Shown: piece by piece, positions 1 through 64,000 of the stretch
Position numbering within the stretch: the first letter of the stretch is position 1
Layout: each line of letters begins with the position of its first letter
DNA from: Verrucomicrobiales bacterium
GTDB taxonomy: Bacteria; Verrucomicrobiota; Verrucomicrobiia; Verrucomicrobiales; DEV007
Assembly (NCBI GenBank): GCA_029213195.1
Contig: JARGNI010000024.1
Span: 28,028-92,027 of the forward strand
Length of the DNA: 64,000 nt
Direction of reading: 5' to 3'
Position numbers and translations under genes: made by a program
Notes under the pieces: generated by a model
Told to the model about the DNA's origin: nothing
Database searches by the model: none
What the model saw: only the letters and a program-made list of their open reading frames with translations

Positions 1-76
1 AGTTGCCCTGTCAGGGGAAAGAGACGATTCTACCGGAGGCGAGCATTCCCTGCGTGTCCTCTAGCGAGTCCGAACC

Positions 77-361
77 ATGGCGGCCGATACCGAAGAAATC
101 ACCATCACCGAAACGGAGACCGACCTCGATACTCCGTGGAATGTCATTGTCTACGATGACCCGGTGAACCTGATGCATTTTGTCACCCTCGTCCTGCAAC
201 GCGTTTTCGGGTACCCGAAAGAAAAGGCGGAAACCCTCATGATGGAAGTCCACAACCTGGGCCAATCGGTGGTCTGGACGGGAGAACGAGAAAAAGCGGA
301 ACTCTATGTGCAGCAGCTGCAAAGTCACCAACTGCTGGCTGCGATGAAAAAGTCTCAATAG
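77..361 (+). CDS. clpS: ATP-dependent Clp protease adaptor ClpS
   Basis: This 94-residue protein is the N-end-rule adaptor that hands substrates with destabilising N-termini to the ClpA/ClpC unfoldase. The sequence shows the family core: WNVIVYDDPVNLM near residues 21-33, the FGYPKEKAE helix, MMEVH (about residues 55-59) and the C-terminal REKAELYVQQLQ. The core fills nearly the whole protein after a short acidic N-terminal tail, as is usual for ClpS. No clp ATPase gene is in the window. A perfect hairpin begins one base after the stop codon. The spelling of the core (VVWTG, LQSHQLLA) resembles the ClpS type common in actinobacteria as much as the E. coli type. Confidence 0.95.
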   Translation: MAADTEEITITETETDLDTPWNVIVYDDPVNLMHFVTLVLQRVFGYPKEKAETLMMEVHNLGQSVVWTGEREKAELYVQQLQSHQLLAAMKKSQ

Positions 362-383
362 TCTCGTCAGCACCGTGACGAGA
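362..383. terminator. Perfect hairpin after clpS
   Basis: Arms TCTCGTCA (362-369) and TGACGAGA (376-383) pair perfectly around a 6-base loop, starting right after the clpS stop. No U-tract follows, so it may work as a bidirectional terminator or RNA end stabiliser between clpS and the convergent DUF1287 gene. Nothing else recognisable lies in 384-642. Confidence 0.45.
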
Positions 384-642
384 ACCCAGGAAGACTTGGG
401 GAGTCATCAGGAGATGATTTCGACCGTCACCCAGACGGCAAAGAGAATCAGTGATACATAGTTCATTACGTTCACTGGGTAGGACGAACTATCGGGCAAT
501 TCATGACAGGAAACTTCACTGGCCCTTCTATTTCGAAAGGCTATCCATCCTGGGCCGAAGGTTGGAACTGAGGCGAAAGACCTCCCTTGGAATACCGTCT
601 TGTTCTTCTCCCGCTTGCGGCAGCAACCGCTTACCGTCCATC

Positions 643-1218
643 TCAGGAGTCCCCTGGGAGATAGCGATAGTGCCCCACGATCTTCCACTGATCGATTCCC
701 TGATCGAGGACAGGACCACCTCCGATATTGTGCACAAACCGATCGGGGCCAACGACGATTCCGATGTGCCACAATCCGTTCCCCGTCAGATCCCAGGCGA
801 CGAGATCTCCTGGCTGGTATTTCCCATCCTTGATCTCGGCTCCCTTTCTCTCGAAATACCGCTGCAGGTTCGGCACCCGGCGATGATCGATGTTCTTGTC
901 CGCCCGCTTGAGGCCCCAGTTTTTCGGATACTTCGAAAAATGAGCCCGCATGTCCTCGTGAACCCGCTTCTGCAAATCGATTCCAAGCACACGATAACTT
1001 CGAATGACGACGTCCGTGCACACCCCCGTATCCGCAGGGACATCCCCTCCGGGATAGTCGAGAACGACATAGGCAGGATCATACCGAACCGCCTGGGTCG
1101 TCCGGTGAAGCGCAGCATCGACAAGACGCTGATGCAGACCCGACACTTTCTGGTCCTGCGCGAAAAGGAGATCTGCGCCGACCCACAATCCGAAAACCAC
1201 GAAGAAAAGGTATTTCAT
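643..1218 (-). CDS. DUF1287 domain-containing exported protein
   Basis: The product matches the DUF1287 family, a small exported family related by fold to NlpC/P60-like cysteine peptidases; its function is not established. Visible features are an N-terminal signal peptide (MKYLFFVVFGLWVGADLLFA), DTGVCTDVVIRSYR with the probable catalytic Cys, KNIDHRRVPNLQRYF, PGDLVAWDL and GLWHIGIVVG with a likely catalytic His. The start is set at the ATG that begins the signal peptide; an in-frame ATG 30 bases upstream (1248) is also possible and would leave 3 bases after the preceding gene. It probably shares an operon with the DUF389 protein upstream. Confidence 0.8.
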   Translation of the reverse strand: MKYLFFVVFGLWVGADLLFAQDQKVSGLHQRLVDAALHRTTQAVRYDPAYVVLDYPGGDVPADTGVCTDVVIRSYRVLGIDLQKRVHEDMRAHFSKYPKNWGLKRADKNIDHRRVPNLQRYFERKGAEIKDGKYQPGDLVAWDLTGNGLWHIGIVVGPDRFVHNIGGGPVLDQGIDQWKIVGHYRYLPGDS

Positions 1219-1251
1219 CTTCCCTGATACGGCTGAGTCGGCATTCATCTT

Positions 1252-2916
1252 TCAATTTTCTTCCTGCCCGGAGATCGGCAAACCTCTCGACTCGATCTGG
1301 TCTTTCTCTCCCGGATCATCCCCATCGGGCTCGGAAGCCGACTTCACGAGCACAGCGGCGAGCGGAATCATGAGCAAGGCGAGGAGAATGAGAAGAAATA
1401 CCACGACGCGGCGAACCCACAGCATCTTGCTCCCCGTCTGCCCACGGATCCCCATCGCGAAGAAAGTCAGGGAAGAGGCCAGGATGATCGTAACCACGTT
1501 CGTCCCGAAGAGGAGCGCAGCTCCCTCGGCATTTCCCCATTCGCGCAAAGTCAGCGAGATTCCGACCGTGGCGATGGGAGGCACCAACGCCGCGGCAATC
1601 GCCACGCCCGCGAGGGCCGAACTCAAGTTGGGTCGCGCGATGCAATAGCTGGCCGCGAAGCCGGAGAGTGCCGCCACTCCGAAGTCGAGGGCACTGGGAT
1701 TCCCTCTCGCGAGGAGTTCCGAATTCAATTCACTCAACGGAGAAATCCAGCCGAAAATCGCCCCCATGGTCAATGCGGCAAAAAAGCCGAGAAAGATCGA
1801 CCTCAGGCAGGTTCGCATCAGCGGAAGATTGCCCTGCACGAGAGACAAACCACTTCCCAGTAAAGGGGTCATCAGCGGAGCCACCAGCATCGCACCGATG
1901 ACCACGGCGGGACTGTTCTGGATCAACCCCAGTGCGGCAATCCCGGTCGCGAGTATCATCAAGGCCATGAAGTCGAAGCTCCATTTCGACTGGGTCTGGA
2001 GGCGGTCGAACAGCGCGATCCGCGCCTCTCTCTCCAACTGAGGGACCCTCAACTGGAAGAAACGCTCCAGGGAATCCCGGATGCGATGGGCCACAGGATG
2101 CCGACGACGAATCACGGCGACGGCCATGCCCTCCTCTCCCTCCAGCATCCGATCAGGAAGAGCGCCGAAGAGTTTTCGTTTTACCGAAAGACTGTTCGAC
2201 GCTCCTACGAGAACGATATCGAAATTCCCCTCATGAGCGGCTTCGCGAATCCCCTTGAGAACCCCGTTCGCCACGACGACTCGGGGTTGGATGTGCTCCT
2301 TGTCCTCCGGATCGAGACCGGCATCGACGATCACCCTGCCCAGCACTCGCTGGCCAACCGCCTCGCCTTCGTCCTCTCCGATTTCCGGCTCGATGTAGAG
2401 AGGATGGATGACCCCGGCAAATCGTCTCGCAATGCGGCTTCCAAGGCGGAGCGCAAGGCAGGAATGCACGCCACCTGCCGATGGGATGAGAACGCTGTCG
2501 CATTCCTCCACTCTTCCTGAACCCAGGCGAATAAGAACCGAGTCGCAGACAGCCCGGTCAAAGATCTTCCGATTCAATCGCAACCGATCCTGACCCAGCC
2601 ATCGATTCTGCCCGAGGATGGCAAGACGGACAAAAGGTTTGCGCAACGCATCGAGAAGATCGTCGTCATCCGCATTCGCCGGGTAGGACGAAATTTCCAA
2701 CTCGGGAAGACTCGGATGCTCCTCCGCCCATCGATCGAGATGGTCTTGAATTTCCTGCCCCGGAAGCTCGGGAGAATGAAGGATCTGCAAACGCTCGTCC
2801 CCCATCGCGAGGGCAAAAAGAAGCGACCACCGGATCAGGCCTTCCGCCTCTTCCGAAGCGTGAACAATCGTGACGACGGCCATGGACGAGGCGAATCGGA
2901 AAAACGATCGATCCAC
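1252..2916 (-). CDS. Usp-like domain fused to DUF389 membrane protein
   Basis: The 554-residue protein has two halves. Residues about 15-280 look like one or two universal-stress-protein (Rossmann-like) folds (VTIVHASEEAEGLIRWSLLFALAMGD; DIVLVGASNSLSVKRKLFG). Residues about 310-520 hold the hydrophobic DUF389 domain (TIGR00271/TIGR00341 type) with about six membrane spans and the signatures VVIGAMLVAPLMTPLLG and SALAGVAIAAALVPPIATVG. The role of DUF389 is unknown; fusion to a Usp-like module suggests ligand or stress control of a membrane activity, which is inference. It abuts the lipoprotein gene upstream (stop 2917, start 2916), so the two are probably co-transcribed. Confidence 0.85.
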   Translation of the reverse strand: MDRSFFRFASSMAVVTIVHASEEAEGLIRWSLLFALAMGDERLQILHSPELPGQEIQDHLDRWAEEHPSLPELEISSYPANADDDDLLDALRKPFVRLAILGQNRWLGQDRLRLNRKIFDRAVCDSVLIRLGSGRVEECDSVLIPSAGGVHSCLALRLGSRIARRFAGVIHPLYIEPEIGEDEGEAVGQRVLGRVIVDAGLDPEDKEHIQPRVVVANGVLKGIREAAHEGNFDIVLVGASNSLSVKRKLFGALPDRMLEGEEGMAVAVIRRRHPVAHRIRDSLERFFQLRVPQLEREARIALFDRLQTQSKWSFDFMALMILATGIAALGLIQNSPAVVIGAMLVAPLMTPLLGSGLSLVQGNLPLMRTCLRSIFLGFFAALTMGAIFGWISPLSELNSELLARGNPSALDFGVAALSGFAASYCIARPNLSSALAGVAIAAALVPPIATVGISLTLREWGNAEGAALLFGTNVVTIILASSLTFFAMGIRGQTGSKMLWVRRVVVFLLILLALLMIPLAAVLVKSASEPDGDDPGEKDQIESRGLPISGQEEN

Positions 2917-3798
2917 TCAGGGAAACATAACTGTGATCTCGTCCGAGAGTTCGATCGTCATCGCCTCGATCTTTCCAAAGAGTTCTTTCACCGCCTTGTC
3001 CGTCACGGTATCCGGGTCCTCCACCACCTTGTCGATGAAGGCAATGAAATCGGGATCCTGCATCACTTTGGAAATCTCGGCGTCGCTCATGATAATAAGA
3101 TTCCCGGTGACATGCTCGGCATCGGTCTCGGCAATCCCCGGGTCGATCCGAAGGAAAATCCCCGCTCGCATCCCCTCCGTCGAAGCGGCTGCAGCCTGCA
3201 TGGCTTCCGAGGGTTTGACCCCCATCTCTTTGGCGGCCGCGAGCTGGTCTTCATCGATGATTTCTTCGGCACTCGCAGAAGCCAGCGTCGAACTCACCGT
3301 CAGCTTTTTGCCTTCGAGTTGGAATGAGAGAGAGCCTCCTTCATCCAGATCCATCTCCTCGCCCGAAGCCTCGACCAGTTCCTTGGCCTTGGCGGGGATC
3401 GTGTTCTGGTTGAGCGTCAGCTTTCGGACATCCTTGAACTGATAGACGACGGTATAGCCATTCCATCCCTCGCTGTCGGAACCTTTTTCATGCCTCGCAT
3501 AGGTGACCCCTTCTCCGTAGCTCTTGGCATCGGCGACCAGAGCCTCCTTGTCGGGAGAGACAATTTCGCGAATCATCCCGATATTGGCCATCAACTCGGG
3601 AGCTTCAGCCTCTGCCTGAAATCCTCCCAGCGCTTCCATCTGGTCGACCATTTCGAGGACCTGGGGAGAGAAATAATAGCGAGAAGTGATCTCGCCACTG
3701 CCGTCCGCCTTGATCTTCACCACAGCAGAAGTGCGAAAGCAGGCCGTGGAAAGCAGGGCAACCGCAAGAACCAGAATCAAGGCAAGTGGACGGATCAT
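2917..3798 (-). CDS. Predicted lipoprotein, function unknown
   Basis: The 293-residue product begins with a lipoprotein signal peptide ending in a clear lipobox (LLSTAC, Cys about residue 20), so it is expected to be lipid-anchored in the envelope. The mature part starts with an edge-strand segment (AVVKIKADGSGEITSRYYFS) seen in secreted beta-rich lipoproteins of the LppM type, though the match is only in style. The rest is acidic with many short helices and no catalytic motif. It lies immediately upstream of, and without a gap to, the Usp-DUF389 gene. I do not recognise a function. Confidence 0.75.
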   Translation of the reverse strand: MIRPLALILVLAVALLSTACFRTSAVVKIKADGSGEITSRYYFSPQVLEMVDQMEALGGFQAEAEAPELMANIGMIREIVSPDKEALVADAKSYGEGVTYARHEKGSDSEGWNGYTVVYQFKDVRKLTLNQNTIPAKAKELVEASGEEMDLDEGGSLSFQLEGKKLTVSSTLASASAEEIIDEDQLAAAKEMGVKPSEAMQAAAASTEGMRAGIFLRIDPGIAETDAEHVTGNLIIMSDAEISKVMQDPDFIAFIDKVVEDPDTVTDKAVKELFGKIEAMTIELSDEITVMFP

Positions 3799-3869
3799 GG
3801 CACCATCCTAGCGATCGCTATAGTTCGAAGCAAGCACGCGTCTCCGTCGAGTTCCCGCCGCAAAAAGGG

Positions 3870-6236
3870 CTATCGCCGATTGAAGAGTCGACTGAAAATT
3901 CCTCCCCGGCTGGGACGCTGAGGCTGCTGGGGCTCTGGCTGGGCCTGTTCCTCTTCCGGGATAATTTCGCCGACAAGCTCCCCCTGAGAGCGCCCTCGAA
4001 AAATGGATGGCATCGCATCGCGATAGGAAAAATCCTCCACATCGCTCACGTCATTCTCCTTGAGAACGTTCGCCGCATCTCGAACCCGATTGTAGTTCTC
4101 CTCGGTGAGATAGCGCTCCAGAAATTCACCGACGACTGGAGCGGCATTTTTTCCTCCACCCACTTTTTCGCCGGGATCTCCTTCGTAGATGACCGCAAAG
4201 GAATAGATCGGATACTTCGCAGGGAAATAGCCCGCAAACCAGGCCACGTTCTGTTCGTTGGCTACCTTCCACTGTCCTGTTCCCGTCTTCCCCGAGACCG
4301 TGATCTTGTGGTAGGCCGCCTTCCCCGTCCCATTTCCCGCGTTCACGACATCATACATTCCTCGGCGAACGGCACGAAGAGAGTAGCCGTCCACATTCAG
4401 TGAATTTGAAACTTCCACGGGAAACGAACGGACGATCTCGTGATTGACGTCCTGGATCTGCTTCACGAGACGAGGTTTCAGCACCTGCCTGCCATTGCCG
4501 ATCCCCGCCATCATCCGCGCAATCTGAATCGGTGTCGTTTCGACCTTGCCCTGGCCGATGCTCATCACTGCCTCCTCACCATCGGACATCATGTAACCAT
4601 ACTTGTCGAGCCACCACCGATTGCTCGGGATGAAGCCCTCCACCTCGTTGAGAGGCAAACCGGTCTTCTGCCCCAGGCCCAGTCGCGTCGCCATGTAGCT
4701 CATGGAGTCGGCCCCTGCACTCGTCGCGACCTCGTAGAACCAGGTATTGCAGGACCGGGTCAAGGCACCGATGACATTCATCAGCCCCTCTCCGTTCTTG
4801 TTCCAGTTCCGCATGACGAGGTTTCCGACCTGCCAAGATGACGGACAGGGATAGAGATCACTCGCGGAGATGTATCCGCTCTCGAGAAAGCCAAGTGCGA
4901 CGGGCACCTTGAAGGTGGAAGCCGGCGGATAGGCAGCTCGGAAAGCACGCGGGAAAAGAGGCTTCTCCGGATCCTGCACCAATTCGCTGTATTTCTCCTG
5001 GGAAATCGAAGGGATGAAATCATTCGGATCGAACTGCGGAAAGCTGGCCATCGCCATGACGTCGCCATTCCGCACATCCATGATCACCATCGCGCCTCGC
5101 TTGACCTTCTCGGCAAGAATGTCTTCACAGATCTGCTGCATCTCGAGATCGATGGAGGTCACGACGTTGTAACCGGGACTGGGACGGGAAAGAACGTCTT
5201 CCTTGGTCTTGGTGCCGTCGGCCTCGAAGAGCACATTGACCCGACCCGGCTTGCCGCGCAGGTCAGTCTCGAAGGCTTCCTCCAAACCGTCGACTCCCAT
5301 TCCCTGCCCCCAGAGTGCCTCGTCGTTGACGATGGGGCCAGTCGTGCGAGGCGGGCGTTTCCCAACGTAGCCCACCACATGCGAAAGGGTCGGTCCCTGT
5401 GGATAGTGACGGATGTAAACCGGGTGAAGCATGAGCCCCTCCATTTTCTGACGATTCAGTTCGTCGACTTCCTCGGGAGTAAGCACCGAGGAAAAGGTCA
5501 GGGGAACCCAACGGCGATCCTTGTAGTGCTTGAGCACGACATCCGTCGAAAGTGTCCAATCCGATCCAAGGACTTTGTTCACATGGAAAATGCGTTCCGC
5601 CGCATATCGCAGCACCTGGTCATCGGCCACATTCCCTCCGAGGAAGGGGAAACTGATTGAGGCATAGTAGGCTACCTTGCTCTGCGCGAGAGGGTATCCA
5701 TTGCGATCGAGTAGCTGCCCCCTGGGTGCGGGAATGGAGAAGGTAAAGGTACGAGCCTCGGTCCGCGTCATGATGGAGGAACCCACCTGGCCCGGCTTGG
5801 TCGGAGTCGACTTCGCGCGAAGCTCTTCCGCCTTGAGCGGAGCCTCGGTGATAGGCAGGCTCTCGATCATTTTGACGACCGAGTCCTTCTCGTCGACTTT
5901 CTCTTCCACCGTAGCATCCTCGGCCATCACCGATTCCTCTTCGGTTGGAGCATCCCCAATCAATTCTTTCGGGATCTCGACGGCTTCCACATCGGGAACG
6001 ACCATGGTGTGAGATTCGGTGATCACCTCGGTATTGGGCGCAGCGGGATCATTCTCGAATCGAGGAATTGCGATCGTATCCGGAATCGCAGGAGCATCGG
6101 AAACTGCGGGAGTATCCTCGATCACAAATCCCGTTTCCGGAATTTCCTGCTGCGCCTCGAGGCGAGCTGAGCCGAGAAAGAAAAGCCCCGCCACCGCGGC
6201 CACGAGGGGAAATGTATTTCGAAAGAAAAGACTCAT
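3870..6236 (-). CDS. mrdA: Penicillin-binding protein 2-like transpeptidase
   Basis: This 788-residue protein is a class B PBP that cross-links peptidoglycan, nearest in layout to PBP2/MrdA of the elongasome. The transpeptidase motifs are all present: STFK at 440-443, SCN at 495-497 and KTG at 650-652. The PBP dimer domain begins near residue 165 (RGQLLDRNGYPLA), unusually far in: about 110 extra residues rich in Pro, Glu and Ala separate it from the N-terminal hydrophobic segment. That segment ends in a sequence resembling a signal peptidase site (ARLEAQQ). Start 6236 is chosen because it begins the signal/anchor; a GTG at 6290 is open but has no ribosome site. No rodA or mreC is nearby. Confidence 0.88.
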   Translation of the reverse strand: MSLFFRNTFPLVAAVAGLFFLGSARLEAQQEIPETGFVIEDTPAVSDAPAIPDTIAIPRFENDPAAPNTEVITESHTMVVPDVEAVEIPKELIGDAPTEEESVMAEDATVEEKVDEKDSVVKMIESLPITEAPLKAEELRAKSTPTKPGQVGSSIMTRTEARTFTFSIPAPRGQLLDRNGYPLAQSKVAYYASISFPFLGGNVADDQVLRYAAERIFHVNKVLGSDWTLSTDVVLKHYKDRRWVPLTFSSVLTPEEVDELNRQKMEGLMLHPVYIRHYPQGPTLSHVVGYVGKRPPRTTGPIVNDEALWGQGMGVDGLEEAFETDLRGKPGRVNVLFEADGTKTKEDVLSRPSPGYNVVTSIDLEMQQICEDILAEKVKRGAMVIMDVRNGDVMAMASFPQFDPNDFIPSISQEKYSELVQDPEKPLFPRAFRAAYPPASTFKVPVALGFLESGYISASDLYPCPSSWQVGNLVMRNWNKNGEGLMNVIGALTRSCNTWFYEVATSAGADSMSYMATRLGLGQKTGLPLNEVEGFIPSNRWWLDKYGYMMSDGEEAVMSIGQGKVETTPIQIARMMAGIGNGRQVLKPRLVKQIQDVNHEIVRSFPVEVSNSLNVDGYSLRAVRRGMYDVVNAGNGTGKAAYHKITVSGKTGTGQWKVANEQNVAWFAGYFPAKYPIYSFAVIYEGDPGEKVGGGKNAAPVVGEFLERYLTEENYNRVRDAANVLKENDVSDVEDFSYRDAMPSIFRGRSQGELVGEIIPEEEQAQPEPQQPQRPSRGGIFSRLFNRR

Positions 6237-6304
6237 AAAGAGAGGGGATGAGTAACCAAGAGTAACACAAAAACACCTGCTGGCCCACACCGAATACGGA
6301 GGTC

Positions 6305-7915
6305 TCAGCCGTGAGTTTTCAAAAAATGCGAGATTTCTTCGGCGAGCGCCTCGTTGATTCCCGAAACCTCGGCGATTTTCTCAACCGAAGCCTTCCGCAA
6401 TCGGCTCACCGATCCGAACTTTTCGAGAAGACGCTCCTTCCGGGCACGACTGATTCCCGGGCAGTCATCGAGAATGCTCTCCTCGACTCGACGCTTCATG
6501 AGAAGCTGGTGATAGCCATTGGCAAAGCGGTGAGCTTCGTCCCGAATCCGCTGAAGCAGCTTGAGCGCCCCTTTGTCATGAGGGATGAGGAGGGGCTCCG
6601 ACTCTCCGGGGCGAAAAACCTCTTCCCGCTGCTTGGCGAGTCCGATCACGGGAAGGTCGTGGAGTCCGAGACGATTCAGTTCCTTCACCGCCATGCTGAG
6701 CTGACCCTTTCCTCCATCGACGATGACGAGATCGGGAAGTCGAACGAAGGGCTTTCTTTTTTTGACAGGCTTTTCTCCTCCCTCCCCGTCTTCCGAAAGC
6801 TCGATCTCGAGGCGTCGCATCGCATCGAGAGGATTTTCCTGGCTGGCATCGGCCACCTCCTCCCCGACCCGCTCCCGGGCTTCGAGCAGGATCCGGGAAT
6901 AGCGTCTCCGAATCACCTCCGCCATGCTCGCAAAGTCATCCTGCCCCTTCACCGTCCGGATCCGGTAGCGTCGATAATTGCTGTTGTCCGAGACCCCGTT
7001 TCGAAATCGAACCATCGAGGCGACGATGTGATTCGAGGAAATGTTCGAGATGTCGAAACACTCCATCACCGTGGGCTCTCGCTCGAGCCCGAGGTATTCC
7101 TGGAGTTCTTTGACATCGGCCTCCGGATCGATCGCTTTCCCAGGCACGCCACGCTTCCGAAACTGGCGGGTCGGTCGCAGCGTTTTCTTCAGATTGTCGA
7201 TCATATCCCGGAGCTCAGCCGCACGCTCGAAATCGAGATCGGCGGCGGCTTTCTCCATATCCTCCTCGATGGAGCGGACGAGATCCTTGGAGTGCCCCTT
7301 GAGGAAATCGCAGGCCTGGTCGATCCGAGCGAGATATTCCTCCCGTGTGATTCGACCAATACAGGGAGCGGTGCAGTTCTTGATCACATCGTCGTGACAG
7401 TGCGCATAGTCCTTCTCTCCCGGACGCATCGGTCGGCAATTGCGCAGTCCAAACTCCCGGTTCATCCAGGAAATGGTTCGGCGAAGAGCCCCGGAATGGG
7501 CGAAGGGACCGAAATAGCGTCCGCCATCCTCTTTCTTGAGCCTCGTCAGCTGAAACCGTGGCCACGGTTCTTCCATGTGAACCTTCACGAGGAGGAAGCG
7601 CTTGTCGTCACGGAAGGCCACGTTGTACTTCGGGCGGTATTCCTTGATCAGCTTTCCCTCGAGGAGGAGCGCTTCGGGCTCGTTTCGCACCTCGTGAATA
7701 TCGAAGTCCCAGATACTCTCGATCAAAGCGCGGGTCTTGTGCTCGGCCATCCGCTGCCGGGACGGAGTGAAGTAGGAGGCAAGACGTTTTCGCAAATCTC
7801 GCGCTTTCCCCACGTAGATCACGGTCCCAAAGCGATCACGATGCAGGTAAACTCCCGGCTTGTGAGGCACATCGCGGAGTTTTTTCTGGAGATCAGGTTT
7901 GGCGTCGGAAGGCAC
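6305..7915 (-). CDS. uvrC: Excinuclease ABC subunit C
   Basis: UvrC makes the two incisions around bulky DNA lesions in nucleotide excision repair. The 536-residue product shows the GIY-YIG nuclease (KPGVYLHRD ... VIYVGKARDLRKRL, residues about 18-45), a UVR motif for UvrB contact (EKAAADLDFERAAELRDMI, about 220-240), the UvrC RNase H-like domain (MECFDISNIS; LVIVDGGKGQL) and C-terminal helix-hairpin-helix motifs (DDCPGISRARKERLLEKFG). It is shorter than the roughly 600 residues of E. coli UvrC but lacks no domain. It lies upstream of the PBP2 gene on the same strand, 68 bases from the chosen PBP2 start. Confidence 0.96.
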   Translation of the reverse strand: MPSDAKPDLQKKLRDVPHKPGVYLHRDRFGTVIYVGKARDLRKRLASYFTPSRQRMAEHKTRALIESIWDFDIHEVRNEPEALLLEGKLIKEYRPKYNVAFRDDKRFLLVKVHMEEPWPRFQLTRLKKEDGGRYFGPFAHSGALRRTISWMNREFGLRNCRPMRPGEKDYAHCHDDVIKNCTAPCIGRITREEYLARIDQACDFLKGHSKDLVRSIEEDMEKAAADLDFERAAELRDMIDNLKKTLRPTRQFRKRGVPGKAIDPEADVKELQEYLGLEREPTVMECFDISNISSNHIVASMVRFRNGVSDNSNYRRYRIRTVKGQDDFASMAEVIRRRYSRILLEARERVGEEVADASQENPLDAMRRLEIELSEDGEGGEKPVKKRKPFVRLPDLVIVDGGKGQLSMAVKELNRLGLHDLPVIGLAKQREEVFRPGESEPLLIPHDKGALKLLQRIRDEAHRFANGYHQLLMKRRVEESILDDCPGISRARKERLLEKFGSVSRLRKASVEKIAEVSGINEALAEEISHFLKTHG

Positions 7916-7985
7916 GCTAGAGGTTACGTCACGAACCGGGCTTTCCGCAACTGGAGGAAATCACTCCCGCGCCGGGCTATCGCCT

Positions 7986-8747
7986 CTACTTTCCTCGCTT
8001 CAGCTCTCGAAACTGGGTCGGAGAAAATCCCGTCGCCGACCGGAAGGCTCGCGTAAAGGCGCTGTGATCACTGAACCCACAGGCCATGGCGATTTCGGAG
8101 ACGGTTTCCTCGGTATCCTCGAGCAGTCGGGTGGCCGCCTTGATCCTCGTCCGGGTGATGTATTGAGAGGGCGTCAACCCGAAGACCCGCTTGGTCACGC
8201 GCGCAAATCGATGGGCGGACATTTGCGAACGCTCCGCCAGTTGCGAAGGAGAGACCCTTTCTCCAGGATCCGCCTCGAATTCGTCGAGCACGAGAGCCAT
8301 GGGAGCGGGAATCGTATCGATCGGGATGGGATCGCGAAGGTCTCGGGAAAACCCGACCAGCCCGACGATTTTCCCCTTCTCATTCCGAAGCGGAAACTTC
8401 GAGGTGAGACACCAACAGGGTTCATGGGGTCGCAGCCACTGGATCTCGAGGTGATTGTGGAACGAGGCGCCATCGATCAGCACCTTGGAATCCTGCCTCG
8501 TCGGCACCTCCCCCATCGAACCCGGAAACACATCGATCGGACGCTTGCCGATCAGATCGCTCTTCCGCGAAAAGCCATGCCTCTCCACAAGGGATTGATT
8601 GACGAAAAGATAATACCCTTCCGAATCCTTGACGAAAAACGCCAGATCCTCGGCTTCATCGAAGAGAGACTCGAGAATAGGAAGCCGAAGCAGCCATTCC
8701 CCATCCTGCTGAAGAAGGTCGGCGGCTTTGCGGATGGATTCACTCAT
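7986..8747 (-). CDS. PAS-domain AraC family regulator
   Basis: The 253-residue protein combines an N-terminal PAS sensor (residues about 30-135: LAFFVKDSEGYYLFVNQSL, ending in GKIVGLVGFSRDL) with a C-terminal AraC-type pair of helix-turn-helices (about 155-250: LAERSQMSAHRFARVTKRVFG; VSEIAMACGFSDHSAFTRAFRSATG). It likely binds DNA in response to a ligand or redox cue sensed by PAS; the cue is unknown. The frame stays open upstream to 8972, but that stretch is antisense to the next gene, so the ATG at 8747 is preferred. It is divergent from the membrane protein gene at 8832, a plausible target. Confidence 0.85.
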   Translation of the reverse strand: MSESIRKAADLLQQDGEWLLRLPILESLFDEAEDLAFFVKDSEGYYLFVNQSLVERHGFSRKSDLIGKRPIDVFPGSMGEVPTRQDSKVLIDGASFHNHLEIQWLRPHEPCWCLTSKFPLRNEKGKIVGLVGFSRDLRDPIPIDTIPAPMALVLDEFEADPGERVSPSQLAERSQMSAHRFARVTKRVFGLTPSQYITRTRIKAATRLLEDTEETVSEIAMACGFSDHSAFTRAFRSATGFSPTQFRELKRGK

Positions 8748-8831
8748 AGCCCGGGTATCGATTTCATCAATGATCTCGCAAATCGAATCAATTTCGGCGA
8801 GATCTCTACTCTTGCTAATCTGCTCCTGCTC

Positions 8832-9413
8832 ATGAAGAAATCCACGCTCATTCTCCTCATCGTCGTCGTCGCAGTCTGCACCCTTATCCCGATCGCGTTC
8901 AAGCTCCTCCTGATCGGCTTTCATTCGACCGGGGATGCCACCGAAAATCTGGAGTTGTGGGGCGGGTATCAACCCGAAACCGAATATGTCCTAGTCCGCG
9001 ATGTCTTTCTCCAGGGAACTTCGGCCGATATGGCAGGCAGACGACTCGTCCTTGTGCCCGAGGGAGAATCCGGTCTCGGGATTCGATTTGAATCTGCTCC
9101 CGAGACGGTGGCCGCCTTTCGGGAAGACCCCGAGCAGGCAGTGAAGGATGCGGGGCTCTGGTTTCAGAAAGTTCACGGAATTGTGGAGAAGGGAACGAAA
9201 CTCCGAACCATGAAGCTGGAACATCACCAAGGTTGGAGCGCTTTTTTTGGAAGTGTCCAGACCCTGACTCCCTACGCCGAAATCCTCGATGGAGAATTCG
9301 CAGGAAAGAAGGTCGATCTCTCGGATGTTTCGTGGTTTTTCGGAAAGAAAGAAGACTTCGGAGTGATTCGTTACAAGCCGGAAGAGAAATTGCTTCAGGC
9401 CATAAAGCCCTGA
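8832..9413 (+). CDS. Hypothetical membrane-anchored protein
   Basis: The 193-residue product starts with MKKSTLILLIVVVAVCTLIPIAF, a single N-terminal membrane anchor or uncleaved signal, followed by a soluble domain of about 165 residues with alternating strands (ETEYVLVRDVFLQGTSADMAGRRL; TLTPYAEILDGEFAGKKVDLSD). No known family or catalytic motif is recognised. It is divergent from the PAS-AraC regulator across 84 bases and converges on the MBL hydrolase gene with only 6 bases between stops. Expected location is the periplasmic face of the inner membrane. Confidence 0.7.
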   Translation: MKKSTLILLIVVVAVCTLIPIAFKLLLIGFHSTGDATENLELWGGYQPETEYVLVRDVFLQGTSADMAGRRLVLVPEGESGLGIRFESAPETVAAFREDPEQAVKDAGLWFQKVHGIVEKGTKLRTMKLEHHQGWSAFFGSVQTLTPYAEILDGEFAGKKVDLSDVSWFFGKKEDFGVIRYKPEEKLLQAIKP

Positions 9414-9419
9414 CCGCGC

Positions 9420-10277
9420 CTACCCGAAGGCAAATTCAGCCCCCAACGGCAACACCACCGAAGTCGCCCCCGTCTTCTCGATCGCTTCGACGAACTGCGG
9501 GAGCGCAACCCCCGGCAGACAACGCGGCTCTTTCTCATATCCCCGGAAGAACCAGTCCCAGTGACAGGGGATCACGAATCGTGGTCGGAGCAACTCGATT
9601 GCCTTCCTGACATAGTCGGGGCGAGATTGCCACCCCACCGCGCAGAGACACAGGACGTCGACTTCGATCCCGGCGAGTTCTTCCTCCACGAAATCCGCCG
9701 AGTCGATGTGCATGATGCGGATGCCTCCCATCGTGACGAGCCAGTCGAGGACCAGCCCATGACGCAGCTTGGTAAATCGCACCGGCCACTCCGAGAGTTC
9801 GGGGATATCGCCCGGAAGTGGAACCCTCCCCATCACTTTCCCATGGAAAGAGGCAAAGCCACGCACCGTTGTCGTTTCGCCGCAGGCAATATCTTCTCCG
9901 CCGGAAGTGGCGATGAGTTGCTCCTCGGGCAGTCCGGCAGCTCGACCGACCACGCGAGTCGAATGAGACCCGATGAGTCGGGCGCCGGTTTGATGACACA
10001 ACTCGGGAGCGTCGAGAATATGATCGTGATGAGAATGCCCGATGAGAACCTCATCGGCGCGAGGGATCGCTCTTCGAATCAATTCCGAGTCCGAGTCCAG
10101 TTTGCAAAAGAGCGTCTTGAGGATGCCGGGACGAGTCAGGAAAGGATCCAAAACGACTACCCTTTCCTCAGTCTTGAGAACGAAGCCGGCTGTCCCGAGG
10201 TACTCGATCGTGACCTTCCCGTCCACTGGCGCTTCTCTAGAATAATAGAGGGAAGGATCGACACAAGAGAGAAACAT
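9420..10277 (-). CDS. MBL-fold metallo-hydrolase
   Basis: The 285-residue protein is a beta-lactamase-fold metal-dependent hydrolase. It shows the metal-binding signature HSHHDH (about residues 81-86) after the family's LGTAGFVLKTEERVVVLDPFL start, a later IMHIDSADF strand with a metal-ligand Asp, and VIPCHWDWF with a C-terminal His ligand. The overall layout is closest to the UlaG-like branch, but the substrate cannot be read from the sequence. No signal peptide is obvious, so it is probably cytoplasmic. It ends tail to tail with the gene at 8832. Confidence 0.85.
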   Translation of the reverse strand: MFLSCVDPSLYYSREAPVDGKVTIEYLGTAGFVLKTEERVVVLDPFLTRPGILKTLFCKLDSDSELIRRAIPRADEVLIGHSHHDHILDAPELCHQTGARLIGSHSTRVVGRAAGLPEEQLIATSGGEDIACGETTTVRGFASFHGKVMGRVPLPGDIPELSEWPVRFTKLRHGLVLDWLVTMGGIRIMHIDSADFVEEELAGIEVDVLCLCAVGWQSRPDYVRKAIELLRPRFVIPCHWDWFFRGYEKEPRCLPGVALPQFVEAIEKTGATSVVLPLGAEFAFG

Positions 10278-10343
10278 GGAGAACGGGGTTTTCAGTAGAA
10301 ACGTCTCATCAACTCCGTCTCTTGGAAAAATCCGAAAACCTCC

Positions 10344-11003
10344 TCAGCTCAGCTCCCTGAGCACGGCAGGCTCCTCCGCGATTCTGGAACGCCCGACCCG
10401 ATGGCCGGACCAGGCAGAGGGTCGCTTGACGAGTCCTGCGAAAAGTCCGCAGACCAACCCAACCACATGAGCCGAAGTCACAGGAATGAATTCCTGGTTG
10501 GTCCGATCGACAAAAAACGTGTCACCCGTGGTCCATTCGAAGAGGGTCTTTGCGAGAATTCCGACCAGACCAGAAATCGCCAACCATCGCCCTGCGCCCT
10601 TTCTCTGCCACAATCCTGCCAGGACCAATCCAAAGAGCGCCGAGTCCACTCCCGAAAGTCCCCGATAGGTCGCAAACTCCGGACGAAACCAGGCGATCTC
10701 GATTGGAATCGCGAGAGCCGAGAGAAGCAAACACAGCAGCACTCGACCGGGGAGAATGCGGATGGCCGCATCGCCCAACCCGACCAAAGCCGCGACATCC
10801 CAGAGAAGGTGATCCCACGACCAGTGGGTGAGATGGCCCGTCAAGGCGGTCAGTCCGCTCTGCGGAAAGGAGAGCGAACGCTGCCATTGCAGTACCTCCC
10901 CGATCGCGGGGAAGCACTGAATGAAGATGGAAAGCAACGCCAGGCTGCCGATCACGACCCCGCTGACAAGAGGGGTCGAAGGGAGGTCCACTCGAGTTTT
11001 CAT
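10344..11003 (-). CDS. rrtA: Rhombosortase (rhomboid-family sorting protease)
   Basis: The 219-residue multi-pass protein carries the rhomboid intramembrane serine protease core: HLTHWSWDHLLWD early, the catalytic serine in GLSGVDSALFG (about residues 126-136) and the catalytic His in SAHVVGLVCG (about 189-198). Its small size and HxxxWxxxHLxxD layout fit rhombosortases, which remove GlyGly-CTERM tails from exported proteins. It lies 23 bases downstream of a gene whose product ends in exactly such a tail, which supports the call. The specific symbol rests on this context. Confidence 0.8.
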   Translation of the reverse strand: MKTRVDLPSTPLVSGVVIGSLALLSIFIQCFPAIGEVLQWQRSLSFPQSGLTALTGHLTHWSWDHLLWDVAALVGLGDAAIRILPGRVLLCLLLSALAIPIEIAWFRPEFATYRGLSGVDSALFGLVLAGLWQRKGAGRWLAISGLVGILAKTLFEWTTGDTFFVDRTNQEFIPVTSAHVVGLVCGLFAGLVKRPSAWSGHRVGRSRIAEEPAVLRELS

Positions 11004-11026
11004 GGCGCTGCCAGTGTCTTGAGAAA

Positions 11027-13063
11027 CTACGCGTCCTTGCGAATCCCCAACTTGGCCGCAAGTCCCGAGAAGAGCAGCAGGAGAACCACAGCGAAAGGAG
11101 GCAGAGCACCGCCGCCTCCGCCACCACCGGAAATCCGGGGAGCATTGCCGGGAGTGAATGGCTTCGCTTTATCGACTCGATAGGAAGTCGGAGTCGGAGC
11201 CGCTGCCCGAGCCGATTGCGCCGCATTTTCCCGAGCGACCCGATCCCGGTTCTTTCGGGAAATCCCGTGACGCTCGAAGGCGTCGTCCGCAAGAACCAAC
11301 ATGGCCGTTTCATCCGTCACGAGCTGGTATTCGAGACCGAGGTCGCGGATCGCATCTTCCGACTCACGCACGGGCATTTCGCCCTGGTTGGCACGGAGCT
11401 CGATCTGCTCGATCTGGTCCAGAGCCCAGAGGCGTTCGATCTCAGGATTGGCCGTATCGACGTCCGGGAATTCGAACTCGGTGTGATAGGTCTTGTCCTC
11501 ACCCGTGAGCCGGGCTTCCAGGGTCAGCTCGGCCTTCCCTCCTTTTTCATACTGACCAAACATGACCAGCTGTTCGCCCCGATAGATCTTGCCCGGCAGT
11601 TTTCCGGATACGTTGAAGGTCTTCACTCCCTTGATCGAGAACTCGGCGTCGTGCAGCGACTCGTGAACGATCTTGCTCTTCGCCTGGAGAATCTGCCCCA
11701 TGATGTCGTCGGCATTGGAGACTCCCGCATAGAATCCTCCACTGCCTTCGCAGACCGTGCGCATCAGCGGCCAGTTGGCACTGTTGCCGAGAAGAAATCC
11801 AAAAATCCGGATGTCGTGCTGCTTGGTCAACTCGTGAAACTTTACAGGATCGACGATCCCCCGGTTGGTCACGCCGTCCGTCACAAGCACCACGCTGGTC
11901 GCCCGGTCATCATCAAGTTTCTTCATCGCGAGGTCGAGCCCAGCGTAGATGTCCGTGCCGCCGTTCGTCCGCAGTCCCTGGATTTTCTTCACCGTCTTCT
12001 CAACATTTTCCGGAGTGGCCGTGACCCATCCTCCGGTAAAATCTCTCGCACTGTCGGAGAAGGTAACGACTCGAAAGCGGTCCTTCGGCGACATGTTGCC
12101 GATAACCCGGGTGACCCCGTCGGTGAGGGTATGAATCTTCGAAGCCATGCTTCCCGACGTGTCGAGGACATAGACGTAGTCCGCCCCATTCTCGATCGGC
12201 TTGAGATCGATCCCCGGAGTCACGACCATCATGAAGGTCCCTTCCTTGGCTCCCTCTTCCCGGAACGGAACGACCTCGACTCGCCCCGGCAGATCCTGCG
12301 CGAGTCGGTAGTAGACGACGAGATCCTGATTCAACGCCTGTCCCTGTTTCTCGAGAAGCATCCGGTAGTGACCGTCCTGCAGTTTCTCCGTCGTCGTCTC
12401 GTTCTCAAACCCAGGGATGCGAACCTGCTCGATCGGCCAGGCTGATTTCAGGATGACTTCGGCCGAGAAATTTCCTTCCACAGCATCGTGGACCGGATTC
12501 CAGAAGCTGAAGGCTGCCGGGTCGTCGGTGCCCCCTTCTTCGAGCGGATAAAGATACCGCCCGATCCCGGTATCGATGGGAACCGGCTGGTAGTAGACGA
12601 CGCGGATCCGAGTTTCGTCGTGAGCCTTCACCGGATGAACCCGAAACTCGAAGGCCTTGAAGCTATCCTTCGTCGCGAGACCGACATCGCTGCCTGCCTT
12701 TTTCTCACTCTCATAGATCGTCTGCGCTTTCTGGCGTTCGACGACTTCGCCGTGAATGTCGCGCTCCCCCATGGTGAGCGTGACTTCCGAGAGACTGGCG
12801 CTCTTCGGAAGAGGACAGCGATACACAGCCTCCAGGTCGATATCGTTGGGATTGTAAAAGGTCTGGAGGACCTCCGTCTTCGCGAAGCCATTGTTGATCG
12901 TGACTTTCACGTGATGATCGCGAATCGCGATCGGGGCATGCGGCGATCCTTTCGGAGTCAGCGTGCCGGCGGCAAAGGCGCCTGAGGTGGTAATGACGAG
13001 AGCAGCGGTCGCTGCGACAGCAATTGCTGCGGGTTTCGTGATGAAGCGATGGAATGTTTTCAT
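11027..13063 (-). CDS. VIT-VWA domain protein with GlyGly-CTERM-like tail
   Basis: The 678-residue protein has a signal peptide (ending GAFAAG), a VIT domain (residues about 25-150, KVTINNGFAKTEVLQTFYNP), a von Willebrand A domain with an intact metal-binding MIDAS (VYVLDTSGSM, about 310) and a C-terminal tail. The tail is a run of glycines (GGGGGGGALPP), a hydrophobic helix and basic IRKDA, the layout of GlyGly-CTERM sorting signals. Related VIT-VWA proteins of marine proteobacteria are sortase targets; here the adjacent protease is a rhombosortase. The ATG at 13063 begins the signal peptide; a TTG at 13090 is also open. The product is expected on the cell surface. Confidence 0.88.
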   Translation of the reverse strand: MKTFHRFITKPAAIAVAATAALVITTSGAFAAGTLTPKGSPHAPIAIRDHHVKVTINNGFAKTEVLQTFYNPNDIDLEAVYRCPLPKSASLSEVTLTMGERDIHGEVVERQKAQTIYESEKKAGSDVGLATKDSFKAFEFRVHPVKAHDETRIRVVYYQPVPIDTGIGRYLYPLEEGGTDDPAAFSFWNPVHDAVEGNFSAEVILKSAWPIEQVRIPGFENETTTEKLQDGHYRMLLEKQGQALNQDLVVYYRLAQDLPGRVEVVPFREEGAKEGTFMMVVTPGIDLKPIENGADYVYVLDTSGSMASKIHTLTDGVTRVIGNMSPKDRFRVVTFSDSARDFTGGWVTATPENVEKTVKKIQGLRTNGGTDIYAGLDLAMKKLDDDRATSVVLVTDGVTNRGIVDPVKFHELTKQHDIRIFGFLLGNSANWPLMRTVCEGSGGFYAGVSNADDIMGQILQAKSKIVHESLHDAEFSIKGVKTFNVSGKLPGKIYRGEQLVMFGQYEKGGKAELTLEARLTGEDKTYHTEFEFPDVDTANPEIERLWALDQIEQIELRANQGEMPVRESEDAIRDLGLEYQLVTDETAMLVLADDAFERHGISRKNRDRVARENAAQSARAAAPTPTSYRVDKAKPFTPGNAPRISGGGGGGGALPPFAVVLLLLFSGLAAKLGIRKDA

Positions 13064-13098
13064 AACCCTGAAAACATGACCCGCTTCCAAACATTTAC

Positions 13099-13131
13099 TA
13101 AATCGATATAATTTTTCTTACCATCGATTTA
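13099..13131. promoter_or_regulatory. AT-rich inverted repeat upstream of the VIT-VWA gene
   Basis: Arms TAAATCGAT (13099-13107) and ATCGATTTA (13123-13131) are perfect inverted repeats with a 15-base spacer. They lie about 35 bases upstream of the VIT-VWA start, inside the most AT-rich stretch of this region. The geometry (about 2 helical turns between arm centres) fits a dimeric regulator operator; no regulator is identified. Confidence 0.4.
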
Positions 13132-13175
13132 AATGATTCTATATCTACCGAGCTTTGAGCTTTCCACACCGCTGT

Positions 13176-14669
13176 CTAAGCCAGGATGGAGTCGAGCACC
13201 TTGGCATGTTCGACACCGGTCAATCGTTGGTTGAGTCCGCGAAACTTGAAGGTGAACCGCTCGTGATCGATCCCGAGAAGATGAAGGATGGTCGCATTGA
13301 GATCGCGAATATGAACCGGATCTCTGGCGATGTTGTAGGCGTAGTCATCGGTTTCGCCGTAGTCGAAGCCAGCCTTGGTGCCACCTCCTGCCATCCAGGT
13401 CGTGAAACAGCGGCCGTGGTGATCCCGACCCGAGGTGGGTGCCCCGAACAGTCCCTGGCTGTAGACCGTTCGACCAAACTCCCCTCCCCAGATCACGAGG
13501 GTATCCTCGAGCATTCCGAGCCGTTTCAAATCCTTCACCAACGCGGCCGATCCCTGGTCCACATCCTGACACTGTCTCGGCAGTTGATTGCGGATGGAGA
13601 TATGCTGATCCCATCCACGGTGAAAAAGCTGGATGAATCGGACCCCTCGTTCCGCCATGCGTCGGGCCATGAGACAGTTGGCCGCGAAGGTTCCCGGACG
13701 CCGTGCCTCTTCTCCATACAGCTCAAAGGTCGACTCGGGTTCATCGGAAAGATCGGTCAGGTCGGGCACCGAGGTCTGCATGCGATACGCCATCTCATAG
13801 GCCTCGACCCGAGCGAGGGTCTCGGGATCTCCCGCCTCCTCGGAATAGCGACGATTCAGATCCCCGAGGGTATCGAGCAATCGACGACGGGCATCGGAGG
13901 AGACACCCGGAGGATTCTTCAGATAGAGAACGGGATTCGCCCCCGGGCGGAGCATGACTCCTTGATGGCTCGAAGGCAGGTAACCGCTCCCCCAGAGGCG
14001 GGAGAAAAGCGGCTGACCGGGATTCTTTCCTGTACCCTGGCTGAGCAGGACCATGTAGGCGGGAAAATTGTCATTCTCTCTTCCGAGACCATAGCTGAGC
14101 CAGGCACCCATGGACGCATGCCCCATCTGCTGGGAACCGGTGTTGATGTAGGTGACCCCTGGATCGTGATTGATCGCTTCGGTCCACATCGACCGAATGA
14201 TCGTCATGTCATCGGCGATCCCTTGGATATGCGGAAGAGGGTTCCCGATCCAGGTCCCGTGATCGCCACACCGCTTCCCGCCCCAGAGTGGCTTCACCAC
14301 CGGGAAACTCGCCTGCCGCGCTGTCATCCCTGTGAGCCGCTGTTCTCCGCGCACCGAGGCCGGGAGATCAGACCCGTGGAACCGATCGAGGGACTCCTTG
14401 TGATCGAAAAGATCGACGTGACTCGGGCCGCCCGACTGAAACAGGTAGATGACCCGCTTCGCTTTGGCGGCGAAGTGAGGCAATCCCGGAAGCCCTTCGC
14501 CAGAGCCTGCTTCGCGCAGGGGAGAAACGGCACCCTGGGAGTCTGCAGCCATCATCTGCCCCAAGGCGAGACCGCCCAACCCGGCCGCGCCGCGACCGAG
14601 AAGCGATCGCCGAGTCATGGCCTGGCGTTGTTGTTCGTCAAGAGTATCCAGCAACGAGATGCGTTTCAT
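13176..14669 (-). CDS. DUF1501 domain-containing protein (Tat-exported)
   Basis: DUF1501 proteins are abundant in Planctomycetota and Verrucomicrobiota, fold like sulfatases/alkaline phosphatases, and usually sit beside PSD1 genes. This 497-residue copy begins with a twin-arginine signal ([15 protein letters not shown], about residues 19-33) and shows the family segments [25 protein letters not shown] and GRDHHGRCF. The biochemical role is not established. It is the last gene of the leftward operon that starts with the sigma factor at 20.6 kb, 6 bases after the sulfatase stop. Confidence 0.92.
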
Positions 14670-14675
14670 AAAAGG

Positions 14676-15995
14676 TCAGGGTTGGGGAAAGGTTTGCAGG
14701 AGAAGAGAACGAAACCGTTCGACCCGTTCGGACTCCTCGTCCGCGAGGTTGGTTTCTTCGTCAGGATCGGAAGGCAGGTGAAACAGCTGAACGGGAACCC
14801 GATCCCACTCCTGCACCGTCCGATAGCGAGTCGTGTCACTGCCCTCGTGGCGAAGGAGAAATTTCCAATCCCCCTCTCGAAGCCAGCTGTATTGGAGGGT
14901 CTCGAACGGCTTCCCCGGTGTCATGTTGTGAATCGAGTACGCAGCTCCCGCGACTCGCTCCCGTTTCTCACGGGTCAGATCAATACCGGGCAGGCCCTCC
15001 GGCGGATCCAACCCACAGAGGGAAACAATCGTCGGGAAAAGATCGAGGGAACTGGCGAAGGTTTCCGGTCGACTCGGCTCGATCTTTCCTTTCCACGAAA
15101 AGAAGATCGGGGTCCGAACCCCCAACTCGTAGGGAGAACCCTTCGACTTGGGAGCGAAGCCGGGCCACCACCCCTTCGGCAGCGGGATCTTCGAATCCGC
15201 AGCGGCGAGCCAGCCGTTGTCACACACGCAGAAGATGAGGGTATTTTCCCGAATCCCGCGTCGATCGAGGGAGGCGAGCAATTCCCCACAAGTGGCATCG
15301 AACCACTCGCACATCGCGAAATACCGAGCCGTCGCCTTGCTGAGTCCTTTGTCCTCGTAGGGCTCCAGGAACCGGGCCGGAGGATTGTGGGGCGTGTGGG
15401 GAAGAAACGGAGCATACCAGAGAAAGAACGGCTTCTCTTCTTCCGCCGCCGTATCGAGAAACGCATCGATCTGCGCCATCCCCTTGCGTCCGATCGCGAG
15501 ACCGGCGTCGCCATGTCGTCCCCCTTTCGAAGCATCTCCGTGGGTCATTCCATGGGTAAACCCTCCGTCCTTCCAGGAGCCTTCCCACCATTTCCCGGAC
15601 TGGAAAGCGAGATACCCTCGCTCGGTGAGGAACCGGATGAGACTGGGGTGGGAATGAAATGCTTCTCGGACTGGGCGATCCTCACGGTCACGTTCTGCCC
15701 TCTTCGCAGGACTGACATCATTCCCAACGACTCCATGTCGATGAGGAGGCAACCCGGTAACGATCGATGCCAGAGAAGGCCGACACAGCGGCGAGACCAC
15801 GTAGCCCTTCTCGAACAGCAGCGACTCCTTGGCCAACTGATCGAGATGAGGAGTGCGAACCACCTCGTGCCCCATGAATCCATAATCCGTCCATCCCTGG
15901 TCATCGGAGAGAATCAGAACCACATTGGGGCGATCTTCCGCTGCCGTGGCGGGCGAAAGGATCAGGGCCAGGAAAACCAACAAGAGCGCTCTCAT
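14676..15995 (-). CDS. Sulfatase (formylglycine type, variant motif)
   Basis: The 439-residue protein has a signal peptide (about 18 residues) and the sulfatase fold: metal-binding DD at 31-32 (LILSDDQGWTDYG), the active-site cysteine in C71-R-P-S-L75 ASIVTG, GKWWEG and a late PFLPHTPH. Members hydrolyse sulfate esters, often on sulfated polysaccharides, after the cysteine is oxidised to formylglycine. The usual CxPSR core reads CRPSL here, with Leu in place of Arg. It lies between the PSD1 gene (1 base away) and DUF1501 gene in one operon. Exported, probably periplasmic; substrate unknown. Confidence 0.92.
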   Translation of the reverse strand: MRALLLVFLALILSPATAAEDRPNVVLILSDDQGWTDYGFMGHEVVRTPHLDQLAKESLLFEKGYVVSPLCRPSLASIVTGLPPHRHGVVGNDVSPAKRAERDREDRPVREAFHSHPSLIRFLTERGYLAFQSGKWWEGSWKDGGFTHGMTHGDASKGGRHGDAGLAIGRKGMAQIDAFLDTAAEEEKPFFLWYAPFLPHTPHNPPARFLEPYEDKGLSKATARYFAMCEWFDATCGELLASLDRRGIRENTLIFCVCDNGWLAAADSKIPLPKGWWPGFAPKSKGSPYELGVRTPIFFSWKGKIEPSRPETFASSLDLFPTIVSLCGLDPPEGLPGIDLTREKRERVAGAAYSIHNMTPGKPFETLQYSWLREGDWKFLLRHEGSDTTRYRTVQEWDRVPVQLFHLPSDPDEETNLADEESERVERFRSLLLQTFPQP

Positions 15996-15996
15996 A

Positions 15997-18900
15997 TCAG
16001 TGCCTCGTCAGGGTTTCACTCAGGTTGAAAAGCAAGGCGGAAACCTGCGTCCACGCCGCGAGATCGACCACGGGAAGGGTTTCGTCCAAGGGGGCTTCGC
16101 CGACGGCAACGGCCAGGGCAGCTGCCTCGCGGTCCTGCTCGAAACGAGAAAACTCATCCGTCAGGAAGGAGGACAGGGCATTGATCTCGGCGTCGGCTGG
16201 AAGTCGTCCCGTGATCTTTTCGAAGGCGATCTGCAAACGCTGCCGCTCATCGCCATCGCCGGACTCCTGGAGCAAGTTCTCAGCAAAGACCCGAGCGGCT
16301 TCGGCGAACTGTGGATCATTCAGCGTCACCAACGCCTGCAGCGGAGTATTGGTCACCCCTCGTTCCGTGATGCACATCTCTCGGTTGGGAGCATCGAAAG
16401 CGGCCATGCTGGGATGGGGACTCGTTCGCTTCACGATGGTGTAGAGACTGCGTCGATAGAGTTTCTCTCCTCGATCCTGAACAAAGACCTGCTTCGTCGC
16501 CGGAGTGCTACCGAAGTGACTCACCTCTTTCCAGAGACCAGGAGGTTGATAGGGCTGCACACTGGGACCTCCGATTCTCGGAACGAGGAGACCACTGAGC
16601 GAGAGCGCCTGGTCACGGACAAATTCTGCCGCGAGACGGAAACGAGGACCTCGGGCGAGTAGCTCATTGTCAGGATCTCGCTCCAACTCTTCGGGAGTGG
16701 CCTCGGAGCTCTGGCGATAGGTAGCGCTGCTCACGATCTTTCGAATCAGTTCTTTCTGATCCCATCCACTTTCCACGAACTCCACCGCCAACCAATCGAT
16801 CAGGTCCGGATGCGACGGCCACGATCCCTGCGAACCAAAATCGGCGGTCGTCGTCACGATTCCCTGACCGAAAAACAACGCCCAGATTCGATTCACCGCG
16901 ACTCGCGCCGTCAAGGGGTGATCGGGTTGCGTCATCCAGCGGGCCAGGTCCAACCGCGTCGCTTTCTCTTCCGCCTGCAACGGAGGGAGAATCTTCGGTG
17001 TCGTTGAATAAACTTTCTCGGTGGGCGCATCGTACTGCCCCCGATCGAGAATGAAGGTCTCTCTCGGCTTGGGCGCGGCATCCATCACGAGCGCGGAATG
17101 TTTCTTTGTCAGGACGTCTATTCGCTCCTCGAGGTTCGCGATCCGAATCCGGGCTCTCTCGAGGGAAGGAGCCTCTTCCCGAAAGGCGGCCAGGACTTGC
17201 TCACGTTCCTGCTCTGTCCAATCCGATTCCGTTTTTCGCAGGATCTCCGACAGGTCGGAAGCAAACCGGCTATCGGTGTCATTCCCCTGGAAGGCTTCGA
17301 TGCGCCACTGAAATGGAAGCGACGCCGGGCGCCCATAGAACACCATCGCAGTCAGGTAGGGGGTTTCTTCCGGAACGATGGGGTCCGCAAAAGTGATCGT
17401 CAGATGCGGGTTCTCATCCCCGGACTCCGGCTGCCACCAATGGAGATTCCGTTCATCAAGAACATGAGCCGGCGAGTTCCCCTCTCCCGTCGAACTCGCG
17501 GTCGCCTGGTCGATCACCGATTGGTTGTAGAACTCGACCTGCTTCGCGGCCTGTTTCCCCGCCGAAACCAAAACCGTGGTCACCTTCGGGACTCCATCCG
17601 GGTGAGGCGTCAATTTCCCGCTCTCGGAATCGGGAACGAAATGAATCCGGATACCATGGACGGCGTCGACCTCCGGCAACTTCAAGGCATGACTAAAGGC
17701 ATTGAGACCTTTCCCTGGTTGCGTCACGACGACGGCACCATCCTCCGCGATTTCGTAGGGCCCCGGACGGTTCGGACTGGAGGCATCGAGCGTTTCCATT
17801 CGTTGGAGGGAAAACCCTTCGCCACGATTTCGTTCTTCCTCCTGCACCTCGGCAAGCCACTCGGCAAACCCGTCCCGGGTCTCCTCGAGATAGGACCGCA
17901 ATGACGCAAGTTCCTGCCTCACCTCGTCCAACTCACCATCGGGAATCACGGTATGCGCCAGGATGCTCGGCTTCGCATTCACCCCTGCATTTCCATCGAG
18001 TCCCCGATCGCTCAGCTCGTTGAAGAAGGAAAAGAACTCGTAGTATTCGCGAATCGAAATGGGATCGTACTTGTGATCGTGACATTGAGCGCAGGCCATG
18101 GTCAGACCGAGAAAAACCTCGCTGGTCGTTTTCACTCGATCCGCAGCATAGTTCGTCAGGTTCTCGGCCGGGATCGTTCCGCCCTCGTGAGTGATCATGT
18201 GGTTCCGGTTGAATCCCGTCGCCACGATCTGCGCTGGAGTCGCCTCGGGGAGAAGATCTCCCGCGATCTGTTCGATCGTGAACTGATCGAAGGATTTGTT
18301 CTCGTTGTAGGCCTGGATGACCCAGTCCCGCCACAGCCACATGTCCCGCCCCCCGTCGATCGAATAGCCATTGGTGTCCGCATACCGGGACTGATCGAGC
18401 CATGGCACCGCCATCCGCTCGCCAAAATGGGGTGAGGCCAACAAGCGATCCACCGTCGCAGCCCAGGTCGACTCGGCGTCCTGCTGATACTCCGAAACAA
18501 ATTTCCTGACTTCCTCCCGAGTCGGAGGCAAACCGGTCAGGTCGAAGGTCAGTCGCCGGATCAGGGTGCGGGGATCGGCTTCCTCCGACGGCTTCATCTC
18601 CTCCTCCCTGAGGCGTTCGAGAACAAAGGTATCGATCGGATTCTTCATCCAATCCGAAGTGATCCGTGGGAGCAAGGGACGCTGGGGCGTCTCAAAAGCC
18701 CAGTGGCCTTCATACTCGGCGCCTTCTTCGATCCAGCGTTTCAGAGTCTTTTTCTGCGCTTCGGTCAGCACGAGGTGGGACTTCGGAGGCGGCATCAACT
18801 CATCCGGATCGTCGGAAACAATCCGGAGCCAGGCTTCACTCTCTTCCGCGTTTCCCGGAAGAATGGCCTGATACCCCCCGAGATCCGCAAGCGCTCCCTC

Positions 18901-19074
18901 GAGGGTATTGAGCCGAAGATCTGCCTTCCGTCCGTGTTCGTCGGGTCCATGGCAGTGAAAACAGGTTTCCGAGAGAATCGGACGAACGTCTCGGTTGAAC
19001 TGAATCGTTTCGGTCCGAGCCAGGGAGGGCCCCAAAACGAGAAGCGGGATGAGAGGGAAAAGAGTCGACTTCAT
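15997..19074 (-). CDS. PSD1 / planctomycete cytochrome C domain protein (DUF1549-DUF1553)
   Basis: The 1025-residue exported protein starts with a signal peptide, then a planctomycete-type cytochrome domain with a single haem-binding CFHCHG (about residue 38), followed by DUF1549 (about 145-350, DTFVLERLREEEMKPS; AQCHDHKYDPI holds a further CxxCH-like site), a ConA-like linker and DUF1553 at the C-terminus (about 700-960, ARVAVNRIWALFFGQGIV; NTPLQALVTLNDPQF). The family is typical of Planctomycetota and Verrucomicrobiota; a role in carbohydrate or sulfate-ester catabolism with redox chemistry is proposed only from context. It overlaps the anti-sigma gene by 4 bases. Confidence 0.93.
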   Translation of the reverse strand: MKSTLFPLIPLLVLGPSLARTETIQFNRDVRPILSETCFHCHGPDEHGRKADLRLNTLEGALADLGGYQAILPGNAEESEAWLRIVSDDPDELMPPPKSHLVLTEAQKKTLKRWIEEGAEYEGHWAFETPQRPLLPRITSDWMKNPIDTFVLERLREEEMKPSEEADPRTLIRRLTFDLTGLPPTREEVRKFVSEYQQDAESTWAATVDRLLASPHFGERMAVPWLDQSRYADTNGYSIDGGRDMWLWRDWVIQAYNENKSFDQFTIEQIAGDLLPEATPAQIVATGFNRNHMITHEGGTIPAENLTNYAADRVKTTSEVFLGLTMACAQCHDHKYDPISIREYYEFFSFFNELSDRGLDGNAGVNAKPSILAHTVIPDGELDEVRQELASLRSYLEETRDGFAEWLAEVQEEERNRGEGFSLQRMETLDASSPNRPGPYEIAEDGAVVVTQPGKGLNAFSHALKLPEVDAVHGIRIHFVPDSESGKLTPHPDGVPKVTTVLVSAGKQAAKQVEFYNQSVIDQATASSTGEGNSPAHVLDERNLHWWQPESGDENPHLTITFADPIVPEETPYLTAMVFYGRPASLPFQWRIEAFQGNDTDSRFASDLSEILRKTESDWTEQEREQVLAAFREEAPSLERARIRIANLEERIDVLTKKHSALVMDAAPKPRETFILDRGQYDAPTEKVYSTTPKILPPLQAEEKATRLDLARWMTQPDHPLTARVAVNRIWALFFGQGIVTTTADFGSQGSWPSHPDLIDWLAVEFVESGWDQKELIRKIVSSATYRQSSEATPEELERDPDNELLARGPRFRLAAEFVRDQALSLSGLLVPRIGGPSVQPYQPPGLWKEVSHFGSTPATKQVFVQDRGEKLYRRSLYTIVKRTSPHPSMAAFDAPNREMCITERGVTNTPLQALVTLNDPQFAEAARVFAENLLQESGDGDERQRLQIAFEKITGRLPADAEINALSSFLTDEFSRFEQDREAAALAVAVGEAPLDETLPVVDLAAWTQVSALLFNLSETLTRH

Positions 19075-20003
19075 CGGGGAGTGGATTCAGGAGAAGGAGA
19101 ATCGAGGACGATCCACGAGGCTTCGATATCGTCCATGTAATGATCGGTACGGCCCGAGACCGGACCTGGTGTATTCGAGCCCAGCGTAATGACGAGAGTG
19201 CGGGCCTGCAAAGGCACCTCGACTTCCACCGTAATGGTTTGCCACCCGGTTTCGTCAGCGGTCGGGAAAATCGCGCGGTGTGTGGAAGACAGGGCCGAGG
19301 TCGTCATCATTCGCCAATTGGATTCCCACAGGTCGGGGATCGCGGACGGGGTCTCCGCGAAGGTGCTCGCGGCCAGGAGATAGTGCTCTCCCCGCCCGGC
19401 TTCCGAGGCATGAAAACGAGCGGTGACCTCGATCTTCTTGGACCGACCGAAGGAGCCCGGCCGGCTCTCGGTGAGATCGGCCATGACACTGGCAAAGTAA
19501 CCTTTTCCCTCGGGAGCCGGTCCCAGCCGCAGCATCTGCTGTCCGTTGCGAGCCTTGGGTCTCTCCCCTCCTCCGGTCACAATTTCCGTGTCGAGCCCCG
19601 ACCATTGCCCTGCCGTCGGCACGAGGTTCACTTGCGGGAGTTCCTCCGCGGTTTCAAATCCTGGATTGGCAATGGGAAGGAGAAATCGCTGGACCCCGCC
19701 ACTTCCGCCTACCAACAGCGAACTACCAAAGAGGCCTATCAAAATCCCGGCAGCTGCGGCCGTCATCGGTCTCCACTGGAACCAGGAAGAACGTCTCCCT
19801 TTGGTTCCAACGGACATTTTCTCTGAATCCGACAACACCGCGAGATGACTCGCTGCCGTTTCGCGAAGCACTCCCGTCCCGACCAATCGAGTCCGGGCCT
19901 CGGGAGACGCTTCGAGAAGAGCGCTCAACTCCTCCATTTCTCCCGGGGAGAGGAGGTCCTCCTCGAAACCAAGGAGCAATTCATCGAGTCGATCGGATTT
20001 CAT
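19071..20003 (-). CDS. Anti-sigma-factor-like membrane protein with beta-sandwich C-terminus
   Basis: The 310-residue protein has a cytoplasmic N-terminus of the FecR/anti-sigma style (LDELLLGFEEDLLSPGEMEELSALL, then EASPEARTRLV), one membrane span (about residues 79-98, TAAAAGILIGLFGSSLLVGG) and a periplasmic domain beginning NPGFET. That opening is typical of galactose-binding-like or carbohydrate-binding beta sandwiches. It overlaps the sigma factor gene by 4 bases (ATGA) and the PSD1 gene by 4 bases. The inferred role is to hold the sigma factor and release it when the outer domain senses a ligand, perhaps a polysaccharide. Confidence 0.75.
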   Translation of the reverse strand: MKSDRLDELLLGFEEDLLSPGEMEELSALLEASPEARTRLVGTGVLRETAASHLAVLSDSEKMSVGTKGRRSSWFQWRPMTAAAAGILIGLFGSSLLVGGSGGVQRFLLPIANPGFETAEELPQVNLVPTAGQWSGLDTEIVTGGGERPKARNGQQMLRLGPAPEGKGYFASVMADLTESRPGSFGRSKKIEVTARFHASEAGRGEHYLLAASTFAETPSAIPDLWESNWRMMTTSALSSTHRAIFPTADETGWQTITVEVEVPLQARTLVITLGSNTPGPVSGRTDHYMDDIEASWIVLDSPSPESTPR

Positions 20004-20569
20004 GACGGAAAAGGGGTCGTGGTTTCACGGCGTCGCACACAATCTCCGAGAGACTTGCGGACGCGACAGAGAGCGGTCTTGATACTGCCTTCGGTCCGCC
20101 CGAGGGCCTGGGCAATCTGGGCAACGGATTGTTCGCGGTGGTAGAAACGGGAAACCAATTCCCGGGATCGCTCCGGCAAGGCCTCGAGACAGACGGCAAG
20201 GGCGGAGCGGTGGGCTTTCCAATAGTCTTCCCGGCCATCCTGCTCGGCATAGGCCTGATCGACGAGCTCGGAGAGTTTGGATTCGGCAAGAGAAAGCTCT
20301 CGTCCCTGCTTCCGCCAACTCTCGAGAGCGACGAGTCGAGCCGCGGCCCGACACCAGGCGGTGACATTCTCGATCTGTTCCCCACGGCGAGTCACTCGTT
20401 CAAACCGCATCCAGACTTCCTGGAAGAGATCATCGGCGAGACTCGCGTTCCGAACCAGGGATCGGATATGAGCCTGGATCATCGATCTCGATTCGAGGAA
20501 ACACCTCACCTGCGCATCGAGGGCATCTTCCTCGATGGATTCAACAGGTTCGCTGGGGGAATCGGACAT
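20000..20569 (-). CDS. ECF RNA polymerase sigma factor
   Basis: The 189-residue protein is a sigma-70 family ECF factor. Region 2 is at about residues 25-95 (RSLVRNASLADDLFQEVWMRF; NVTAWCRAAARLVALESWRK) and region 4 at about 125-180 (LPERSRELVSRFYHREQSVAQIAQALGRTEGSIKTALCRVRKSL). It matches the subgroup frequent in Rhodopirellula and Verrucomicrobium. It is the first gene of the sulfatase operon and overlaps its putative anti-sigma partner. Start 20569 is ATG; GTG at 20587 is also open, but a possible autoregulatory promoter ends near 20596, which favours the shorter form. Confidence 0.9.
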   Translation of the reverse strand: MSDSPSEPVESIEEDALDAQVRCFLESRSMIQAHIRSLVRNASLADDLFQEVWMRFERVTRRGEQIENVTAWCRAAARLVALESWRKQGRELSLAESKLSELVDQAYAEQDGREDYWKAHRSALAVCLEALPERSRELVSRFYHREQSVAQIAQALGRTEGSIKTALCRVRKSLGDCVRRRETTTPFPS

Positions 20570-20595
20570 GGGCAGTCTGGTGGTCACAGTGTAGT

Positions 20596-20618
20596 GACAC
20601 GAGACTGCAAAAGGTTAC
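20596..20618 (-). promoter_or_regulatory. Possible ECF-type promoter of the sigma operon
   Basis: On the minus strand GTAACC (20618-20613) is followed, after an 11-base spacer, by CGTGTC (20601-20596). An AAC-containing -35 and a CGT-containing -10 about 15 bases apart resemble promoters recognised by ECF factors, many of which drive their own operon. It is a short, degenerate match. Confidence 0.25.
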
Positions 20619-20669
20619 TCGTTTTTTTCGAAAAATTTCGATCTCCTCCTCACGTCATCTCGGAAGGAG

Positions 20670-21614
20670 CTACTTCCATTCCCACAAATCGGCCTCGACC
20701 AGCTTGGCATCCTCTCGAACCTTCTCCGACTGCAGCCACTTCCTAGCGTCAGCATTCTCCCGGAGATACGCATCCCAGAAACGAGTGCTGATCATCTGGA
20801 TCGCCGGATGATGATGAGGAATCCGATTGCGCGCGCCGAGACGATTGTCGCCAAAGGCATTGTGCTCCGCGCCCTCGAAGACAAGATGATACTTGTCGCC
20901 CTCGGGAAGAGCACCATAGACCTGCATCCGCTTCTCCGGAGTCGTGTCCGGGGTGATCACGCTGGCGTCCTTGGTTCCGGTCATGAGGAGGACAGGGGCT
21001 TCGATATGCCCAAAGGAATCCACAGGATCGAGACGCTTGTGCGGAGACGGGCTCATTGCGAAGAACGCCTTGATTCTCGAATCGCTGACCGTCCGATTGC
21101 CGGGAAACTTCTGCCCCATCATCGCCTGGGTGGTATGAGCCCCGAAACTGTGCCCGCACATTCCCAGCCGTTTCAGGTCGAGCCGTCCTTGCAGAGGGTG
21201 GCCTTCCTCGACGGACCATTTCTCCAACTGATCGATCACAAAAGGAATGTCTGCATACCGATCCAAGGCGGCCTGGACTCCGGCTGCTTTCTTCATCGCC
21301 GAAAGTCGTTCCCGCGGGGGAACCGATTTCCAGACCTCCTCATCACTCCCCGCATGCTGCACGAAAACGGCGACATATCCTGCCTCCGCCCAATGCTCGC
21401 CCAGGTAAACCTTGGTATTCCGGGAGCCTCCGAGACCATGGGAATAAAGGATGACGGCAGTCGGTTTCTTCTCGGCTGGGAGATAGACCTTGATCGGAAC
21501 AGTGCGATCCCGTTTCGCGTCAACCGGATCCAGGAGGATCGTTTCGGCTGCGGCAGCAGGAGAAACCGACGAAAGAAGGAAACTGAAGCAGAGAAGACCG
21601 GGGAGAAGTTTCAT
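20670..21614 (-). CDS. Secreted alpha/beta hydrolase (PAF-acetylhydrolase-like)
   Basis: The 314-residue product has a signal peptide (cut near AAAAE, residue 23) and an alpha/beta hydrolase fold. The nucleophile elbow is GHSFGA (about residues 167-172), the oxyanion strand is VILYSHGLGGSR, the acid is probably in LLMTGTKDAS and the catalytic His in FEGAEHNAFGD. The layout resembles platelet-activating-factor acetylhydrolase-like esterases and dienelactone-type hydrolases; the substrate is unknown. It lies upstream of the sigma operon on the same strand, 100 bases away, and is probably separately transcribed. Confidence 0.85.
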   Translation of the reverse strand: MKLLPGLLCFSFLLSSVSPAAAAETILLDPVDAKRDRTVPIKVYLPAEKKPTAVILYSHGLGGSRNTKVYLGEHWAEAGYVAVFVQHAGSDEEVWKSVPPRERLSAMKKAAGVQAALDRYADIPFVIDQLEKWSVEEGHPLQGRLDLKRLGMCGHSFGAHTTQAMMGQKFPGNRTVSDSRIKAFFAMSPSPHKRLDPVDSFGHIEAPVLLMTGTKDASVITPDTTPEKRMQVYGALPEGDKYHLVFEGAEHNAFGDNRLGARNRIPHHHPAIQMISTRFWDAYLRENADARKWLQSEKVREDAKLVEADLWEWK

Positions 21615-21731
21615 GATTCACTCTAACCCCGATTGCTCATTGGAGTTTCCGTCTGGGAACAGGTTTCCCTATTTCGAGTTTGAATGAAACTGGGAGACGG
21701 GGGCACCGAGGACGGAGCACGAGGATCGGAG

Positions 21732-21865
21732 GGACAACGTCCTCGTTGTCCGCGGAACCTAGTCCGTTCGCTTTGCTCGGACCCAGAATCGCGGTCCGTG
21801 GAACTCAACCCGTTCGCTTTGCGCGGGCCCAGACTCGTCGACCGCGGACCGCGGGGACGCGGTCC
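21732..21865. repeat. REP-like nested palindromic repeat unit
   Basis: The 390-base intergenic region between the divergent hydrolase and sulfatase genes holds two tetraloop hairpins in opposite orientation: GGACAACG/CGTTGTCC (21732-21739, 21744-21751) and GGACCGCG/CGCGGTCC (21846-21853, 21858-21865). Their outer flanks are inverted copies (GGAGGGAC ... GTCCCTCC). Between them lie two 28-base direct repeats (21764-21791 and 21810-21837) starting CCGTTCGCTTTGC and differing at a few bases. This looks like a dispersed palindromic element. Nothing else is seen in 21615-21731 or 21866-22005. Confidence 0.6.
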
Positions 21866-22005
21866 CTCCAGCGCATTTGCCCTGGGGACGTATCCTCCAC
21901 TTCGATCCCCCTCAACGACCTGTTCTTGCCAAGCTTTGCGAAAAGTGCGCAAACTGAACCATTCTTTCGCTGTAGTTTCGAAAAGAGACCTCCACCTTTG
22001 CCCCC

Positions 22006-23616
22006 ATGAAACCCTGCCTCCTGGCCATCGCTCTTACCACCGCCTTCCTTTCATCCGTTCAGTCCGCGGAGAAACCCAACATTCTCTACATCCTCGCCGA
22101 TGATCTCGGCTTCAGCGATCTCGGTTGTTTCGGAGGAGAAATCGAGACCCCAGTCCTCGACTCCCTCGCCGCCGAAGGAGTTCGCCTGACCCAGTTCTAC
22201 AACACCGGTCGCTGCTGCCCCTCCCGCGCTGCCCTGCTCACGGGTCAGTATCCGCACAAGGTCGGGCTCGGTCACATGGCCGGAAAAGGCATCGATCATC
22301 CCGGCTACCAGGGCACGGTGTCACCCGACGCCAAGACCATTGCCGAAATGCTCGTCCCTTCCGGGTATCGGAGCTTCATCTCCGGGAAATGGCATCTCGG
22401 AACCGAGGATCCGACACAACATGGATTCGAGGAGTTCTACGGCACGCTCGTCAGTGCGAAGCGCTTCTTTGATCCCACGCACCTCATCCGGCTGCCCGAG
22501 GATCGCGAAACCCGCAGCTATCCCGAAGGAGAATTCTATGCCACCGACGCGGTCACCGATCACGCCCTCGATTTTCTCCAACTCGCGAGAGAAACCCCGG
22601 ACCGGCCCTGGTTTCTCTATCTCGCCTACCACGCCCCCCACTTTCCTCTCCATGCGCCCAAGGAGGAGATCGACAAGTATGCCGATCGCTATCTCGATGG
22701 GTGGGATCAGCTGCGCACCGAGCGACTCGAGCGCATGAAGCAACAGGGTATCGTCCCCGACTCCACCCTGTTGAGTCCGCGCTCGACCTGGCGAAACTAT
22801 GGCGAAACCGAGACGGGAACCAATCCCGCCTGGGACAGTCTTTCCGAAGACCGCCAGAAAGATCTCGCCCGTCGCATGGCGATCTACGCGGCGATGATCG
22901 ATCGACTCGACCAACAGATCGGCCGTGTTCTCGAGGATCTCAAGAAAGCAGGAGAATGGAAAAACACGCTCATCGTTTTCACCTCAGACAACGGGGCCTG
23001 TTTCGAATGGGATCCCTTTGGTTTCGATATCAAGTCGAGCAACCAGAACATTCTCCACACCGACGAAGAGATCGAGGCCATGGGAAGCGCTGGCACCTTT
23101 CACAGCGTCGGATCGGGTTGGGCCAACGCCTCAAACACACCCTGGCGAATGTACAAGCACTTCAATCACGAAGGAGGAATCGCTTCTCCCGGGATCGTCC
23201 ACTGGCCGGTGGGTCTCGAAGCGGAGCCGGGTTCGATCGACCGTCGCCCCGCCCATCTTCTCGACCTCGCACCAACTGCCCTCGCCGCCGCGGGCGAAGG
23301 CGTATCCGAGCTGCTTCCCGGCACCGACCTGATCGCACAGTTGAACACCGAAGCAACGCCCGAGCGAATGCTCTTTTTCGAACACCAGGGAAACCGGGCC
23401 GTGCGCATGGGACAATGGAAACTGGTCGCCTTCGATGACGAGCCTTGGGAACTCTACGACTTCAGCAACGACCGAACCGAGATGAACAACCTCGTCGAGA
23501 AGCACCCTGACATAGCCAAACAACTCGACAAGGCGTGGACACTCTGGGCGGAGGAAAACCAGGTCACGCCGCTGCCCAAAGACTACGGGGTCAAGTATCT
23601 CAGGGTCGATCCGTGA
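22006..23616 (+). CDS. Arylsulfatase-type sulfatase
   Basis: The 536-residue exported protein has a signal peptide (cut near VQSAEK, residue 20), metal-binding DD (ADDLGFSDLG), and the formylglycine motif C70-C-P-S-R74 AALLTG. Further family segments are SGKWHLG (about 126), YHAPHFPLHAP and TSDNGACFEW. The form is that of arylsulfatase A-like enzymes that remove sulfate esters from glycans or aryl sulfates in the periplasm. It stands alone on the plus strand with the REP-like region upstream and the patatin gene convergent downstream. Confidence 0.93.
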   Translation: MKPCLLAIALTTAFLSSVQSAEKPNILYILADDLGFSDLGCFGGEIETPVLDSLAAEGVRLTQFYNTGRCCPSRAALLTGQYPHKVGLGHMAGKGIDHPGYQGTVSPDAKTIAEMLVPSGYRSFISGKWHLGTEDPTQHGFEEFYGTLVSAKRFFDPTHLIRLPEDRETRSYPEGEFYATDAVTDHALDFLQLARETPDRPWFLYLAYHAPHFPLHAPKEEIDKYADRYLDGWDQLRTERLERMKQQGIVPDSTLLSPRSTWRNYGETETGTNPAWDSLSEDRQKDLARRMAIYAAMIDRLDQQIGRVLEDLKKAGEWKNTLIVFTSDNGACFEWDPFGFDIKSSNQNILHTDEEIEAMGSAGTFHSVGSGWANASNTPWRMYKHFNHEGGIASPGIVHWPVGLEAEPGSIDRRPAHLLDLAPTALAAAGEGVSELLPGTDLIAQLNTEATPERMLFFEHQGNRAVRMGQWKLVAFDDEPWELYDFSNDRTEMNNLVEKHPDIAKQLDKAWTLWAEENQVTPLPKDYGVKYLRVDP

Positions 23617-23722
23617 TCACTGTGCCGAAAAAGCTTTCCCCACCGCCGCACCCCATCCAGGTCGAGGAGAATTTCGCAACTCGATCTCGGTGGATCAATC
23701 GCCGCCGATCGGATCGATCCTC

Positions 23723-24562
23723 TCATCCGCCTCCCTTCGACTCGAGCAAAGCTTTCAAATCTTCCCGAAAGCGATCGATCGATTCGTCGGTCTGCTGGTA
23801 AACCTGTTCGATCTTGTCGAAATCGAGCGTGCGAACCCCGTGAAGATCGGGGCGATAGTAGATATCCGGAGGCGACTCGCGCAGCTTGAATCTCACCACC
23901 TCATTCATCAGTGAATCGAACATCCCCATGACCGAATCGGTCAGGCTCGGTGGGTCCGTTTCTTCCGGGTCTCGCGAAGGAATCACGTCGACGGCGATCA
24001 CGGCATCGCACTCCTTTTTCAAATCTCGATAGGGCAGGTTGTTCACGACTCCGCCATCGACGAGAACCCTGCCTTCGTGAACGACCGGCTCGAAAACTCC
24101 GGGAATCGACATACTTGCCTTGATGGCAGGCAGAATATCTCCCGAGGAAAAAACGACCTCCTCCTCTCGATAGAAATCCGTGGCGATGGCACGGAAGGGA
24201 ATCTTGAGTTCTTCAAAGGTCTTGACCCCCATGTTCTCCAGCAGAAATTCGAGGAACCCATTCGGCGAAAGCACGGCCTGTCGTCCGTTCTTCAGTCGGA
24301 AGAACTGAAACCATTTGAGGAGAGAACTCTTTCTCCGCCAGAGATCACCCGGCCGATCTTCCTTGCTGATGATCAGCTCTCGCACTCCTTCGCGAAGTTG
24401 GCTTCCCGAATAACCGGCCGCATACATCGATCCGACAATCGCGCCCATACTGGTTCCGACGATCAGCGAAGGCTTCACCCCCATTTCATCGAGAACCTCG
24501 AGAACCCGGAGGTGCGCCAACCCACGCACTCCGCCACCGCCTAACGCCAATCCAATTCTCAT
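23723..24562 (-). CDS. Patatin-like phospholipase (RssA/NTE type)
   Basis: The 279-residue protein carries the complete patatin catalytic set: the glycine-rich oxyanion loop GGGGVRGLAHLRVLE (residues about 8-22), nucleophile GTSMGA (about 39-44, Ser41) and the dyad aspartate in DGGVVNNLPYRD (about 168-179). Such enzymes are serine acyl hydrolases of phospholipids; the bacterial RssA-like branch is cytoplasmic or peripheral. It is 6 bases downstream of the exported hydrolase gene on the same strand, so the two are probably co-transcribed. Confidence 0.93.
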   Translation of the reverse strand: MRIGLALGGGGVRGLAHLRVLEVLDEMGVKPSLIVGTSMGAIVGSMYAAGYSGSQLREGVRELIISKEDRPGDLWRRKSSLLKWFQFFRLKNGRQAVLSPNGFLEFLLENMGVKTFEELKIPFRAIATDFYREEEVVFSSGDILPAIKASMSIPGVFEPVVHEGRVLVDGGVVNNLPYRDLKKECDAVIAVDVIPSRDPEETDPPSLTDSVMGMFDSLMNEVVRFKLRESPPDIYYRPDLHGVRTLDFDKIEQVYQQTDESIDRFREDLKALLESKGGG

Positions 24563-24568
24563 TGTCCT

Positions 24569-25882
24569 CTATTTGGATGAGAGAAGTCCCAGGGTGTTCT
24601 TTGAAATCACCTCGTAACCCTCTACCGACTTCGCAGGGTTGGGATCGATGAACTCCATCTTCTCGAGAGGAGGCTTGGGGGTATCGCTGTACTGCAACCC
24701 CTGGAACAGTGGACGACCAAAGGGATTGCGATTCTCCTCCGGCAATTCCGCAATGACTTTCCCCGCCCGCTTGATGACAAACCCTGCCAAACCGCTCTCG
24801 AGATCGGCGTGCGCTTTCCAGGAAAGTTTACCATCGGCAAACTGCAAATCGAAAGGAGCAGGCGGAGGAGTGGCGTCGGCAATCGAAGTATCCTCGACAT
24901 AGGTCTCCCAGGCTTCTCCCAATCCGGGAGTCGGGAGCCACCCCATTTGCGTGGCATCGCCTTCGAACTCCGAGACCGAGATCGCCTTCCCCTTGTGAAA
25001 TGGGACAAGGACTCCGGCGTCCCGATCCATCACGCGGAGGGGGGCGCCCACCGACTTCGGGAGACGGGCCTCGAGGCAGACATCGAACCAGGGCATCGCA
25101 AGATAGCGCTGATTCCCACACTGATGATCCGTGAGCGGGTCGATCGAGATCGCTCCCAAACCATTCTTCTCCCGGACATTCTCCATGAACTTCTTCGCCG
25201 CGGGCCAGACGCCGGAAAACCGTCCTTCTTTCACCGTGACTCCCTCGCCGGTCCCGAGGTTGACCATCATCGGCACCGACAACATGAGCTCGTTTACTTC
25301 ATGGAGCGTGACCGGCTCACGATTCGGGCGCTGTTCGATCGGGAGAACGCCCGACCGCATCCACGTCGCCGCAACTCTCTCCGGGTAGAGCGCGGTCATG
25401 ATCCCCACCCAGACGCCCCCTCCACTGTGACCCCACAGGGCCCAGGGAACTTTCTCCAGTTCCGGATGCCCCGAAAGCTTTCCGAGATCACGAAGCCCCT
25501 CTTGGAAAGCCTGCGCCGATCCCTGCTCGGGATCGCACCAGAGACGGCAGGACTTGCCCTCCTCGTATTCGTAAACCGGGGAAAGCAACGCACAGTCATG
25601 CTCCCGGGCCAGGGCCTGCCAATGCAGATCGAAGGCTCCCGTCAGTCCTGACTTCGCTGAGCCCGTTCCGCATCCGTGTTGATGCACGATCACACCTCGC
25701 AAATTCTCAACCACTTCGGGAATCCAGACAGTGTACTGCACGGCAAACTTCAGGCCGTCCTCTGCCTTCGAGGCCTCGTAGCGGACCTGGTAATAGGGAG
25801 GCTCTACTTCGGGGCCGATATAGTCTTCCGCATGACCGAGACAAGAGGCGAGGAGAGGAATCAGGAAAAGAAGTCTTCGCAT
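24569..25882 (-). CDS. Exported alpha/beta hydrolase, substrate unknown
   Basis: From the ATG at 25882 the product is 437 residues: a signal peptide (MRRLLFLIPLLASCLGHA), then an alpha/beta hydrolase domain with VIVHQHGCGTG as oxyanion strand and nucleophile elbow GHSGGG (about residue 160). The C-terminal part (about 340-437) looks like a separate beta-rich module (DLQFADGKLSWKAHADLESGLAGFVIKR, fibronectin-like in style). An open extension to 25999 has no signal peptide, and GGAGAAGAG precedes the chosen ATG. It lies in one unit with the patatin-like gene. The 267 bases upstream to the divergent ATPase hold nothing recognised. Confidence 0.75.
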   Translation of the reverse strand: MRRLLFLIPLLASCLGHAEDYIGPEVEPPYYQVRYEASKAEDGLKFAVQYTVWIPEVVENLRGVIVHQHGCGTGSAKSGLTGAFDLHWQALAREHDCALLSPVYEYEEGKSCRLWCDPEQGSAQAFQEGLRDLGKLSGHPELEKVPWALWGHSGGGVWVGIMTALYPERVAATWMRSGVLPIEQRPNREPVTLHEVNELMLSVPMMVNLGTGEGVTVKEGRFSGVWPAAKKFMENVREKNGLGAISIDPLTDHQCGNQRYLAMPWFDVCLEARLPKSVGAPLRVMDRDAGVLVPFHKGKAISVSEFEGDATQMGWLPTPGLGEAWETYVEDTSIADATPPPAPFDLQFADGKLSWKAHADLESGLAGFVIKRAGKVIAELPEENRNPFGRPLFQGLQYSDTPKPPLEKMEFIDPNPAKSVEGYEVISKNTLGLLSSK

Positions 25883-26149
25883 GGACTTACTCTTCTCCAG
25901 GAAGACAAATCGACAAGTTCCGGATGCCCGCCTCTGGGGCGCGTGCGCCGAAAGGATCCGATCCCTCCTGGTTTCCGCCCCATCGAGAAGCCAACTCATG
26001 CGAAGCGAATCCCAAGAAACTCGATGCTGCGTGTGCAGACTACGGTCATCCTGAAGGAGTAGTAAAGGTTCTGGATCCCTGTGCCAGCCGGATGGAGAAG
26101 AGGTCGAAGCTCATCCCTGCCGAGGGGCAAAGGATTCTCCTTTCCCCCG

Positions 26150-28867
26150 ATGAGCGATAACCCGACAACCGAAAAGACTTCCCATCACTTGGAAGCGAAC
26201 GAGGCAACGCGCCTCCTCGAATGCGACCCACAACAGGGACTTTCTCCCAAGGAGGCTGCAGAGCGTCTCGATCGCTTTGGACCCAACATGGTTTCGAGCC
26301 GGGGGGGAATGCCGGCCTGGAAGCGCTTTTTTCTCCAGTTCCATCAACCGCTGATCTACATCCTCCTCGCGGCGGTTGGGATCACCGCAGCTCTCGCCGA
26401 GTGGGTCGATTCCGGGGTCATCTTAGGTGTGGTCATCGTGAATGCGATCATCGGTTTCATCCAGGAAAGCAAAGCGGAAAAAGCGATCGAAGCACTGAGC
26501 CGGATGGTGACGACCCAGTCGGTCGTTCGACGGGGCGGAGAGAAAGTGCGTGTCCCCGCCTCGGAACTCGTTCCGGGTGACGTCGTATTGCTCCAGTCGG
26601 GCGATCGTGTTCCGGCGGACCTTCGGCTCCTCGAGGTGCACAATCTTCACTGCGACGAGTCCGCGCTGACCGGTGAATCTCTCCCTGTTTCAAAACATAC
26701 CGATCCGCTTCACATGGAAATCGCACTCGCCGATCGGAAAAACCAGGCCTACGCCGGCAGCCTGGTAACGGCCGGCCAGGGCGAAGGGATGGTCTGGGCC
26801 ACGGGGGATCGAACCGAGACGGGGCGAATTGCCTTTCTCATCTCGGAAGCGGTGGAGATTTCCACTCCCCTGACCCGCAAGATCACTCAGTTCAGTCAGT
26901 TGCTGCTCTGGGTCATTCTCGGACTCGCCGCCCTCACGTTTGCGGTCGGAGTGAGCCGTGGCGAATCCGCCGTCGAGATGTTCATGGCTGCCGTGGCGCT
27001 CGCGGTTGGAGCAATTCCAGAGGGACTCCCGGCCGCGGTCACCATTGTCCTCGCGATCGGCGTCTCCCGGATGGCGAAGCGTCGTGCCATCATCCGCAAG
27101 CTCCCAGCTGTGGAAACACTGGGGAGCACGACCGTGATCTGCTCCGACAAGACGGGAACCCTAACCGAGAACCAGATGACCGTTCTCGCCGTCTACGCTG
27201 GTGGAGAAACCTATGAAGTCACCGGTGGCGGCTACGACCCGGAAGGAAAGATTTGTCTCGACGGTGAGATGATCGATCCACTCGAACATCCCGCCCTGCG
27301 AGAATGCCTTCGTGCCGGGTTGCTCTGCAACGATTCTCAAATTCTCGAAACCGACGGGCGACACCAGGTCCAGGGAGATCCCACCGAGGGCGCACTTCTC
27401 GTTTCCGCTGCCAAGGCGGGGCTGGCTCATGCAGAAACGCTCAAGCAAGCCCCTCTCATCGACATGATCCCTTTCGAATCGGAGCACATGTTCCGGGCCA
27501 CCCTGCACGGAGGAGGATCGACAGAAGGCACTCGTGTCATTTACAAGGTGGGCGCGGTGGAGCGCCTCCTCGATCGCTGTGAAGACCGGATGGGTGCCGA
27601 TGGACAATCCCTACCTCTCGACCGGGAAGCCATCCTGGAAGAAGTCGACGCCCTTGCCGCGAGAGGGCTCCGTGTGATCGCCTTTACCCGCCTCCATGCT
27701 CCCGTTACGCAAGCCATCCTGGACCATGAACATATTCAAGGGGGGCTCACGTTTCTTGGCCTGCAGGGAATGATCGACCCGCCTCGAAAGGAAGCGATCG
27801 AAGCCGTCGCCAACTGCCGTCGCGCGGGAATTCGAGTGAAGATGATCACCGGCGATCATGCCATCACCGCCGGGGTCATCGCGAAGCAGGTCGGCCTCGT
27901 CAGCGAGGGGACCCAGGTCGATGTCATCACCGGTCGCGAACTGGAGAATGTTTCCAACGAAGATCTTCCGCGGATTGCAGAAGAGACCGAAGTCTTTGCC
28001 CGGGTCGCCCCCGAACAGAAACTGCGTCTCGTCCAGGCGCTGCAGGCACGCGGCCAGGTCGTCGCGATGACGGGAGACGGAGTCAACGATGCCCCCGCTC
28101 TCAAGCAGGCCGACATCGGGATCGCGATGGGAGTCACCGGAACCGACGTCGCCAAGGGGGCCGCGGACATGGTCCTGACCGACGACAATTTTGCCTCGAT
28201 CGAGGCCGCAGTCGAAGAAGGCCGCAGCATCTTCGGAAACTTGACCAAGTTCATCGTCTGGACCCTCCCGACCAACCTGGGGGAGGGCGGCATCATCTTC
28301 GTTTCCATCCTTCTTGGTCTCACCTTGCCCGTGCTTCCGGTTCAGGTACTCTGGGTCAACATGACCACGGCCTTGCTGCTTGGCTTGATGCTTGTCTTCG
28401 AACCCAAGGAGCCAGGCTTGATGAATCGCCCACCGCGAGACCCGAAACGCCCGCTCCTGACTTTTCCTCTCTTCATGCGGACGGGACTGGTCTCGCTGAT
28501 CATCGTGGGGGGTGGGCTCTGGCTGTTTCAGAACCAGAGCCAACTTGAGGGAAACACGACCGCCGAGGCGCGGACCGCGGTGATCAATACCATCGTCTTC
28601 GTGGAAACAGCCTATCTCTTCGGTTGTCGTTCGCTCTCTCGCTCTCTCTTTGCTGTTGGCCTCTTCACCAACCGGCTTCTCCTTCTTGGCGTAGCAACGA
28701 TGATCGGACTGCAACTGCTCTTTACCTACCTCCCGATCATGAATCAACTTTTCCACACCACTCCACTTGGGGCGGACACCTGGCTTCAGATCATTGGGAT
28801 CGCTCTATTCGCCTTCGTGGCGGTCGAGGTCGAAAAGTGGATCCGGTTTGGAAGAAAGCGGAGCTGA
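26150..28867 (+). CDS. P-type cation-transporting ATPase (P2-type, CtpF-like)
   Basis: This 905-residue ATP-driven cation pump has the N-terminal cation-ATPase domain (HHLEANEATRLLECDPQQGLS), TGES actuator loop (ALTGESLP), M4 motif AIPEGLPAAV, phosphorylation site SDKTGTLTEN, and TGDGVNDAPALKQADIGIAMG. The order and length match P2A/PMCA-like pumps. In M6 the sequence is WVNMTTALLLGLM, with Ala where calcium pumps have the ion-binding Asp of NxxTD; that spelling is shared with CtpF-like pumps, so the ion is uncertain. Start 26150 puts the N-terminus where homologues begin. It is divergent from the hydrolase gene. Confidence 0.92.
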   Translation: MSDNPTTEKTSHHLEANEATRLLECDPQQGLSPKEAAERLDRFGPNMVSSRGGMPAWKRFFLQFHQPLIYILLAAVGITAALAEWVDSGVILGVVIVNAIIGFIQESKAEKAIEALSRMVTTQSVVRRGGEKVRVPASELVPGDVVLLQSGDRVPADLRLLEVHNLHCDESALTGESLPVSKHTDPLHMEIALADRKNQAYAGSLVTAGQGEGMVWATGDRTETGRIAFLISEAVEISTPLTRKITQFSQLLLWVILGLAALTFAVGVSRGESAVEMFMAAVALAVGAIPEGLPAAVTIVLAIGVSRMAKRRAIIRKLPAVETLGSTTVICSDKTGTLTENQMTVLAVYAGGETYEVTGGGYDPEGKICLDGEMIDPLEHPALRECLRAGLLCNDSQILETDGRHQVQGDPTEGALLVSAAKAGLAHAETLKQAPLIDMIPFESEHMFRATLHGGGSTEGTRVIYKVGAVERLLDRCEDRMGADGQSLPLDREAILEEVDALAARGLRVIAFTRLHAPVTQAILDHEHIQGGLTFLGLQGMIDPPRKEAIEAVANCRRAGIRVKMITGDHAITAGVIAKQVGLVSEGTQVDVITGRELENVSNEDLPRIAEETEVFARVAPEQKLRLVQALQARGQVVAMTGDGVNDAPALKQADIGIAMGVTGTDVAKGAADMVLTDDNFASIEAAVEEGRSIFGNLTKFIVWTLPTNLGEGGIIFVSILLGLTLPVLPVQVLWVNMTTALLLGLMLVFEPKEPGLMNRPPRDPKRPLLTFPLFMRTGLVSLIIVGGGLWLFQNQSQLEGNTTAEARTAVINTIVFVETAYLFGCRSLSRSLFAVGLFTNRLLLLGVATMIGLQLLFTYLPIMNQLFHTTPLGADTWLQIIGIALFAFVAVEVEKWIRFGRKRS

Positions 28868-28993
28868 GACTGTCGACCTGCAGAGTAACGACATTGGGAC
28901 GCTGCCCACCTTCCTGAGCCACGATCAAAACCGATCTTTTTTCCTCGGGCACGAAGACTCTGACCGGGATGGAAATGGTGTAGTATCGCGAGG

Positions 28994-29083
28994 GGTCGGA
29001 GTTCTTGCGACCTCCGCTACTTCTTTGCCCTGTAGCGGAATTTGCAAAAATTCCGATAACGGGACCAGTTTGACTCAGGTCCC
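28994..29083. repeat. Cluster of four hairpins between convergent genes
   Basis: Four consecutive stems occur in 90 bases: GGTCG/CGACC (28994-28998, 29008-29012), TCCGCTAC/GTAGCGGA (29013-29020, 29032-29039), GGAATTT/AAATTCC with a GCAA loop (29037-29043, 29048-29054; overlapping the previous arm) and GGGACC/GGTCCC (29061-29066, 29078-29083). The region lies between the convergent P-type ATPase and sulfatase stops, so it can serve as a bidirectional terminator. It may also be a dispersed palindromic element. Confidence 0.55.
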
Positions 29084-29090
29084 GCCCCCT

Positions 29091-30509
29091 CTACTGCCCC
29101 GTGATTTTCTCCACCAGCTGATCCGGATCGGAGTCGGCGGTATCCTCGAGGTGGGCTTTCAGCTTGGCCTGGAGATCGGCGACGACCTCGGGATGCGTTC
29201 TGGCGACGTTGTAGGCCTCCGAAATATCCGCGGCGAGATCGTAGAGTTCAGGCTCTTTCAACTCGACGGCTCTTCCGTAATTCACCGGCTCGCGTTGCTT
29301 GATATGGAGCTTCCATTTTCCGGATCGAATCGCGTGAATCTCCGCCCGGGTCCAATAGTGGAAATCCGTCCGCGGGCTCTTCCCCTCACCTTTCAAAACG
29401 GAAGACAAATCGTAGCTATCCATCTTCCGATCGGTCGGTGACGTCACTCCCGCCATCGTCGCGAAAGTCTTCATCAGGTCGAGAGTCGATCCCATCTCGG
29501 TCACCATGCCTGGTTCGACGATGCCCGGTCCCCAGAAGATGGTGGGAACCCGCTGGCCGCCCTCGAAGGTGGTGCCTTTCCCGGCACGAAGAGGCCCTGC
29601 CGATCCGCCGTGCGTCTTGAAGCTCAACCACGGTCCGTTATCGGAACTGAACACGACGATGGTGTTCTCGGAGAGCCCCGTTTCCCTCAGCTTTTCCAGC
29701 ACCTGCCCGACACTCCAATCGATCTCCTCGATGACATCGCCGTAGAGGCTGCCGAGCGATGTCCCGCGAAAATCAGGGTGACAGAAAAGGGGAATGTGAG
29801 GCAGCGAATGAGCGAGGTAGAGAAAGAACGGGCGATCCTGGTTTGCCTCGATGAACTCGACCGACTTCTCGGTGAAACGTCTCGTGATCGTATTCTGATC
29901 GGCAGGACGCTCGATCACTTTCTCGTCCTGCATCAGGGGAACATTGTAGTGCTCCGTATCCGGATACCAGTTCGGATCCTCCGCCATCTTGCGATAGTTG
30001 TCGGCTCCCTGGACTCGGTCCATGTCGTTCGAATAGGGAATCCCGTAGTAGGAATCGAATCCCTGGTTGGTGGGAAGAAAATCAGGCAGGTGACCCAGGT
30101 GCCATTTGCCCACCGCTGCGGTGGCATAGTCTCTTTTCTTGAGGACCTCCGCGATGGTCACTTCCGACGGAGCCAACCCCTTGGCCGAATCCGGAAAGAG
30201 AACCACTCGGTTGGCCGAGGTCATCCCATTGCGGATCGGGTAGCGCCCGGTAAGAAGACCCGCCCGACTGGGCGTGCATACCGGCGACGCGACATAGAAC
30301 TGGGTCCATTTCTGCCCCTCTGCCGCCATGCGATCAAGATGGGGTGTCTTGATACTCGGATTCCCAAAACAGGAAAGGTCCCCGTAGCCGAGATCATCGC
30401 AGAAGATGACGACGAAGTTGGGCGGTCTCGTGTCCTCAGCGGTCCCCACCAAGGGCAGGCTGATTGAAAAGAGAACCAGGGCGAAAAATGGGGAGAGCAA
30501 CTTCGTCAT
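29091..30509 (-). CDS. Arylsulfatase-type sulfatase
   Basis: The 472-residue enzyme has a signal peptide (cut near VGTAED, residue 24), metal-binding CDDLGYGDL, and the canonical formylglycine site C78-T-P-S-R82 AGLLTG. Also present are GKWHLGH, LPHIPLF and SSDNGPWLS, all typical of arylsulfatase A/GALNS-like enzymes. The start is the ATG of the signal peptide; the frame is open upstream to 30647 without such a signal. It follows the orphan DUF1501 gene by 106 bases on the same strand and may be read with it. Confidence 0.93.
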   Translation of the reverse strand: MTKLLSPFFALVLFSISLPLVGTAEDTRPPNFVVIFCDDLGYGDLSCFGNPSIKTPHLDRMAAEGQKWTQFYVASPVCTPSRAGLLTGRYPIRNGMTSANRVVLFPDSAKGLAPSEVTIAEVLKKRDYATAAVGKWHLGHLPDFLPTNQGFDSYYGIPYSNDMDRVQGADNYRKMAEDPNWYPDTEHYNVPLMQDEKVIERPADQNTITRRFTEKSVEFIEANQDRPFFLYLAHSLPHIPLFCHPDFRGTSLGSLYGDVIEEIDWSVGQVLEKLRETGLSENTIVVFSSDNGPWLSFKTHGGSAGPLRAGKGTTFEGGQRVPTIFWGPGIVEPGMVTEMGSTLDLMKTFATMAGVTSPTDRKMDSYDLSSVLKGEGKSPRTDFHYWTRAEIHAIRSGKWKLHIKQREPVNYGRAVELKEPELYDLAADISEAYNVARTHPEVVADLQAKLKAHLEDTADSDPDQLVEKITGQ

Positions 30510-30615
30510 CGACGGGACTATGCTCCCAACTCCGATCTCTCGCAAAAAGGAACCCGAAAAGAGTGGGCCGAATATACGTATCCCCTCGACAACGAATCCG
30601 AAGGAGAAATCCTTT

Positions 30616-31935
30616 TCAGGAGAAGAACTGATCAATGGGTGCGCCACGGGGAACGATCTCGTCGGTGGCCAGGTCCTTGCGATGCCCCGCGATGAGGAAG
30701 GGACGTCCCGAGGGCGAGTAGATCACTTCATCCAGCGGCATTCCGGTGGCCTTGGCAATAGTGGCGTTGAAATCGACCTGCGGACAAACATTCTCCGCTG
30801 GAGCATGGCCTTTCTCATCCGAAGCTCCGTAGACCTGTCCACCGACAATCGGCCCTCCGGCCAGCATCGCCGAGAAACAGGCCGAGTGGTGGTCACGACC
30901 GGCATTGGCATTGATGCGAGGGGTGCGCCCGAACTCGGTCGTGAGAACGAGCAAGGTTTCCTCGAAAAGTCCTTCCGCCTTGAGATCCTCGATCAACGCG
31001 GAAATCGCCTGGTCGAGTTCACCGGCACGCTGGGGAATCGCAGTCCAGAGATCGTTGTGCATGTCCCACCCTCCTTTGACGACTTCGACAAAGCGGATGC
31101 CGTTCGAAACCAGCCTCTTGGCGAGAAGCAATCCCTGGGCAAAACGGCTGTCCCCATATTTCTCCCGCTTTTCCTGCGGCTCCTTGGAGAGATCGAAGAC
31201 ATCAAGGTCTTCGCTCGACATGAGGTTGAGCGCATTGTCGTAGAACTCGTTGTATGCTTTGACCTCGTCGTTCTGGAATTTGCTGTCGAACGCCTTGTTG
31301 AACTCATTCATCATGTCGTAGCGCGTCTCGAACAGTTCCTCATCCACATCCGCTGCGTAGGTCGAATTGGGAAGACCTCCGTTGGGATCGCCGAGCGGAA
31401 GCGGAGCATAGGTCGGGCCGAGAAATCCACCTCCCGGATGGAGTCCACCTCCCCCGATGACCACGGAGGAGGGCAACACCTCATGCGACTTACCGAGGAG
31501 GCGTTGTCCCCACGCGCCAAGGCAAGGGTGAATGATTGTAGCCCGACGATTGTAGCCGGTGCGCATCCAGTAGGAAGCCCCTCGGTGATCTGCCGTGAGT
31601 TGCTGCATGGACCGAACTACGGCAATGTCCTTGAAATTCTTCGCGAGGTTGGGAAGAAATTCGCTGAGCTCGACCCCGGGTACTCCCGTGGAGATCCCCT
31701 GCGTTGATCCGCCGTTCTCCGTCCCCGGTTTCGGATCAAAGGTATCCATGTGGGTCATCCCGCCTGACATGAACATATAGATGATGTGCTTGGCAGGTTT
31801 CCCGACCGTAGTCGCATTCTGTGCCATGACCTGATCGGTGAATGGCATCAGGGAAAGCCCAAAGGCAGCTTTCGCGGTGCGTTCCACAAAAGCGCGGCGG
31901 GACAGGTCATCGAGGGAGTTGAGTTCTTTCTTCAT
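30616..31935 (-). CDS. DUF1501 domain-containing protein
   Basis: This 439-residue DUF1501 copy has an N-terminal export signal of the Tat style (SRRAFVERTAKAAFGLSL), then IIYMFMSGGMTHMDTFDPK, TTEFGRT and GRDHHSACFSAMLAGG. It differs from the 13.2 kb copy by lacking a PSD1 gene next to it; its neighbour is a sulfatase. The family has a sulfatase/phosphatase-like fold but no proven reaction. The 240-base upstream region toward the divergent MEMO-CapA gene holds one long hairpin. Confidence 0.9.
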   Translation of the reverse strand: MKKELNSLDDLSRRAFVERTAKAAFGLSLMPFTDQVMAQNATTVGKPAKHIIYMFMSGGMTHMDTFDPKPGTENGGSTQGISTGVPGVELSEFLPNLAKNFKDIAVVRSMQQLTADHRGASYWMRTGYNRRATIIHPCLGAWGQRLLGKSHEVLPSSVVIGGGGLHPGGGFLGPTYAPLPLGDPNGGLPNSTYAADVDEELFETRYDMMNEFNKAFDSKFQNDEVKAYNEFYDNALNLMSSEDLDVFDLSKEPQEKREKYGDSRFAQGLLLAKRLVSNGIRFVEVVKGGWDMHNDLWTAIPQRAGELDQAISALIEDLKAEGLFEETLLVLTTEFGRTPRINANAGRDHHSACFSAMLAGGPIVGGQVYGASDEKGHAPAENVCPQVDFNATIAKATGMPLDEVIYSPSGRPFLIAGHRKDLATDEIVPRGAPIDQFFS

Positions 31936-32017
31936 TCTTCCGGGGGATGTTTCTGACTACTGGTCTCTATCATCCCGTCCCGAACGAAATCCCGCTAAGC
32001 GCCAATTGAGGTCGGCC

Positions 32018-32054
32018 GTGCAGATGTTGCGGTAGCCTTTCGCAATATCTGCAC
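32018..32054. repeat. Long hairpin between divergent genes
   Basis: Arms GTGCAGATGTTGCG (32018-32031) and CGCAATATCTGCAC (32041-32054) pair over 14 positions with one G-T wobble and a 9-base loop. It lies between the DUF1501 and MEMO-CapA genes, far enough from both starts (about 80 and 120 bases) to be a palindromic element, a divergent operator or a leader structure. Confidence 0.5.
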
Positions 32055-32175
32055 ACATCAGGAGAGGTAGATCGTGGCAGATCCCGCCCCCCGGAGTTTC
32101 TTGGGGACGGGACAGGCGACCCTACAAAATGACTGACAACCGACCCGCACAGAGAGACAATGAAGAGGAAGGTTG

Positions 32176-33894
32176 ATGAAGAACACCAGCATTCAGTTCC
32201 ACGCGAGCCACTGCAGAAACATCTGGCGTTCCCAGGTGCTTTCCGGGTTCGTTCTCCTTCTATTGACCGGAAACGTCCTCGCCGAGAATCCGGCAGTTCC
32301 AATCCCCTCGCTTTACCAGAAAAAGGACCTCTTCGAGGAGGCAATCACGGCAGGCAAGTTCGAACGCTCCCCGAACCGGAGGGTCACGGGAATCACGGTT
32401 CCCCATCACCTCCTCGCCCCGGATCTCATTTCCCTCGGATTCCACTCCGCTGCGGGAGGATCCTACGAAAGAGTCCTCCTGCTTTCTCCCGATCATTTTC
32501 GCAGGGCCCGGAAACCCTTTGCCACGACGACTCGCGATTTCCTGACGGTCCTCGGAGAAGTTCCCACCGACGTGGAAACAGTGAAGACACTCTGTCTTCG
32601 CAACCATCTTGTGGAAGAGGCCGACCTTTTCGACCGGGAACATGGAATCCAGACCATGCTGCCCTTCGTCGCCCACTTCTTTCCCAACGCCAAAGTGATC
32701 CCCCTGGCGATCCGGGCAGACAGCGATTCGCAGGATTGGCGCGAGTTGGTGGATGTGCTGAAGCCCCTGATCAGCGAACAAACCCTGATCGTCCAATCCA
32801 CCGATTTTTCTCACTACCTCACCGAATCGGTTGCGAACCGAAGGGATCAGGAAACCATGAACGTCATCTCCGGTGGAAGCTTGGACGAACTCTCCCGACT
32901 CCAGCAACCTCAACATCTCGATGCGCTGGCCGCCCAATGGATTCACCAGGCGCTCCAGGCAGAGGTATTTGGTGCCAGGCCGACCGTTGTGGCCCACCGG
33001 AATTCCAATCACTATACGGCCACGCCCCAGCGGGAAACAACCAGCTACCTGGTGCAGGTCTTCGAGAAGGAATCCTCGATCAATCCCCCGTGGCCGGCGC
33101 AAGAAGGAGACGCTCTTTTCTTTTTCGCAGGAGATACGTTTCTCGGGAGAAACTTTCTCCCCATCGTGTCTCACCCCGATTCCGCCGCTGAAATTCAGCA
33201 ACGGATCAGCCTTCTTACGGGTGGGGCTCCCCTCATTCTCAATCTCGAAGGGGTGCTTTCAGAAGAGGCTTCCACCGATCAGGAAGAGAATACCCTCCTC
33301 ATGCCTGACACCCTCACCCTCGACTGGCTGCGAGCCCTGAATGTGGTCGGAGTCAGCCTCGCGAACAACCACTCACACGACCGGGGACAAATCGGCTGGG
33401 AGCGTTCACGCCGCAAACTGGAAAAGCATGGAATCGCGGTCGTCGGCGATCAGGAAACGCACGACTTTGGTCCTTTCCGACTCGCCGCCTTGACCGATCT
33501 TTCCAATCAGGTGAAGCCCTACACGCAACGGCTGAACCGAGAGATCATCCTTTCGGCACTTCCTGAAAAGACGCCCGATCCGCTCTTCTGCTTTCTTCAC
33601 TGGGGACGCGAATGGATGGGAGAACCCGGAGCGAGGGAGGAGCAGCTCACCCGCCACTTCTTCGAAGGAGGAGCTTCCGTCATTCTCGGAGCCCACCCTC
33701 ACACGGTCAGCAAAGGAGTCGAAGCGCTCAGGGGGGGACGAAACGCACGAGTCTACTCGATGGGCAACTTTCTCTTTGATCAGCGCAGCCCCAAAGCCTC
33801 TGGTGCACTCATCGAAGCGCGCTTCTTCCAATCCGGAACCTACGCTCTGCGCTGGATTCCACTGGAGAATCCCTACGAGCCGAAAGCCCCCTGA
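32176..33894 (+). CDS. MEMO (AmmeMemoRadiSam B)-CapA fusion protein
   Basis: The 572-residue exported protein (signal peptide cut near VLAENP, residue 37) joins two families. Residues about 60-300 are MEMO-like: TVPHHLLAPDL, LLLSPDHF, EHGIQTMLPFV and STDFSHY match the metal-site signatures, while the conserved cysteine near the end of the family is not evident. Residues about 310-565 are a CapA/PgsA metallophosphatase-like domain: FFFAGDTFLGRNF, NLEGVL, LANNHSHDRG, HWGREW, GAHPHT and YSMGNFLFD. CapA-type proteins act in poly-gamma-glutamate capsule formation; the joint role is unknown. GAGGAAGG precedes the ATG; a TTG one codon earlier is also open. Confidence 0.87.
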   Translation: MKNTSIQFHASHCRNIWRSQVLSGFVLLLLTGNVLAENPAVPIPSLYQKKDLFEEAITAGKFERSPNRRVTGITVPHHLLAPDLISLGFHSAAGGSYERVLLLSPDHFRRARKPFATTTRDFLTVLGEVPTDVETVKTLCLRNHLVEEADLFDREHGIQTMLPFVAHFFPNAKVIPLAIRADSDSQDWRELVDVLKPLISEQTLIVQSTDFSHYLTESVANRRDQETMNVISGGSLDELSRLQQPQHLDALAAQWIHQALQAEVFGARPTVVAHRNSNHYTATPQRETTSYLVQVFEKESSINPPWPAQEGDALFFFAGDTFLGRNFLPIVSHPDSAAEIQQRISLLTGGAPLILNLEGVLSEEASTDQEENTLLMPDTLTLDWLRALNVVGVSLANNHSHDRGQIGWERSRRKLEKHGIAVVGDQETHDFGPFRLAALTDLSNQVKPYTQRLNREIILSALPEKTPDPLFCFLHWGREWMGEPGAREEQLTRHFFEGGASVILGAHPHTVSKGVEALRGGRNARVYSMGNFLFDQRSPKASGALIEARFFQSGTYALRWIPLENPYEPKAP

Positions 33895-33897
33895 CAC

Positions 33898-35877
33898 TTA
33901 TCGACTTTCGTAGCTCCGAATGGCTTCGATATTCGCCCGTTCGGCAGCATTGAGGAGCGGCTCGATTTCATCGATCCCTCCCACGGGCTGATAGAGATCC
34001 CCCAGGCTCTCGGCGAGTTCCTTTCCGCGATCCGAGCCAAAGATGTAGCCTCTTCTTGCGAAGATCTCGTTCCTCGCTCTCCAAAGATCATCCCTCGTCA
34101 GCTGGCTCAACTCGTCGTCCCCGAGGAGTCGTTCATGCGAGTCGGGGAACAGGTAGGGGGAGTCGCCCGGCATGATGATCTCACCACCGCCTCCGTCGAT
34201 TCCATGCAACTCAAAATCGAGATCTCGGGGGCGGAAAAGGTGAACGCGACAGACTGGCGAGCGAAGCATCGTTCCATCCGAACAGTGAAGAAGAACCCGA
34301 AACCGGTGGTGAGAACTACGCTCCACATTCAGGTCGAGACCGAAACGCGCATCCTGGAAAGGCTCCACTCGTTGGGAGAACGGAAACGGAAGCCGGTAGT
34401 TCTCCCCCTCGTACTGAAGCGCGACGTCATACTTGGCATTCCCGCCCATCGCATCCCCTCCCTCGACGAGGTAGATCAGTTGAATGAATCCTTCGTAGAG
34501 AACGGAATGCGAATGGGTCTTCCCCCTGGCATCGGTCCATTCGTAGCTGAGACGAGCATGGAGGCCTACCGAAGCACTATCAAGAAACCCCTTGTCGTCA
34601 TACTTTGCGAAGCGTCCATAGACCGCATCCCCCTGATCCCGAGTCCACTTGCCCCGGAAGTTCATCGAGTCGTACTCGTGTTCCCGAGCAAAAGCAACAT
34701 CAACGCCGCATTCCTCGAATGCCTTGGTCATGTCCACCTTGAGAAGACGCTCTTTAAAATCTCCCAGCTGGATCTGGAATTCGTAGGTTTCATCTGTTCC
34801 CGGTTCAGGTCCCTCTCCGTAGCGATGGAGATTGAAGTCGAAAACGCAGTTCCGCGCTCCGCCCCATCCGGCATTGGCTAGATCGAACTGAATTTCCGAT
34901 GCACCGAGCCGAGGAACAATGTAGGGAGACAGGTCTGGGATACTCTCGATGACCTCCACCTCTCCCCGCTCGATCACGACCTGGCGCGTTTCCTGGTTCT
35001 CGAACGCCATCTCCATGAAGAGAGAACCGATCGCCGGCATCTCAGAGCGGACCAACCCACCTTCCCGGTAACTCTCAAGCATATCCGCTACAGGTCGGAA
35101 ACCGAACTCGCCCTCCTCGTAGTACGATTCGTAGGTGACCGAATCCAAGGTCGCCCTGCGAAAGTATTCGTTCTTTGCCAGGGAACTCACGAGCCCGAAT
35201 TGGATCGCCTCCTCGGAAGCGGCAATGCGTTCGAGAGCCGTCTTGCGACGAGTCAAGGATTCCGGTGTCTCCAATCCATTGACCCACTCGGATTCATACC
35301 TGACTCCGCCGGGCCATTCCACGGTCCCCTCTCCGTTGCGCTTCCCGCCCTTGAAGGTGCCCTCATAGACTTCCATTCCATGACGCGCATACATTCCCTT
35401 TCCTTCCATCTTTCCTGCCGAGAAGTATCCCTGGTAGTAATCTCCATTCGCATACCAGAACTCACCCCATCCATGGGGGAGATCATTTTCCCAGGCTCCT
35501 TCATACTTCTCACCGTTCGCAAAGCGGATCTTTCCTTTTCCGGTCCGCTTCCCGGCATCGAGAAATCCGGTATAGACCGAAAGCAAGCCCTCGGGACCGT
35601 AGTCGGGTGCGCCTTCCTCTCTCCAGCGGAGCTTTCCCTTCCCAGTCGCAAAACCCGCCTCATCGACGTCCCCTTCCCAGTAGAAATTTCGATTCCGCTC
35701 CGGCTGCAAGTCCCACACCTTGATCGTTGTCTCGAATTCCTCCTGTCGTTCCTGATCCCACCCGACGACAACGGCTTCATTCCAGGCTCCCTCGGACGGG
35801 TTGCCATTCAGGGATAGGAACGGAACTCCGGCAAGCAGGCCTGCGACTAGCGGAACAATACTATGAATAGTTTTCAT
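33898..35877 (-). CDS. Exported MORN-repeat protein with C-terminal YARHG-like domain
   Basis: The 659-residue protein has a signal peptide (residues 1-24), about five MORN repeats (about 65-210: GKGKIRFANGEKYEGAW, HGWGEFWYANGDYYQGYF, GEGTVEWPGGVRYESEW), an unrecognised beta-rich middle of about 380 residues, and a C-terminal YARHG-like domain (LSQLTRDDLWRARNEIFARRGYIF ... AERANIEAIRSY, where the name motif reads FARRG). MORN repeats bind lipids or proteins; YARHG is an extracellular domain of unknown role. It overlaps the STAND gene by 4 bases (ATGA), so it is translationally coupled to it, and its export implies that it works in the periplasm. Confidence 0.85.
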   Translation of the reverse strand: MKTIHSIVPLVAGLLAGVPFLSLNGNPSEGAWNEAVVVGWDQERQEEFETTIKVWDLQPERNRNFYWEGDVDEAGFATGKGKLRWREEGAPDYGPEGLLSVYTGFLDAGKRTGKGKIRFANGEKYEGAWENDLPHGWGEFWYANGDYYQGYFSAGKMEGKGMYARHGMEVYEGTFKGGKRNGEGTVEWPGGVRYESEWVNGLETPESLTRRKTALERIAASEEAIQFGLVSSLAKNEYFRRATLDSVTYESYYEEGEFGFRPVADMLESYREGGLVRSEMPAIGSLFMEMAFENQETRQVVIERGEVEVIESIPDLSPYIVPRLGASEIQFDLANAGWGGARNCVFDFNLHRYGEGPEPGTDETYEFQIQLGDFKERLLKVDMTKAFEECGVDVAFAREHEYDSMNFRGKWTRDQGDAVYGRFAKYDDKGFLDSASVGLHARLSYEWTDARGKTHSHSVLYEGFIQLIYLVEGGDAMGGNAKYDVALQYEGENYRLPFPFSQRVEPFQDARFGLDLNVERSSHHRFRVLLHCSDGTMLRSPVCRVHLFRPRDLDFELHGIDGGGGEIIMPGDSPYLFPDSHERLLGDDELSQLTRDDLWRARNEIFARRGYIFGSDRGKELAESLGDLYQPVGGIDEIEPLLNAAERANIEAIRSYESR

Positions 35878-38800
35878 GGTTTTTCGTTAGGGTTTGGTTG
35901 AAAGGAAGAAGCTTCCGTGGTTTCAAAAATCCCGAGACGCTCTGCCCAGGTATCGGGAGAACAGGGGAGAAAGAAAACCGTGCCATCAGAGGAGGCCGAG
36001 ACGACGATTCGCTCCTCTCCCGGTTTCCAGCAAAGATTCGCGATCGACTTGCCGTGAGCACGAAACGAAAGAAAGGGCGCGAGATTCTCGCAGTCCCAGA
36101 TCCAGATGGTTCCATCATCCCCTGCTGAAGCGAGCCAGCGACCTGATGGATCGAAGGCCAGGGTTTCCACGTCCCCTTCGTGTCCCTCGAAAACCTTCAC
36201 TTCCTTACCCGATTCAACGTCCCAGAGAATGACCCGACCATCATTGCTGGCGGAAGCGATTCGCTCGCCATCCGGTCTGAAGTCGAGAGCACAGACTGCC
36301 ACGCGACTTCCCGGGCCATGACCTTTCCAGGTCGAGAGGACCTCGCCCTTTGCAGCATCCCACCACCAGATTCTTCCGTCCGTGCCCCCCGTGGCGACTC
36401 TCGTTCCATCCGGTGAGACCGCCAAGCCCTGGACATAGTCCTCATGACCCTGCCATGACATCAAGGGTTCTCCGGACGGTGACCACACTCCAACCGTTCG
36501 ATCCCAACTACTCGAGAAGAGACGGTCTCCCTTGGCATCCCATCGCAGTTTCCAAACGGTATCTTCGTGAGTGGCTGAGCTGCCACCCCACTCTCCCTCG
36601 GGCCAGGCGGAAATCCGCAGCGCACCTCGGACCGCGCCCGCGGCGAGTCGCATTTCAACCGGATGCCACGCCAGGCACTGGACCGGTGCGCGGGAAAGCG
36701 AAAGAGGAGGACCAACCAGTTTGCGATCGTCAAGATCCCAGACCGAGACAGTTCCATCTTCGCCTCCTCCCGCGAGCCATTTTCCATCCCGGGAGAAAGC
36801 AACTCCGCGTATTCCAGCTCCTTCCGAAAGAGACAAGCGGAGAAAATTCTGATGCTCGAGCTCGAGGTCCCACAGCCGGACTGTCCCATCATCCGATCCC
36901 GTCGCGATCTGGTCTCCACTCGGAGACCAGGATAAACTCAGTGCGGTCTCGCGGTGGGCTTCCATCACCTGAGACGGAGTTCGCTGGGAGTAGTCGACCG
37001 CACCGAAATTGTCGACTTGCTTCTCCAATTTCCAGAGCAACAACTCTCCTGCGGAGGTCGTCGCCGCCAGCCAGGACTCCTCCGGATGAAAGTCGATCGC
37101 GGTGACCGGATCCTCGCAAGGCAGGAACCCGACCTGTTCACCATCCACCATGCTGAAAATCTCCACTCCGAGCCCGATGGCCGCAGCGGCAAGCAGTTGC
37201 TGATTGGCCTGAAGATCCAGCGCGGCAACTCGTCTACCCGCCGATCCCTGCTTCCAGCCAATTTCGGCCGATCGAAACTGAATCTCCGCGTTCCCTTCCG
37301 GCCCTTGCTCGACTGCCAGAACAAGACGCCCAGACTCGCCAACGGCGAGGGCGGTAACACGCTGAGACAAAGGTTCGGTCTTCCATTCCCCATGGGAAAA
37401 CCACTGCACTCCATTCTCGGCCTGCGGGGAAACCGCCACCCCTCCGTCGGTCGCAATGCTGCCGAACGCAACCGGCGAGGTCTTCTTCTCGAAGCTTGCT
37501 TCGAATCCATCACGGATTCGACCGATCGAGCCATCTCCATAGACAGCGACCAGCCCCTCCGAGTCCAACCAGCGAACCGCTTTCACCGCAGACCCAAGAC
37601 CTTTCTCGTCGTCGGGAACGACCTCACTCGACCAGCGATTCTCTGCCAAATCCCTGAAAAAGAGAGTGCCTCCCCGAGTGCCTGCAACCAGCCCCTGTCC
37701 ATCACTCCTCCAGGCGAGAGAAACCACGCCCGAAGCGAGGGCCTGCTCACTCGCTTCGAAACGCGACTCTTCCGGAATTTCCAGGATCTGCGAGAGATGA
37801 CGGGAAACCGAGGCGAGCGCTTCGACCGCAGCCGACCGGGGGCCGAACGATCCCAGGCTCGCCTCCGTATCCGAAGCAGCCAGGGCCAGGGCTCCAACGG
37901 GATCACCGTTCTTCATGAGGCCAGCGAGACGACTCGATAGCACTTCGGACTCCAGCCGCTCCAGAGCCAATTCCCTTTCGTTCTCCAACCGCTGCTCCTG
38001 CACCGCCTGGTGATTGAAGTAGATAAGAAATCCTGACACAGCAACCACTGCGGCCGCGATCCCCACCCGTCGCAGAAGCTTGTTTCGCTTGTCCCTCTTC
38101 TGCGAAAGATGCACGAATTCGATCAGCGCAAGGTTTCCCTCTATGAGATGGGGGAACTCTTTCCTCAGATGAACGGCCGAATCAAGAATCAGACCTCCCG
38201 GGAGTAGGAGGGAATCATGACGATCCGCGTCCTCCCATTTCTGACATGCCCGCATCACCTCAGCTCGATCGAGCAAACCTTTGCGATTCGATTCAATCCA
38301 GCCCTCAAGTTCCGGCCACGCGGTCAGTAGCGCTTCGTGAGCCAGCGAAACCGTTGCATTTTCATCGTCGCCGGAAGTCGTCAAGAGACGGGACTGACTC
38401 GCGCTCAGCTTCTTCACCAGCGATTTCAGTGTTGGCTCTGAATTCAAAGCGTTCTTGAGGAAACGCTGACGCACAACCCGCTCCGTCTCGGTTTCGATCG
38501 TGACGAGATTCCGAAACAGGTCTGGCAGGCTCTCCTTCTCCTTCGGGTCGAGACTTTCGACCATGTGCTGAGTTCGACGCTGCAGACACCCACGAATACC
38601 ACCCATCTCCCGATAGATCTGGAAGGTCACCTCGCCATCGCCGCTTCTCTGCTGATACAACTCCTGGAGAGCGTCCTGGATGAGCGGGAGCCCCATGGAC
38701 TCCCCTTCCCTCGCCTCTTCGAGAATGACATCGGCAAGCGAACGACCGCTTTCGTCATCCTGTTCGAATCGGAGCCCCACCAACCGGGCCGGTTCTTCGA

Positions 38801-40163
38801 TGATCCGCCGCAGGTCTCCCAGGGACGGGGCAACGAGATCGAAGCCTCCCTCCTGCCCTTTGAGTTCACGGAAAAGCTCGTCTTTTTGCGCCGTGGCATA
38901 GAAATCACTCCGCAAAGTCGCCAGCACCCAAACCCTGCCGGTCATCGCGAGCGCCTTGAGCTCTTCGAGGAAGTGTTTTCTCTCCGGTTCCGAAATCCCA
39001 CCAGAGAACAACTCTTCGAATTGATCCACGATCACGAGCAACTGCACCGGACCACCCACTTCCTTCTCGGCAAGATCCAACCCTGCCTCCGAAAGTTCTG
39101 CGGGAGAATCCACGAGATGATTCGCGAGGACCGATGCGCTCTCCGCATTCAACTCGGAGATCCCGTATTTCGCTTCGCGGAGTGTCGCAGAAAGGCTCGG
39201 GAGCAGCCCGCCCGCCACTTCCGTTGGGATGAAGGTCGCCACCCGCCACTGACGGACATTCGGGTCTCGGTTTCGATGGAGGAGTTTGGCGGCGAGCCCA
39301 GCTCGCGCGAGGGAGCTTTTTCCGCTGCCACTCGAACCGAGGATGACGACAAAAGGCATCGCTCTCGTTTCCTGATTGCGTTCCCCACTTCCTTGCGGGA
39401 CTTTGAGAAATTTTCGGTGACGTTCCCGAAAACGATTTTCGAGTTCGAGAATCTGCTGCTCCCGACCACAGAAGATTTCCGCGTGTTCGATGTCAAACGA
39501 GTTCAGCCCTCGATAAGGATCGCTGCTCCATCGGCTCGCTATGACCCGGTCACCAAGGAGCCGCTCGATGATCGCGCGCAGGTGAATTTCCAGCTGATTG
39601 GCAAACGTGACTGGTTCCGGGTAGGAGTGGTAGGCTCGCAGGTTCCGACCTTTCTCATCATTGAACTCGGTTCGGACAAACTGCTCAAGGGCCTTCTTCT
39701 GATTGAGCAGCCGCTCCATTTCGTCCGACGCCTGGCTGAGCACCCGCTGCCGAAACCCATCATCATCTTCTCTGACATAGGCAAGGATCTCGGGGCGCTT
39801 CGGGTCTTGCCCACTCTGATCCCGAGCTTCCAGCATGAGGTAGAACTCGGCCTGCGTACCCGACTGCCATCGCGTTCCGTCCTCACGTTTCAACTTCCCT
39901 CCCACCTCGGAGCCGATCCGTGACCAAAGGATGAACACCGCGACATCAATTCCTCCTCCTTCGTCGAGAAGCCGATTGATCCCCTCCTGGAAGGAAGCAT
40001 CGGCCCCGATCCCCAAGTGCTCCCAGAGAATCACCTCGAGCTCGACTTCGGCACCAAAGCGAGCATCCAGTTCCCTGATGACTCGCTCCGCCTGCTCACG
40101 CTCTTCACTCACATCACCGGGAGAAGAGATGAAGATCCGAAGGGTTGTCTGTTCCGTTTTCAC
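35874..40163 (-). CDS. DUF4062-STAND NTPase-WD40 protein with one membrane span
   Basis: From the GTG at 40163 the product is 1429 residues. Residues 5-130 are a DUF4062-like module (LRIFISSPGDVSEEREQ). Residues about 215-640 are a STAND-type ATPase: Walker A GSSGSGKSS at 276-284, Walker B LLVIVDQFEELF at 375-386, and a winged-helix-like end (SLAHEALLTAWPELEGWI, about 606-623). A membrane span follows at 700-717, flanked by basic KRDKRNKLLRR. The rest (about 780-1420) is WD40: six or more clear blades end VRLWDLE, VSVWDLDD, IWWWDAAK, VILWDVES and IWIWDCEN, with degenerate blades before. The start is inferred from the DUF4062 onset. STAND proteins are signal-triggered oligomerising switches. 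Confidence 0.9.
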   Translation of the reverse strand: MKTEQTTLRIFISSPGDVSEEREQAERVIRELDARFGAEVELEVILWEHLGIGADASFQEGINRLLDEGGGIDVAVFILWSRIGSEVGGKLKREDGTRWQSGTQAEFYLMLEARDQSGQDPKRPEILAYVREDDDGFRQRVLSQASDEMERLLNQKKALEQFVRTEFNDEKGRNLRAYHSYPEPVTFANQLEIHLRAIIERLLGDRVIASRWSSDPYRGLNSFDIEHAEIFCGREQQILELENRFRERHRKFLKVPQGSGERNQETRAMPFVVILGSSGSGKSSLARAGLAAKLLHRNRDPNVRQWRVATFIPTEVAGGLLPSLSATLREAKYGISELNAESASVLANHLVDSPAELSEAGLDLAEKEVGGPVQLLVIVDQFEELFSGGISEPERKHFLEELKALAMTGRVWVLATLRSDFYATAQKDELFRELKGQEGGFDLVAPSLGDLRRIIEEPARLVGLRFEQDDESGRSLADVILEEAREGESMGLPLIQDALQELYQQRSGDGEVTFQIYREMGGIRGCLQRRTQHMVESLDPKEKESLPDLFRNLVTIETETERVVRQRFLKNALNSEPTLKSLVKKLSASQSRLLTTSGDDENATVSLAHEALLTAWPELEGWIESNRKGLLDRAEVMRACQKWEDADRHDSLLLPGGLILDSAVHLRKEFPHLIEGNLALIEFVHLSQKRDKRNKLLRRVGIAAAVVAVSGFLIYFNHQAVQEQRLENERELALERLESEVLSSRLAGLMKNGDPVGALALAASDTEASLGSFGPRSAAVEALASVSRHLSQILEIPEESRFEASEQALASGVVSLAWRSDGQGLVAGTRGGTLFFRDLAENRWSSEVVPDDEKGLGSAVKAVRWLDSEGLVAVYGDGSIGRIRDGFEASFEKKTSPVAFGSIATDGGVAVSPQAENGVQWFSHGEWKTEPLSQRVTALAVGESGRLVLAVEQGPEGNAEIQFRSAEIGWKQGSAGRRVAALDLQANQQLLAAAAIGLGVEIFSMVDGEQVGFLPCEDPVTAIDFHPEESWLAATTSAGELLLWKLEKQVDNFGAVDYSQRTPSQVMEAHRETALSLSWSPSGDQIATGSDDGTVRLWDLELEHQNFLRLSLSEGAGIRGVAFSRDGKWLAGGGEDGTVSVWDLDDRKLVGPPLSLSRAPVQCLAWHPVEMRLAAGAVRGALRISAWPEGEWGGSSATHEDTVWKLRWDAKGDRLFSSSWDRTVGVWSPSGEPLMSWQGHEDYVQGLAVSPDGTRVATGGTDGRIWWWDAAKGEVLSTWKGHGPGSRVAVCALDFRPDGERIASASNDGRVILWDVESGKEVKVFEGHEGDVETLAFDPSGRWLASAGDDGTIWIWDCENLAPFLSFRAHGKSIANLCWKPGEERIVVSASSDGTVFFLPCSPDTWAERLGIFETTEASSFQPNPNEKP

Positions 40164-40305
40164 GTCTGTGCTGCCCGCATTCCTCGCGCTGAGCAACACC
40201 CTATGTATAAGAGATATCGGCCCTTTTTGCCGCGCATCTACTGTCCCGCGGTGGGCACCTCTTGCCGTGGCAGAAAATCCAGCCCCCCCCCTCGTTTCGC
40301 TCAGG

Positions 40306-42306
40306 CTAGTCCGCAGCGGGAGGGGGCAAGAGTGGTGATCGCAGAAACCCATTTTCATCTCCACTCGCAATCGAGTCGATATACCATTGGTGAGCGTGGG
40401 AATGAGCACCCGTGTAGGGATCGATCCCCTCGGGAAGTTCGAGCCCGAACTTGGTGAAATTGGGAACAAACCCCGAGTCCGGAATCCCGGTCGCAAAGGC
40501 CGAGGTCTTGTAGAAGTCGATCGGCGTGGTCTTGAGAAGATGCTCGAGGTGCGCCTTCACGGGAACCGGAGTATCCAGCATCGTGACCCGAAACTCGGGT
40601 GGGGCCAGCCCAAGGTCGGTCAATACCGTCGCGGCGTGAAGCACGACAAAGCCTCCAGCGCTGTGACCGACGAAGTGCATCGGTCGGGTGTTGTCGATGT
40701 CACCCGATCGGATCGCCCTTGCCAGCTTGTATCCGACGAGTTCGCCGATCTCCTCTGCCGCCGGCCGAATCGCAGCCACATTCTGCATCCACCCTTGGGG
40801 AGTGGTGGGAATGACATTCCCGGGCTCATCCCCTTCCTTGACCCCCTCGAGCCCCGTCAGGGAAAAGTGCGAAGGGTTGGCGGCAAGATGCCAATTCACG
40901 AGACAAATTTCGGGAGCACTGGCACCGAGATGACTTTTCACCGCCTCCTGCATACGGGTCATCCAATGAGCCTCCTCTCCCTCGCCGAATTTCCCTTGCG
41001 TATCGACTCCATCGTGCAACCCGTGAGCAATCAGCAGGAAACCGTTCTTCACTCGATTCGGAACCGGATCCCAGTCCTGCGCTTCCGCGCTCGAGAGAAG
41101 CCTCCCGTCCTCCTGCCGAAGCCTGCTTGTCTCGATGGGATCCTTGGGAACATGCAGGGAAATCAATCCGGTGGTGATGACGACGGAAAGCGCGACGACA
41201 AGCAGGCGCCCGAAGATCACTCGACCAACAAATCCAGCACTGACCCCGACCCCAGAAACAATTCTCTCGATCCAGCTACGCTCGACCCGGGCCGCAACCT
41301 CTCGTATCTCTGCAGCATCGTTGATCTTGCTCTTTGATCGGTAGTAGGGCTCGCTGAATTTCGCCTGGTAATACCACTCCACAACCTCTCCCAGGAGGAC
41401 CCGCTCAACTTCCTGGACCGTGCTTCGCAGGGCATCTCGATCCTCCAGGGCTAGCAGTTTCTTTCGAACGGATTCGAGAAATTCGATCTGCTGAGCATAC
41501 CGGCCGGTTCTGCGGTCCAGCTCCAGGCTTGATCCTAACAATTGCATCAATAGCGCCACCAGCGGAAGCGCCGCCCCCACAAACCCGAGGATGTAATCTG
41601 ACCCCGAGAGACGCAGCCATCGATCCGCCCCTGCATTAAAGGAAACCGCCAGTCCCGCCACCGCAAGAAAGAGCGATCCGTCGAGGGAGAACGTCACGAT
41701 CCGGCCGAGTCGTCGTCGTTCGACAATCGCCTCCTCCAGCATGCGACGATAGTAGTCGAGCTGATCATCGACTCGTCGCTTGAGATACTCGTCGCGAGCA
41801 TCCTCCAGCCGATACTCTTCGGGATTTTCACCGACGATCCACGAGGCGAGCGGCTTGAGCGTGGGTTCCGAGTTCAATGCCTCTTCGGTCGCCTTCTCTG
41901 CGATCCCTTTCGTCGCCACCCCGGAACGTGCGATCTCCCCGACAAGGCGAGCGCCCGTCCTCGCATATTGCATCCCCCGCCATCGCAACCACCAGCAGAT
42001 GGCGATCAAAACGAGGGTGCAGAACACGACGGCATAGGAAACATAAGCCGCCGGCCAACGGTGTCTCACGACGAGAAACCAGAGAAGAGGAGCCAGAACC
42101 GCGACCCCTTGAAACGCGAGAATATAGCGGATCGTTCGACGAATGTTCGGCGCAAGCCGATCTGCCATTCCACCCGCCTTCACTAGAATCTTTGCCGGAT
42201 CCCCTCCGCGGAAAATTCGGAGAACAGAAAACAGGGGGGGTGCCCACGAAGGCATTCCCTCGGTATCCTGCACCTCTTCGACGGCTCTCTCCATCCCTTC
42301 GGCCAT
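40306..42306 (-). CDS. Multi-pass membrane protein with SLATT-like segment and C-terminal serine hydrolase
   Basis: The 666-residue protein has membrane spans at about 57-80, 86-105, 205-222, 236-257 and 360-385. Residues 165-320 (RVDDQLDYYRRMLEEA, two spans, LDRRTGRYAQQIEFLES, WYYQAK) resemble SLATT/DUF4231 two-span domains, known as membrane effectors in predicted conflict systems. Residues 415-645 are an alpha/beta hydrolase: LLIAHGLHDG, nucleophile GHSAGG (Ser549), probable acid D578 in MLDTPVP, and an HSHAH cluster near 635-639. Positive-inside charges place the hydrolase in the periplasm. It lies 142 bases upstream of the STAND gene on the same strand; a joint system is inferred. Confidence 0.82.
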   Translation of the reverse strand: MAEGMERAVEEVQDTEGMPSWAPPLFSVLRIFRGGDPAKILVKAGGMADRLAPNIRRTIRYILAFQGVAVLAPLLWFLVVRHRWPAAYVSYAVVFCTLVLIAICWWLRWRGMQYARTGARLVGEIARSGVATKGIAEKATEEALNSEPTLKPLASWIVGENPEEYRLEDARDEYLKRRVDDQLDYYRRMLEEAIVERRRLGRIVTFSLDGSLFLAVAGLAVSFNAGADRWLRLSGSDYILGFVGAALPLVALLMQLLGSSLELDRRTGRYAQQIEFLESVRKKLLALEDRDALRSTVQEVERVLLGEVVEWYYQAKFSEPYYRSKSKINDAAEIREVAARVERSWIERIVSGVGVSAGFVGRVIFGRLLVVALSVVITTGLISLHVPKDPIETSRLRQEDGRLLSSAEAQDWDPVPNRVKNGFLLIAHGLHDGVDTQGKFGEGEEAHWMTRMQEAVKSHLGASAPEICLVNWHLAANPSHFSLTGLEGVKEGDEPGNVIPTTPQGWMQNVAAIRPAAEEIGELVGYKLARAIRSGDIDNTRPMHFVGHSAGGFVVLHAATVLTDLGLAPPEFRVTMLDTPVPVKAHLEHLLKTTPIDFYKTSAFATGIPDSGFVPNFTKFGLELPEGIDPYTGAHSHAHQWYIDSIASGDENGFLRSPLLPPPAAD

Positions 42307-42439
42307 GCCCCACTATCCACTCGGGGCGGTGGGGCATACCAGCATTATGTGGAGTGAACCAAAAAGAAGGACAATTCATGCAAAGTCCCCCTCATAGCGA
42401 TCCGGGGTGTCCCATTCTATTTTCCTTCAACGGGTAGGC

Positions 42440-42463
42440 ATGCCCGGAAAGTGGAGCGGGCAT
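42440..42463. promoter_or_regulatory. Inverted repeat upstream of the ABC transporter operon
   Basis: ATGCCCG (42440-42446) and CGGGCAT (42457-42463) form a perfect 7-base inverted repeat with a 10-base spacer, 25 bases before the ABC ATPase start. The left arm overlaps the palindrome GGCATGCC. It could be an operator or leader hairpin. Confidence 0.3.
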
Positions 42464-42488
42464 CCCGATCCATTTTCTTCGAGAAACA

Positions 42489-43199
42489 ATGAAGATGTCG
42501 GAAGAAATCCTGGTCGAACTTCGTAGCGTGTCCCGTCAATACAAGCTCGGGAAAACCGTCGTAAATGCGCTTGAAGGGGTCAGCCTCGAAATCGTACGCA
42601 GCGACTTCCTCATCGTCGCTGGCCCCTCGGGGAGTGGAAAGTCGACCCTGCTCAACCTGATCGGCTGCATCGATCAGCCGACGGCGGGCAGTGTCATCTT
42701 CGATAGCACGGATGTCGCAACCCTGTCGGACCGCGAGCTCTCTGCGTTTCGGGCTCACAAGCTGGGCTTTATTTTCGAGTCTTTCAATCTCGTCCCAGTT
42801 CTCAATGCCCACGAGAATGTGGATTACCCGCTCCGGCTTCGGAACGTTCCTGCTGCCGAGCGCCAGTCGCGGACCGAGGCCATGCTCGAAGCCGTCGGTC
42901 TCCAGGATCAGGCTCTCCATCGCCCCGGCGAATTGTCCGGGGGTCAACGACAGCGTGTCGCCATTGCTCGTGCCCTGGTCACTCACCCGGAACTGGTACT
43001 CGCCGATGAACCGACAGCGAATCTCGATACCCGAACCGGGGAAACCATCATCGACCTGATGAAGGAAATGCGCGACCGACTCGGGACGACATTTGTCATC
43101 GCCACTCACGATCCCATGGTTGCGGAACGCGCAAGACGTCGGGTCGAAATCCGCGATGGCAGGATCTCAAACGATTCGCTCATCCCTTCCCCCCGGTAG
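42489..43199 (+). CDS. ABC transporter ATP-binding protein (LolD/MacB type)
   Basis: The 236-residue ATPase has Walker A GPSGSGKST (about residues 41-49), Q-loop region FIFESFNLVP, signature LSGGQRQRVAIARAL (about 141-155), Walker B LVLADEPTAN and switch His in IATHD. It belongs to the MacB/LolD/FtsE-like branch that powers permeases working on envelope substrates rather than solute import. It is the first gene of a three-gene unit with an FtsX-type permease 11 bases downstream and a LolA-like protein after that, pointing to lipoprotein or lipid transport across the envelope. Confidence 0.95.
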   Translation: MKMSEEILVELRSVSRQYKLGKTVVNALEGVSLEIVRSDFLIVAGPSGSGKSTLLNLIGCIDQPTAGSVIFDSTDVATLSDRELSAFRAHKLGFIFESFNLVPVLNAHENVDYPLRLRNVPAAERQSRTEAMLEAVGLQDQALHRPGELSGGQRQRVAIARALVTHPELVLADEPTANLDTRTGETIIDLMKEMRDRLGTTFVIATHDPMVAERARRRVEIRDGRISNDSLIPSPR

Positions 43200-43210
43200 T
43201 CTTTCCAGCC

Positions 43211-44686
43211 ATGCACGACCTCATCCTGGCTCTTCGAAATGCCTGCCGAAACCGACGGCGTTCCCTCGTCACGGTTTCCGCCCTGGCCCTCTGCACAACT
43301 GGCCTGATCCTTTTCGCCAGCTATGTCATGGCGACCTTCAAGGGAGATGAGACCCGCACCGCCTGCGGAATGGGGCACCTACAGATTTTCAAGAAAGGCT
43401 TTCCTGAGAAAGGGATCGGTAGTCCGGCGTCCTTTGTGATCGAGAATGATGGGGAACTGAAGAAAGTGCTCCGCGAAGACCCCCAAGTCGGACCGCTCAT
43501 CGAAGTCCTCACCGGCCAACTCACCTTCTCGGGCCTGGCCAACTACTACCCGAAAAACACTTCCGCGGTATTCGTGGGCTTCGGCGTCGACCCCGATGAC
43601 TACGCCGTCTTTTCCGGCTGGAATCCTTTCGGTCTCGCGAAACCGGATTTGCTGCCGATCAACGAATTGCTTTATCAACGCGGCCCCTGGCTCGACAAAT
43701 CGGATCTCGATGGTGGCAGCATCGGAATCGGGTTGGCAGAGATGCTTGAGATCGCCCCACCTGATTCCCACGAGGGCTCCGCAAGCCCGAAGCCGGCACC
43801 CGCTCCTGCCGATCAGGACTCCAGCCAGGCTGCAGCAGAGGAGAAAGCCGACGAAACGACCGATCCAGGGGCGAATGATCTTCCGAACTTCGACGTTCTC
43901 GAAGCCGCTTCGACCCAGCCGAATCCCGCGGGCGATGGCCGCCCTCGGATCGAGCTGCTCAGCGTCCCCGAAGCCGGAGCTTCCCCCAACATCCAGAGCC
44001 TCGCGGTTCGCGCGGTGAGGCCCTTCGAAAGTGTTGAGCTCGATGACCGGCTCGTCCTCATGCACATCGAGCACGCCTCCGAACTTCTTTTCCCAGGCCA
44101 GCCCACAAAGGTGAACTCCCTCCGCCTCCTTCTCGAAGACAGTCGCGATGTCGATGCCGCAGCGATCCGCATCCGCGACATCCTTGCCGCCGACTTTCCC
44201 GACCTCGAATGCCGAACCTGGATCGAACTGGCCCCTTTCTACGAACAGATCACCTCCTACCTGCGGGTCATCTTCCTCTTCATGTTCACCATTATCGCCA
44301 GCATCGTCGTCTTCACGATCTACAACACGCTGGCTGCTTCCATCGTCGAGCGCACTTCGGAAATCGGAACCCTCCGTGCCATGGGCGTCACCCGCACTCG
44401 GATCGCGAGCCTCTTCATTTTCGAAGCCGTCTTCATGGGGATCGCCGGGGGGCTGATCGGCGTTGGGATGGCTCTCCTCCTCGGTACGATTTTCAACCAG
44501 ATGAATATTCATTTCAATCCCCCGAGCACCGCCTATTTCACCAAGGTCGAGGTCCTCGTGTTTCACGAACCAATGATCCTCGTCCTCGGATTCGCGATCG
44601 CGGTGCTGGCCGCAGTGGGGTCGTCCATTTTCCCTTCGGTCAATGCTTCCCGCATGGCCATCGTCGATGCCCTGCGACACAGTTGA
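43211..44686 (+). CDS. ABC transporter permease (FtsX/LolC-like)
   Basis: The 491-residue permease has one N-terminal span (about residues 19-41), a large periplasmic domain (about 42-340) and a C-terminal FtsX domain with three spans (about 350-480), including the diagnostic ERTSEIGTLRAMGVTRTRI coupling segment. The periplasmic part contains a Pro/Ala/Glu-rich low-complexity insert near residues 175-235. It pairs with the ATPase gene immediately upstream. The layout is that of MacB/LolC-like machines that extract or push molecules on the periplasmic side. Confidence 0.92.
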   Translation: MHDLILALRNACRNRRRSLVTVSALALCTTGLILFASYVMATFKGDETRTACGMGHLQIFKKGFPEKGIGSPASFVIENDGELKKVLREDPQVGPLIEVLTGQLTFSGLANYYPKNTSAVFVGFGVDPDDYAVFSGWNPFGLAKPDLLPINELLYQRGPWLDKSDLDGGSIGIGLAEMLEIAPPDSHEGSASPKPAPAPADQDSSQAAAEEKADETTDPGANDLPNFDVLEAASTQPNPAGDGRPRIELLSVPEAGASPNIQSLAVRAVRPFESVELDDRLVLMHIEHASELLFPGQPTKVNSLRLLLEDSRDVDAAAIRIRDILAADFPDLECRTWIELAPFYEQITSYLRVIFLFMFTIIASIVVFTIYNTLAASIVERTSEIGTLRAMGVTRTRIASLFIFEAVFMGIAGGLIGVGMALLLGTIFNQMNIHFNPPSTAYFTKVEVLVFHEPMILVLGFAIAVLAAVGSSIFPSVNASRMAIVDALRHS

Positions 44687-44707
44687 ATCCGCCACCCTGA
44701 CAAAAAC

Positions 44708-45553
44708 ATGATCAATCCCCTCCTCGCCAAAGCTCGGGTCCTTGTTCTCGCCCTTGCCAGCGTTTCCTATCTGGCTTCGCCATCGCTGGTTCGCAGTGAC
44801 GATGCAGACACCATTATTCAGAGCGTTGCCGACAGCCTGAAACCACCCCGCTCTTTCAGTGCGCTTTCCAAGATCGAAACCTACCGCAACCGGGCTCCCT
44901 CGGGGTCCATGGTGCTTCGCACCTACATCAAGATTTCCAAATCGACGGATGGGCCGCATTCCATCTCCATCGTCCTTTCGCCGACTGGAGATCGCGGCAA
45001 GGTCTTTCTCCGAGTTGGCGGTGCGTTCTGGCTCTATGACCCCGGAGCAGAGAGACCCGTCAAGATTTCCACCCAGCAGCGCCTCATGGGAGATGCCTCG
45101 CTCGCCGATGTCACTCACTTCGATCTCGAAGAAAATTATTCCGCCATTCTCGAGGGCGATGAGAAGATCATCGATATTTCCGGAAAACAGGTTCCCGCGC
45201 AAAGACTGACCCTGAAGGCGAAATCTCGAAACGTTCTTTACCCGACCCTCCGGCTCTGGGTCAGTTCTCGCAACAACCGGGATCAGCGAGACCAGAGACA
45301 ACTCCCGATCAAGATCGAGTGCCTGTCTTCCGCGGGTCGAGTTCTCAAAACGGTTTACTACAGCCAGTTCCGCGGGTTCCTGGGAAAGCAACGACCCACC
45401 GAACTGAACATCGTGGATGGCACCGCACCGGGAAGAGTCACCCGGATTCGTTTCTCCGAATTTCGCTACGAGGAAATCGATGCCAACTCCTACACCACCG
45501 GAGCGATGCCCTCGATCTCCGGCTGGGCGAAGAAGGATCGCGCGGGCAGGTAA
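44708..45553 (+). CDS. Outer-membrane lipoprotein-sorting protein (LolA-like family)
   Basis: The 281-residue exported protein (signal peptide ending near residue 30) fits the LolA-like family annotated as outer membrane lipoprotein-sorting protein (PF17131 type). Telling segments are DTIIQSVADSLKPPRSFSALSKIETY at the start, FLRVGGAFWLYDPGAERPVKIS, QRLMGDASLADVTHFDLEENY, and a C-terminal FSEFRYEEIDANSYTTGAM. Such proteins accompany FtsX-type ABC transporters and are thought to carry lipids or lipoproteins through the periplasm. It begins 21 bases after the permease stop. Confidence 0.88.
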   Translation: MINPLLAKARVLVLALASVSYLASPSLVRSDDADTIIQSVADSLKPPRSFSALSKIETYRNRAPSGSMVLRTYIKISKSTDGPHSISIVLSPTGDRGKVFLRVGGAFWLYDPGAERPVKISTQQRLMGDASLADVTHFDLEENYSAILEGDEKIIDISGKQVPAQRLTLKAKSRNVLYPTLRLWVSSRNNRDQRDQRQLPIKIECLSSAGRVLKTVYYSQFRGFLGKQRPTELNIVDGTAPGRVTRIRFSEFRYEEIDANSYTTGAMPSISGWAKKDRAGR

Positions 45554-45587
45554 GCCGCTCCGACGCTCTCCCGAGGCGAGGGAAAGC

Positions 45588-46250
45588 CTACGAGTTCGAC
45601 ACCACCACGCCCGGATTTCGACGACACCAGAGGATGCGAATCGTCATGCCCGCAATGGTTGCCCCGAAGAGATTCGCCACCAGGTCCCATCCCGTATTCT
45701 CATAATCTCCCACGTTGGTGTGGGGAAGGATCATGACCGCGAAGAACTCCACCACCTCGTTCAGGGAACCGAATCCCATTCCAGCGGTAGCGCAGATTGC
45801 CAGAATTCCAAAGGTCGGATGAAGAGGACTCCCATCGTGACTCCGAACCCGGGTCGACATCGCCTGCCAGCACAACCAGGTCACCAATCCCACTCCGAAT
45901 CCATGAACGAGCTGATCATACTTGAGATAGCCCGGAATGATTCGCCAGCTGTAGACGACTCCCGTCGTATCGGACGCATGCCAGGAATCCGGGATAGGTA
46001 TGAGTCCGCCAACCATGTGAAAGATTCCCCAGATACTGAATCCCCAGAGAACGCCTCGACTCAACCCTGCCCTCCGATAGACACCGATCACAGCGAGGAT
46101 GATCACCGTCATCACCGCGAGATAGAGGAGAAACTCGTGATTCCCTCCGGCAACGATGAAAATCGCAGCGACCGAAAGATAGGCGATGCTGAAAAATAGC
46201 ACGTGACGCAATTCCTGCGTGGTAGCGATACGATGCATAGAGGCTCTCAT
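45588..46250 (-). CDS. DUF2238-like integral membrane protein
   Basis: From the ATG at 46250 the protein has 220 residues and about six membrane spans. YDQLVHGFGVGLVTWL and the later GSLNEVVEFFAVMILPHTN ... GWDLVANLFGATIAG match the DUF2238 (YjdF-like) pattern of YDxxxH, an E in a membrane helix, and DxxxNxxG. The function of the family is unknown. An alternative ATG at 46238 is equally possible; upstream sequence to 46382 is open but overlaps the divergent gene. It converges on the LolA-like gene with a 34-base gap. Confidence 0.72.
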   Translation of the reverse strand: MRASMHRIATTQELRHVLFFSIAYLSVAAIFIVAGGNHEFLLYLAVMTVIILAVIGVYRRAGLSRGVLWGFSIWGIFHMVGGLIPIPDSWHASDTTGVVYSWRIIPGYLKYDQLVHGFGVGLVTWLCWQAMSTRVRSHDGSPLHPTFGILAICATAGMGFGSLNEVVEFFAVMILPHTNVGDYENTGWDLVANLFGATIAGMTIRILWCRRNPGVVVSNS

Positions 46251-46351
46251 GATAACAAAACCTGTTTGTCCGGAGCAACGCTTAGTTCCGAGGGATTTCC
46301 CGACGCTGTGCCGGTTGCTTTTTCTGAGATCTCTCCCACACTGGAGCAGCG

Positions 46352-47023
46352 ATGTGGTCGGACTATCCCTTCCTTTATGCAAGTCTGGGCCTCGGCGTTG
46401 TTCTTGCGCTCTATCTCCTTCTCACGGGAGCTCCCTTCCGTTTTCTTCTCGTCGTTGGGCTGATCAATGCCCCCACAGGTGCCCTTGAGGTTTTCTTTAT
46501 TCCCGAATACTGGTCTCCCAATCGAATCCTCCCTTTCATTATCGGAATCGAAGACCTTCTCTTTTCCGGAGTGGTTGGGATCGTCGCTTGGATCCTGGCT
46601 TTTGGACGCGACCTCTCCAAGCTCCAGCTCCCCGGAGGAGTGACCCGGACCTTTCTCCGATTCCTTCTCGTCCTATCCATCTACGTGGTGGGATTTGCGC
46701 TACTCAAGACCTCGGGCCTTCGCGTCATGCCGGCTGCGGTAGCTGCACTGACAGCAGTAGGCATCGGGCTGGCCCTGGTTCGCCTCGACCTCTTTTGCTA
46801 TGCCCTCAGGGGAGCGGCTCTCTTTGCTGCGGTCTACTTCGTTTTTCTTCGAACTTCCTACTGGATATGGCCCCACTGGATCGACGAGTGGAATCTCGAA
46901 GCGCTTTGGGATCTCGTCATCTTCGGTGTGCCGGCTGAAGAAATCGTTTGGGCCTTTTTCTACGGAGGAGTTTCTCCACTCGCGACAGGATACATTCTCA
47001 AAGTCATTCCACCTCGCCAATAG
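46352..47023 (+). CDS. Membrane protein resembling the lycopene cyclase domain family
   Basis: The 223-residue protein has about seven hydrophobic segments. The segment PAEEIVWAFFYGGVSPLATGYIL near the C-terminus, and IGIEDLLFSGVVG earlier, resemble the two PxEE-type repeats of the lycopene cyclase domain (CrtY heterodimer type), but the first PxE is not clear and no carotenoid genes are nearby. It should be read as a hypothetical membrane protein with possible relation to that fold. It is divergent from the DUF2238-like gene across about 100 bases. The 165 bases downstream hold nothing recognised. Confidence 0.6.
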   Translation: MWSDYPFLYASLGLGVVLALYLLLTGAPFRFLLVVGLINAPTGALEVFFIPEYWSPNRILPFIIGIEDLLFSGVVGIVAWILAFGRDLSKLQLPGGVTRTFLRFLLVLSIYVVGFALLKTSGLRVMPAAVAALTAVGIGLALVRLDLFCYALRGAALFAAVYFVFLRTSYWIWPHWIDEWNLEALWDLVIFGVPAEEIVWAFFYGGVSPLATGYILKVIPPRQ

Positions 47024-47188
47024 CTTCCGAGGCAGGGCATAGCGGTTCGGCAAGGGGATTGACGGTAGAAGAAATTTGCGGTCAGATACCTCTCCTGGAG
47101 GCTCTCTCGACTCCAACACCACTGCCCGATCCAAACCTGCACCAGGGACTGGACCTCATGGCAGAAAGAAATTTACCTGCCGTCCTTC

Positions 47189-48559
47189 ATGTCCGTCTTT
47201 CGTTTGCCCTGCCTGATGAGAACGAGCATCTCGATCGTCTCGGTTCTAGGGATCCTGACGTTCACGCAGCCCCCCCTTCGCGCGCAGGAGGAAGCTCCAG
47301 GAAGCAGCGAGACTTTTCGCGAGTTCACCAACAAGGATGGCCGCACCGTCCAAGCTCGCATTGTCTCCGTCTCATCGGATCGGCGAACCATCCGAATTGC
47401 TCCACGAAACGGGCAGGAAGCCCAGTTGCCCATCGTCGACCTCGTCCTCGAAGACCAACAGTTTCTCAAGACCTGGCTGAAGAGAAACTCGGCCCTCACG
47501 GACTACCAGCTGAAGGTGGACATCGGACGAACTTCAACCGCAGCAAAAGATCGGCGGCGGCAGGGAGACGACCGATTCCATACCGCCCATGCCGCCTACC
47601 AGGTCACGATCCGAAACGTGTCCCGACAAACGCTGAACAAGCCAAGTGTCGAGTATCTGGTCGTAAAGGCAGAGAACATCCGCATTTCCCAAGACCCGGA
47701 AACCGGGAGATGGATCTACTCTTCGCGATCCCCATCTTTACCCGACGGCGAGACAAGCTTACCTGAACTGACTCGGGGCGACCACGCTCTCGAAGACCTC
47801 ATCTACAACCGCGACCAGGTATTCACGACCACATCGGTCGAACTCGATGAAGTGCTAAGGGACGGAAACGACGTCTACGGCGAAGACGAATTGCTCGGCG
47901 TCCTGGTCCGGGTGCGAGACGAGTTTGGAAATCTCATTGGAACGTTCCGAAGCGAAGAAAGCCGCATCCGGAACATGACCTGGGGGGAGTTGACCGGTGA
48001 TCCCATCAAAGAGCCGGAAACGAAGAACTCCTCCCCCACTACCCCCTCCGGTCCCGCCCCCCTTCGCAACAAACTCACCGAGCTCCCGGATTTGTTTCAG
48101 AAGGGCGATTTCCTTTCCAGCCGTCTCGCCCCTCGTATCGAAGGCAAACCGATCCGAATTCGGGCCATCGTCGATATCGACGATGCAAATCCGGAAGGAA
48201 CCATCTTCGCGTTTGGCGGAAAGAACAAAGGTTACGGGATCGTCGTCGCACAAGGGTCTCTCCAGTTCTGGATCCGTCGCCACCTCGGCAAACCCATCCA
48301 CACTCGCCTGTCCGTCCCCCTTTCTGTTTTGCCTCAAGGAGAATTTCGTCTCGAAGCCACCAACACGAGCGAGCAGGCCACCCTGACCGTCGATGGAGAC
48401 CCCGTGGCGAAAGACCGTTCCATCGGACTCCTCGACACGCGTCCGATCGAGGGCCTGAGCATCGGATTCGACAGCGAAGTTCAAGCCGTCGGCCCCGGCT
48501 CGACTCCCGATCCGTTTGCCGGCACGATCCGGGACGTCCGAATCGACCTGGGAAGGTGA
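47189..48559 (+). CDS. Exported SHD1-like and LamG-like domain protein
   Basis: The 456-residue protein has a signal peptide (ending LRAQEE), a short SLA1-homology-1-like domain (about residues 43-95: FTNKDGRTVQARIVSV ... LPIVDLVLEDQQFLKTWL) that is widespread in Verrucomicrobiota exported proteins, an unrecognised middle, and a C-terminal ConA/LamG-like beta sandwich (about 300-455: RIRAIVDIDDANPEGTIFAFGG ... GLSIGFDSE). No catalytic motif is seen; a binding or structural role is likely. Starts at 47189 and 47216 are both possible; neither has a strong ribosome site. Confidence 0.7.
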   Translation: MSVFRLPCLMRTSISIVSVLGILTFTQPPLRAQEEAPGSSETFREFTNKDGRTVQARIVSVSSDRRTIRIAPRNGQEAQLPIVDLVLEDQQFLKTWLKRNSALTDYQLKVDIGRTSTAAKDRRRQGDDRFHTAHAAYQVTIRNVSRQTLNKPSVEYLVVKAENIRISQDPETGRWIYSSRSPSLPDGETSLPELTRGDHALEDLIYNRDQVFTTTSVELDEVLRDGNDVYGEDELLGVLVRVRDEFGNLIGTFRSEESRIRNMTWGELTGDPIKEPETKNSSPTTPSGPAPLRNKLTELPDLFQKGDFLSSRLAPRIEGKPIRIRAIVDIDDANPEGTIFAFGGKNKGYGIVVAQGSLQFWIRRHLGKPIHTRLSVPLSVLPQGEFRLEATNTSEQATLTVDGDPVAKDRSIGLLDTRPIEGLSIGFDSEVQAVGPGSTPDPFAGTIRDVRIDLGR

Positions 48560-48607
48560 CGCTGGGAATTCCCCTCGGCCCCGGTACACCGATGGGATGG
48601 AGTTGCT

Positions 48608-48661
48608 AGGAGGAAAGGGTTGATGGAGAAGACACTGAACCCTGTTGATCCGGTGGCCTGA
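48608..48661 (+). other. Perfect AGGAGG with a 12-codon open frame
   Basis: AGGAGG (48608-48613) is followed 9 bases later by an ATG (48623) that opens a 12-codon frame ending TGA at 48659-48661 (peptide MEKTLNPVDPVA). ACCCTGTTG occurs twice nearby (48639-48647 and 48661-48669). It could be a gene remnant or chance; no function is claimed. Confidence 0.2.
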
Positions 48662-48696
48662 CCCTGTTGGGTTGGCGTGTTTCCACCCGCAGCCCC

Positions 48697-49128
48697 TCAA
48701 TTCTCGCCGATTTTCCGCAACTCCTGCGCCGTCGTCAGGTAGTAGTTCCGGCCGGTGGCGGTAATGAGGTCTTCCGCGAGAACTTCAAGCGCATCCGCTT
48801 TCAAAAGACGGGCTTCCTTGTCATCCCGATCGAGGGCGAGCAGATGATCACAGAGCTGGGCGCACCATTGGATATCTCCTTCTTCGAATGCTTTTTGAGC
48901 GGCTTCGCGAAACGCTTTTTCTCCGCCCGCCAGGGCGATCATCTGCTTCGCCTCATCAGCAGGCGGCAGAGAGAACAGGTTGGTAGGATTGCCATCGAAC
49001 CATCCGAGATATCCGGTGAAAATCGCACGGATGCCCCACTCGATATTGCCGTAGTATTCCCGCAGGTAGTCGAGTTCGCGGAGGTGATCGGGCAGTTCAA
49101 TGGTCTCAACCAATTCATCCGGCGTCAT
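48697..49128 (-). CDS. Alkyl sulfatase, C-terminal dimerisation part (separated by a stop codon)
   Basis: The 143 residues match the alkyl sulfatase dimerisation domain of the SdsA1/BDS1 family: GMTPDELVETIELPDHL, YGNIEWGIRAIFTGYLGWFDGNPTNL, GDIQWCAQLCDHLLALD and RNYYLTTAQEL. It is in the same frame as the metallo-hydrolase part upstream, parted only by a TAG codon and five codons (GINQG), which are themselves family residues. The ATG at 49128 is therefore an internal Met of the original gene, without a proper ribosome site. The C-terminal SCP2-like domain of longer homologues is absent. Confidence 0.85.
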   Translation of the reverse strand: MTPDELVETIELPDHLRELDYLREYYGNIEWGIRAIFTGYLGWFDGNPTNLFSLPPADEAKQMIALAGGEKAFREAAQKAFEEGDIQWCAQLCDHLLALDRDDKEARLLKADALEVLAEDLITATGRNYYLTTAQELRKIGEN

Positions 49129-49143
49129 ACCCTGGTTGATTCC

Positions 49144-50061
49144 CTAGATCGTCTTGTCGAAGACAAACTGGATCGCGTCGCGGTAGTGGGTTAGAACTTC
49201 GACGGACTTTTCCTCACCGACGATCGGCTGGGTGTGACCGGGGACCACGTGCGCTGGGTTTTCAGCGAGCATCGCGTCGAGGCTGCGGATCCATTTGCGA
49301 ACATCGCGATAACCGGTCCCCCGGATGGCGTAGAGATTCGGCCAGGATTGGTAGAAATTGTCACCCGTGAAAACGACCCGTTCTTTCCCAAACCATACGT
49401 AGAGCTGATCGTTCGTTTCCCCGGTCGCGGCGACCAGCTCGAGATCGACACCAGCGACGTTGATTTTCTTCGTGCCGTCTCGAAACAAATCCGTCGGACG
49501 CGGTGGATTCCCGATGAAGACATTCCCTTTCTGCGGAGGAAAAACCGCGGGAGCAATCCCGTTGTTGATGCGTTTTTCCGCTGGCAGCACAAAACCTGCC
49601 TGACGCGCACCACGCAGCTTGTTGACCTTGACCCCGCCGCTCTGGAAAAGGTTTCCCTCGGAATTGAACGGCGAACGCGCGAAAATCTTCGGCTTCTCCT
49701 CGCCACCGGCCTCGAGGAAGACACGAGCCCCACCGGTGTGATCCCCGTGACCGTGCGTGAGGATGATCGCCTTGACCGGCAGGTCCGTCACCTTGCGAAA
49801 CTCCGCGAGCACCTTCTCGGCATGGGGAGGAAACATCCCCGTATCGACGATGATGAGGCCATCCTCGCCGACGATCATGGAAATATTCGCCGGGCTGTAG
49901 CCGGACGCGACCCATACCGAATCGGAAACCTGGGTGATCTTCGGCTCAAGGTGAGCGGAGCGTTCTTTGAGAAGCTGGGTGACCTCGGAGTCTTCGGCTC
50001 CGCAAAGCGTTCCCAGGGCAAGAGCCAAAGTGACAAGAGTGCGGTGAATGAGCTTCTTCAT
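49144..50061 (-). CDS. Alkyl sulfatase, N-terminal MBL-fold part (ends at an in-frame TAG)
   Basis: The 305 residues hold a signal peptide and the metallo-beta-lactamase catalytic domain of SDS-type alkyl sulfatases: MIVGEDGLIIVDTGMF, metal-binding LTHGHGDHTGG (about residues 100-110), VVFTGDNFYQSWPNLYAIRG and HVVPGHTQPI. The frame ends VFDKTI-TAG, and family sequence continues straight after it in the same frame. The catalytic residues are intact, so a truncated enzyme lacking its dimerisation domain, read-through, or an assembly error are all possible. Family members cleave primary or secondary alkyl sulfates in the periplasm. The AraC regulator upstream is on the same strand. Confidence 0.88.
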   Translation of the reverse strand: MKKLIHRTLVTLALALGTLCGAEDSEVTQLLKERSAHLEPKITQVSDSVWVASGYSPANISMIVGEDGLIIVDTGMFPPHAEKVLAEFRKVTDLPVKAIILTHGHGDHTGGARVFLEAGGEEKPKIFARSPFNSEGNLFQSGGVKVNKLRGARQAGFVLPAEKRINNGIAPAVFPPQKGNVFIGNPPRPTDLFRDGTKKINVAGVDLELVAATGETNDQLYVWFGKERVVFTGDNFYQSWPNLYAIRGTGYRDVRKWIRSLDAMLAENPAHVVPGHTQPIVGEEKSVEVLTHYRDAIQFVFDKTI

Positions 50062-50139
50062 GATGACTCACTATCCAGCCTCCTCGCGAAGGAGACAAGG
50101 TATCCATGCGACATGCGATGGTCAAAAATGGACATTCCC

Positions 50140-51081
50140 TCACTCCGAGGAATGGTTTTTCTGTTCGACGCGAAAGGCATCGGGCGTCGTCCCGGCGATC
50201 CGTTTGAAGAATTTCACAAAGTTCGTCGACTCGCTGAATCCGAGATCGAAGGCAATTTCTTCCACCGTGTCATCACCGAGAATCAATCTTCGCTTCGCCT
50301 CCATGGTGAAGTGCCGGTCCATCAACTGCTTCGGGCTCCTGCCGCGAATCGCCTGGCAAGCTCGCGCAAGAGTTCTTTGGGTGACATGGAGCTGCGCAGC
50401 GTACTCGGAAACGGGATGACGCCTCGAACCACTTTGCAGGGAATTTTCGAAGCGGTAGACCAACTCGGACGCCCGGTGGTGATGCGTAGTCCGGATCGTC
50501 GCATTTCCTCTCGTGATGATCTCGTCCAATCCCGAAATGATCGCGTCGAGCAGGCCCGGAGCCATGGAGGTAAGGCGCTTTTCTTCGGGCATCCCATCGA
50601 TCCGACGGATGAAATCGAGCAACTGCACGAAACTGGAGAACTCGTGTTTCGCGAGAGGAACGGGAGCGTCGAGAAACATCGTGAGCCGCCGCATCGGCTC
50701 GGGCGGAATGGTCTCAGGTCGGAAGAGAAGCAAGAGCGCCTCGTGATTCGATTCCGCATCGAAAGCATGCACCTGGTCGGATCGAATCTGCAGAACATCG
50801 CCTTGCTTGAGCGAGTGCCGCGCAAAGTCGACCCAATGCGCCCCGGTTCCTTTCAGCACAAACTGAAGAGCGTGAAAGTCCAGCCGGGTCGGCGCGAAGA
50901 TATCGTGCTTCATACTTCGGCGACGCAATTCAGAAAGGCGAATCACTTCCACCGGCGCCCGCCGCCCCCGGGAGTGGGCGAAGCGAAGATTCTGGATTTC
51001 CTCGTCGATGGTGGAAAGTAGCCGCCTTCCCGGAATGCTGCAGGGAAAAGTTCCCACGGTAGCCGATAGCGTGATCCACAT
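50140..51081 (-). CDS. AraC family transcriptional regulator
   Basis: The 313-residue regulator has an N-terminal cupin-like AraC binding domain (RLDFHALQFVLKGTGAHWVDF; LKQGDVLQIRSDQVHAF) and C-terminal HTH pair (residues about 215-300: AAQLHVTQRTLARACQAIRG; VEEIAFDLGFSESTNFVKFFKRIAG). The start is uncertain: homology begins near EEIQNLRFAHSRG, and the nearest upstream ATG is at 51081, with a GTG at 51057. It precedes the interrupted alkyl sulfatase on the same strand by 78 bases and may have controlled it. Confidence 0.82.
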   Translation of the reverse strand: MWITLSATVGTFPCSIPGRRLLSTIDEEIQNLRFAHSRGRRAPVEVIRLSELRRRSMKHDIFAPTRLDFHALQFVLKGTGAHWVDFARHSLKQGDVLQIRSDQVHAFDAESNHEALLLLFRPETIPPEPMRRLTMFLDAPVPLAKHEFSSFVQLLDFIRRIDGMPEEKRLTSMAPGLLDAIISGLDEIITRGNATIRTTHHHRASELVYRFENSLQSGSRRHPVSEYAAQLHVTQRTLARACQAIRGRSPKQLMDRHFTMEAKRRLILGDDTVEEIAFDLGFSESTNFVKFFKRIAGTTPDAFRVEQKNHSSE

Positions 51082-51199
51082 CGCCACCCAGCGAAGACAG
51101 GTAGACGCCAGAGGCACCACGAGTACAATGTGATTTTCTAACTGAGTTTTCTTGCAACTGGTTTCAGGAGGCTGATCCTGCCTGCAACTGAGCAGACGA

Positions 51200-53140
51200 A
51201 TGAGTAATGATCCAGAGTTCCCGGCCATTCTCCCGGTTGGATTGATTCGAGAAACCTTCGATCTTACGATCGCTTCCAGCGGTTTCGGGACGGTCCTGGA
51301 AGCCCGGCAAGAATTGTTCATAGCGACAACCCAAACCGGGAAACGGTTTCGGGGGAGCGCGACCACAGCGCTCAAGGTGCTGGACATGCCGGAGAGCGGC
51401 TCATACCCGGCCAACACCTCCACTCTCGGACGGTTCGCCTGGATCGGTGGACATGGACAACCGGTGGTTCGCAAACTGGCGACGCTGGAGGATGCGAACT
51501 ACCCCCTCACGGTATCGGCGCTTCAAGTGTTGGAAGGAAGTGTGGTAGAGAAAGGAGACCCAGTCTGCGAACTTTGTGATTCCTCTGGTCAGAAGATTCG
51601 CATGCGTTCTCCGGAAGCCGGTCGAATCCTGCACCTGGGTTTTTCCGAGAAGGATACCATTGCGCAGCGATCAGAATTTGTCTCGCTTCAGACCGAGCGC
51701 CTGGAGGTTCCGGCTGCCGAAGCAGTGAAGATGTTTTCGTGGAATATCACTTCAGACATCGAGTCAGCGCGTGGAACCACGGAAACAACAAAGCAGTCTA
51801 CGAATCAGACTCCGGAGTTCGAAAAGCCCAACACTTCCGAAGGAACGACAAAGCGACGAGAGAAAGAGCGCACACGTCCGCTCAGCCGCCTCTGGAGCGT
51901 TCTCTTTTTCGGCAGCATGGCGGTTGTGCTGATGGCCCTCTTCTTTGGGGAGCGGCTCTCATCGGGGGTCGCACTCGTATCGCAGACCTATCAACGAATG
52001 GTGGGTGGCGTGGAGGCTTCGACACCTTCCGCCAACACCTCGAGCCACGTTATTGGCGAAGTTTCCAAGTCCATTCCAGGTGAAGATCCGGAACCCAATT
52101 CGGACTTTCAATCAACTCCGGATCCAGAGATGAATGCCGAACCTGCCATCAACTCGGCCAGTCATAAGGCCGGGACGGCAAGCGAAGAATTGGAGTTACC
52201 CGATGGCACGGCGAACAATGCTCCAAGGTCCGGTGCCAACTACTTTTCTCTCTCGGAGATGGATCACGGTGATCAACGCCTCGTCCTCGGTGTTCCCGAG
52301 CAGGATGTGGCTGCGTTCTTGCGGCAGATCGTCAACGAAGGGGAATACGGATTTGAGGCCGTGGATGTTTACGCAAGTTTTGAGGAAGAGCCTCTCTACA
52401 ATTTCATATTGGGACCACCCAACAACGATTGGTGGGTCGCGCACTGTCTTCCCGGAGACTTTTATCCGACCTTCATCGCGGAGCGGGAGGCGGAGGGATA
52501 TCGTGTCGTTTCCTCCGAACCATTTCTATTTCAGGGAAAGTTGCATTTCGCGGCTCTTCTGAGCAAGCAACTGCGCAGAGAGCAGCTGCGATTTGTGATG
52601 GTTGCGCCACGCGAAGGCGAGATCGTGTTTCGACGTGACTTCTCGACAGAAATCGAGGCGGACTACATCCCGGAATACCTCGAAAAGATAGAAGGCAATT
52701 ATCCAATCGACCTGCCTTTTGGGTATACTCTGAAATCGATGCGCCCTTTTTCCACAGGGTTGGCGACATACGTCAGCCTGATCTACGAGAAGCCACCGGA
52801 GATGACGTTTTCATTGCTTCACTACAAAATGGTCGTGGGGCGATCGTTTCAATCCTTACGTCTGGCCTTGAAAGAACACAAAAGGAGGAACCTTACGATT
52901 GGGGATTTCCAGGCCTCTCTGGGACAATCCTTCCCACGCCAAGTGGAATACAGTGCGATCTTCACTGAGACGTCCGAAGCCTCCGGTCTCGAAGCCAGCC
53001 CGGCAGCGCAACTTGCTGACATCTTCAAAAAGTATCAGGGGCAACGTCTCAAACGGATTTCTGCCGTGATCCCACCAAGTCGTTCGGCACCAGGTCAAGC
53101 AAGCGACGAAGCCCTCTTTTGGGTTCAGTTTGCTCCGTGA
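51200..53140 (+). CDS. Unknown single-pass membrane protein with four repeated ~50-residue modules
   Basis: The 646-residue protein is not recognised as a whole. Residues about 105-166 look like a biotinyl/lipoyl-type hairpin (VLEGSVVEKGDPVCEL ... MRSPEAGRILHLGFSEKDTI) without an attachment lysine. A polar linker precedes one membrane span at 231-250. The C-terminal part (about 345-646) has four units that each end in an aromatic-hydrophobic strand; the clearest is FIAEREAEGYRVVSSEPFLF followed by QGKLHFAALLSK, others end TYVSLIYEK and EYSAIFTE. This resembles bacterial tandem repeat domains found fused to hydrolases. It is divergent from the AraC gene. Confidence 0.65.
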   Translation: MSNDPEFPAILPVGLIRETFDLTIASSGFGTVLEARQELFIATTQTGKRFRGSATTALKVLDMPESGSYPANTSTLGRFAWIGGHGQPVVRKLATLEDANYPLTVSALQVLEGSVVEKGDPVCELCDSSGQKIRMRSPEAGRILHLGFSEKDTIAQRSEFVSLQTERLEVPAAEAVKMFSWNITSDIESARGTTETTKQSTNQTPEFEKPNTSEGTTKRREKERTRPLSRLWSVLFFGSMAVVLMALFFGERLSSGVALVSQTYQRMVGGVEASTPSANTSSHVIGEVSKSIPGEDPEPNSDFQSTPDPEMNAEPAINSASHKAGTASEELELPDGTANNAPRSGANYFSLSEMDHGDQRLVLGVPEQDVAAFLRQIVNEGEYGFEAVDVYASFEEEPLYNFILGPPNNDWWVAHCLPGDFYPTFIAEREAEGYRVVSSEPFLFQGKLHFAALLSKQLRREQLRFVMVAPREGEIVFRRDFSTEIEADYIPEYLEKIEGNYPIDLPFGYTLKSMRPFSTGLATYVSLIYEKPPEMTFSLLHYKMVVGRSFQSLRLALKEHKRRNLTIGDFQASLGQSFPRQVEYSAIFTETSEASGLEASPAAQLADIFKKYQGQRLKRISAVIPPSRSAPGQASDEALFWVQFAP

Positions 53141-53307
53141 CAAGTGGGTGCTACGACCGCTAAGGAATCTAGTTTGTTCCATCGCGCAACATCACTCCTC
53201 TGCTTCAAAAGCAATGGATCCACCGCCCCTACATTTCTCCCCCAATAGAGATTGGCCACGATACTTCGCATCGGTATGCCCTTTCTCATTCCGCCCCATG
53301 CGCCCCC

Positions 53308-53499
53308 TTCCTCACCCTCCTTCTTTTCTCCTGCCTGATCGCCGCAGCTCCATCCGCTGAGAAAAAATCCAACATCATCCGGTTCTCGATCGACGATCAG
53401 AACGAATGGGCCGGTTGTCTCGGTGGGCATCCCCGGCCGCAGGCACCGAAGATCGACCGGTCCTCCGGACAACTCGCCTTGACCGCATCCCGCCGGTGA
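53308..53499 (+). pseudogene. Sulfatase relic (signal peptide and first strand only)
   Basis: Translated in the frame of 53308 this stretch reads FLTLLLFSCLIAAAPSAEK, then KSNIIRFSIDDQNEWAGCLGG and HPRPQAPKIDR, which is the signal peptide and N-terminal metal-site segment of a sulfatase. There is no start codon in frame nearby, homology stops at about 53460, and a stop follows at 53497. No active-site CxPSR or later sequence remains before hypC at 53522. It is a decayed or deleted gene. The rest of 53141-53307 holds nothing recognised. Confidence 0.75.
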
Positions 53500-53521
53500 A
53501 GGAAGCTGTTTTCACCTTCCC

Positions 53522-53779
53522 ATGTGTCTTGCCATTCCTGGAAAAATTCTTGAAGCCGAAGGCGAAGACGCCCTTCTGCGCACCGGTCGGGTCCAGTTCG
53601 GGGGCATCACCAAGGAGGTCAACCTGGCCTACACGCCGGAAGCGGGCATCGGCGACTATGTCCTCGTCCATGTCGGCTTCGCGATCTCGGTGATCGACGA
53701 ACGGGAAGCCCAACGGGTTTTCGACTACATGGATGAGATTGGCGAGTTGCCTTCCGCCTCCGAAGCCACTCCGGGCTGA
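53522..53779 (+). CDS. hypC: Hydrogenase maturation chaperone HypC
   Basis: The 85-residue HypC/HybG-type chaperone carries the Fe(CN)2CO unit with HypD and delivers it to the hydrogenase large subunit. The essential N-terminal Cys2 is present (MCLAIPGKI), followed by GRVQFGGITKEVNLAYTPE and GDYVLVHVGFAISVID, all diagnostic. It is alone on the plus strand at the left edge of the hydrogenase cluster and overlaps the convergent hypF by 55 bases at the 3' end. Confidence 0.96.
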   Translation: MCLAIPGKILEAEGEDALLRTGRVQFGGITKEVNLAYTPEAGIGDYVLVHVGFAISVIDEREAQRVFDYMDEIGELPSASEATPG

Positions 53780-56016
53780 GTCGAAGGAACCGTACGACCC
53801 GCGACGTAGGCCTGGCCGAGGGCGAGCCCTCCATCATTGGGAGGAACAAGGCGATGCCAGATCGGGGTGAACCCTTCCTCGCGCAAACGGCGAATCACGG
53901 TCTCGGTCAGGTAGCGATTCTGAAAGCAACCACCGGAGAGTGCTACCCGGCTCTGCCCGGCCTCGCAGGCCACCTGGAGAATCAATTCCACCAGCGAGTG
54001 GTGGATCCTCGCAGAGATCCTAGCGGCCGACTCACCTTCGGCGAGATCATGAAGGCATCCCTTGATAATGGGGAACCAGTTGCCTGGTGAGGAGTCGAGC
54101 ACATAGCTACCCAGCGATCCGGCATTCTCCGGAAGGAGAAATTCCAACTCCATCGCCGCCTGCCCTTCGAAGGTGGTTCGATGGCGAATCCCCAGCAAGG
54201 CGGCCAGACCATCGAACAGCCGTCCAGCGCTGCTGGTGCGGGGACTGTGGATCTTCCGCGCGAGACTGGTTCGGACGATGCGCAGTTCTTCCTCGGTAAA
54301 GGCAGCTGCAAGGGTCGTCTCCTCTACGGGAATCCCTGCCTCGTGCAATAGCCCCAGCGCGGTGCGCCTCGGTTCGCGCACGCATCGCTCTCCTCCCGGC
54401 AGGGAAAAGGAACGCAGGTGGGAAAACCGCTCGAACTCGGCCCCATTGACGATAAGGAATTCCCCTCCCCAGATCGTCCCGTCTGGTCCATATCCGGTCC
54501 CGTCCCACGCCACCCCCAGGACGGTTTCGTCGATCCCGTTCTCGGCCAGACAGGCGGCGATGTGAGCGTGGTGATGCTGAACGGAAATCGCGTCCTCGCA
54601 AGAAGCGCTCGAGTGATAGCCCGGATGGCTGTCGCAGACGACCCGCTCCGGACGCGCACGAGACAGGTCCGGCAGGTCCTGCGTCCGGGTGCGGAAAGCA
54701 TCCTGCGCCAACGGGGATTCGAGATCGCCGTGATACTGGCTCAGGAAGATCCGATCGCCATCGGTAACGGCGATGGCATTCTTGAGATCGCCTCCCAGCG
54801 CGAGAACGGGACGAAGCTTGCCCGGTACCACGATGGGCGCAGGCGCGTAGCCTCTCGACCTCCTCAGCGACAACTCCCGGCCTGCCATGACACAGGCCAC
54901 GGAATCGTCGACGGCACGCTCGATGGGACGGTCGTGGAAAAGAAAGTCGTCAGCGATCCCGCTGAGCCGCTCCTGAGCTTCTTCATTGGAAATACAGATC
55001 GGTTCGTCGCTCAGATTTCCGCTGGTTGCGACAACGGGAAACCCGAGCCGGCGCATCAGGAGGTGATGCAGCGGCGAATAGGGTAGCAGGACACCGAGGC
55101 GGGGATTCCCTGGGGCGAGGCTGTCCGCCAATGATTTGGAATCTCGTCGCTGCAGCAACACGATGGGCGCCGCCACCGATTCGAGGATTTCCTTTTCGAT
55201 AGTCTGTAGCAGGCAGTGTTCGGCGACCGAATCAAGATTGGGAAACATCACCGCGAGAGGTTTGTCAGGGCGACGTTTCCGTTCGCGCAGACGCTGAACG
55301 ACCTCGTCGCTCCGGGCATCGGCGAAGAGATGAAATCCGCCCACTCCCTTGACCGCCACGATCCGCCCCGCTTCGATCGCGCGGGTGGCCGATTCCATCG
55401 CGTCGTTTCCTGTCTCTTCTCCAAACGCGACCCGTGGGCCGCACCGGGGACAGGCATTAGGTTGGGCATGGAAACGCCGATCGGCAGGATCGTCATACTC
55501 GGCCTGGCAATCCGGGCACATCCGGAAACCGGACATGGTCGTGTTGGCGCGATCGTAGGGCAGGGATTGCACAATGCTGAATCGCGGACCGCACTGGGTG
55601 CAGTTGGTGAAAGGATAGAGGTAGCGACGATCTTCAGGGTCGAAGATCTCGTGCAGGCAGTCTCCACAAGTCGCAAGATCGGGAAGGACTTCGCCTGCCC
55701 TACCATGCCCGCCCCCTTCCCCTTCCGAATCGAGAATCGCAAACTCACTCTCGCCGGCAAGAGGCAGGAACGAAACTTCCATCTCGCGAATGAGACAGTG
55801 AGGTGGGCAATTCTCCTTCAGCTGTTCCGGAAACGCTTCGGTCGATACAACATCCCCCTCGATCTCGATCTCAACCCCATCCGTTCGGTTTCGGACAAGA
55901 CCGGCGATCCCCAACTCTTTCGCGAGCCGATAGACAAAAGGGCGGAAGCCGACTCCCTGGACCGCGCCGGTGATGCCGATTCGCAGTCGCTGCCTCGAGC
56001 CAGCATCCTCACTCAT
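53725..56016 (-). CDS. hypF: Carbamoyltransferase HypF
   Basis: The 763-residue enzyme turns carbamoyl phosphate into the thiocarbamate on HypE that becomes the cyanide ligand. Domains in order: acylphosphatase-like (GAVQGVGFRPFVYRLA, about 15-30), two zinc fingers (CGDCLHEIFDPEDRRYLYPF; NCTQCGPRF; CPDCQ; CPRCGP, about 110-190), a YrdC/Sua5 domain (about 205-390) and the Kae1-like carbamoyltransferase domain (HHHAHIAACLAEN, VLGVAWDGTGYGPDGTIWGG). Its end overlaps hypC on the other strand; its start overlaps the maturation protease gene by 8 bases. Confidence 0.97.
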   Translation of the reverse strand: MSEDAGSRQRLRIGITGAVQGVGFRPFVYRLAKELGIAGLVRNRTDGVEIEIEGDVVSTEAFPEQLKENCPPHCLIREMEVSFLPLAGESEFAILDSEGEGGGHGRAGEVLPDLATCGDCLHEIFDPEDRRYLYPFTNCTQCGPRFSIVQSLPYDRANTTMSGFRMCPDCQAEYDDPADRRFHAQPNACPRCGPRVAFGEETGNDAMESATRAIEAGRIVAVKGVGGFHLFADARSDEVVQRLRERKRRPDKPLAVMFPNLDSVAEHCLLQTIEKEILESVAAPIVLLQRRDSKSLADSLAPGNPRLGVLLPYSPLHHLLMRRLGFPVVATSGNLSDEPICISNEEAQERLSGIADDFLFHDRPIERAVDDSVACVMAGRELSLRRSRGYAPAPIVVPGKLRPVLALGGDLKNAIAVTDGDRIFLSQYHGDLESPLAQDAFRTRTQDLPDLSRARPERVVCDSHPGYHSSASCEDAISVQHHHAHIAACLAENGIDETVLGVAWDGTGYGPDGTIWGGEFLIVNGAEFERFSHLRSFSLPGGERCVREPRRTALGLLHEAGIPVEETTLAAAFTEEELRIVRTSLARKIHSPRTSSAGRLFDGLAALLGIRHRTTFEGQAAMELEFLLPENAGSLGSYVLDSSPGNWFPIIKGCLHDLAEGESAARISARIHHSLVELILQVACEAGQSRVALSGGCFQNRYLTETVIRRLREEGFTPIWHRLVPPNDGGLALGQAYVAGRTVPSTQPGVASEAEGNSPISSM

Positions 56017-56470
56017 GAGCTATTACACACTCCCTTTGAATTTGTTCGAAAGCTTCGTCGACCGCTTGGGCGACTTCCGGAGAGAGTTCTTCACCGGGTT
56101 CGAATCGATGCCCTTCGATACCGTAAATGAGGACCTCGGGAGGCAACTTCTCCAGCGCCCTCGCCATTTCCACGGCCTCGAGGAGACTGAGCGAATGGGT
56201 CGAGCACTGCTGCACCAGGTCCGCAGGAATCGATTCCGTGCTGGCGTCGATTCTCCGGATCGTTCCCGGGGCGGATCCGGATTGCAGGGCATCGACGAGA
56301 ATGACTCTCTCCGCATCGGTCCAGAGCTCCATCAGGGAAAAGCATTCTCCGGAGGATTCGCGGATCTCCAGCCCCGGCAGTTCCAATGCAGCGAGTCGCC
56401 GAACCAGGATCCGACCCACCGCATCATCGCCGCGAAACTCGTTGCCGATCCCGATGAGCACCGTCTTCAT
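56009..56470 (-). CDS. Hydrogenase maturation endopeptidase (HycI/HyaD/HoxW family)
   Basis: The 153-residue protease removes the C-terminal peptide of the [NiFe] large subunit once nickel is in place. Family marks are GIGNEFRGDDAVG at the N-terminus with nickel-sensing Glu and Asp, VDALQSGSAPGTI in the middle and the Ser/Thr-His segment STHSLSLLEAVEMA. The adjacent large subunit ends in a ten-residue extension after DPCISCATH, the expected substrate. It overlaps hypF and starts 12 bases after hydA, in the same transcript. Confidence 0.95.
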   Translation of the reverse strand: MKTVLIGIGNEFRGDDAVGRILVRRLAALELPGLEIRESSGECFSLMELWTDAERVILVDALQSGSAPGTIRRIDASTESIPADLVQQCSTHSLSLLEAVEMARALEKLPPEVLIYGIEGHRFEPGEELSPEVAQAVDEAFEQIQRECVIAHE

Positions 56471-56482
56471 GAAACGCCGGGA

Positions 56483-57784
56483 CTAGCTCACCTCCTCGCG
56501 GTGGATCTTGAGGAAATGAGTCGCGCAGGAGATGCAGGGATCGTAGTTGCGGATCGCCTGTTCGCAGTGCCATTGGAGTTCATCATCAGGCAAGTCGATG
56601 TATTGTGGAACGAATCGATAGAGATCCCGCTCGATTGTTTTCTGGTTCTGTGAGGTTGGAGGAACGATTTTCGCATCGCGGATATCCCCGTTCCCGAGCA
56701 CACCGTAGCGATGATAGAGAATTCCGCGTGGTGCTTCGGTCGCGCCGAATCCGGTTTTGCCGGACGGGTCAACCTCGATCGCCGGAACCTCGGGCCGTTC
56801 GTAGTTCTCCAGGACCCGCAGGGCTTCCTCGAAGGCATAAAGCAGCTCCACGGCCCGGACGATGATGCTCTTGAACGGATTGAGGCATTGCCCGTCCAAT
56901 CCCGCCGCTTTCGCCGCCGCCTGTGCCCGCGGTGACAGCTTGTCGAAATTGAGATTGAACCGCGCCATCGGCCCCACGAAGTAGCTGCCCCGCTCCTTCA
57001 GCACGGAATGCAGGGCGTTGGTGTAGGGAACATGTTCCTCCTCGAAGTGTTCCTCGTATTCCGAAACATCGATATCGAGACCGTGATTCGAGACGATACG
57101 ACCTTCGCTCATTGGGTATTCATCAGGGTGTCTCAAACTCACGAACTCGTATTCCTGGTCGAAATCCGGGAACGGAAGCCCGGCGCACCACTGGATCGTT
57201 TTTTCCGCTGCCTCGATTCCCCATTTCAGGTCTTCGACCAGTTTCAGGAAGTCGCGTTTTCGAGGTGCCTTGTAGAACCCGCCCACCTTCACATTGACCG
57301 GGTGAATTTCTCTCCCGCCGAGCACGATGCCGATGTCGTTGCCGATTTTCTTCAAGCGAAGCCCCATCTGAACGAGCTCTCGATGATCCTTGGCCATCTC
57401 GATGGCGCTGTCGTATCCGAGAAAGTCGGGGGCATGGAGCATGAAAACATGAAGCCCGTGGCTCTCGATCCACTCGCCACAGTAGAGCAATCGTCTCAAC
57501 TCTCGAATCGCCCCCTCCACTCGCACACCGGCTCCATTTTCCATCGCGTGACAGGCGCTCATCTGGTAAGCCACCGGGCAAATTCCACAGATCCGTGCGG
57601 TGATGTCGGGAGCCTCTTCGAAGCGGCGTCCCTGCAGAAAGGCTTCGAAGAACCGGGGCGGTTCGAAAATCTTCAGCTTCACATCGTCAACTTTGCCGTC
57701 CTTGATTTTGACATGCATGGCACCTTCACCCTCGACCCGAGCGAGGTAATCCACCTTGATGGTCCTGATCTCTTTCTCACTCAT
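56483..57784 (-). CDS. hydA: [NiFe]-hydrogenase large (alpha) subunit, group 3b
   Basis: The 433-residue catalytic subunit binds the NiFe centre. Both cysteine pairs are present: C66 and C69 in RICGICP, and C417 and C420 in DPCISCATH; the L1 motif RVEGEG is at 16-21. After His423 a ten-residue tail ([10 protein letters not shown]) is the likely maturation peptide. Motif spelling, length and the hydB-hydG-hydD-hydA order match group 3b bidirectional NADP-linked hydrogenases (sulfhydrogenases). The enzyme is cytoplasmic. It overlaps the delta subunit gene by 8 bases. Confidence 0.96.
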
Positions 57785-58559
57785 GCTTTTCCGCTTCGGT
57801 CTTGAAGGCTTCGGCGTAGCCGTTGAAGGAGCGATAGGCCCGGAGAATGTCGGGATCGGACACTCCCATCGCTTTCCACTGCGCGGTCAACGCGGCGGTG
57901 TTGGGAGTCTCCATCGGACCAAAACATCCGTAGCAGCCGCGATCGTAGGCCGGGCAGATCGCACCGCAACCGGCCTGCGTCACCGGGCCCAGACAGGGAG
58001 TCCCGTGCGCCGTCATCACGCAGACATTGCCCCGCAGCTTGCATTCGACGCAGACGCTGTGAGTCGCGATGTTGGGTTTACGACGATGGAGAAAGGCGAG
58101 AATCACCTCGAGCAGTTGCTGCTTGTTGACCGGACAGCCACGCAATTCGAAATCGACCGGAACATGATCGGAAATCGCGGTCGAGGTTTCCAGGGTGTCG
58201 AGGTATTGCGGCGAGGCGTAGACGACCGACGCCATTTCCCTGACATCGCGATAATTTCGCAGCGCCTGGATTCCTCCGGCGGTGGCGCAGGCTCCGATCG
58301 TGATGAGGTATTCCGATTCCGCGCGGACCTGGCGGATTCGTTCGGCGTCGTGCTGACTCGTGATCGAGCCTTCGACGAGGGAAAGATCGTAGGGACCGGG
58401 AAGGACGCGGCGGGTCGCCTCCGGGAAATTGGCAATCTCGATGGCCTCCGAGACCGCGAGAATCTCATCCTCGCAATCGAGCAGGCTGAGCTGACACCCG
58501 TCGCAGGAAGCAAACTTCCACACCGCGAGTTTCTGTTTCGATTTCCCTTCCCCCTTCAT
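57777..58559 (-). CDS. hydD: [NiFe]-hydrogenase small (delta) subunit, group 3b
   Basis: The 260-residue small subunit carries iron-sulfur clusters that pass electrons from the NiFe site. Visible cluster ligands are C19 and C22 in [29 protein letters not shown] and a ferredoxin-like run [11 protein letters not shown] ... [25 protein letters not shown]. There is no Tat signal, consistent with a cytoplasmic group 3 enzyme. Start 58559 ([11 protein letters not shown]) overlaps the gamma gene by 4 bases; the open frame upstream is antisense noise. Confidence 0.95.
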
Positions 58560-59422
58560 AGTTCCCGTTGGCTGAACCAGTGCTTGAAATGATCGTAGCG
58601 AAAGACCGGCCCGTCGCGACAGATGAATTCCGGACCCAGCTGACAGTGACCGCAGAAACCGACCGCACATTTCATGTTTCGCTCCATCGTCAGGAAAATC
58701 CCGGCATCATCCATGCCTCGTTTGTTCAATTCGAGAATGGCATAGCGCATCATGATCTCCGGACCGCAGATCATCGCGGCGCTGTTCGAAGGATCGAAGT
58801 CAGCTTTGGCAATCAGATTGGTGACCACGCCGACATTGCGTTTCCAATCCGGCGTCGCCCGATCGACACTGACCCGGGTCTCGACTCCTTCCGTCCCGGA
58901 CCACTGATCGATCTCCGCGGGAAAGACCACGTCCTCCGGGCTGCGCGCCCCGATCAGAATCACGATGTTCCCGTAGCGCTCCCGGTGAGCGAGCGCGTAA
59001 CGGATTGCCGGACGCAGAGGAGCGAGTCCGATTCCGCCGGCGATGAAAACGAGGTCCCTCCCGAACAAACGTTCGACCGGCCAGGCACTGCCAAACGGTC
59101 CCCGCAGCCCGACGGTATCCCCGGGGTTGAGTTCGGACAGGGCCCGAGTCACCGTTCCGACACGCCGTATCGTGTGATACAGCGTGCCGCTTTCTTCATC
59201 GGCTCCACTGATGGAGATGGCGCTTTCCCCTCTGCCGAATCCATAGAGCATATTGAACTGGCCCGGCAGGAACGCGAATGGTCCGCCCGAATCTCGCTCC
59301 AGTTGCAAGGTGAAGGTGTCATGGTTCTCCCAATCGTTTGCTACGACCCGCCAGGCCTCCGGCAGCATGGGCGCCTCGGATTCCCGATTCGTCAGGGGAT
59401 TCTGGTGAACTTCCGGCATCAT
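58556..59422 (-). CDS. hydG: Hydrogenase gamma subunit, FAD/NAD(P)-binding oxidoreductase
   Basis: The 288-residue flavoprotein links the hydrogenase to NAD(P). It has an FAD domain ([22 protein letters not shown]), an NAD(P) domain ([35 protein letters not shown]) and a C-terminal [2Fe-2S] site [14 protein letters not shown] ... ICRDGP, like dihydroorotate dehydrogenase electron-transfer subunits and the sulfhydrogenase gamma subunit. It overlaps the cNMP-domain gene by 4 bases and hydD by 4 bases, so translation is coupled. Confidence 0.95.
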
Positions 59423-59892
59423 GTCTGCGCGGGCCGGTTGTTGCCATAGAGATCGAGCAGCTGCAGCCGTGTCGCCTGGAGACGCGAAACCATGATGCGG
59501 GAGAGGCGTTTCATGAGTTCGTAGCCAAGCTCCGTGTCCTGCTCACACTTTGCCCGCATGCACTTCCCGTCGAAAGCCAAAGCGCGCACCGGTTGGACTG
59601 CAATGATATCGAACTGCCATTCATACGGCGGCATCAGCCAGGACCAGCCTACGATGTCGTCCGCGTCGATGGTCTGAATCGTCAGCCCTCCTCCCTGGGG
59701 GGCCGGGAAGGAAACCGCAATCCGGCCCTCGCGAATCAGGAAGAATTCGTTGGCGGGGTCGCCCTGGCGCGCCATGACCGTCCCCTCCTCGAAGCGGACG
59801 TTTTTGGCGCAACCGGTGACGACGTCGATGGTCTCGTCGTCCAGTCCGGAGAAGAAAGAGTGTTGTTTGATGATCGGAGCCAGGGTGCTCAT
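59419..59892 (-). CDS. Cyclic nucleotide-binding domain protein without DNA-binding domain
   Basis: The 157-residue protein is a Crp/Fnr-type sensor domain (residues about 10-125: [46 protein letters not shown]) with the start of a dimerisation helix ([21 protein letters not shown]) and no helix-turn-helix. The usual phosphate-binding RxS/T of true cAMP binders is not evident. It is fixed in the middle of the hydrogenase operon between hydB (21 bases) and hydG (4-base overlap), suggesting a structural or allosteric role with the enzyme rather than transcription. Confidence 0.9.
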
Positions 59893-59913
59893 AGTTGGAA
59901 TGTTAGTCTCGGT

Positions 59914-61035
59914 TCACGGTTCCTCGCGGATTGCGGCAATTTCCTCGGTGACGTCGATCCCCACCGGACACCAGGTAATGCAGCGACCACAGCCGACGCA
60001 TCCCGACGAGCCGAACTGGTCCTGCCAGGTGGCGAACTTATGGGTCAGCCACTGGCGGTAGCGGGACTTCGCCGATTGGCGGACGCTGCCTCCGTGCAGG
60101 TAGGAAAAATCGATCGTAAAACAGGAGTCCCAACGTCGCCAGCGCTCCGCGTTTTCCCCGGTCAGGTCGGTGACATCCTCGACCGTGGTGCAGAAGCAGG
60201 TCGGGCATACCATGGTGCAGTTGGCACAGGTCAGGCAGCGGTCGGCGAGTTCCTCCCAGCGAGGATGCTCCAGGTTCTGATAGAGCAGCTCCTTGACGCC
60301 CTTCGGATTCATTGTGCGTCCCATTTCGCGGGCGGTCTTTGCCACGAGTTCATCGGCAGCGCGTGTCTCCGGACCTGCTGCCGGAACCGTGGGCAGTTCG
60401 CTCAAGAGTTCGCGACCGGCTTCGCTGCCGACGGTGACCACAAAATAGTGTCTTTCCTCGTCGAGGATTTCCGTCAATGCCAGGTCATGAGGAATGCCCG
60501 CATCCACTTTCGGCCCGGTATTCATCGACGTACAGAAGCAGGTGCCTCCCGCCTGACCGCAATTGACGGCGATGGTGAAACTGTTCTCTCTCCGCCCCGC
60601 ATATTCCGAATCGACATAGCCGCTTCCCAGGAACACCCGATCCTGGATCGCCATGCCATGCAGCTCGCAGGAGCGCGCCCCGAGAAACGCAAAGCGGGGC
60701 GTTTCTTCATTTGAAGACTCGAAGCGGAGCGCGCCTTCACGGTCCCGACTCGCTCCGAAGAGTTTCACATGAGGAGGATGGAAAAACTGCTTCCACGACT
60801 GCGGTCCGACCACGTAGCCGAAGAGAGCCTCGTCGTCGCGTCGACGAAGGCGGTAGCGCCCCGCGTCCTGCTCGTCCGTCCATCCGATCGGCAGGTCTTC
60901 GACGCTATCCAGCTCCTCGTAGACGATGGCCTGGTCGACCACGGTCGGGCCGACCACGGTGAAGCCACGACTTTGGAGCGCCGTGAAGAGAGCTCCAAAA
61001 TCGGCCCGCTGCAGGATCTGGGGTTCTTCTCTCAT
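59914..61035 (-). CDS. hydB: Hydrogenase beta subunit, 4Fe-4S ferredoxin type
   Basis: The 373-residue subunit matches the group 3b/sulfhydrogenase beta subunit. The C-terminal third carries two 4Fe-4S motifs: [17 protein letters not shown] (about residues 268-284) and [12 protein letters not shown] (about 345-356). The N-terminal two thirds form the family's characteristic domain with further cysteines ([26 protein letters not shown]). It relays electrons between the core and gamma subunit and in related enzymes supports sulfur reduction. It directly follows hypE (stop 61036, start 61035). Confidence 0.95.
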
Positions 61036-62079
61036 TCAACAGATTCGAGGCAACTGCTCGCCAGGCAGCCGATCGAGGACCCGATCAGTTCCGAGGATGG
61101 ATCGCAGGATCACCCGTTGATTGGTTTCTTCCTCCACCTGCCCAATTTGGACACTGTTGGCGGCTTCGGGGATGGCGCGCATCGCGGCCAGGGCAGCAGC
61201 TACCTGATCGCCCGGAACGATGGCGATCATGGTTCCTTCATTGGCGACGAAAAACGGATCGAGGCCCAGCATTTCGCAGGCTCCCCGGACTCCGTCGGAA
61301 ACGGGAATTTTTTCCTCTTCGACCCGAAGTTGAAAGGTGGAATCGTCGGCGACTTCCTTCAACACCGTCGCGAGGCCACCACGCGTCAGATCGCGAAGAC
61401 AACGCACTTCGATGTTTGCTTCGAGCAGCGCATCGACCACATCCCAGAGCGGTGCGCAATCACTCTCGATCGAGGATTCGAATTCGAGCCCTTCCCGCTC
61501 CGCCAGGATGGTGATGCCGTGTCTGCCGAGATCTCCGGAGAGTAGAATCGCATCGCCCGGCTGAATCGATTGGGGAGAAATCTTCAGCCTGTGTTCGATC
61601 ACACCAATCCCCGCCGTGTTGACAAAGAGCCCATCGCCGCTGCCCCGGTCGACGACCTTGGTGTCACCCGTCACGATCGAAACACCGGCCCGGTCCGCCG
61701 CTGCCCGCATCGATTGGACCACTCTCGTCAGTTCCTCCATGGCATAGCCTTCTTCGAGGATGAAGCTGCAACTGAGAAACTTCGGCCGCGCGCCGCACAT
61801 CGCGAGATCGTTGACGGTTCCGTTCACCGCAAGCGATCCAATGTCACCGCCCGGAAAGAAGCGCGGCTCCACCACGTAGGAGTCGGCGGTGAATGCCAGT
61901 CGTGCCTCGCTGATCTCCAGGACCGCTCCGTCATGATTCTGCTCGAGCCAGGAATTCTGGAACCCGGGAAAAATGACCTCGCTGAGGAGTCGATTCGTCA
62001 TTCTGCCACCACTCCCATGGCCAATCTGGATGACCGGTTGATCCGTGATCGGAGTTGGGCAGGCAGGTTGTTTCGTCAC
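61036..62079 (-). CDS. hypE: Hydrogenase maturation factor HypE
   Basis: HypE dehydrates its own C-terminal thiocarbamate to thiocyanate and passes cyanide to iron on HypC-HypD. The 347-residue protein ends in the required PRIC with terminal Cys347, and has the PurM-like ATPase segments GHGSGGRMTNRLL, FTADSYVVEP and GDIGSLAVNGTVNDLAMCGA. It lies between hypD (10-base gap) and hydB with no gap, in the same operon. Confidence 0.97.
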   Translation of the reverse strand: MTKQPACPTPITDQPVIQIGHGSGGRMTNRLLSEVIFPGFQNSWLEQNHDGAVLEISEARLAFTADSYVVEPRFFPGGDIGSLAVNGTVNDLAMCGARPKFLSCSFILEEGYAMEELTRVVQSMRAAADRAGVSIVTGDTKVVDRGSGDGLFVNTAGIGVIEHRLKISPQSIQPGDAILLSGDLGRHGITILAEREGLEFESSIESDCAPLWDVVDALLEANIEVRCLRDLTRGGLATVLKEVADDSTFQLRVEEEKIPVSDGVRGACEMLGLDPFFVANEGTMIAIVPGDQVAAALAAMRAIPEAANSVQIGQVEEETNQRVILRSILGTDRVLDRLPGEQLPRIC

Positions 62080-62089
62080 ATCCCTATCA

Positions 62090-63238
62090 TCAGGAAGTCG
62101 CCGTCGAATGGCTCTGCGGATCTTGCGAATTTCCCGTCACCGATTCAGCAGGCCGATAACGGAAGTAAGCAGCACAGGCACCCTCGCTGGAGACCATGGT
62201 TGCTCCCATGGGATGCTCCGGAGTGCACCTGGTTCCAAAATGCGGACACTGACCGGGTCTCCGGAGGCCCTGTAGAATCCGGCCACTGATGCACGCCTCC
62301 TCTTCCAATCGATCTGAATATTGGCCATTCCTCGTCGGGAACCGCAGCGCGGCATCGTATTGGGCAAATTCCGGTGCGATCGCGAAGCCACTCTGCGAAA
62401 TCTCTCCCATGCCGCGCCACTGTCTCGAAACCACCCGGAACACACGACTCATCATCTCTCGGGCGGCGAGATTTCCCTCGTCGCGAACCGAGCGCGCGTA
62501 TTGATTCTCGACCTCCGCCCGCCCGGACTCAAGCTGACGCACACACATGAGCACCCCTCGCAGAAGGTCGACAGGTTCAAAGCCGGTGACGACAATAGGG
62601 ACCTCGTACTTCTCAGCGATCGGCAGGTATTCCTCGATCCCCATCACCGCGCAGACGTGTCCTGCCGCGAGAAAACCGTCGACCGCATTTTCGGGCGCCT
62701 CGAGCAAGGCTTCCATCGCAGGTGGCACGAGGACGTGAGAAACCAGCATAGAGAAATTCTCTACCCCCTGTTCCCGGGCCTGGTAGAGAGCCATGGCATT
62801 TGCGGGTGCCGTGGTTTCAAAACCTACGGCAAAGAATACGACTTCCCGATCCGGGTTCTGGCGTGCCAGGCGCAGCGCGTCCATCGGCGAATACACCATG
62901 CGCACATCGGCGCCGCTGGACTTCGCAGCGAGTAGATTCGTTTCGCTCCCCGGCACGCGAAGCATGTCACCGAAGGAACACAGGATCGTGTTTTTGGTCC
63001 CGGCAATGGCAATCGCCTGATCAATCATCTCGACCGGCGTGACACACACGGGACAGCCCGGTCCGTGGAGGAGGGTGATTTCATCGGGAAGGAGCGAATC
63101 GATTCCGTAGCGAACGATCGCATGAGTTTGCCCTCCGCAGACTTCCATGATCGTCCAAGGCCTCGTGGTAGCGGACCGGATCGCATCCGCCAAACGGAGG
63201 ACCGTTTTCTTGTCGCGGTAGGGATCAAGGTAGTCCAT
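62090..63238 (-). CDS. hypD: Hydrogenase maturation factor HypD
   Basis: The 382-residue iron-sulfur protein is the scaffold on which Fe(CN)2CO is assembled with HypC. Signature segments are [64 protein letters not shown] and the C-terminal cysteines ([16 protein letters not shown]). Start 63238 ([10 protein letters not shown]) matches where homologues begin; the open frame to 63343 has no family sequence. It is the first gene of the leftward hydrogenase operon and divergent from hypA across 99 bases, which must hold both promoters. Confidence 0.96.
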
Positions 63239-63337
63239 CAGTGAAGGGAAGCTACAGCCGCCTCGTTCGACATCAAGACACGGTTGGCAAATGAGCCATT
63301 GAAAACCAATCACTCCTGTCTCATCCTGCCATTGCTC

Positions 63338-63679
63338 ATGCACGAGATGTCCGTCTGTCTCAGCCTTCTGGATATCCTCCAGTCAAGCGCCCGCGATCAC
63401 CAGTTCGACAAAGTCAAAACCGTGGTGCTCGAACTGGGAAGTCTCGGCTGCCTGGATCCGGAAGTGTTGCGCTACACCTTCGAAATCGCGGCGGAAAACA
63501 CCTTGGCCGAAGGCGCGATCCTCGATATCGTGGAGTTGCCGGTTCGTGCCTGGTGCTTCCACTGCGAGAAAGAGGTGGAGACCGGAACGGAGTTCGGATC
63601 CTGCCCATTGTGCGGAGGGAATGACCTCCGACTCGAGTCCGGGCAGGAAATGAGAATCAAAGAATTGAAGGTAGAATAA
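63338..63679 (+). CDS. hypA: Hydrogenase nickel incorporation protein HypA
   Basis: The 113-residue nickel metallochaperone starts MHEMSVC, giving the nickel-binding His2, and has the zinc site CFHC and CPLC (about residues 73-93). It works with HypB to insert nickel into the large subunit. The ATG at 63338 is required to place His2; upstream open sequence to 63284 is not conserved. Its stop TAA overlaps the hypB ATG by one base (TAATG), so the two are coupled. Confidence 0.96.
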
Positions 63680-64000
63680 TGTGCGATATTTGCGGATGCG
63701 GTTCAGATGAAGTGAGCATTGAAGGTGGTCGCCACGAAGGTGGTCGCCACGAAGGTGGGCATCATCACCACCATCACGATGAACATGGTCATACTCACGA
63801 TCACGATCACCCCCATACTCATACTCACAACCACGGCGAGGCAGATGGCCATGCGGCTGCCGTTCAGCCCATCGTGATCAACCACTACTACCAGTCCGGA
63901 GCCCAGGTTTTCCAGTATCTAACTCCCGACCCGAGACCTGGTCACAGCCACGATCACAGCCACGATCACAGCCACGATCACAGCCACGATCACAGCCACG
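63679..64000 (+). CDS. hypB: Hydrogenase accessory GTPase HypB, histidine-rich N-terminus (partial)
   Basis: Only the first 107 codons are in the window. The start MCDICGCG is the HypB N-terminal nickel-binding motif. A first His-rich block follows (GGHHHHHHDEHGHTHDHDH), then a non-repetitive linker (VQPIVINHYYQSGAQVFQY), then a second block of HSHD repeats that runs off the window end. The GTPase domain is not seen. Long His tracts in HypB store nickel; two blocks imply large capacity. Named from the N-terminus and operon position after hypA. Confidence 0.93.
   Translation, partial: MCDICGCGSDEVSIEGGRHEGGRHEGGHHHHHHDEHGHTHDHDHPHTHTHNHGEADGHAAAVQPIVINHYYQSGAQVFQYLTPDPRPGHSHDHSHDHSHDHSHDHSH
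63943..64000 (+). repeat. 12-base tandem repeat coding HSHD units in hypB
   Basis: CACAGCCACGAT repeats with almost no change about 4.8 times up to the window end. Each unit encodes His-Ser-His-Asp, so gain or loss of units keeps the frame. A separate 15-base repeat (GAAGGTGGTCGCCAC, 63721-63735 and 63736-63750, with a partial third copy) lies earlier in the same gene. Confidence 0.9.

What the first reader, a model, noticed from the sequence alone, without database searches (positions are those of the whole stretch)
33898..42306. Candidate undescribed trans-membrane STAND system: SLATT-like hydrolase, DUF4062-STAND-WD40, MORN-YARHG
Seen: three same-strand genes, two overlapping by ATGA. The 1429-residue protein has a DUF4062-like N-terminus, a STAND ATPase (Walker A 276-284), one membrane span at 700-717 and then WD40 blades. 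The first gene has five predicted spans and a C-terminal GHSAGG hydrolase. The third has a signal peptide, MORN repeats and a YARHG-like end. Known: STAND, DUF4062, SLATT and WD40 domains recur in predicted bacterial conflict systems. Inference: topology puts the ATPase in the cytoplasm and the WD40, hydrolase and MORN parts in the periplasm, so this may be an envelope-sensing switch that triggers a membrane-damaging hydrolase.
Basis: partly seen in the sequence, partly recalled or inferred. Interest (0 to 1): 0.87.

Follow-up and report, generated by a model that had tools for sequence, protein, structure and literature searches.

The report
Transmembrane TIR-like receptor with membrane lipase
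Three adjacent genes in a bacterial genome encode a protein with a predicted NAD-cutting domain, an ATPase switch, a predicted membrane span and WD40 repeats, a second protein that is predicted to join a membrane core to a lipase-like enzyme, and a likely exported partner, which together would likely sense trouble outside the inner membrane and make the cell attack its own membrane.

The parts
40306..42306 (-). Gene A: 666-aa SLATT-type membrane protein with C-terminal lipase-like domain
   Evidence: ORF; 52 listed family members; five hydrophobic spans
41350..42198 (-). A residues 37-319: four-span core homologous to the C-terminal part of SLOG-SLATT-type proteins
   Evidence: hhalign probability 99.9, E 2e-33 over 281 columns; SLATT_1 at E<=0.01 in 44 of 52 members
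41149..41208 (-). A residues 367-386: fifth span, predicted to carry the chain to the periplasm
   Evidence: family-mean hydropathy 2.23; net charge about +3.3 before and -0.4 after; model confidence here is low, pLDDT about 56-63
40336..41121 (-). A residues 396-657: phospholipase A1/pancreatic-lipase-like alpha/beta hydrolase
40660..40662 (-). A Ser549, predicted nucleophile (GHSAGG); Asp578 at 40573-40575 and His635 at 40402-40404 complete the predicted triad
   Evidence: S/D/H in 51 of 52 members, the exception a 444-aa fragment
35874..40163 (-). Gene B: 1429-aa DUF4062 - nSTAND1 - membrane span - WD40 protein
39519..40163 (-). B residues 1-215: DUF4062, TIR/NDT-like fold
39846..39848 (-). 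B Glu106 (SGTxxE), predicted catalytic Glu
   Evidence: E in 120 of 120 listed relatives, own protein included; invariant in 9 of 9 of alignment A3
38214..39518 (-). B residues 216-650: nSTAND1 ATPase, Walker A at 276-284
   Evidence: Pfam PF20703 E 4.8e-84
38022..38078 (-). B residues 696-714: single membrane span, predicted inside-to-outside
   Evidence: hydropathy 1.93, net charge +3 before and -2 after; a span at this place in 103 of 120 relatives
35934..37976 (-). B residues about 730-1410: WD40 repeats, predicted extracytoplasmic
   Evidence: WD40 and beta-propeller models
33898..35877 (-). Gene C: 659-aa likely exported MORN-YARHG protein
35293..35580 (-). C residues about 100-195: MORN repeats (four stretches)
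   Evidence: Pfam 1.1e-14; region bounds approximate
33907..34155 (-). C residues 575-657: YARHG domain, proposed in print to bind peptidoglycan
   Evidence: Pfam 4.8e-14; PMC3355149, start of abstract in search listing

Best explanation
This three-gene cluster likely works as a trans-membrane alarm: B would sense an event outside the inner membrane, assemble through its ATPase, and be predicted to cleave NAD+ in the cytoplasm, which would likely switch on A, a SLATT membrane protein predicted to hold a phospholipase-like enzyme on the periplasmic side, so that the cell damages its own membrane. Step by step. Trigger (inferred): the WD40 half of B and the exported MORN-YARHG protein C, perhaps held at peptidoglycan, monitor the periplasm. 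Switch (inferred from family knowledge): ATP-dependent oligomerisation of nSTAND1 brings DUF4062 domains together. Signal (predicted from the TIR-like fold, the invariant Glu and published DUF4062 NADase activity): NAD+ is cut. Relay (inferred): the ADP-ribose-type product binds the SLATT core of A, or B touches A directly. Output (predicted from fold and triad): the lipase domain hydrolyses phospholipid of the inner membrane's outer leaflet, or another envelope ester. What is shown here: gene order, homology, motif conservation, and linkage of A-family genes with TIR-fold genes.
Against: No experiment. By sequence the hydrolase looks generic: Pfam Thioesterase in 39 and Abhydrolase_6 in 37 of 52 members, Lipase in 1, and the best PDB sequence match is a thioesterase, E 0.003. 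Model pTM is 0.55 and the fifth span is low-confidence, so the side of the membrane is a prediction; the TM1-TM2 loop is slightly positive where it should be outside. For B's N-terminus Foldseek alone did not rank TIR chains on top, and unrelated Rossmann-like chains follow within about 1-2 Z; a PDB sequence search found nothing credible. The linkage HMMs were seeded from loci in the set, and the random regions were scanned with those HMMs only. In L020 and L022 the TIR gene is 3.6 and 5.3 kb away, in L027 and L029 on the other strand; L021, L028 and L031 show no TIR, SLOG-like or RyR gene. TEP1-type DUF4062 gave plain ADP-ribose, not a known SLATT ligand. Flanking genes are not defence genes; no PADLOC match for A or C.
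Confidence: 0.45

Rival explanations
1. Direct-contact switch: nSTAND1 assembly of B activates the hydrolase of A through protein contact in the membrane, and DUF4062 acts as an adaptor without catalysis.
For: A and B are adjacent and both cross the membrane. Human NWD1, NWD2 and NPHP3 carry DUF4062 but showed no NADase activity.
Against: Glu106 is kept in 120 of 120 listed relatives. Distant A relatives pair with quite different TIR-fold proteins (TIR-WD40, TIR-TPR, TIR-FHA, DUF4062), which is easier with a shared small signal than with a shared contact surface.
Confidence: 0.2
2. Plain NAD+ depletion: B is the killer by itself, like Swarozyc or TEP1-type NADases, and A is an accessory membrane enzyme (anchor, envelope remodelling or a second, parallel effector).
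For: DUF4062 systems work as single-gene NADases. B-type proteins are far more common than A: 3019 matches to B 1-700 against 52 listed for A, and most B relatives in 95 genomes lie without A.
Against: A, B and C keep together on three more contigs, and A recurs beside TIR-fold genes, as expected if A is the output.
Confidence: 0.2
3. Envelope homeostasis rather than defence: a wall- and lipid-sensing relay that trims phospholipid or another ester under stress, not a suicide device.
For: C has a domain proposed to bind peptidoglycan; upstream divergent genes are an ABC/FtsX pair and a LolA-like protein; not in a recognisable defence island.
Against: Patchy distribution (3 of 74 family genomes have any full-length A), spread to three separate gammaproteobacterial lineages, and neighbours typical of conflict systems.
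Confidence: 0.1
4. Chance neighbours: A, B and C are independent genes.
For: Outside the close clade C is not found with A, and A is usually without B.
Against: Three more contigs carry all three by equal contig length; B and C overlap by ATGA.
Confidence: 0.05

Closest known systems
Swarozyc / DUF4062 TIR-like NADases (PMC13174449, preprint 2026; parts 1-2 of 6 and passages read)
   Same: DUF4062 with conserved Glu as predicted catalytic part.
   Different: Swarozyc is one gene with a C-terminal HTH/winged auxiliary domain that binds phage portal; here nSTAND1, a membrane span and WD40 follow, with a membrane lipase and an exported partner.
TEP1-like DUF4062-NACHT-WD40 proteins (same preprint)
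   Same: Order NADase - STAND ATPase - WD40.
   Different: TEP1 sits in the vault particle; B has a predicted span between ATPase and WD40, so its repeats would face outside, and it comes with A and C.
TIR plus SLATT pairs predicted by Burroughs and Aravind (PMC9503650 and PMC7159879, passages read; the 2015 source paper is not held)
   Same: TIR-fold enzyme paired with a SLATT membrane protein, nucleotide link proposed.
   Different: There SLATT itself is the proposed pore effector; here SLATT is fused through a fifth span to a lipase-like enzyme.
Thoeris (TIR ThsB plus ThsA; PMC11204291, start of abstract in a search listing)
   Same: TIR-fold enzyme with a separate effector, NAD-derived signal in Thoeris.
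   Different: ThsA effectors are SIR2-SLOG or macro-domain proteins; A has neither domain in its Pfam scan.
Phospholipase effectors of CBASS such as CapV (recalled)
   Same: Nucleotide-signalled lipid hydrolysis as output.
   Different: CapV is a patatin-like cytoplasmic enzyme (recalled); A is a multi-span protein with a pancreatic-lipase/PLA1-like domain predicted outside.
Secreted PLA1 and pancreatic-lipase superfamily
   Same: Fold and Ser-Asp-His order.
   Different: Solved members are animal secreted enzymes; A's is membrane-tethered and bacterial, about 15-18% identical.

Membership tests
SLATT | Homology of the membrane helices to SLATT proteins | tested here: met
   hhalign 99.9%, E 2e-33 to nine SLOG-SLATT-type proteins, three of which pass SLATT_1's cut-off (L026, L061, L064); SLATT_1 at E<=0.01 in 44 of 52; the window protein alone is below cut-off
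SLATT | Nucleotide-responsive pore or effector function | not testable with these tools
   prediction in print only
DUF4062 TIR-like NADase | TIR/NDT-like fold | tested here: met
DUF4062 TIR-like NADase | Conserved catalytic Glu | tested here: met
   E106 in 120 of 120 listed; that it matches E97 of KpSwz is inferred from position at the start of a helix after the fourth strand region, not from a residue alignment
DUF4062 TIR-like NADase | Pfam DUF4062 above cut-off | tested here: not met
   19.6 against 24.7 bits
DUF4062 TIR-like NADase | NAD+ hydrolysis | not testable with these tools
   needs assay
Swarozyc | Auxiliary HTH/winged portal-binding domain after DUF4062 | tested here: not met
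   nSTAND1 and WD40 occupy that place
nSTAND1 STAND ATPase | nSTAND1 profile and P-loop | tested here: met
   E 4.8e-84; G276, S283 and S284 of the P-loop kept in 118, 120 and 120 of 120
Pancreatic-lipase/PLA1 superfamily | Fold | tested here: met
Pancreatic-lipase/PLA1 superfamily | Pfam Lipase (PF00151) match | tested here: inconclusive
   1 of 52 members, E 0.0052
Pancreatic-lipase/PLA1 superfamily | Lipid hydrolysis | not testable with these tools
   needs assay
Thoeris | ThsA-type effector (SIR2-SLOG or macro domain) | tested here: not met
   no such Pfam match in A, B or C among the rows shown (for B the best 25 of 59)
PADLOC-listed defence systems | System-level match | tested here: not met
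   no match for A or C; B matches PDC-S60 (1.8e-7) and HEAT-ARM_XIII (WD40 part) among five partial matches

The most novel reading that the evidence does not exclude
Bacteria have a Toll-receptor-like layout: repeat domain outside, one membrane span, NAD-cleaving TIR-fold domain inside, wired by an ADP-ribose-type signal to a membrane-anchored phospholipase that faces the periplasm. The window's A-B-C cluster is one form; A relatives beside TIR-WD40 and TIR-TPR genes in Shewanella, Pseudidiomarina, Alteromonas and other Verrucomicrobiota are sister forms of one widespread, undescribed class of outward-sensing, inward-signalling, outward-killing immune systems.
Probability: 0.3. Interest if true: 0.9.

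Novelty: new variant of a known kind. Interest (0 to 1): 0.72.

Why it matters
Most bacterial immune sensors described so far watch the cytoplasm (recalled). If this reading holds, there is a class that watches the far side of the inner membrane with WD40 or TPR receptors, passes the alarm through NAD+ chemistry, and delivers damage back to the far side through a lipase. It would give SLATT proteins, so far only predicted effectors, a testable enzymatic output, and would put DUF4062/TIR NADases in receptors whose topology resembles animal Toll-like receptors. Relatives in cultivable Shewanella, Pseudidiomarina and Alteromonas records make it testable.

Tried and rejected
Considered and rejected: (a) A-B-C as a universal operon: distant A loci do not carry C. 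(b) Defence-island location: ten flanking genes are ordinary (sulfatase, DUF1501, Memo/PGA_cap, ABC, FtsX, LolA-like, DUF2238, lycopene cyclase-like, one without match, P-type ATPase). (c) Empty-site test: flank proteins were found in only 2 other and 1 other of 33 genus genomes, so no comparison was possible. (d) Plasmid carriage: no match in the plasmid collection; phage and E. coli collections were not searched. (e) Promoter scan: 1 site against 2.3 expected, uninformative; no terminator-like site in the A-B gap. (f) PDB by sequence for B's N-terminus: one match at E 0.37, not credible. (g) Literature for SLATT with lipase: searches listed no paper on such a fusion; listings only were seen; the library lacks most subscription papers.

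Rows dropped before counts: of the 26 loci, nine with only a hydrolase-type match (L032, L033, L035-L041) were left out of the A-locus set; loci on the same contigs fetched twice (L053, L054, L056, L057, L070-L072, L136, L137) were not counted again; L017-L019 count as one in the 17. SLOG-like is my label from a recalled GHR motif and sub-threshold YAcAr matches.
Full report
Anatomy. The window carries three minus-strand genes: A (42306..40306, 666 aa), B (40163..35874, 1429 aa, GTG start) and C (35877..33898, 659 aa); B and C overlap by ATGA, A and B are 142 bp apart. The window is part of a 5.9-Mb draft genome. Two members of the same genus have contigs of the same length as records titled Verrucomicrobiota and Verrucomicrobiales (G019 9054 bp, G006 125301 bp), so the host is taken to be a verrucomicrobium.

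Gene C. Of 26 listed matches, seven cover 82% or more of C (P0053-P0059). All seven and C itself start with a signal-peptide-like stretch. One distant relative (P0059) has an SH3 domain label and lacks YARHG. YARHG is proposed to bind peptidoglycan (PMC3355149, start of abstract seen in a listing). In 95 related genomes, matches to C outside the own genome were confined to the YARHG end (24 genomes).

Linkage in the close clade. Longest-contig lengths coincide for A/B/C: 42450 (P0003, P0082, P0056), 162627 (P0005, P0081, P0055), 20447 (P0006, P0083, P0058); B and C also share 9470 (P0084, P0059), where no A was listed. I saw no DNA of these contigs, so order and spacing are inferred. Three other close C relatives (P0053, P0054, P0057) show no matching length. 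In the 74 held genomes of the family only the own genome has the three-gene form; two others have an A relative without B and C.

Linkage of distant A relatives. Seventeen loci, one from G115 (L055) and the window make 19 A loci. With HMMs built from loci of this set, 14 of 19 (12 of 17 when L017-L019 count once) have a TIR-fold gene (TIR or DUF4062) within the fetched stretch; two more have SLOG-like or RyR genes; three have neither. None of 17 random stretches (8.5-19.9 kb) from ten A-bearing genomes has any of these; Fisher p 1.1e-5. Pfam confirms TIR_2 above cut-off in nine of these loci and DUF4062 in L024; L022's TIR rests on the local HMM, L018 and L019 are near copies of L017, and the window's DUF4062 rests on its model. 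Same-strand and within 700 bp: the window, L016, L017-L019, L023, L024, L026; in L030 and L034 one same-strand gene stands between; in L020 and L022 the TIR gene is kilobases away; in L027 and L029 it is on the other strand. A tree of 24 A proteins puts TIR-fold partners in both main clades, DUF4062 in two separate places, and gammaproteobacterial members in three. Eight of twelve TIR-fold partners have a predicted span outside the TIR domain, and in seven of these eight the charge before exceeds that after.

Mechanism. Shown: homology, motifs, gene order here, linkage statistics. Predicted: folds, spans and sidedness. Inferred: that WD40 and C sense something outside, that nSTAND1 assembles B, that DUF4062 cuts NAD+ here, that the product (or contact) works on SLATT, and that the lipase harms the cell's own membrane. 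Print supports the link: SLATT is proposed to be an ADP-ribose-derivative-regulated effector, found beside TIR genes in phages (PMC9503650, passages; see also PMC7159879, passages), and RyR-domain proteins act on cADPR signals (PMC13232231, abstract). Rivals are direct contact, NAD+ depletion by B alone, envelope homeostasis, and chance.

Novelty. Each piece belongs to a known kind; the fusion of a SLATT core to a PLA1-like domain, and its repeated pairing with trans-membrane TIR-fold receptors, was not found in the literature searches, which cover open-licence papers only. I therefore call it a new variant of a known kind, with a bolder reading given separately.

Noticed in passing
L123:8442-19898: Two adjacent DUF4062-nSTAND1-WD40-type genes (1875 and 1911 aa) in tandem in G094, the first matching B at 36%, the second at 35%.
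   Followed up: no
L067:8701-15606: SLOG-SLATT-type gene 21 bp upstream of a 1753-aa DUF4062-nSTAND1 relative of B in G079: another SLATT protein paired with this receptor type, without the lipase.
   Followed up: partly
L022:6128-21896: Alteromonas arenosi: TrkA_N-RyR gene, SLOG-like gene and A relative in a row, then a 1545-aa TIR-nSTAND1 gene 5.3 kb on.
   Followed up: partly
L032, L033, L035-L041: Lipase-like part of A (residues about 386-662) fused into other large proteins of 849-1456 aa, without the SLATT core.
   Followed up: no
P0060, P0061, P0062: MORN-rich relatives of C that also carry TIR_2 (P0060, P0061) or a caspase label (P0062): MORN repeats inside likely conflict proteins.
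   Followed up: partly
window 42489-45553: Divergent upstream genes: ABC ATPase, FtsX-type permease and LolA-like lipoprotein-sorting protein.
   Followed up: no
window 32173-33894: Gene convergent with C joins a Memo-like and a PGA_cap domain; it ends 3 bp from the end of C.
   Followed up: no
L024:11900-12499: DUF4062 gene 12 bp after an A relative, with a predicted span near residue 175; cut off by the contig end, so its outer part is unknown.
   Followed up: partly
genus genomes: YARHG domains resembling that of C are common in this genus in other, shorter proteins.
   Followed up: no
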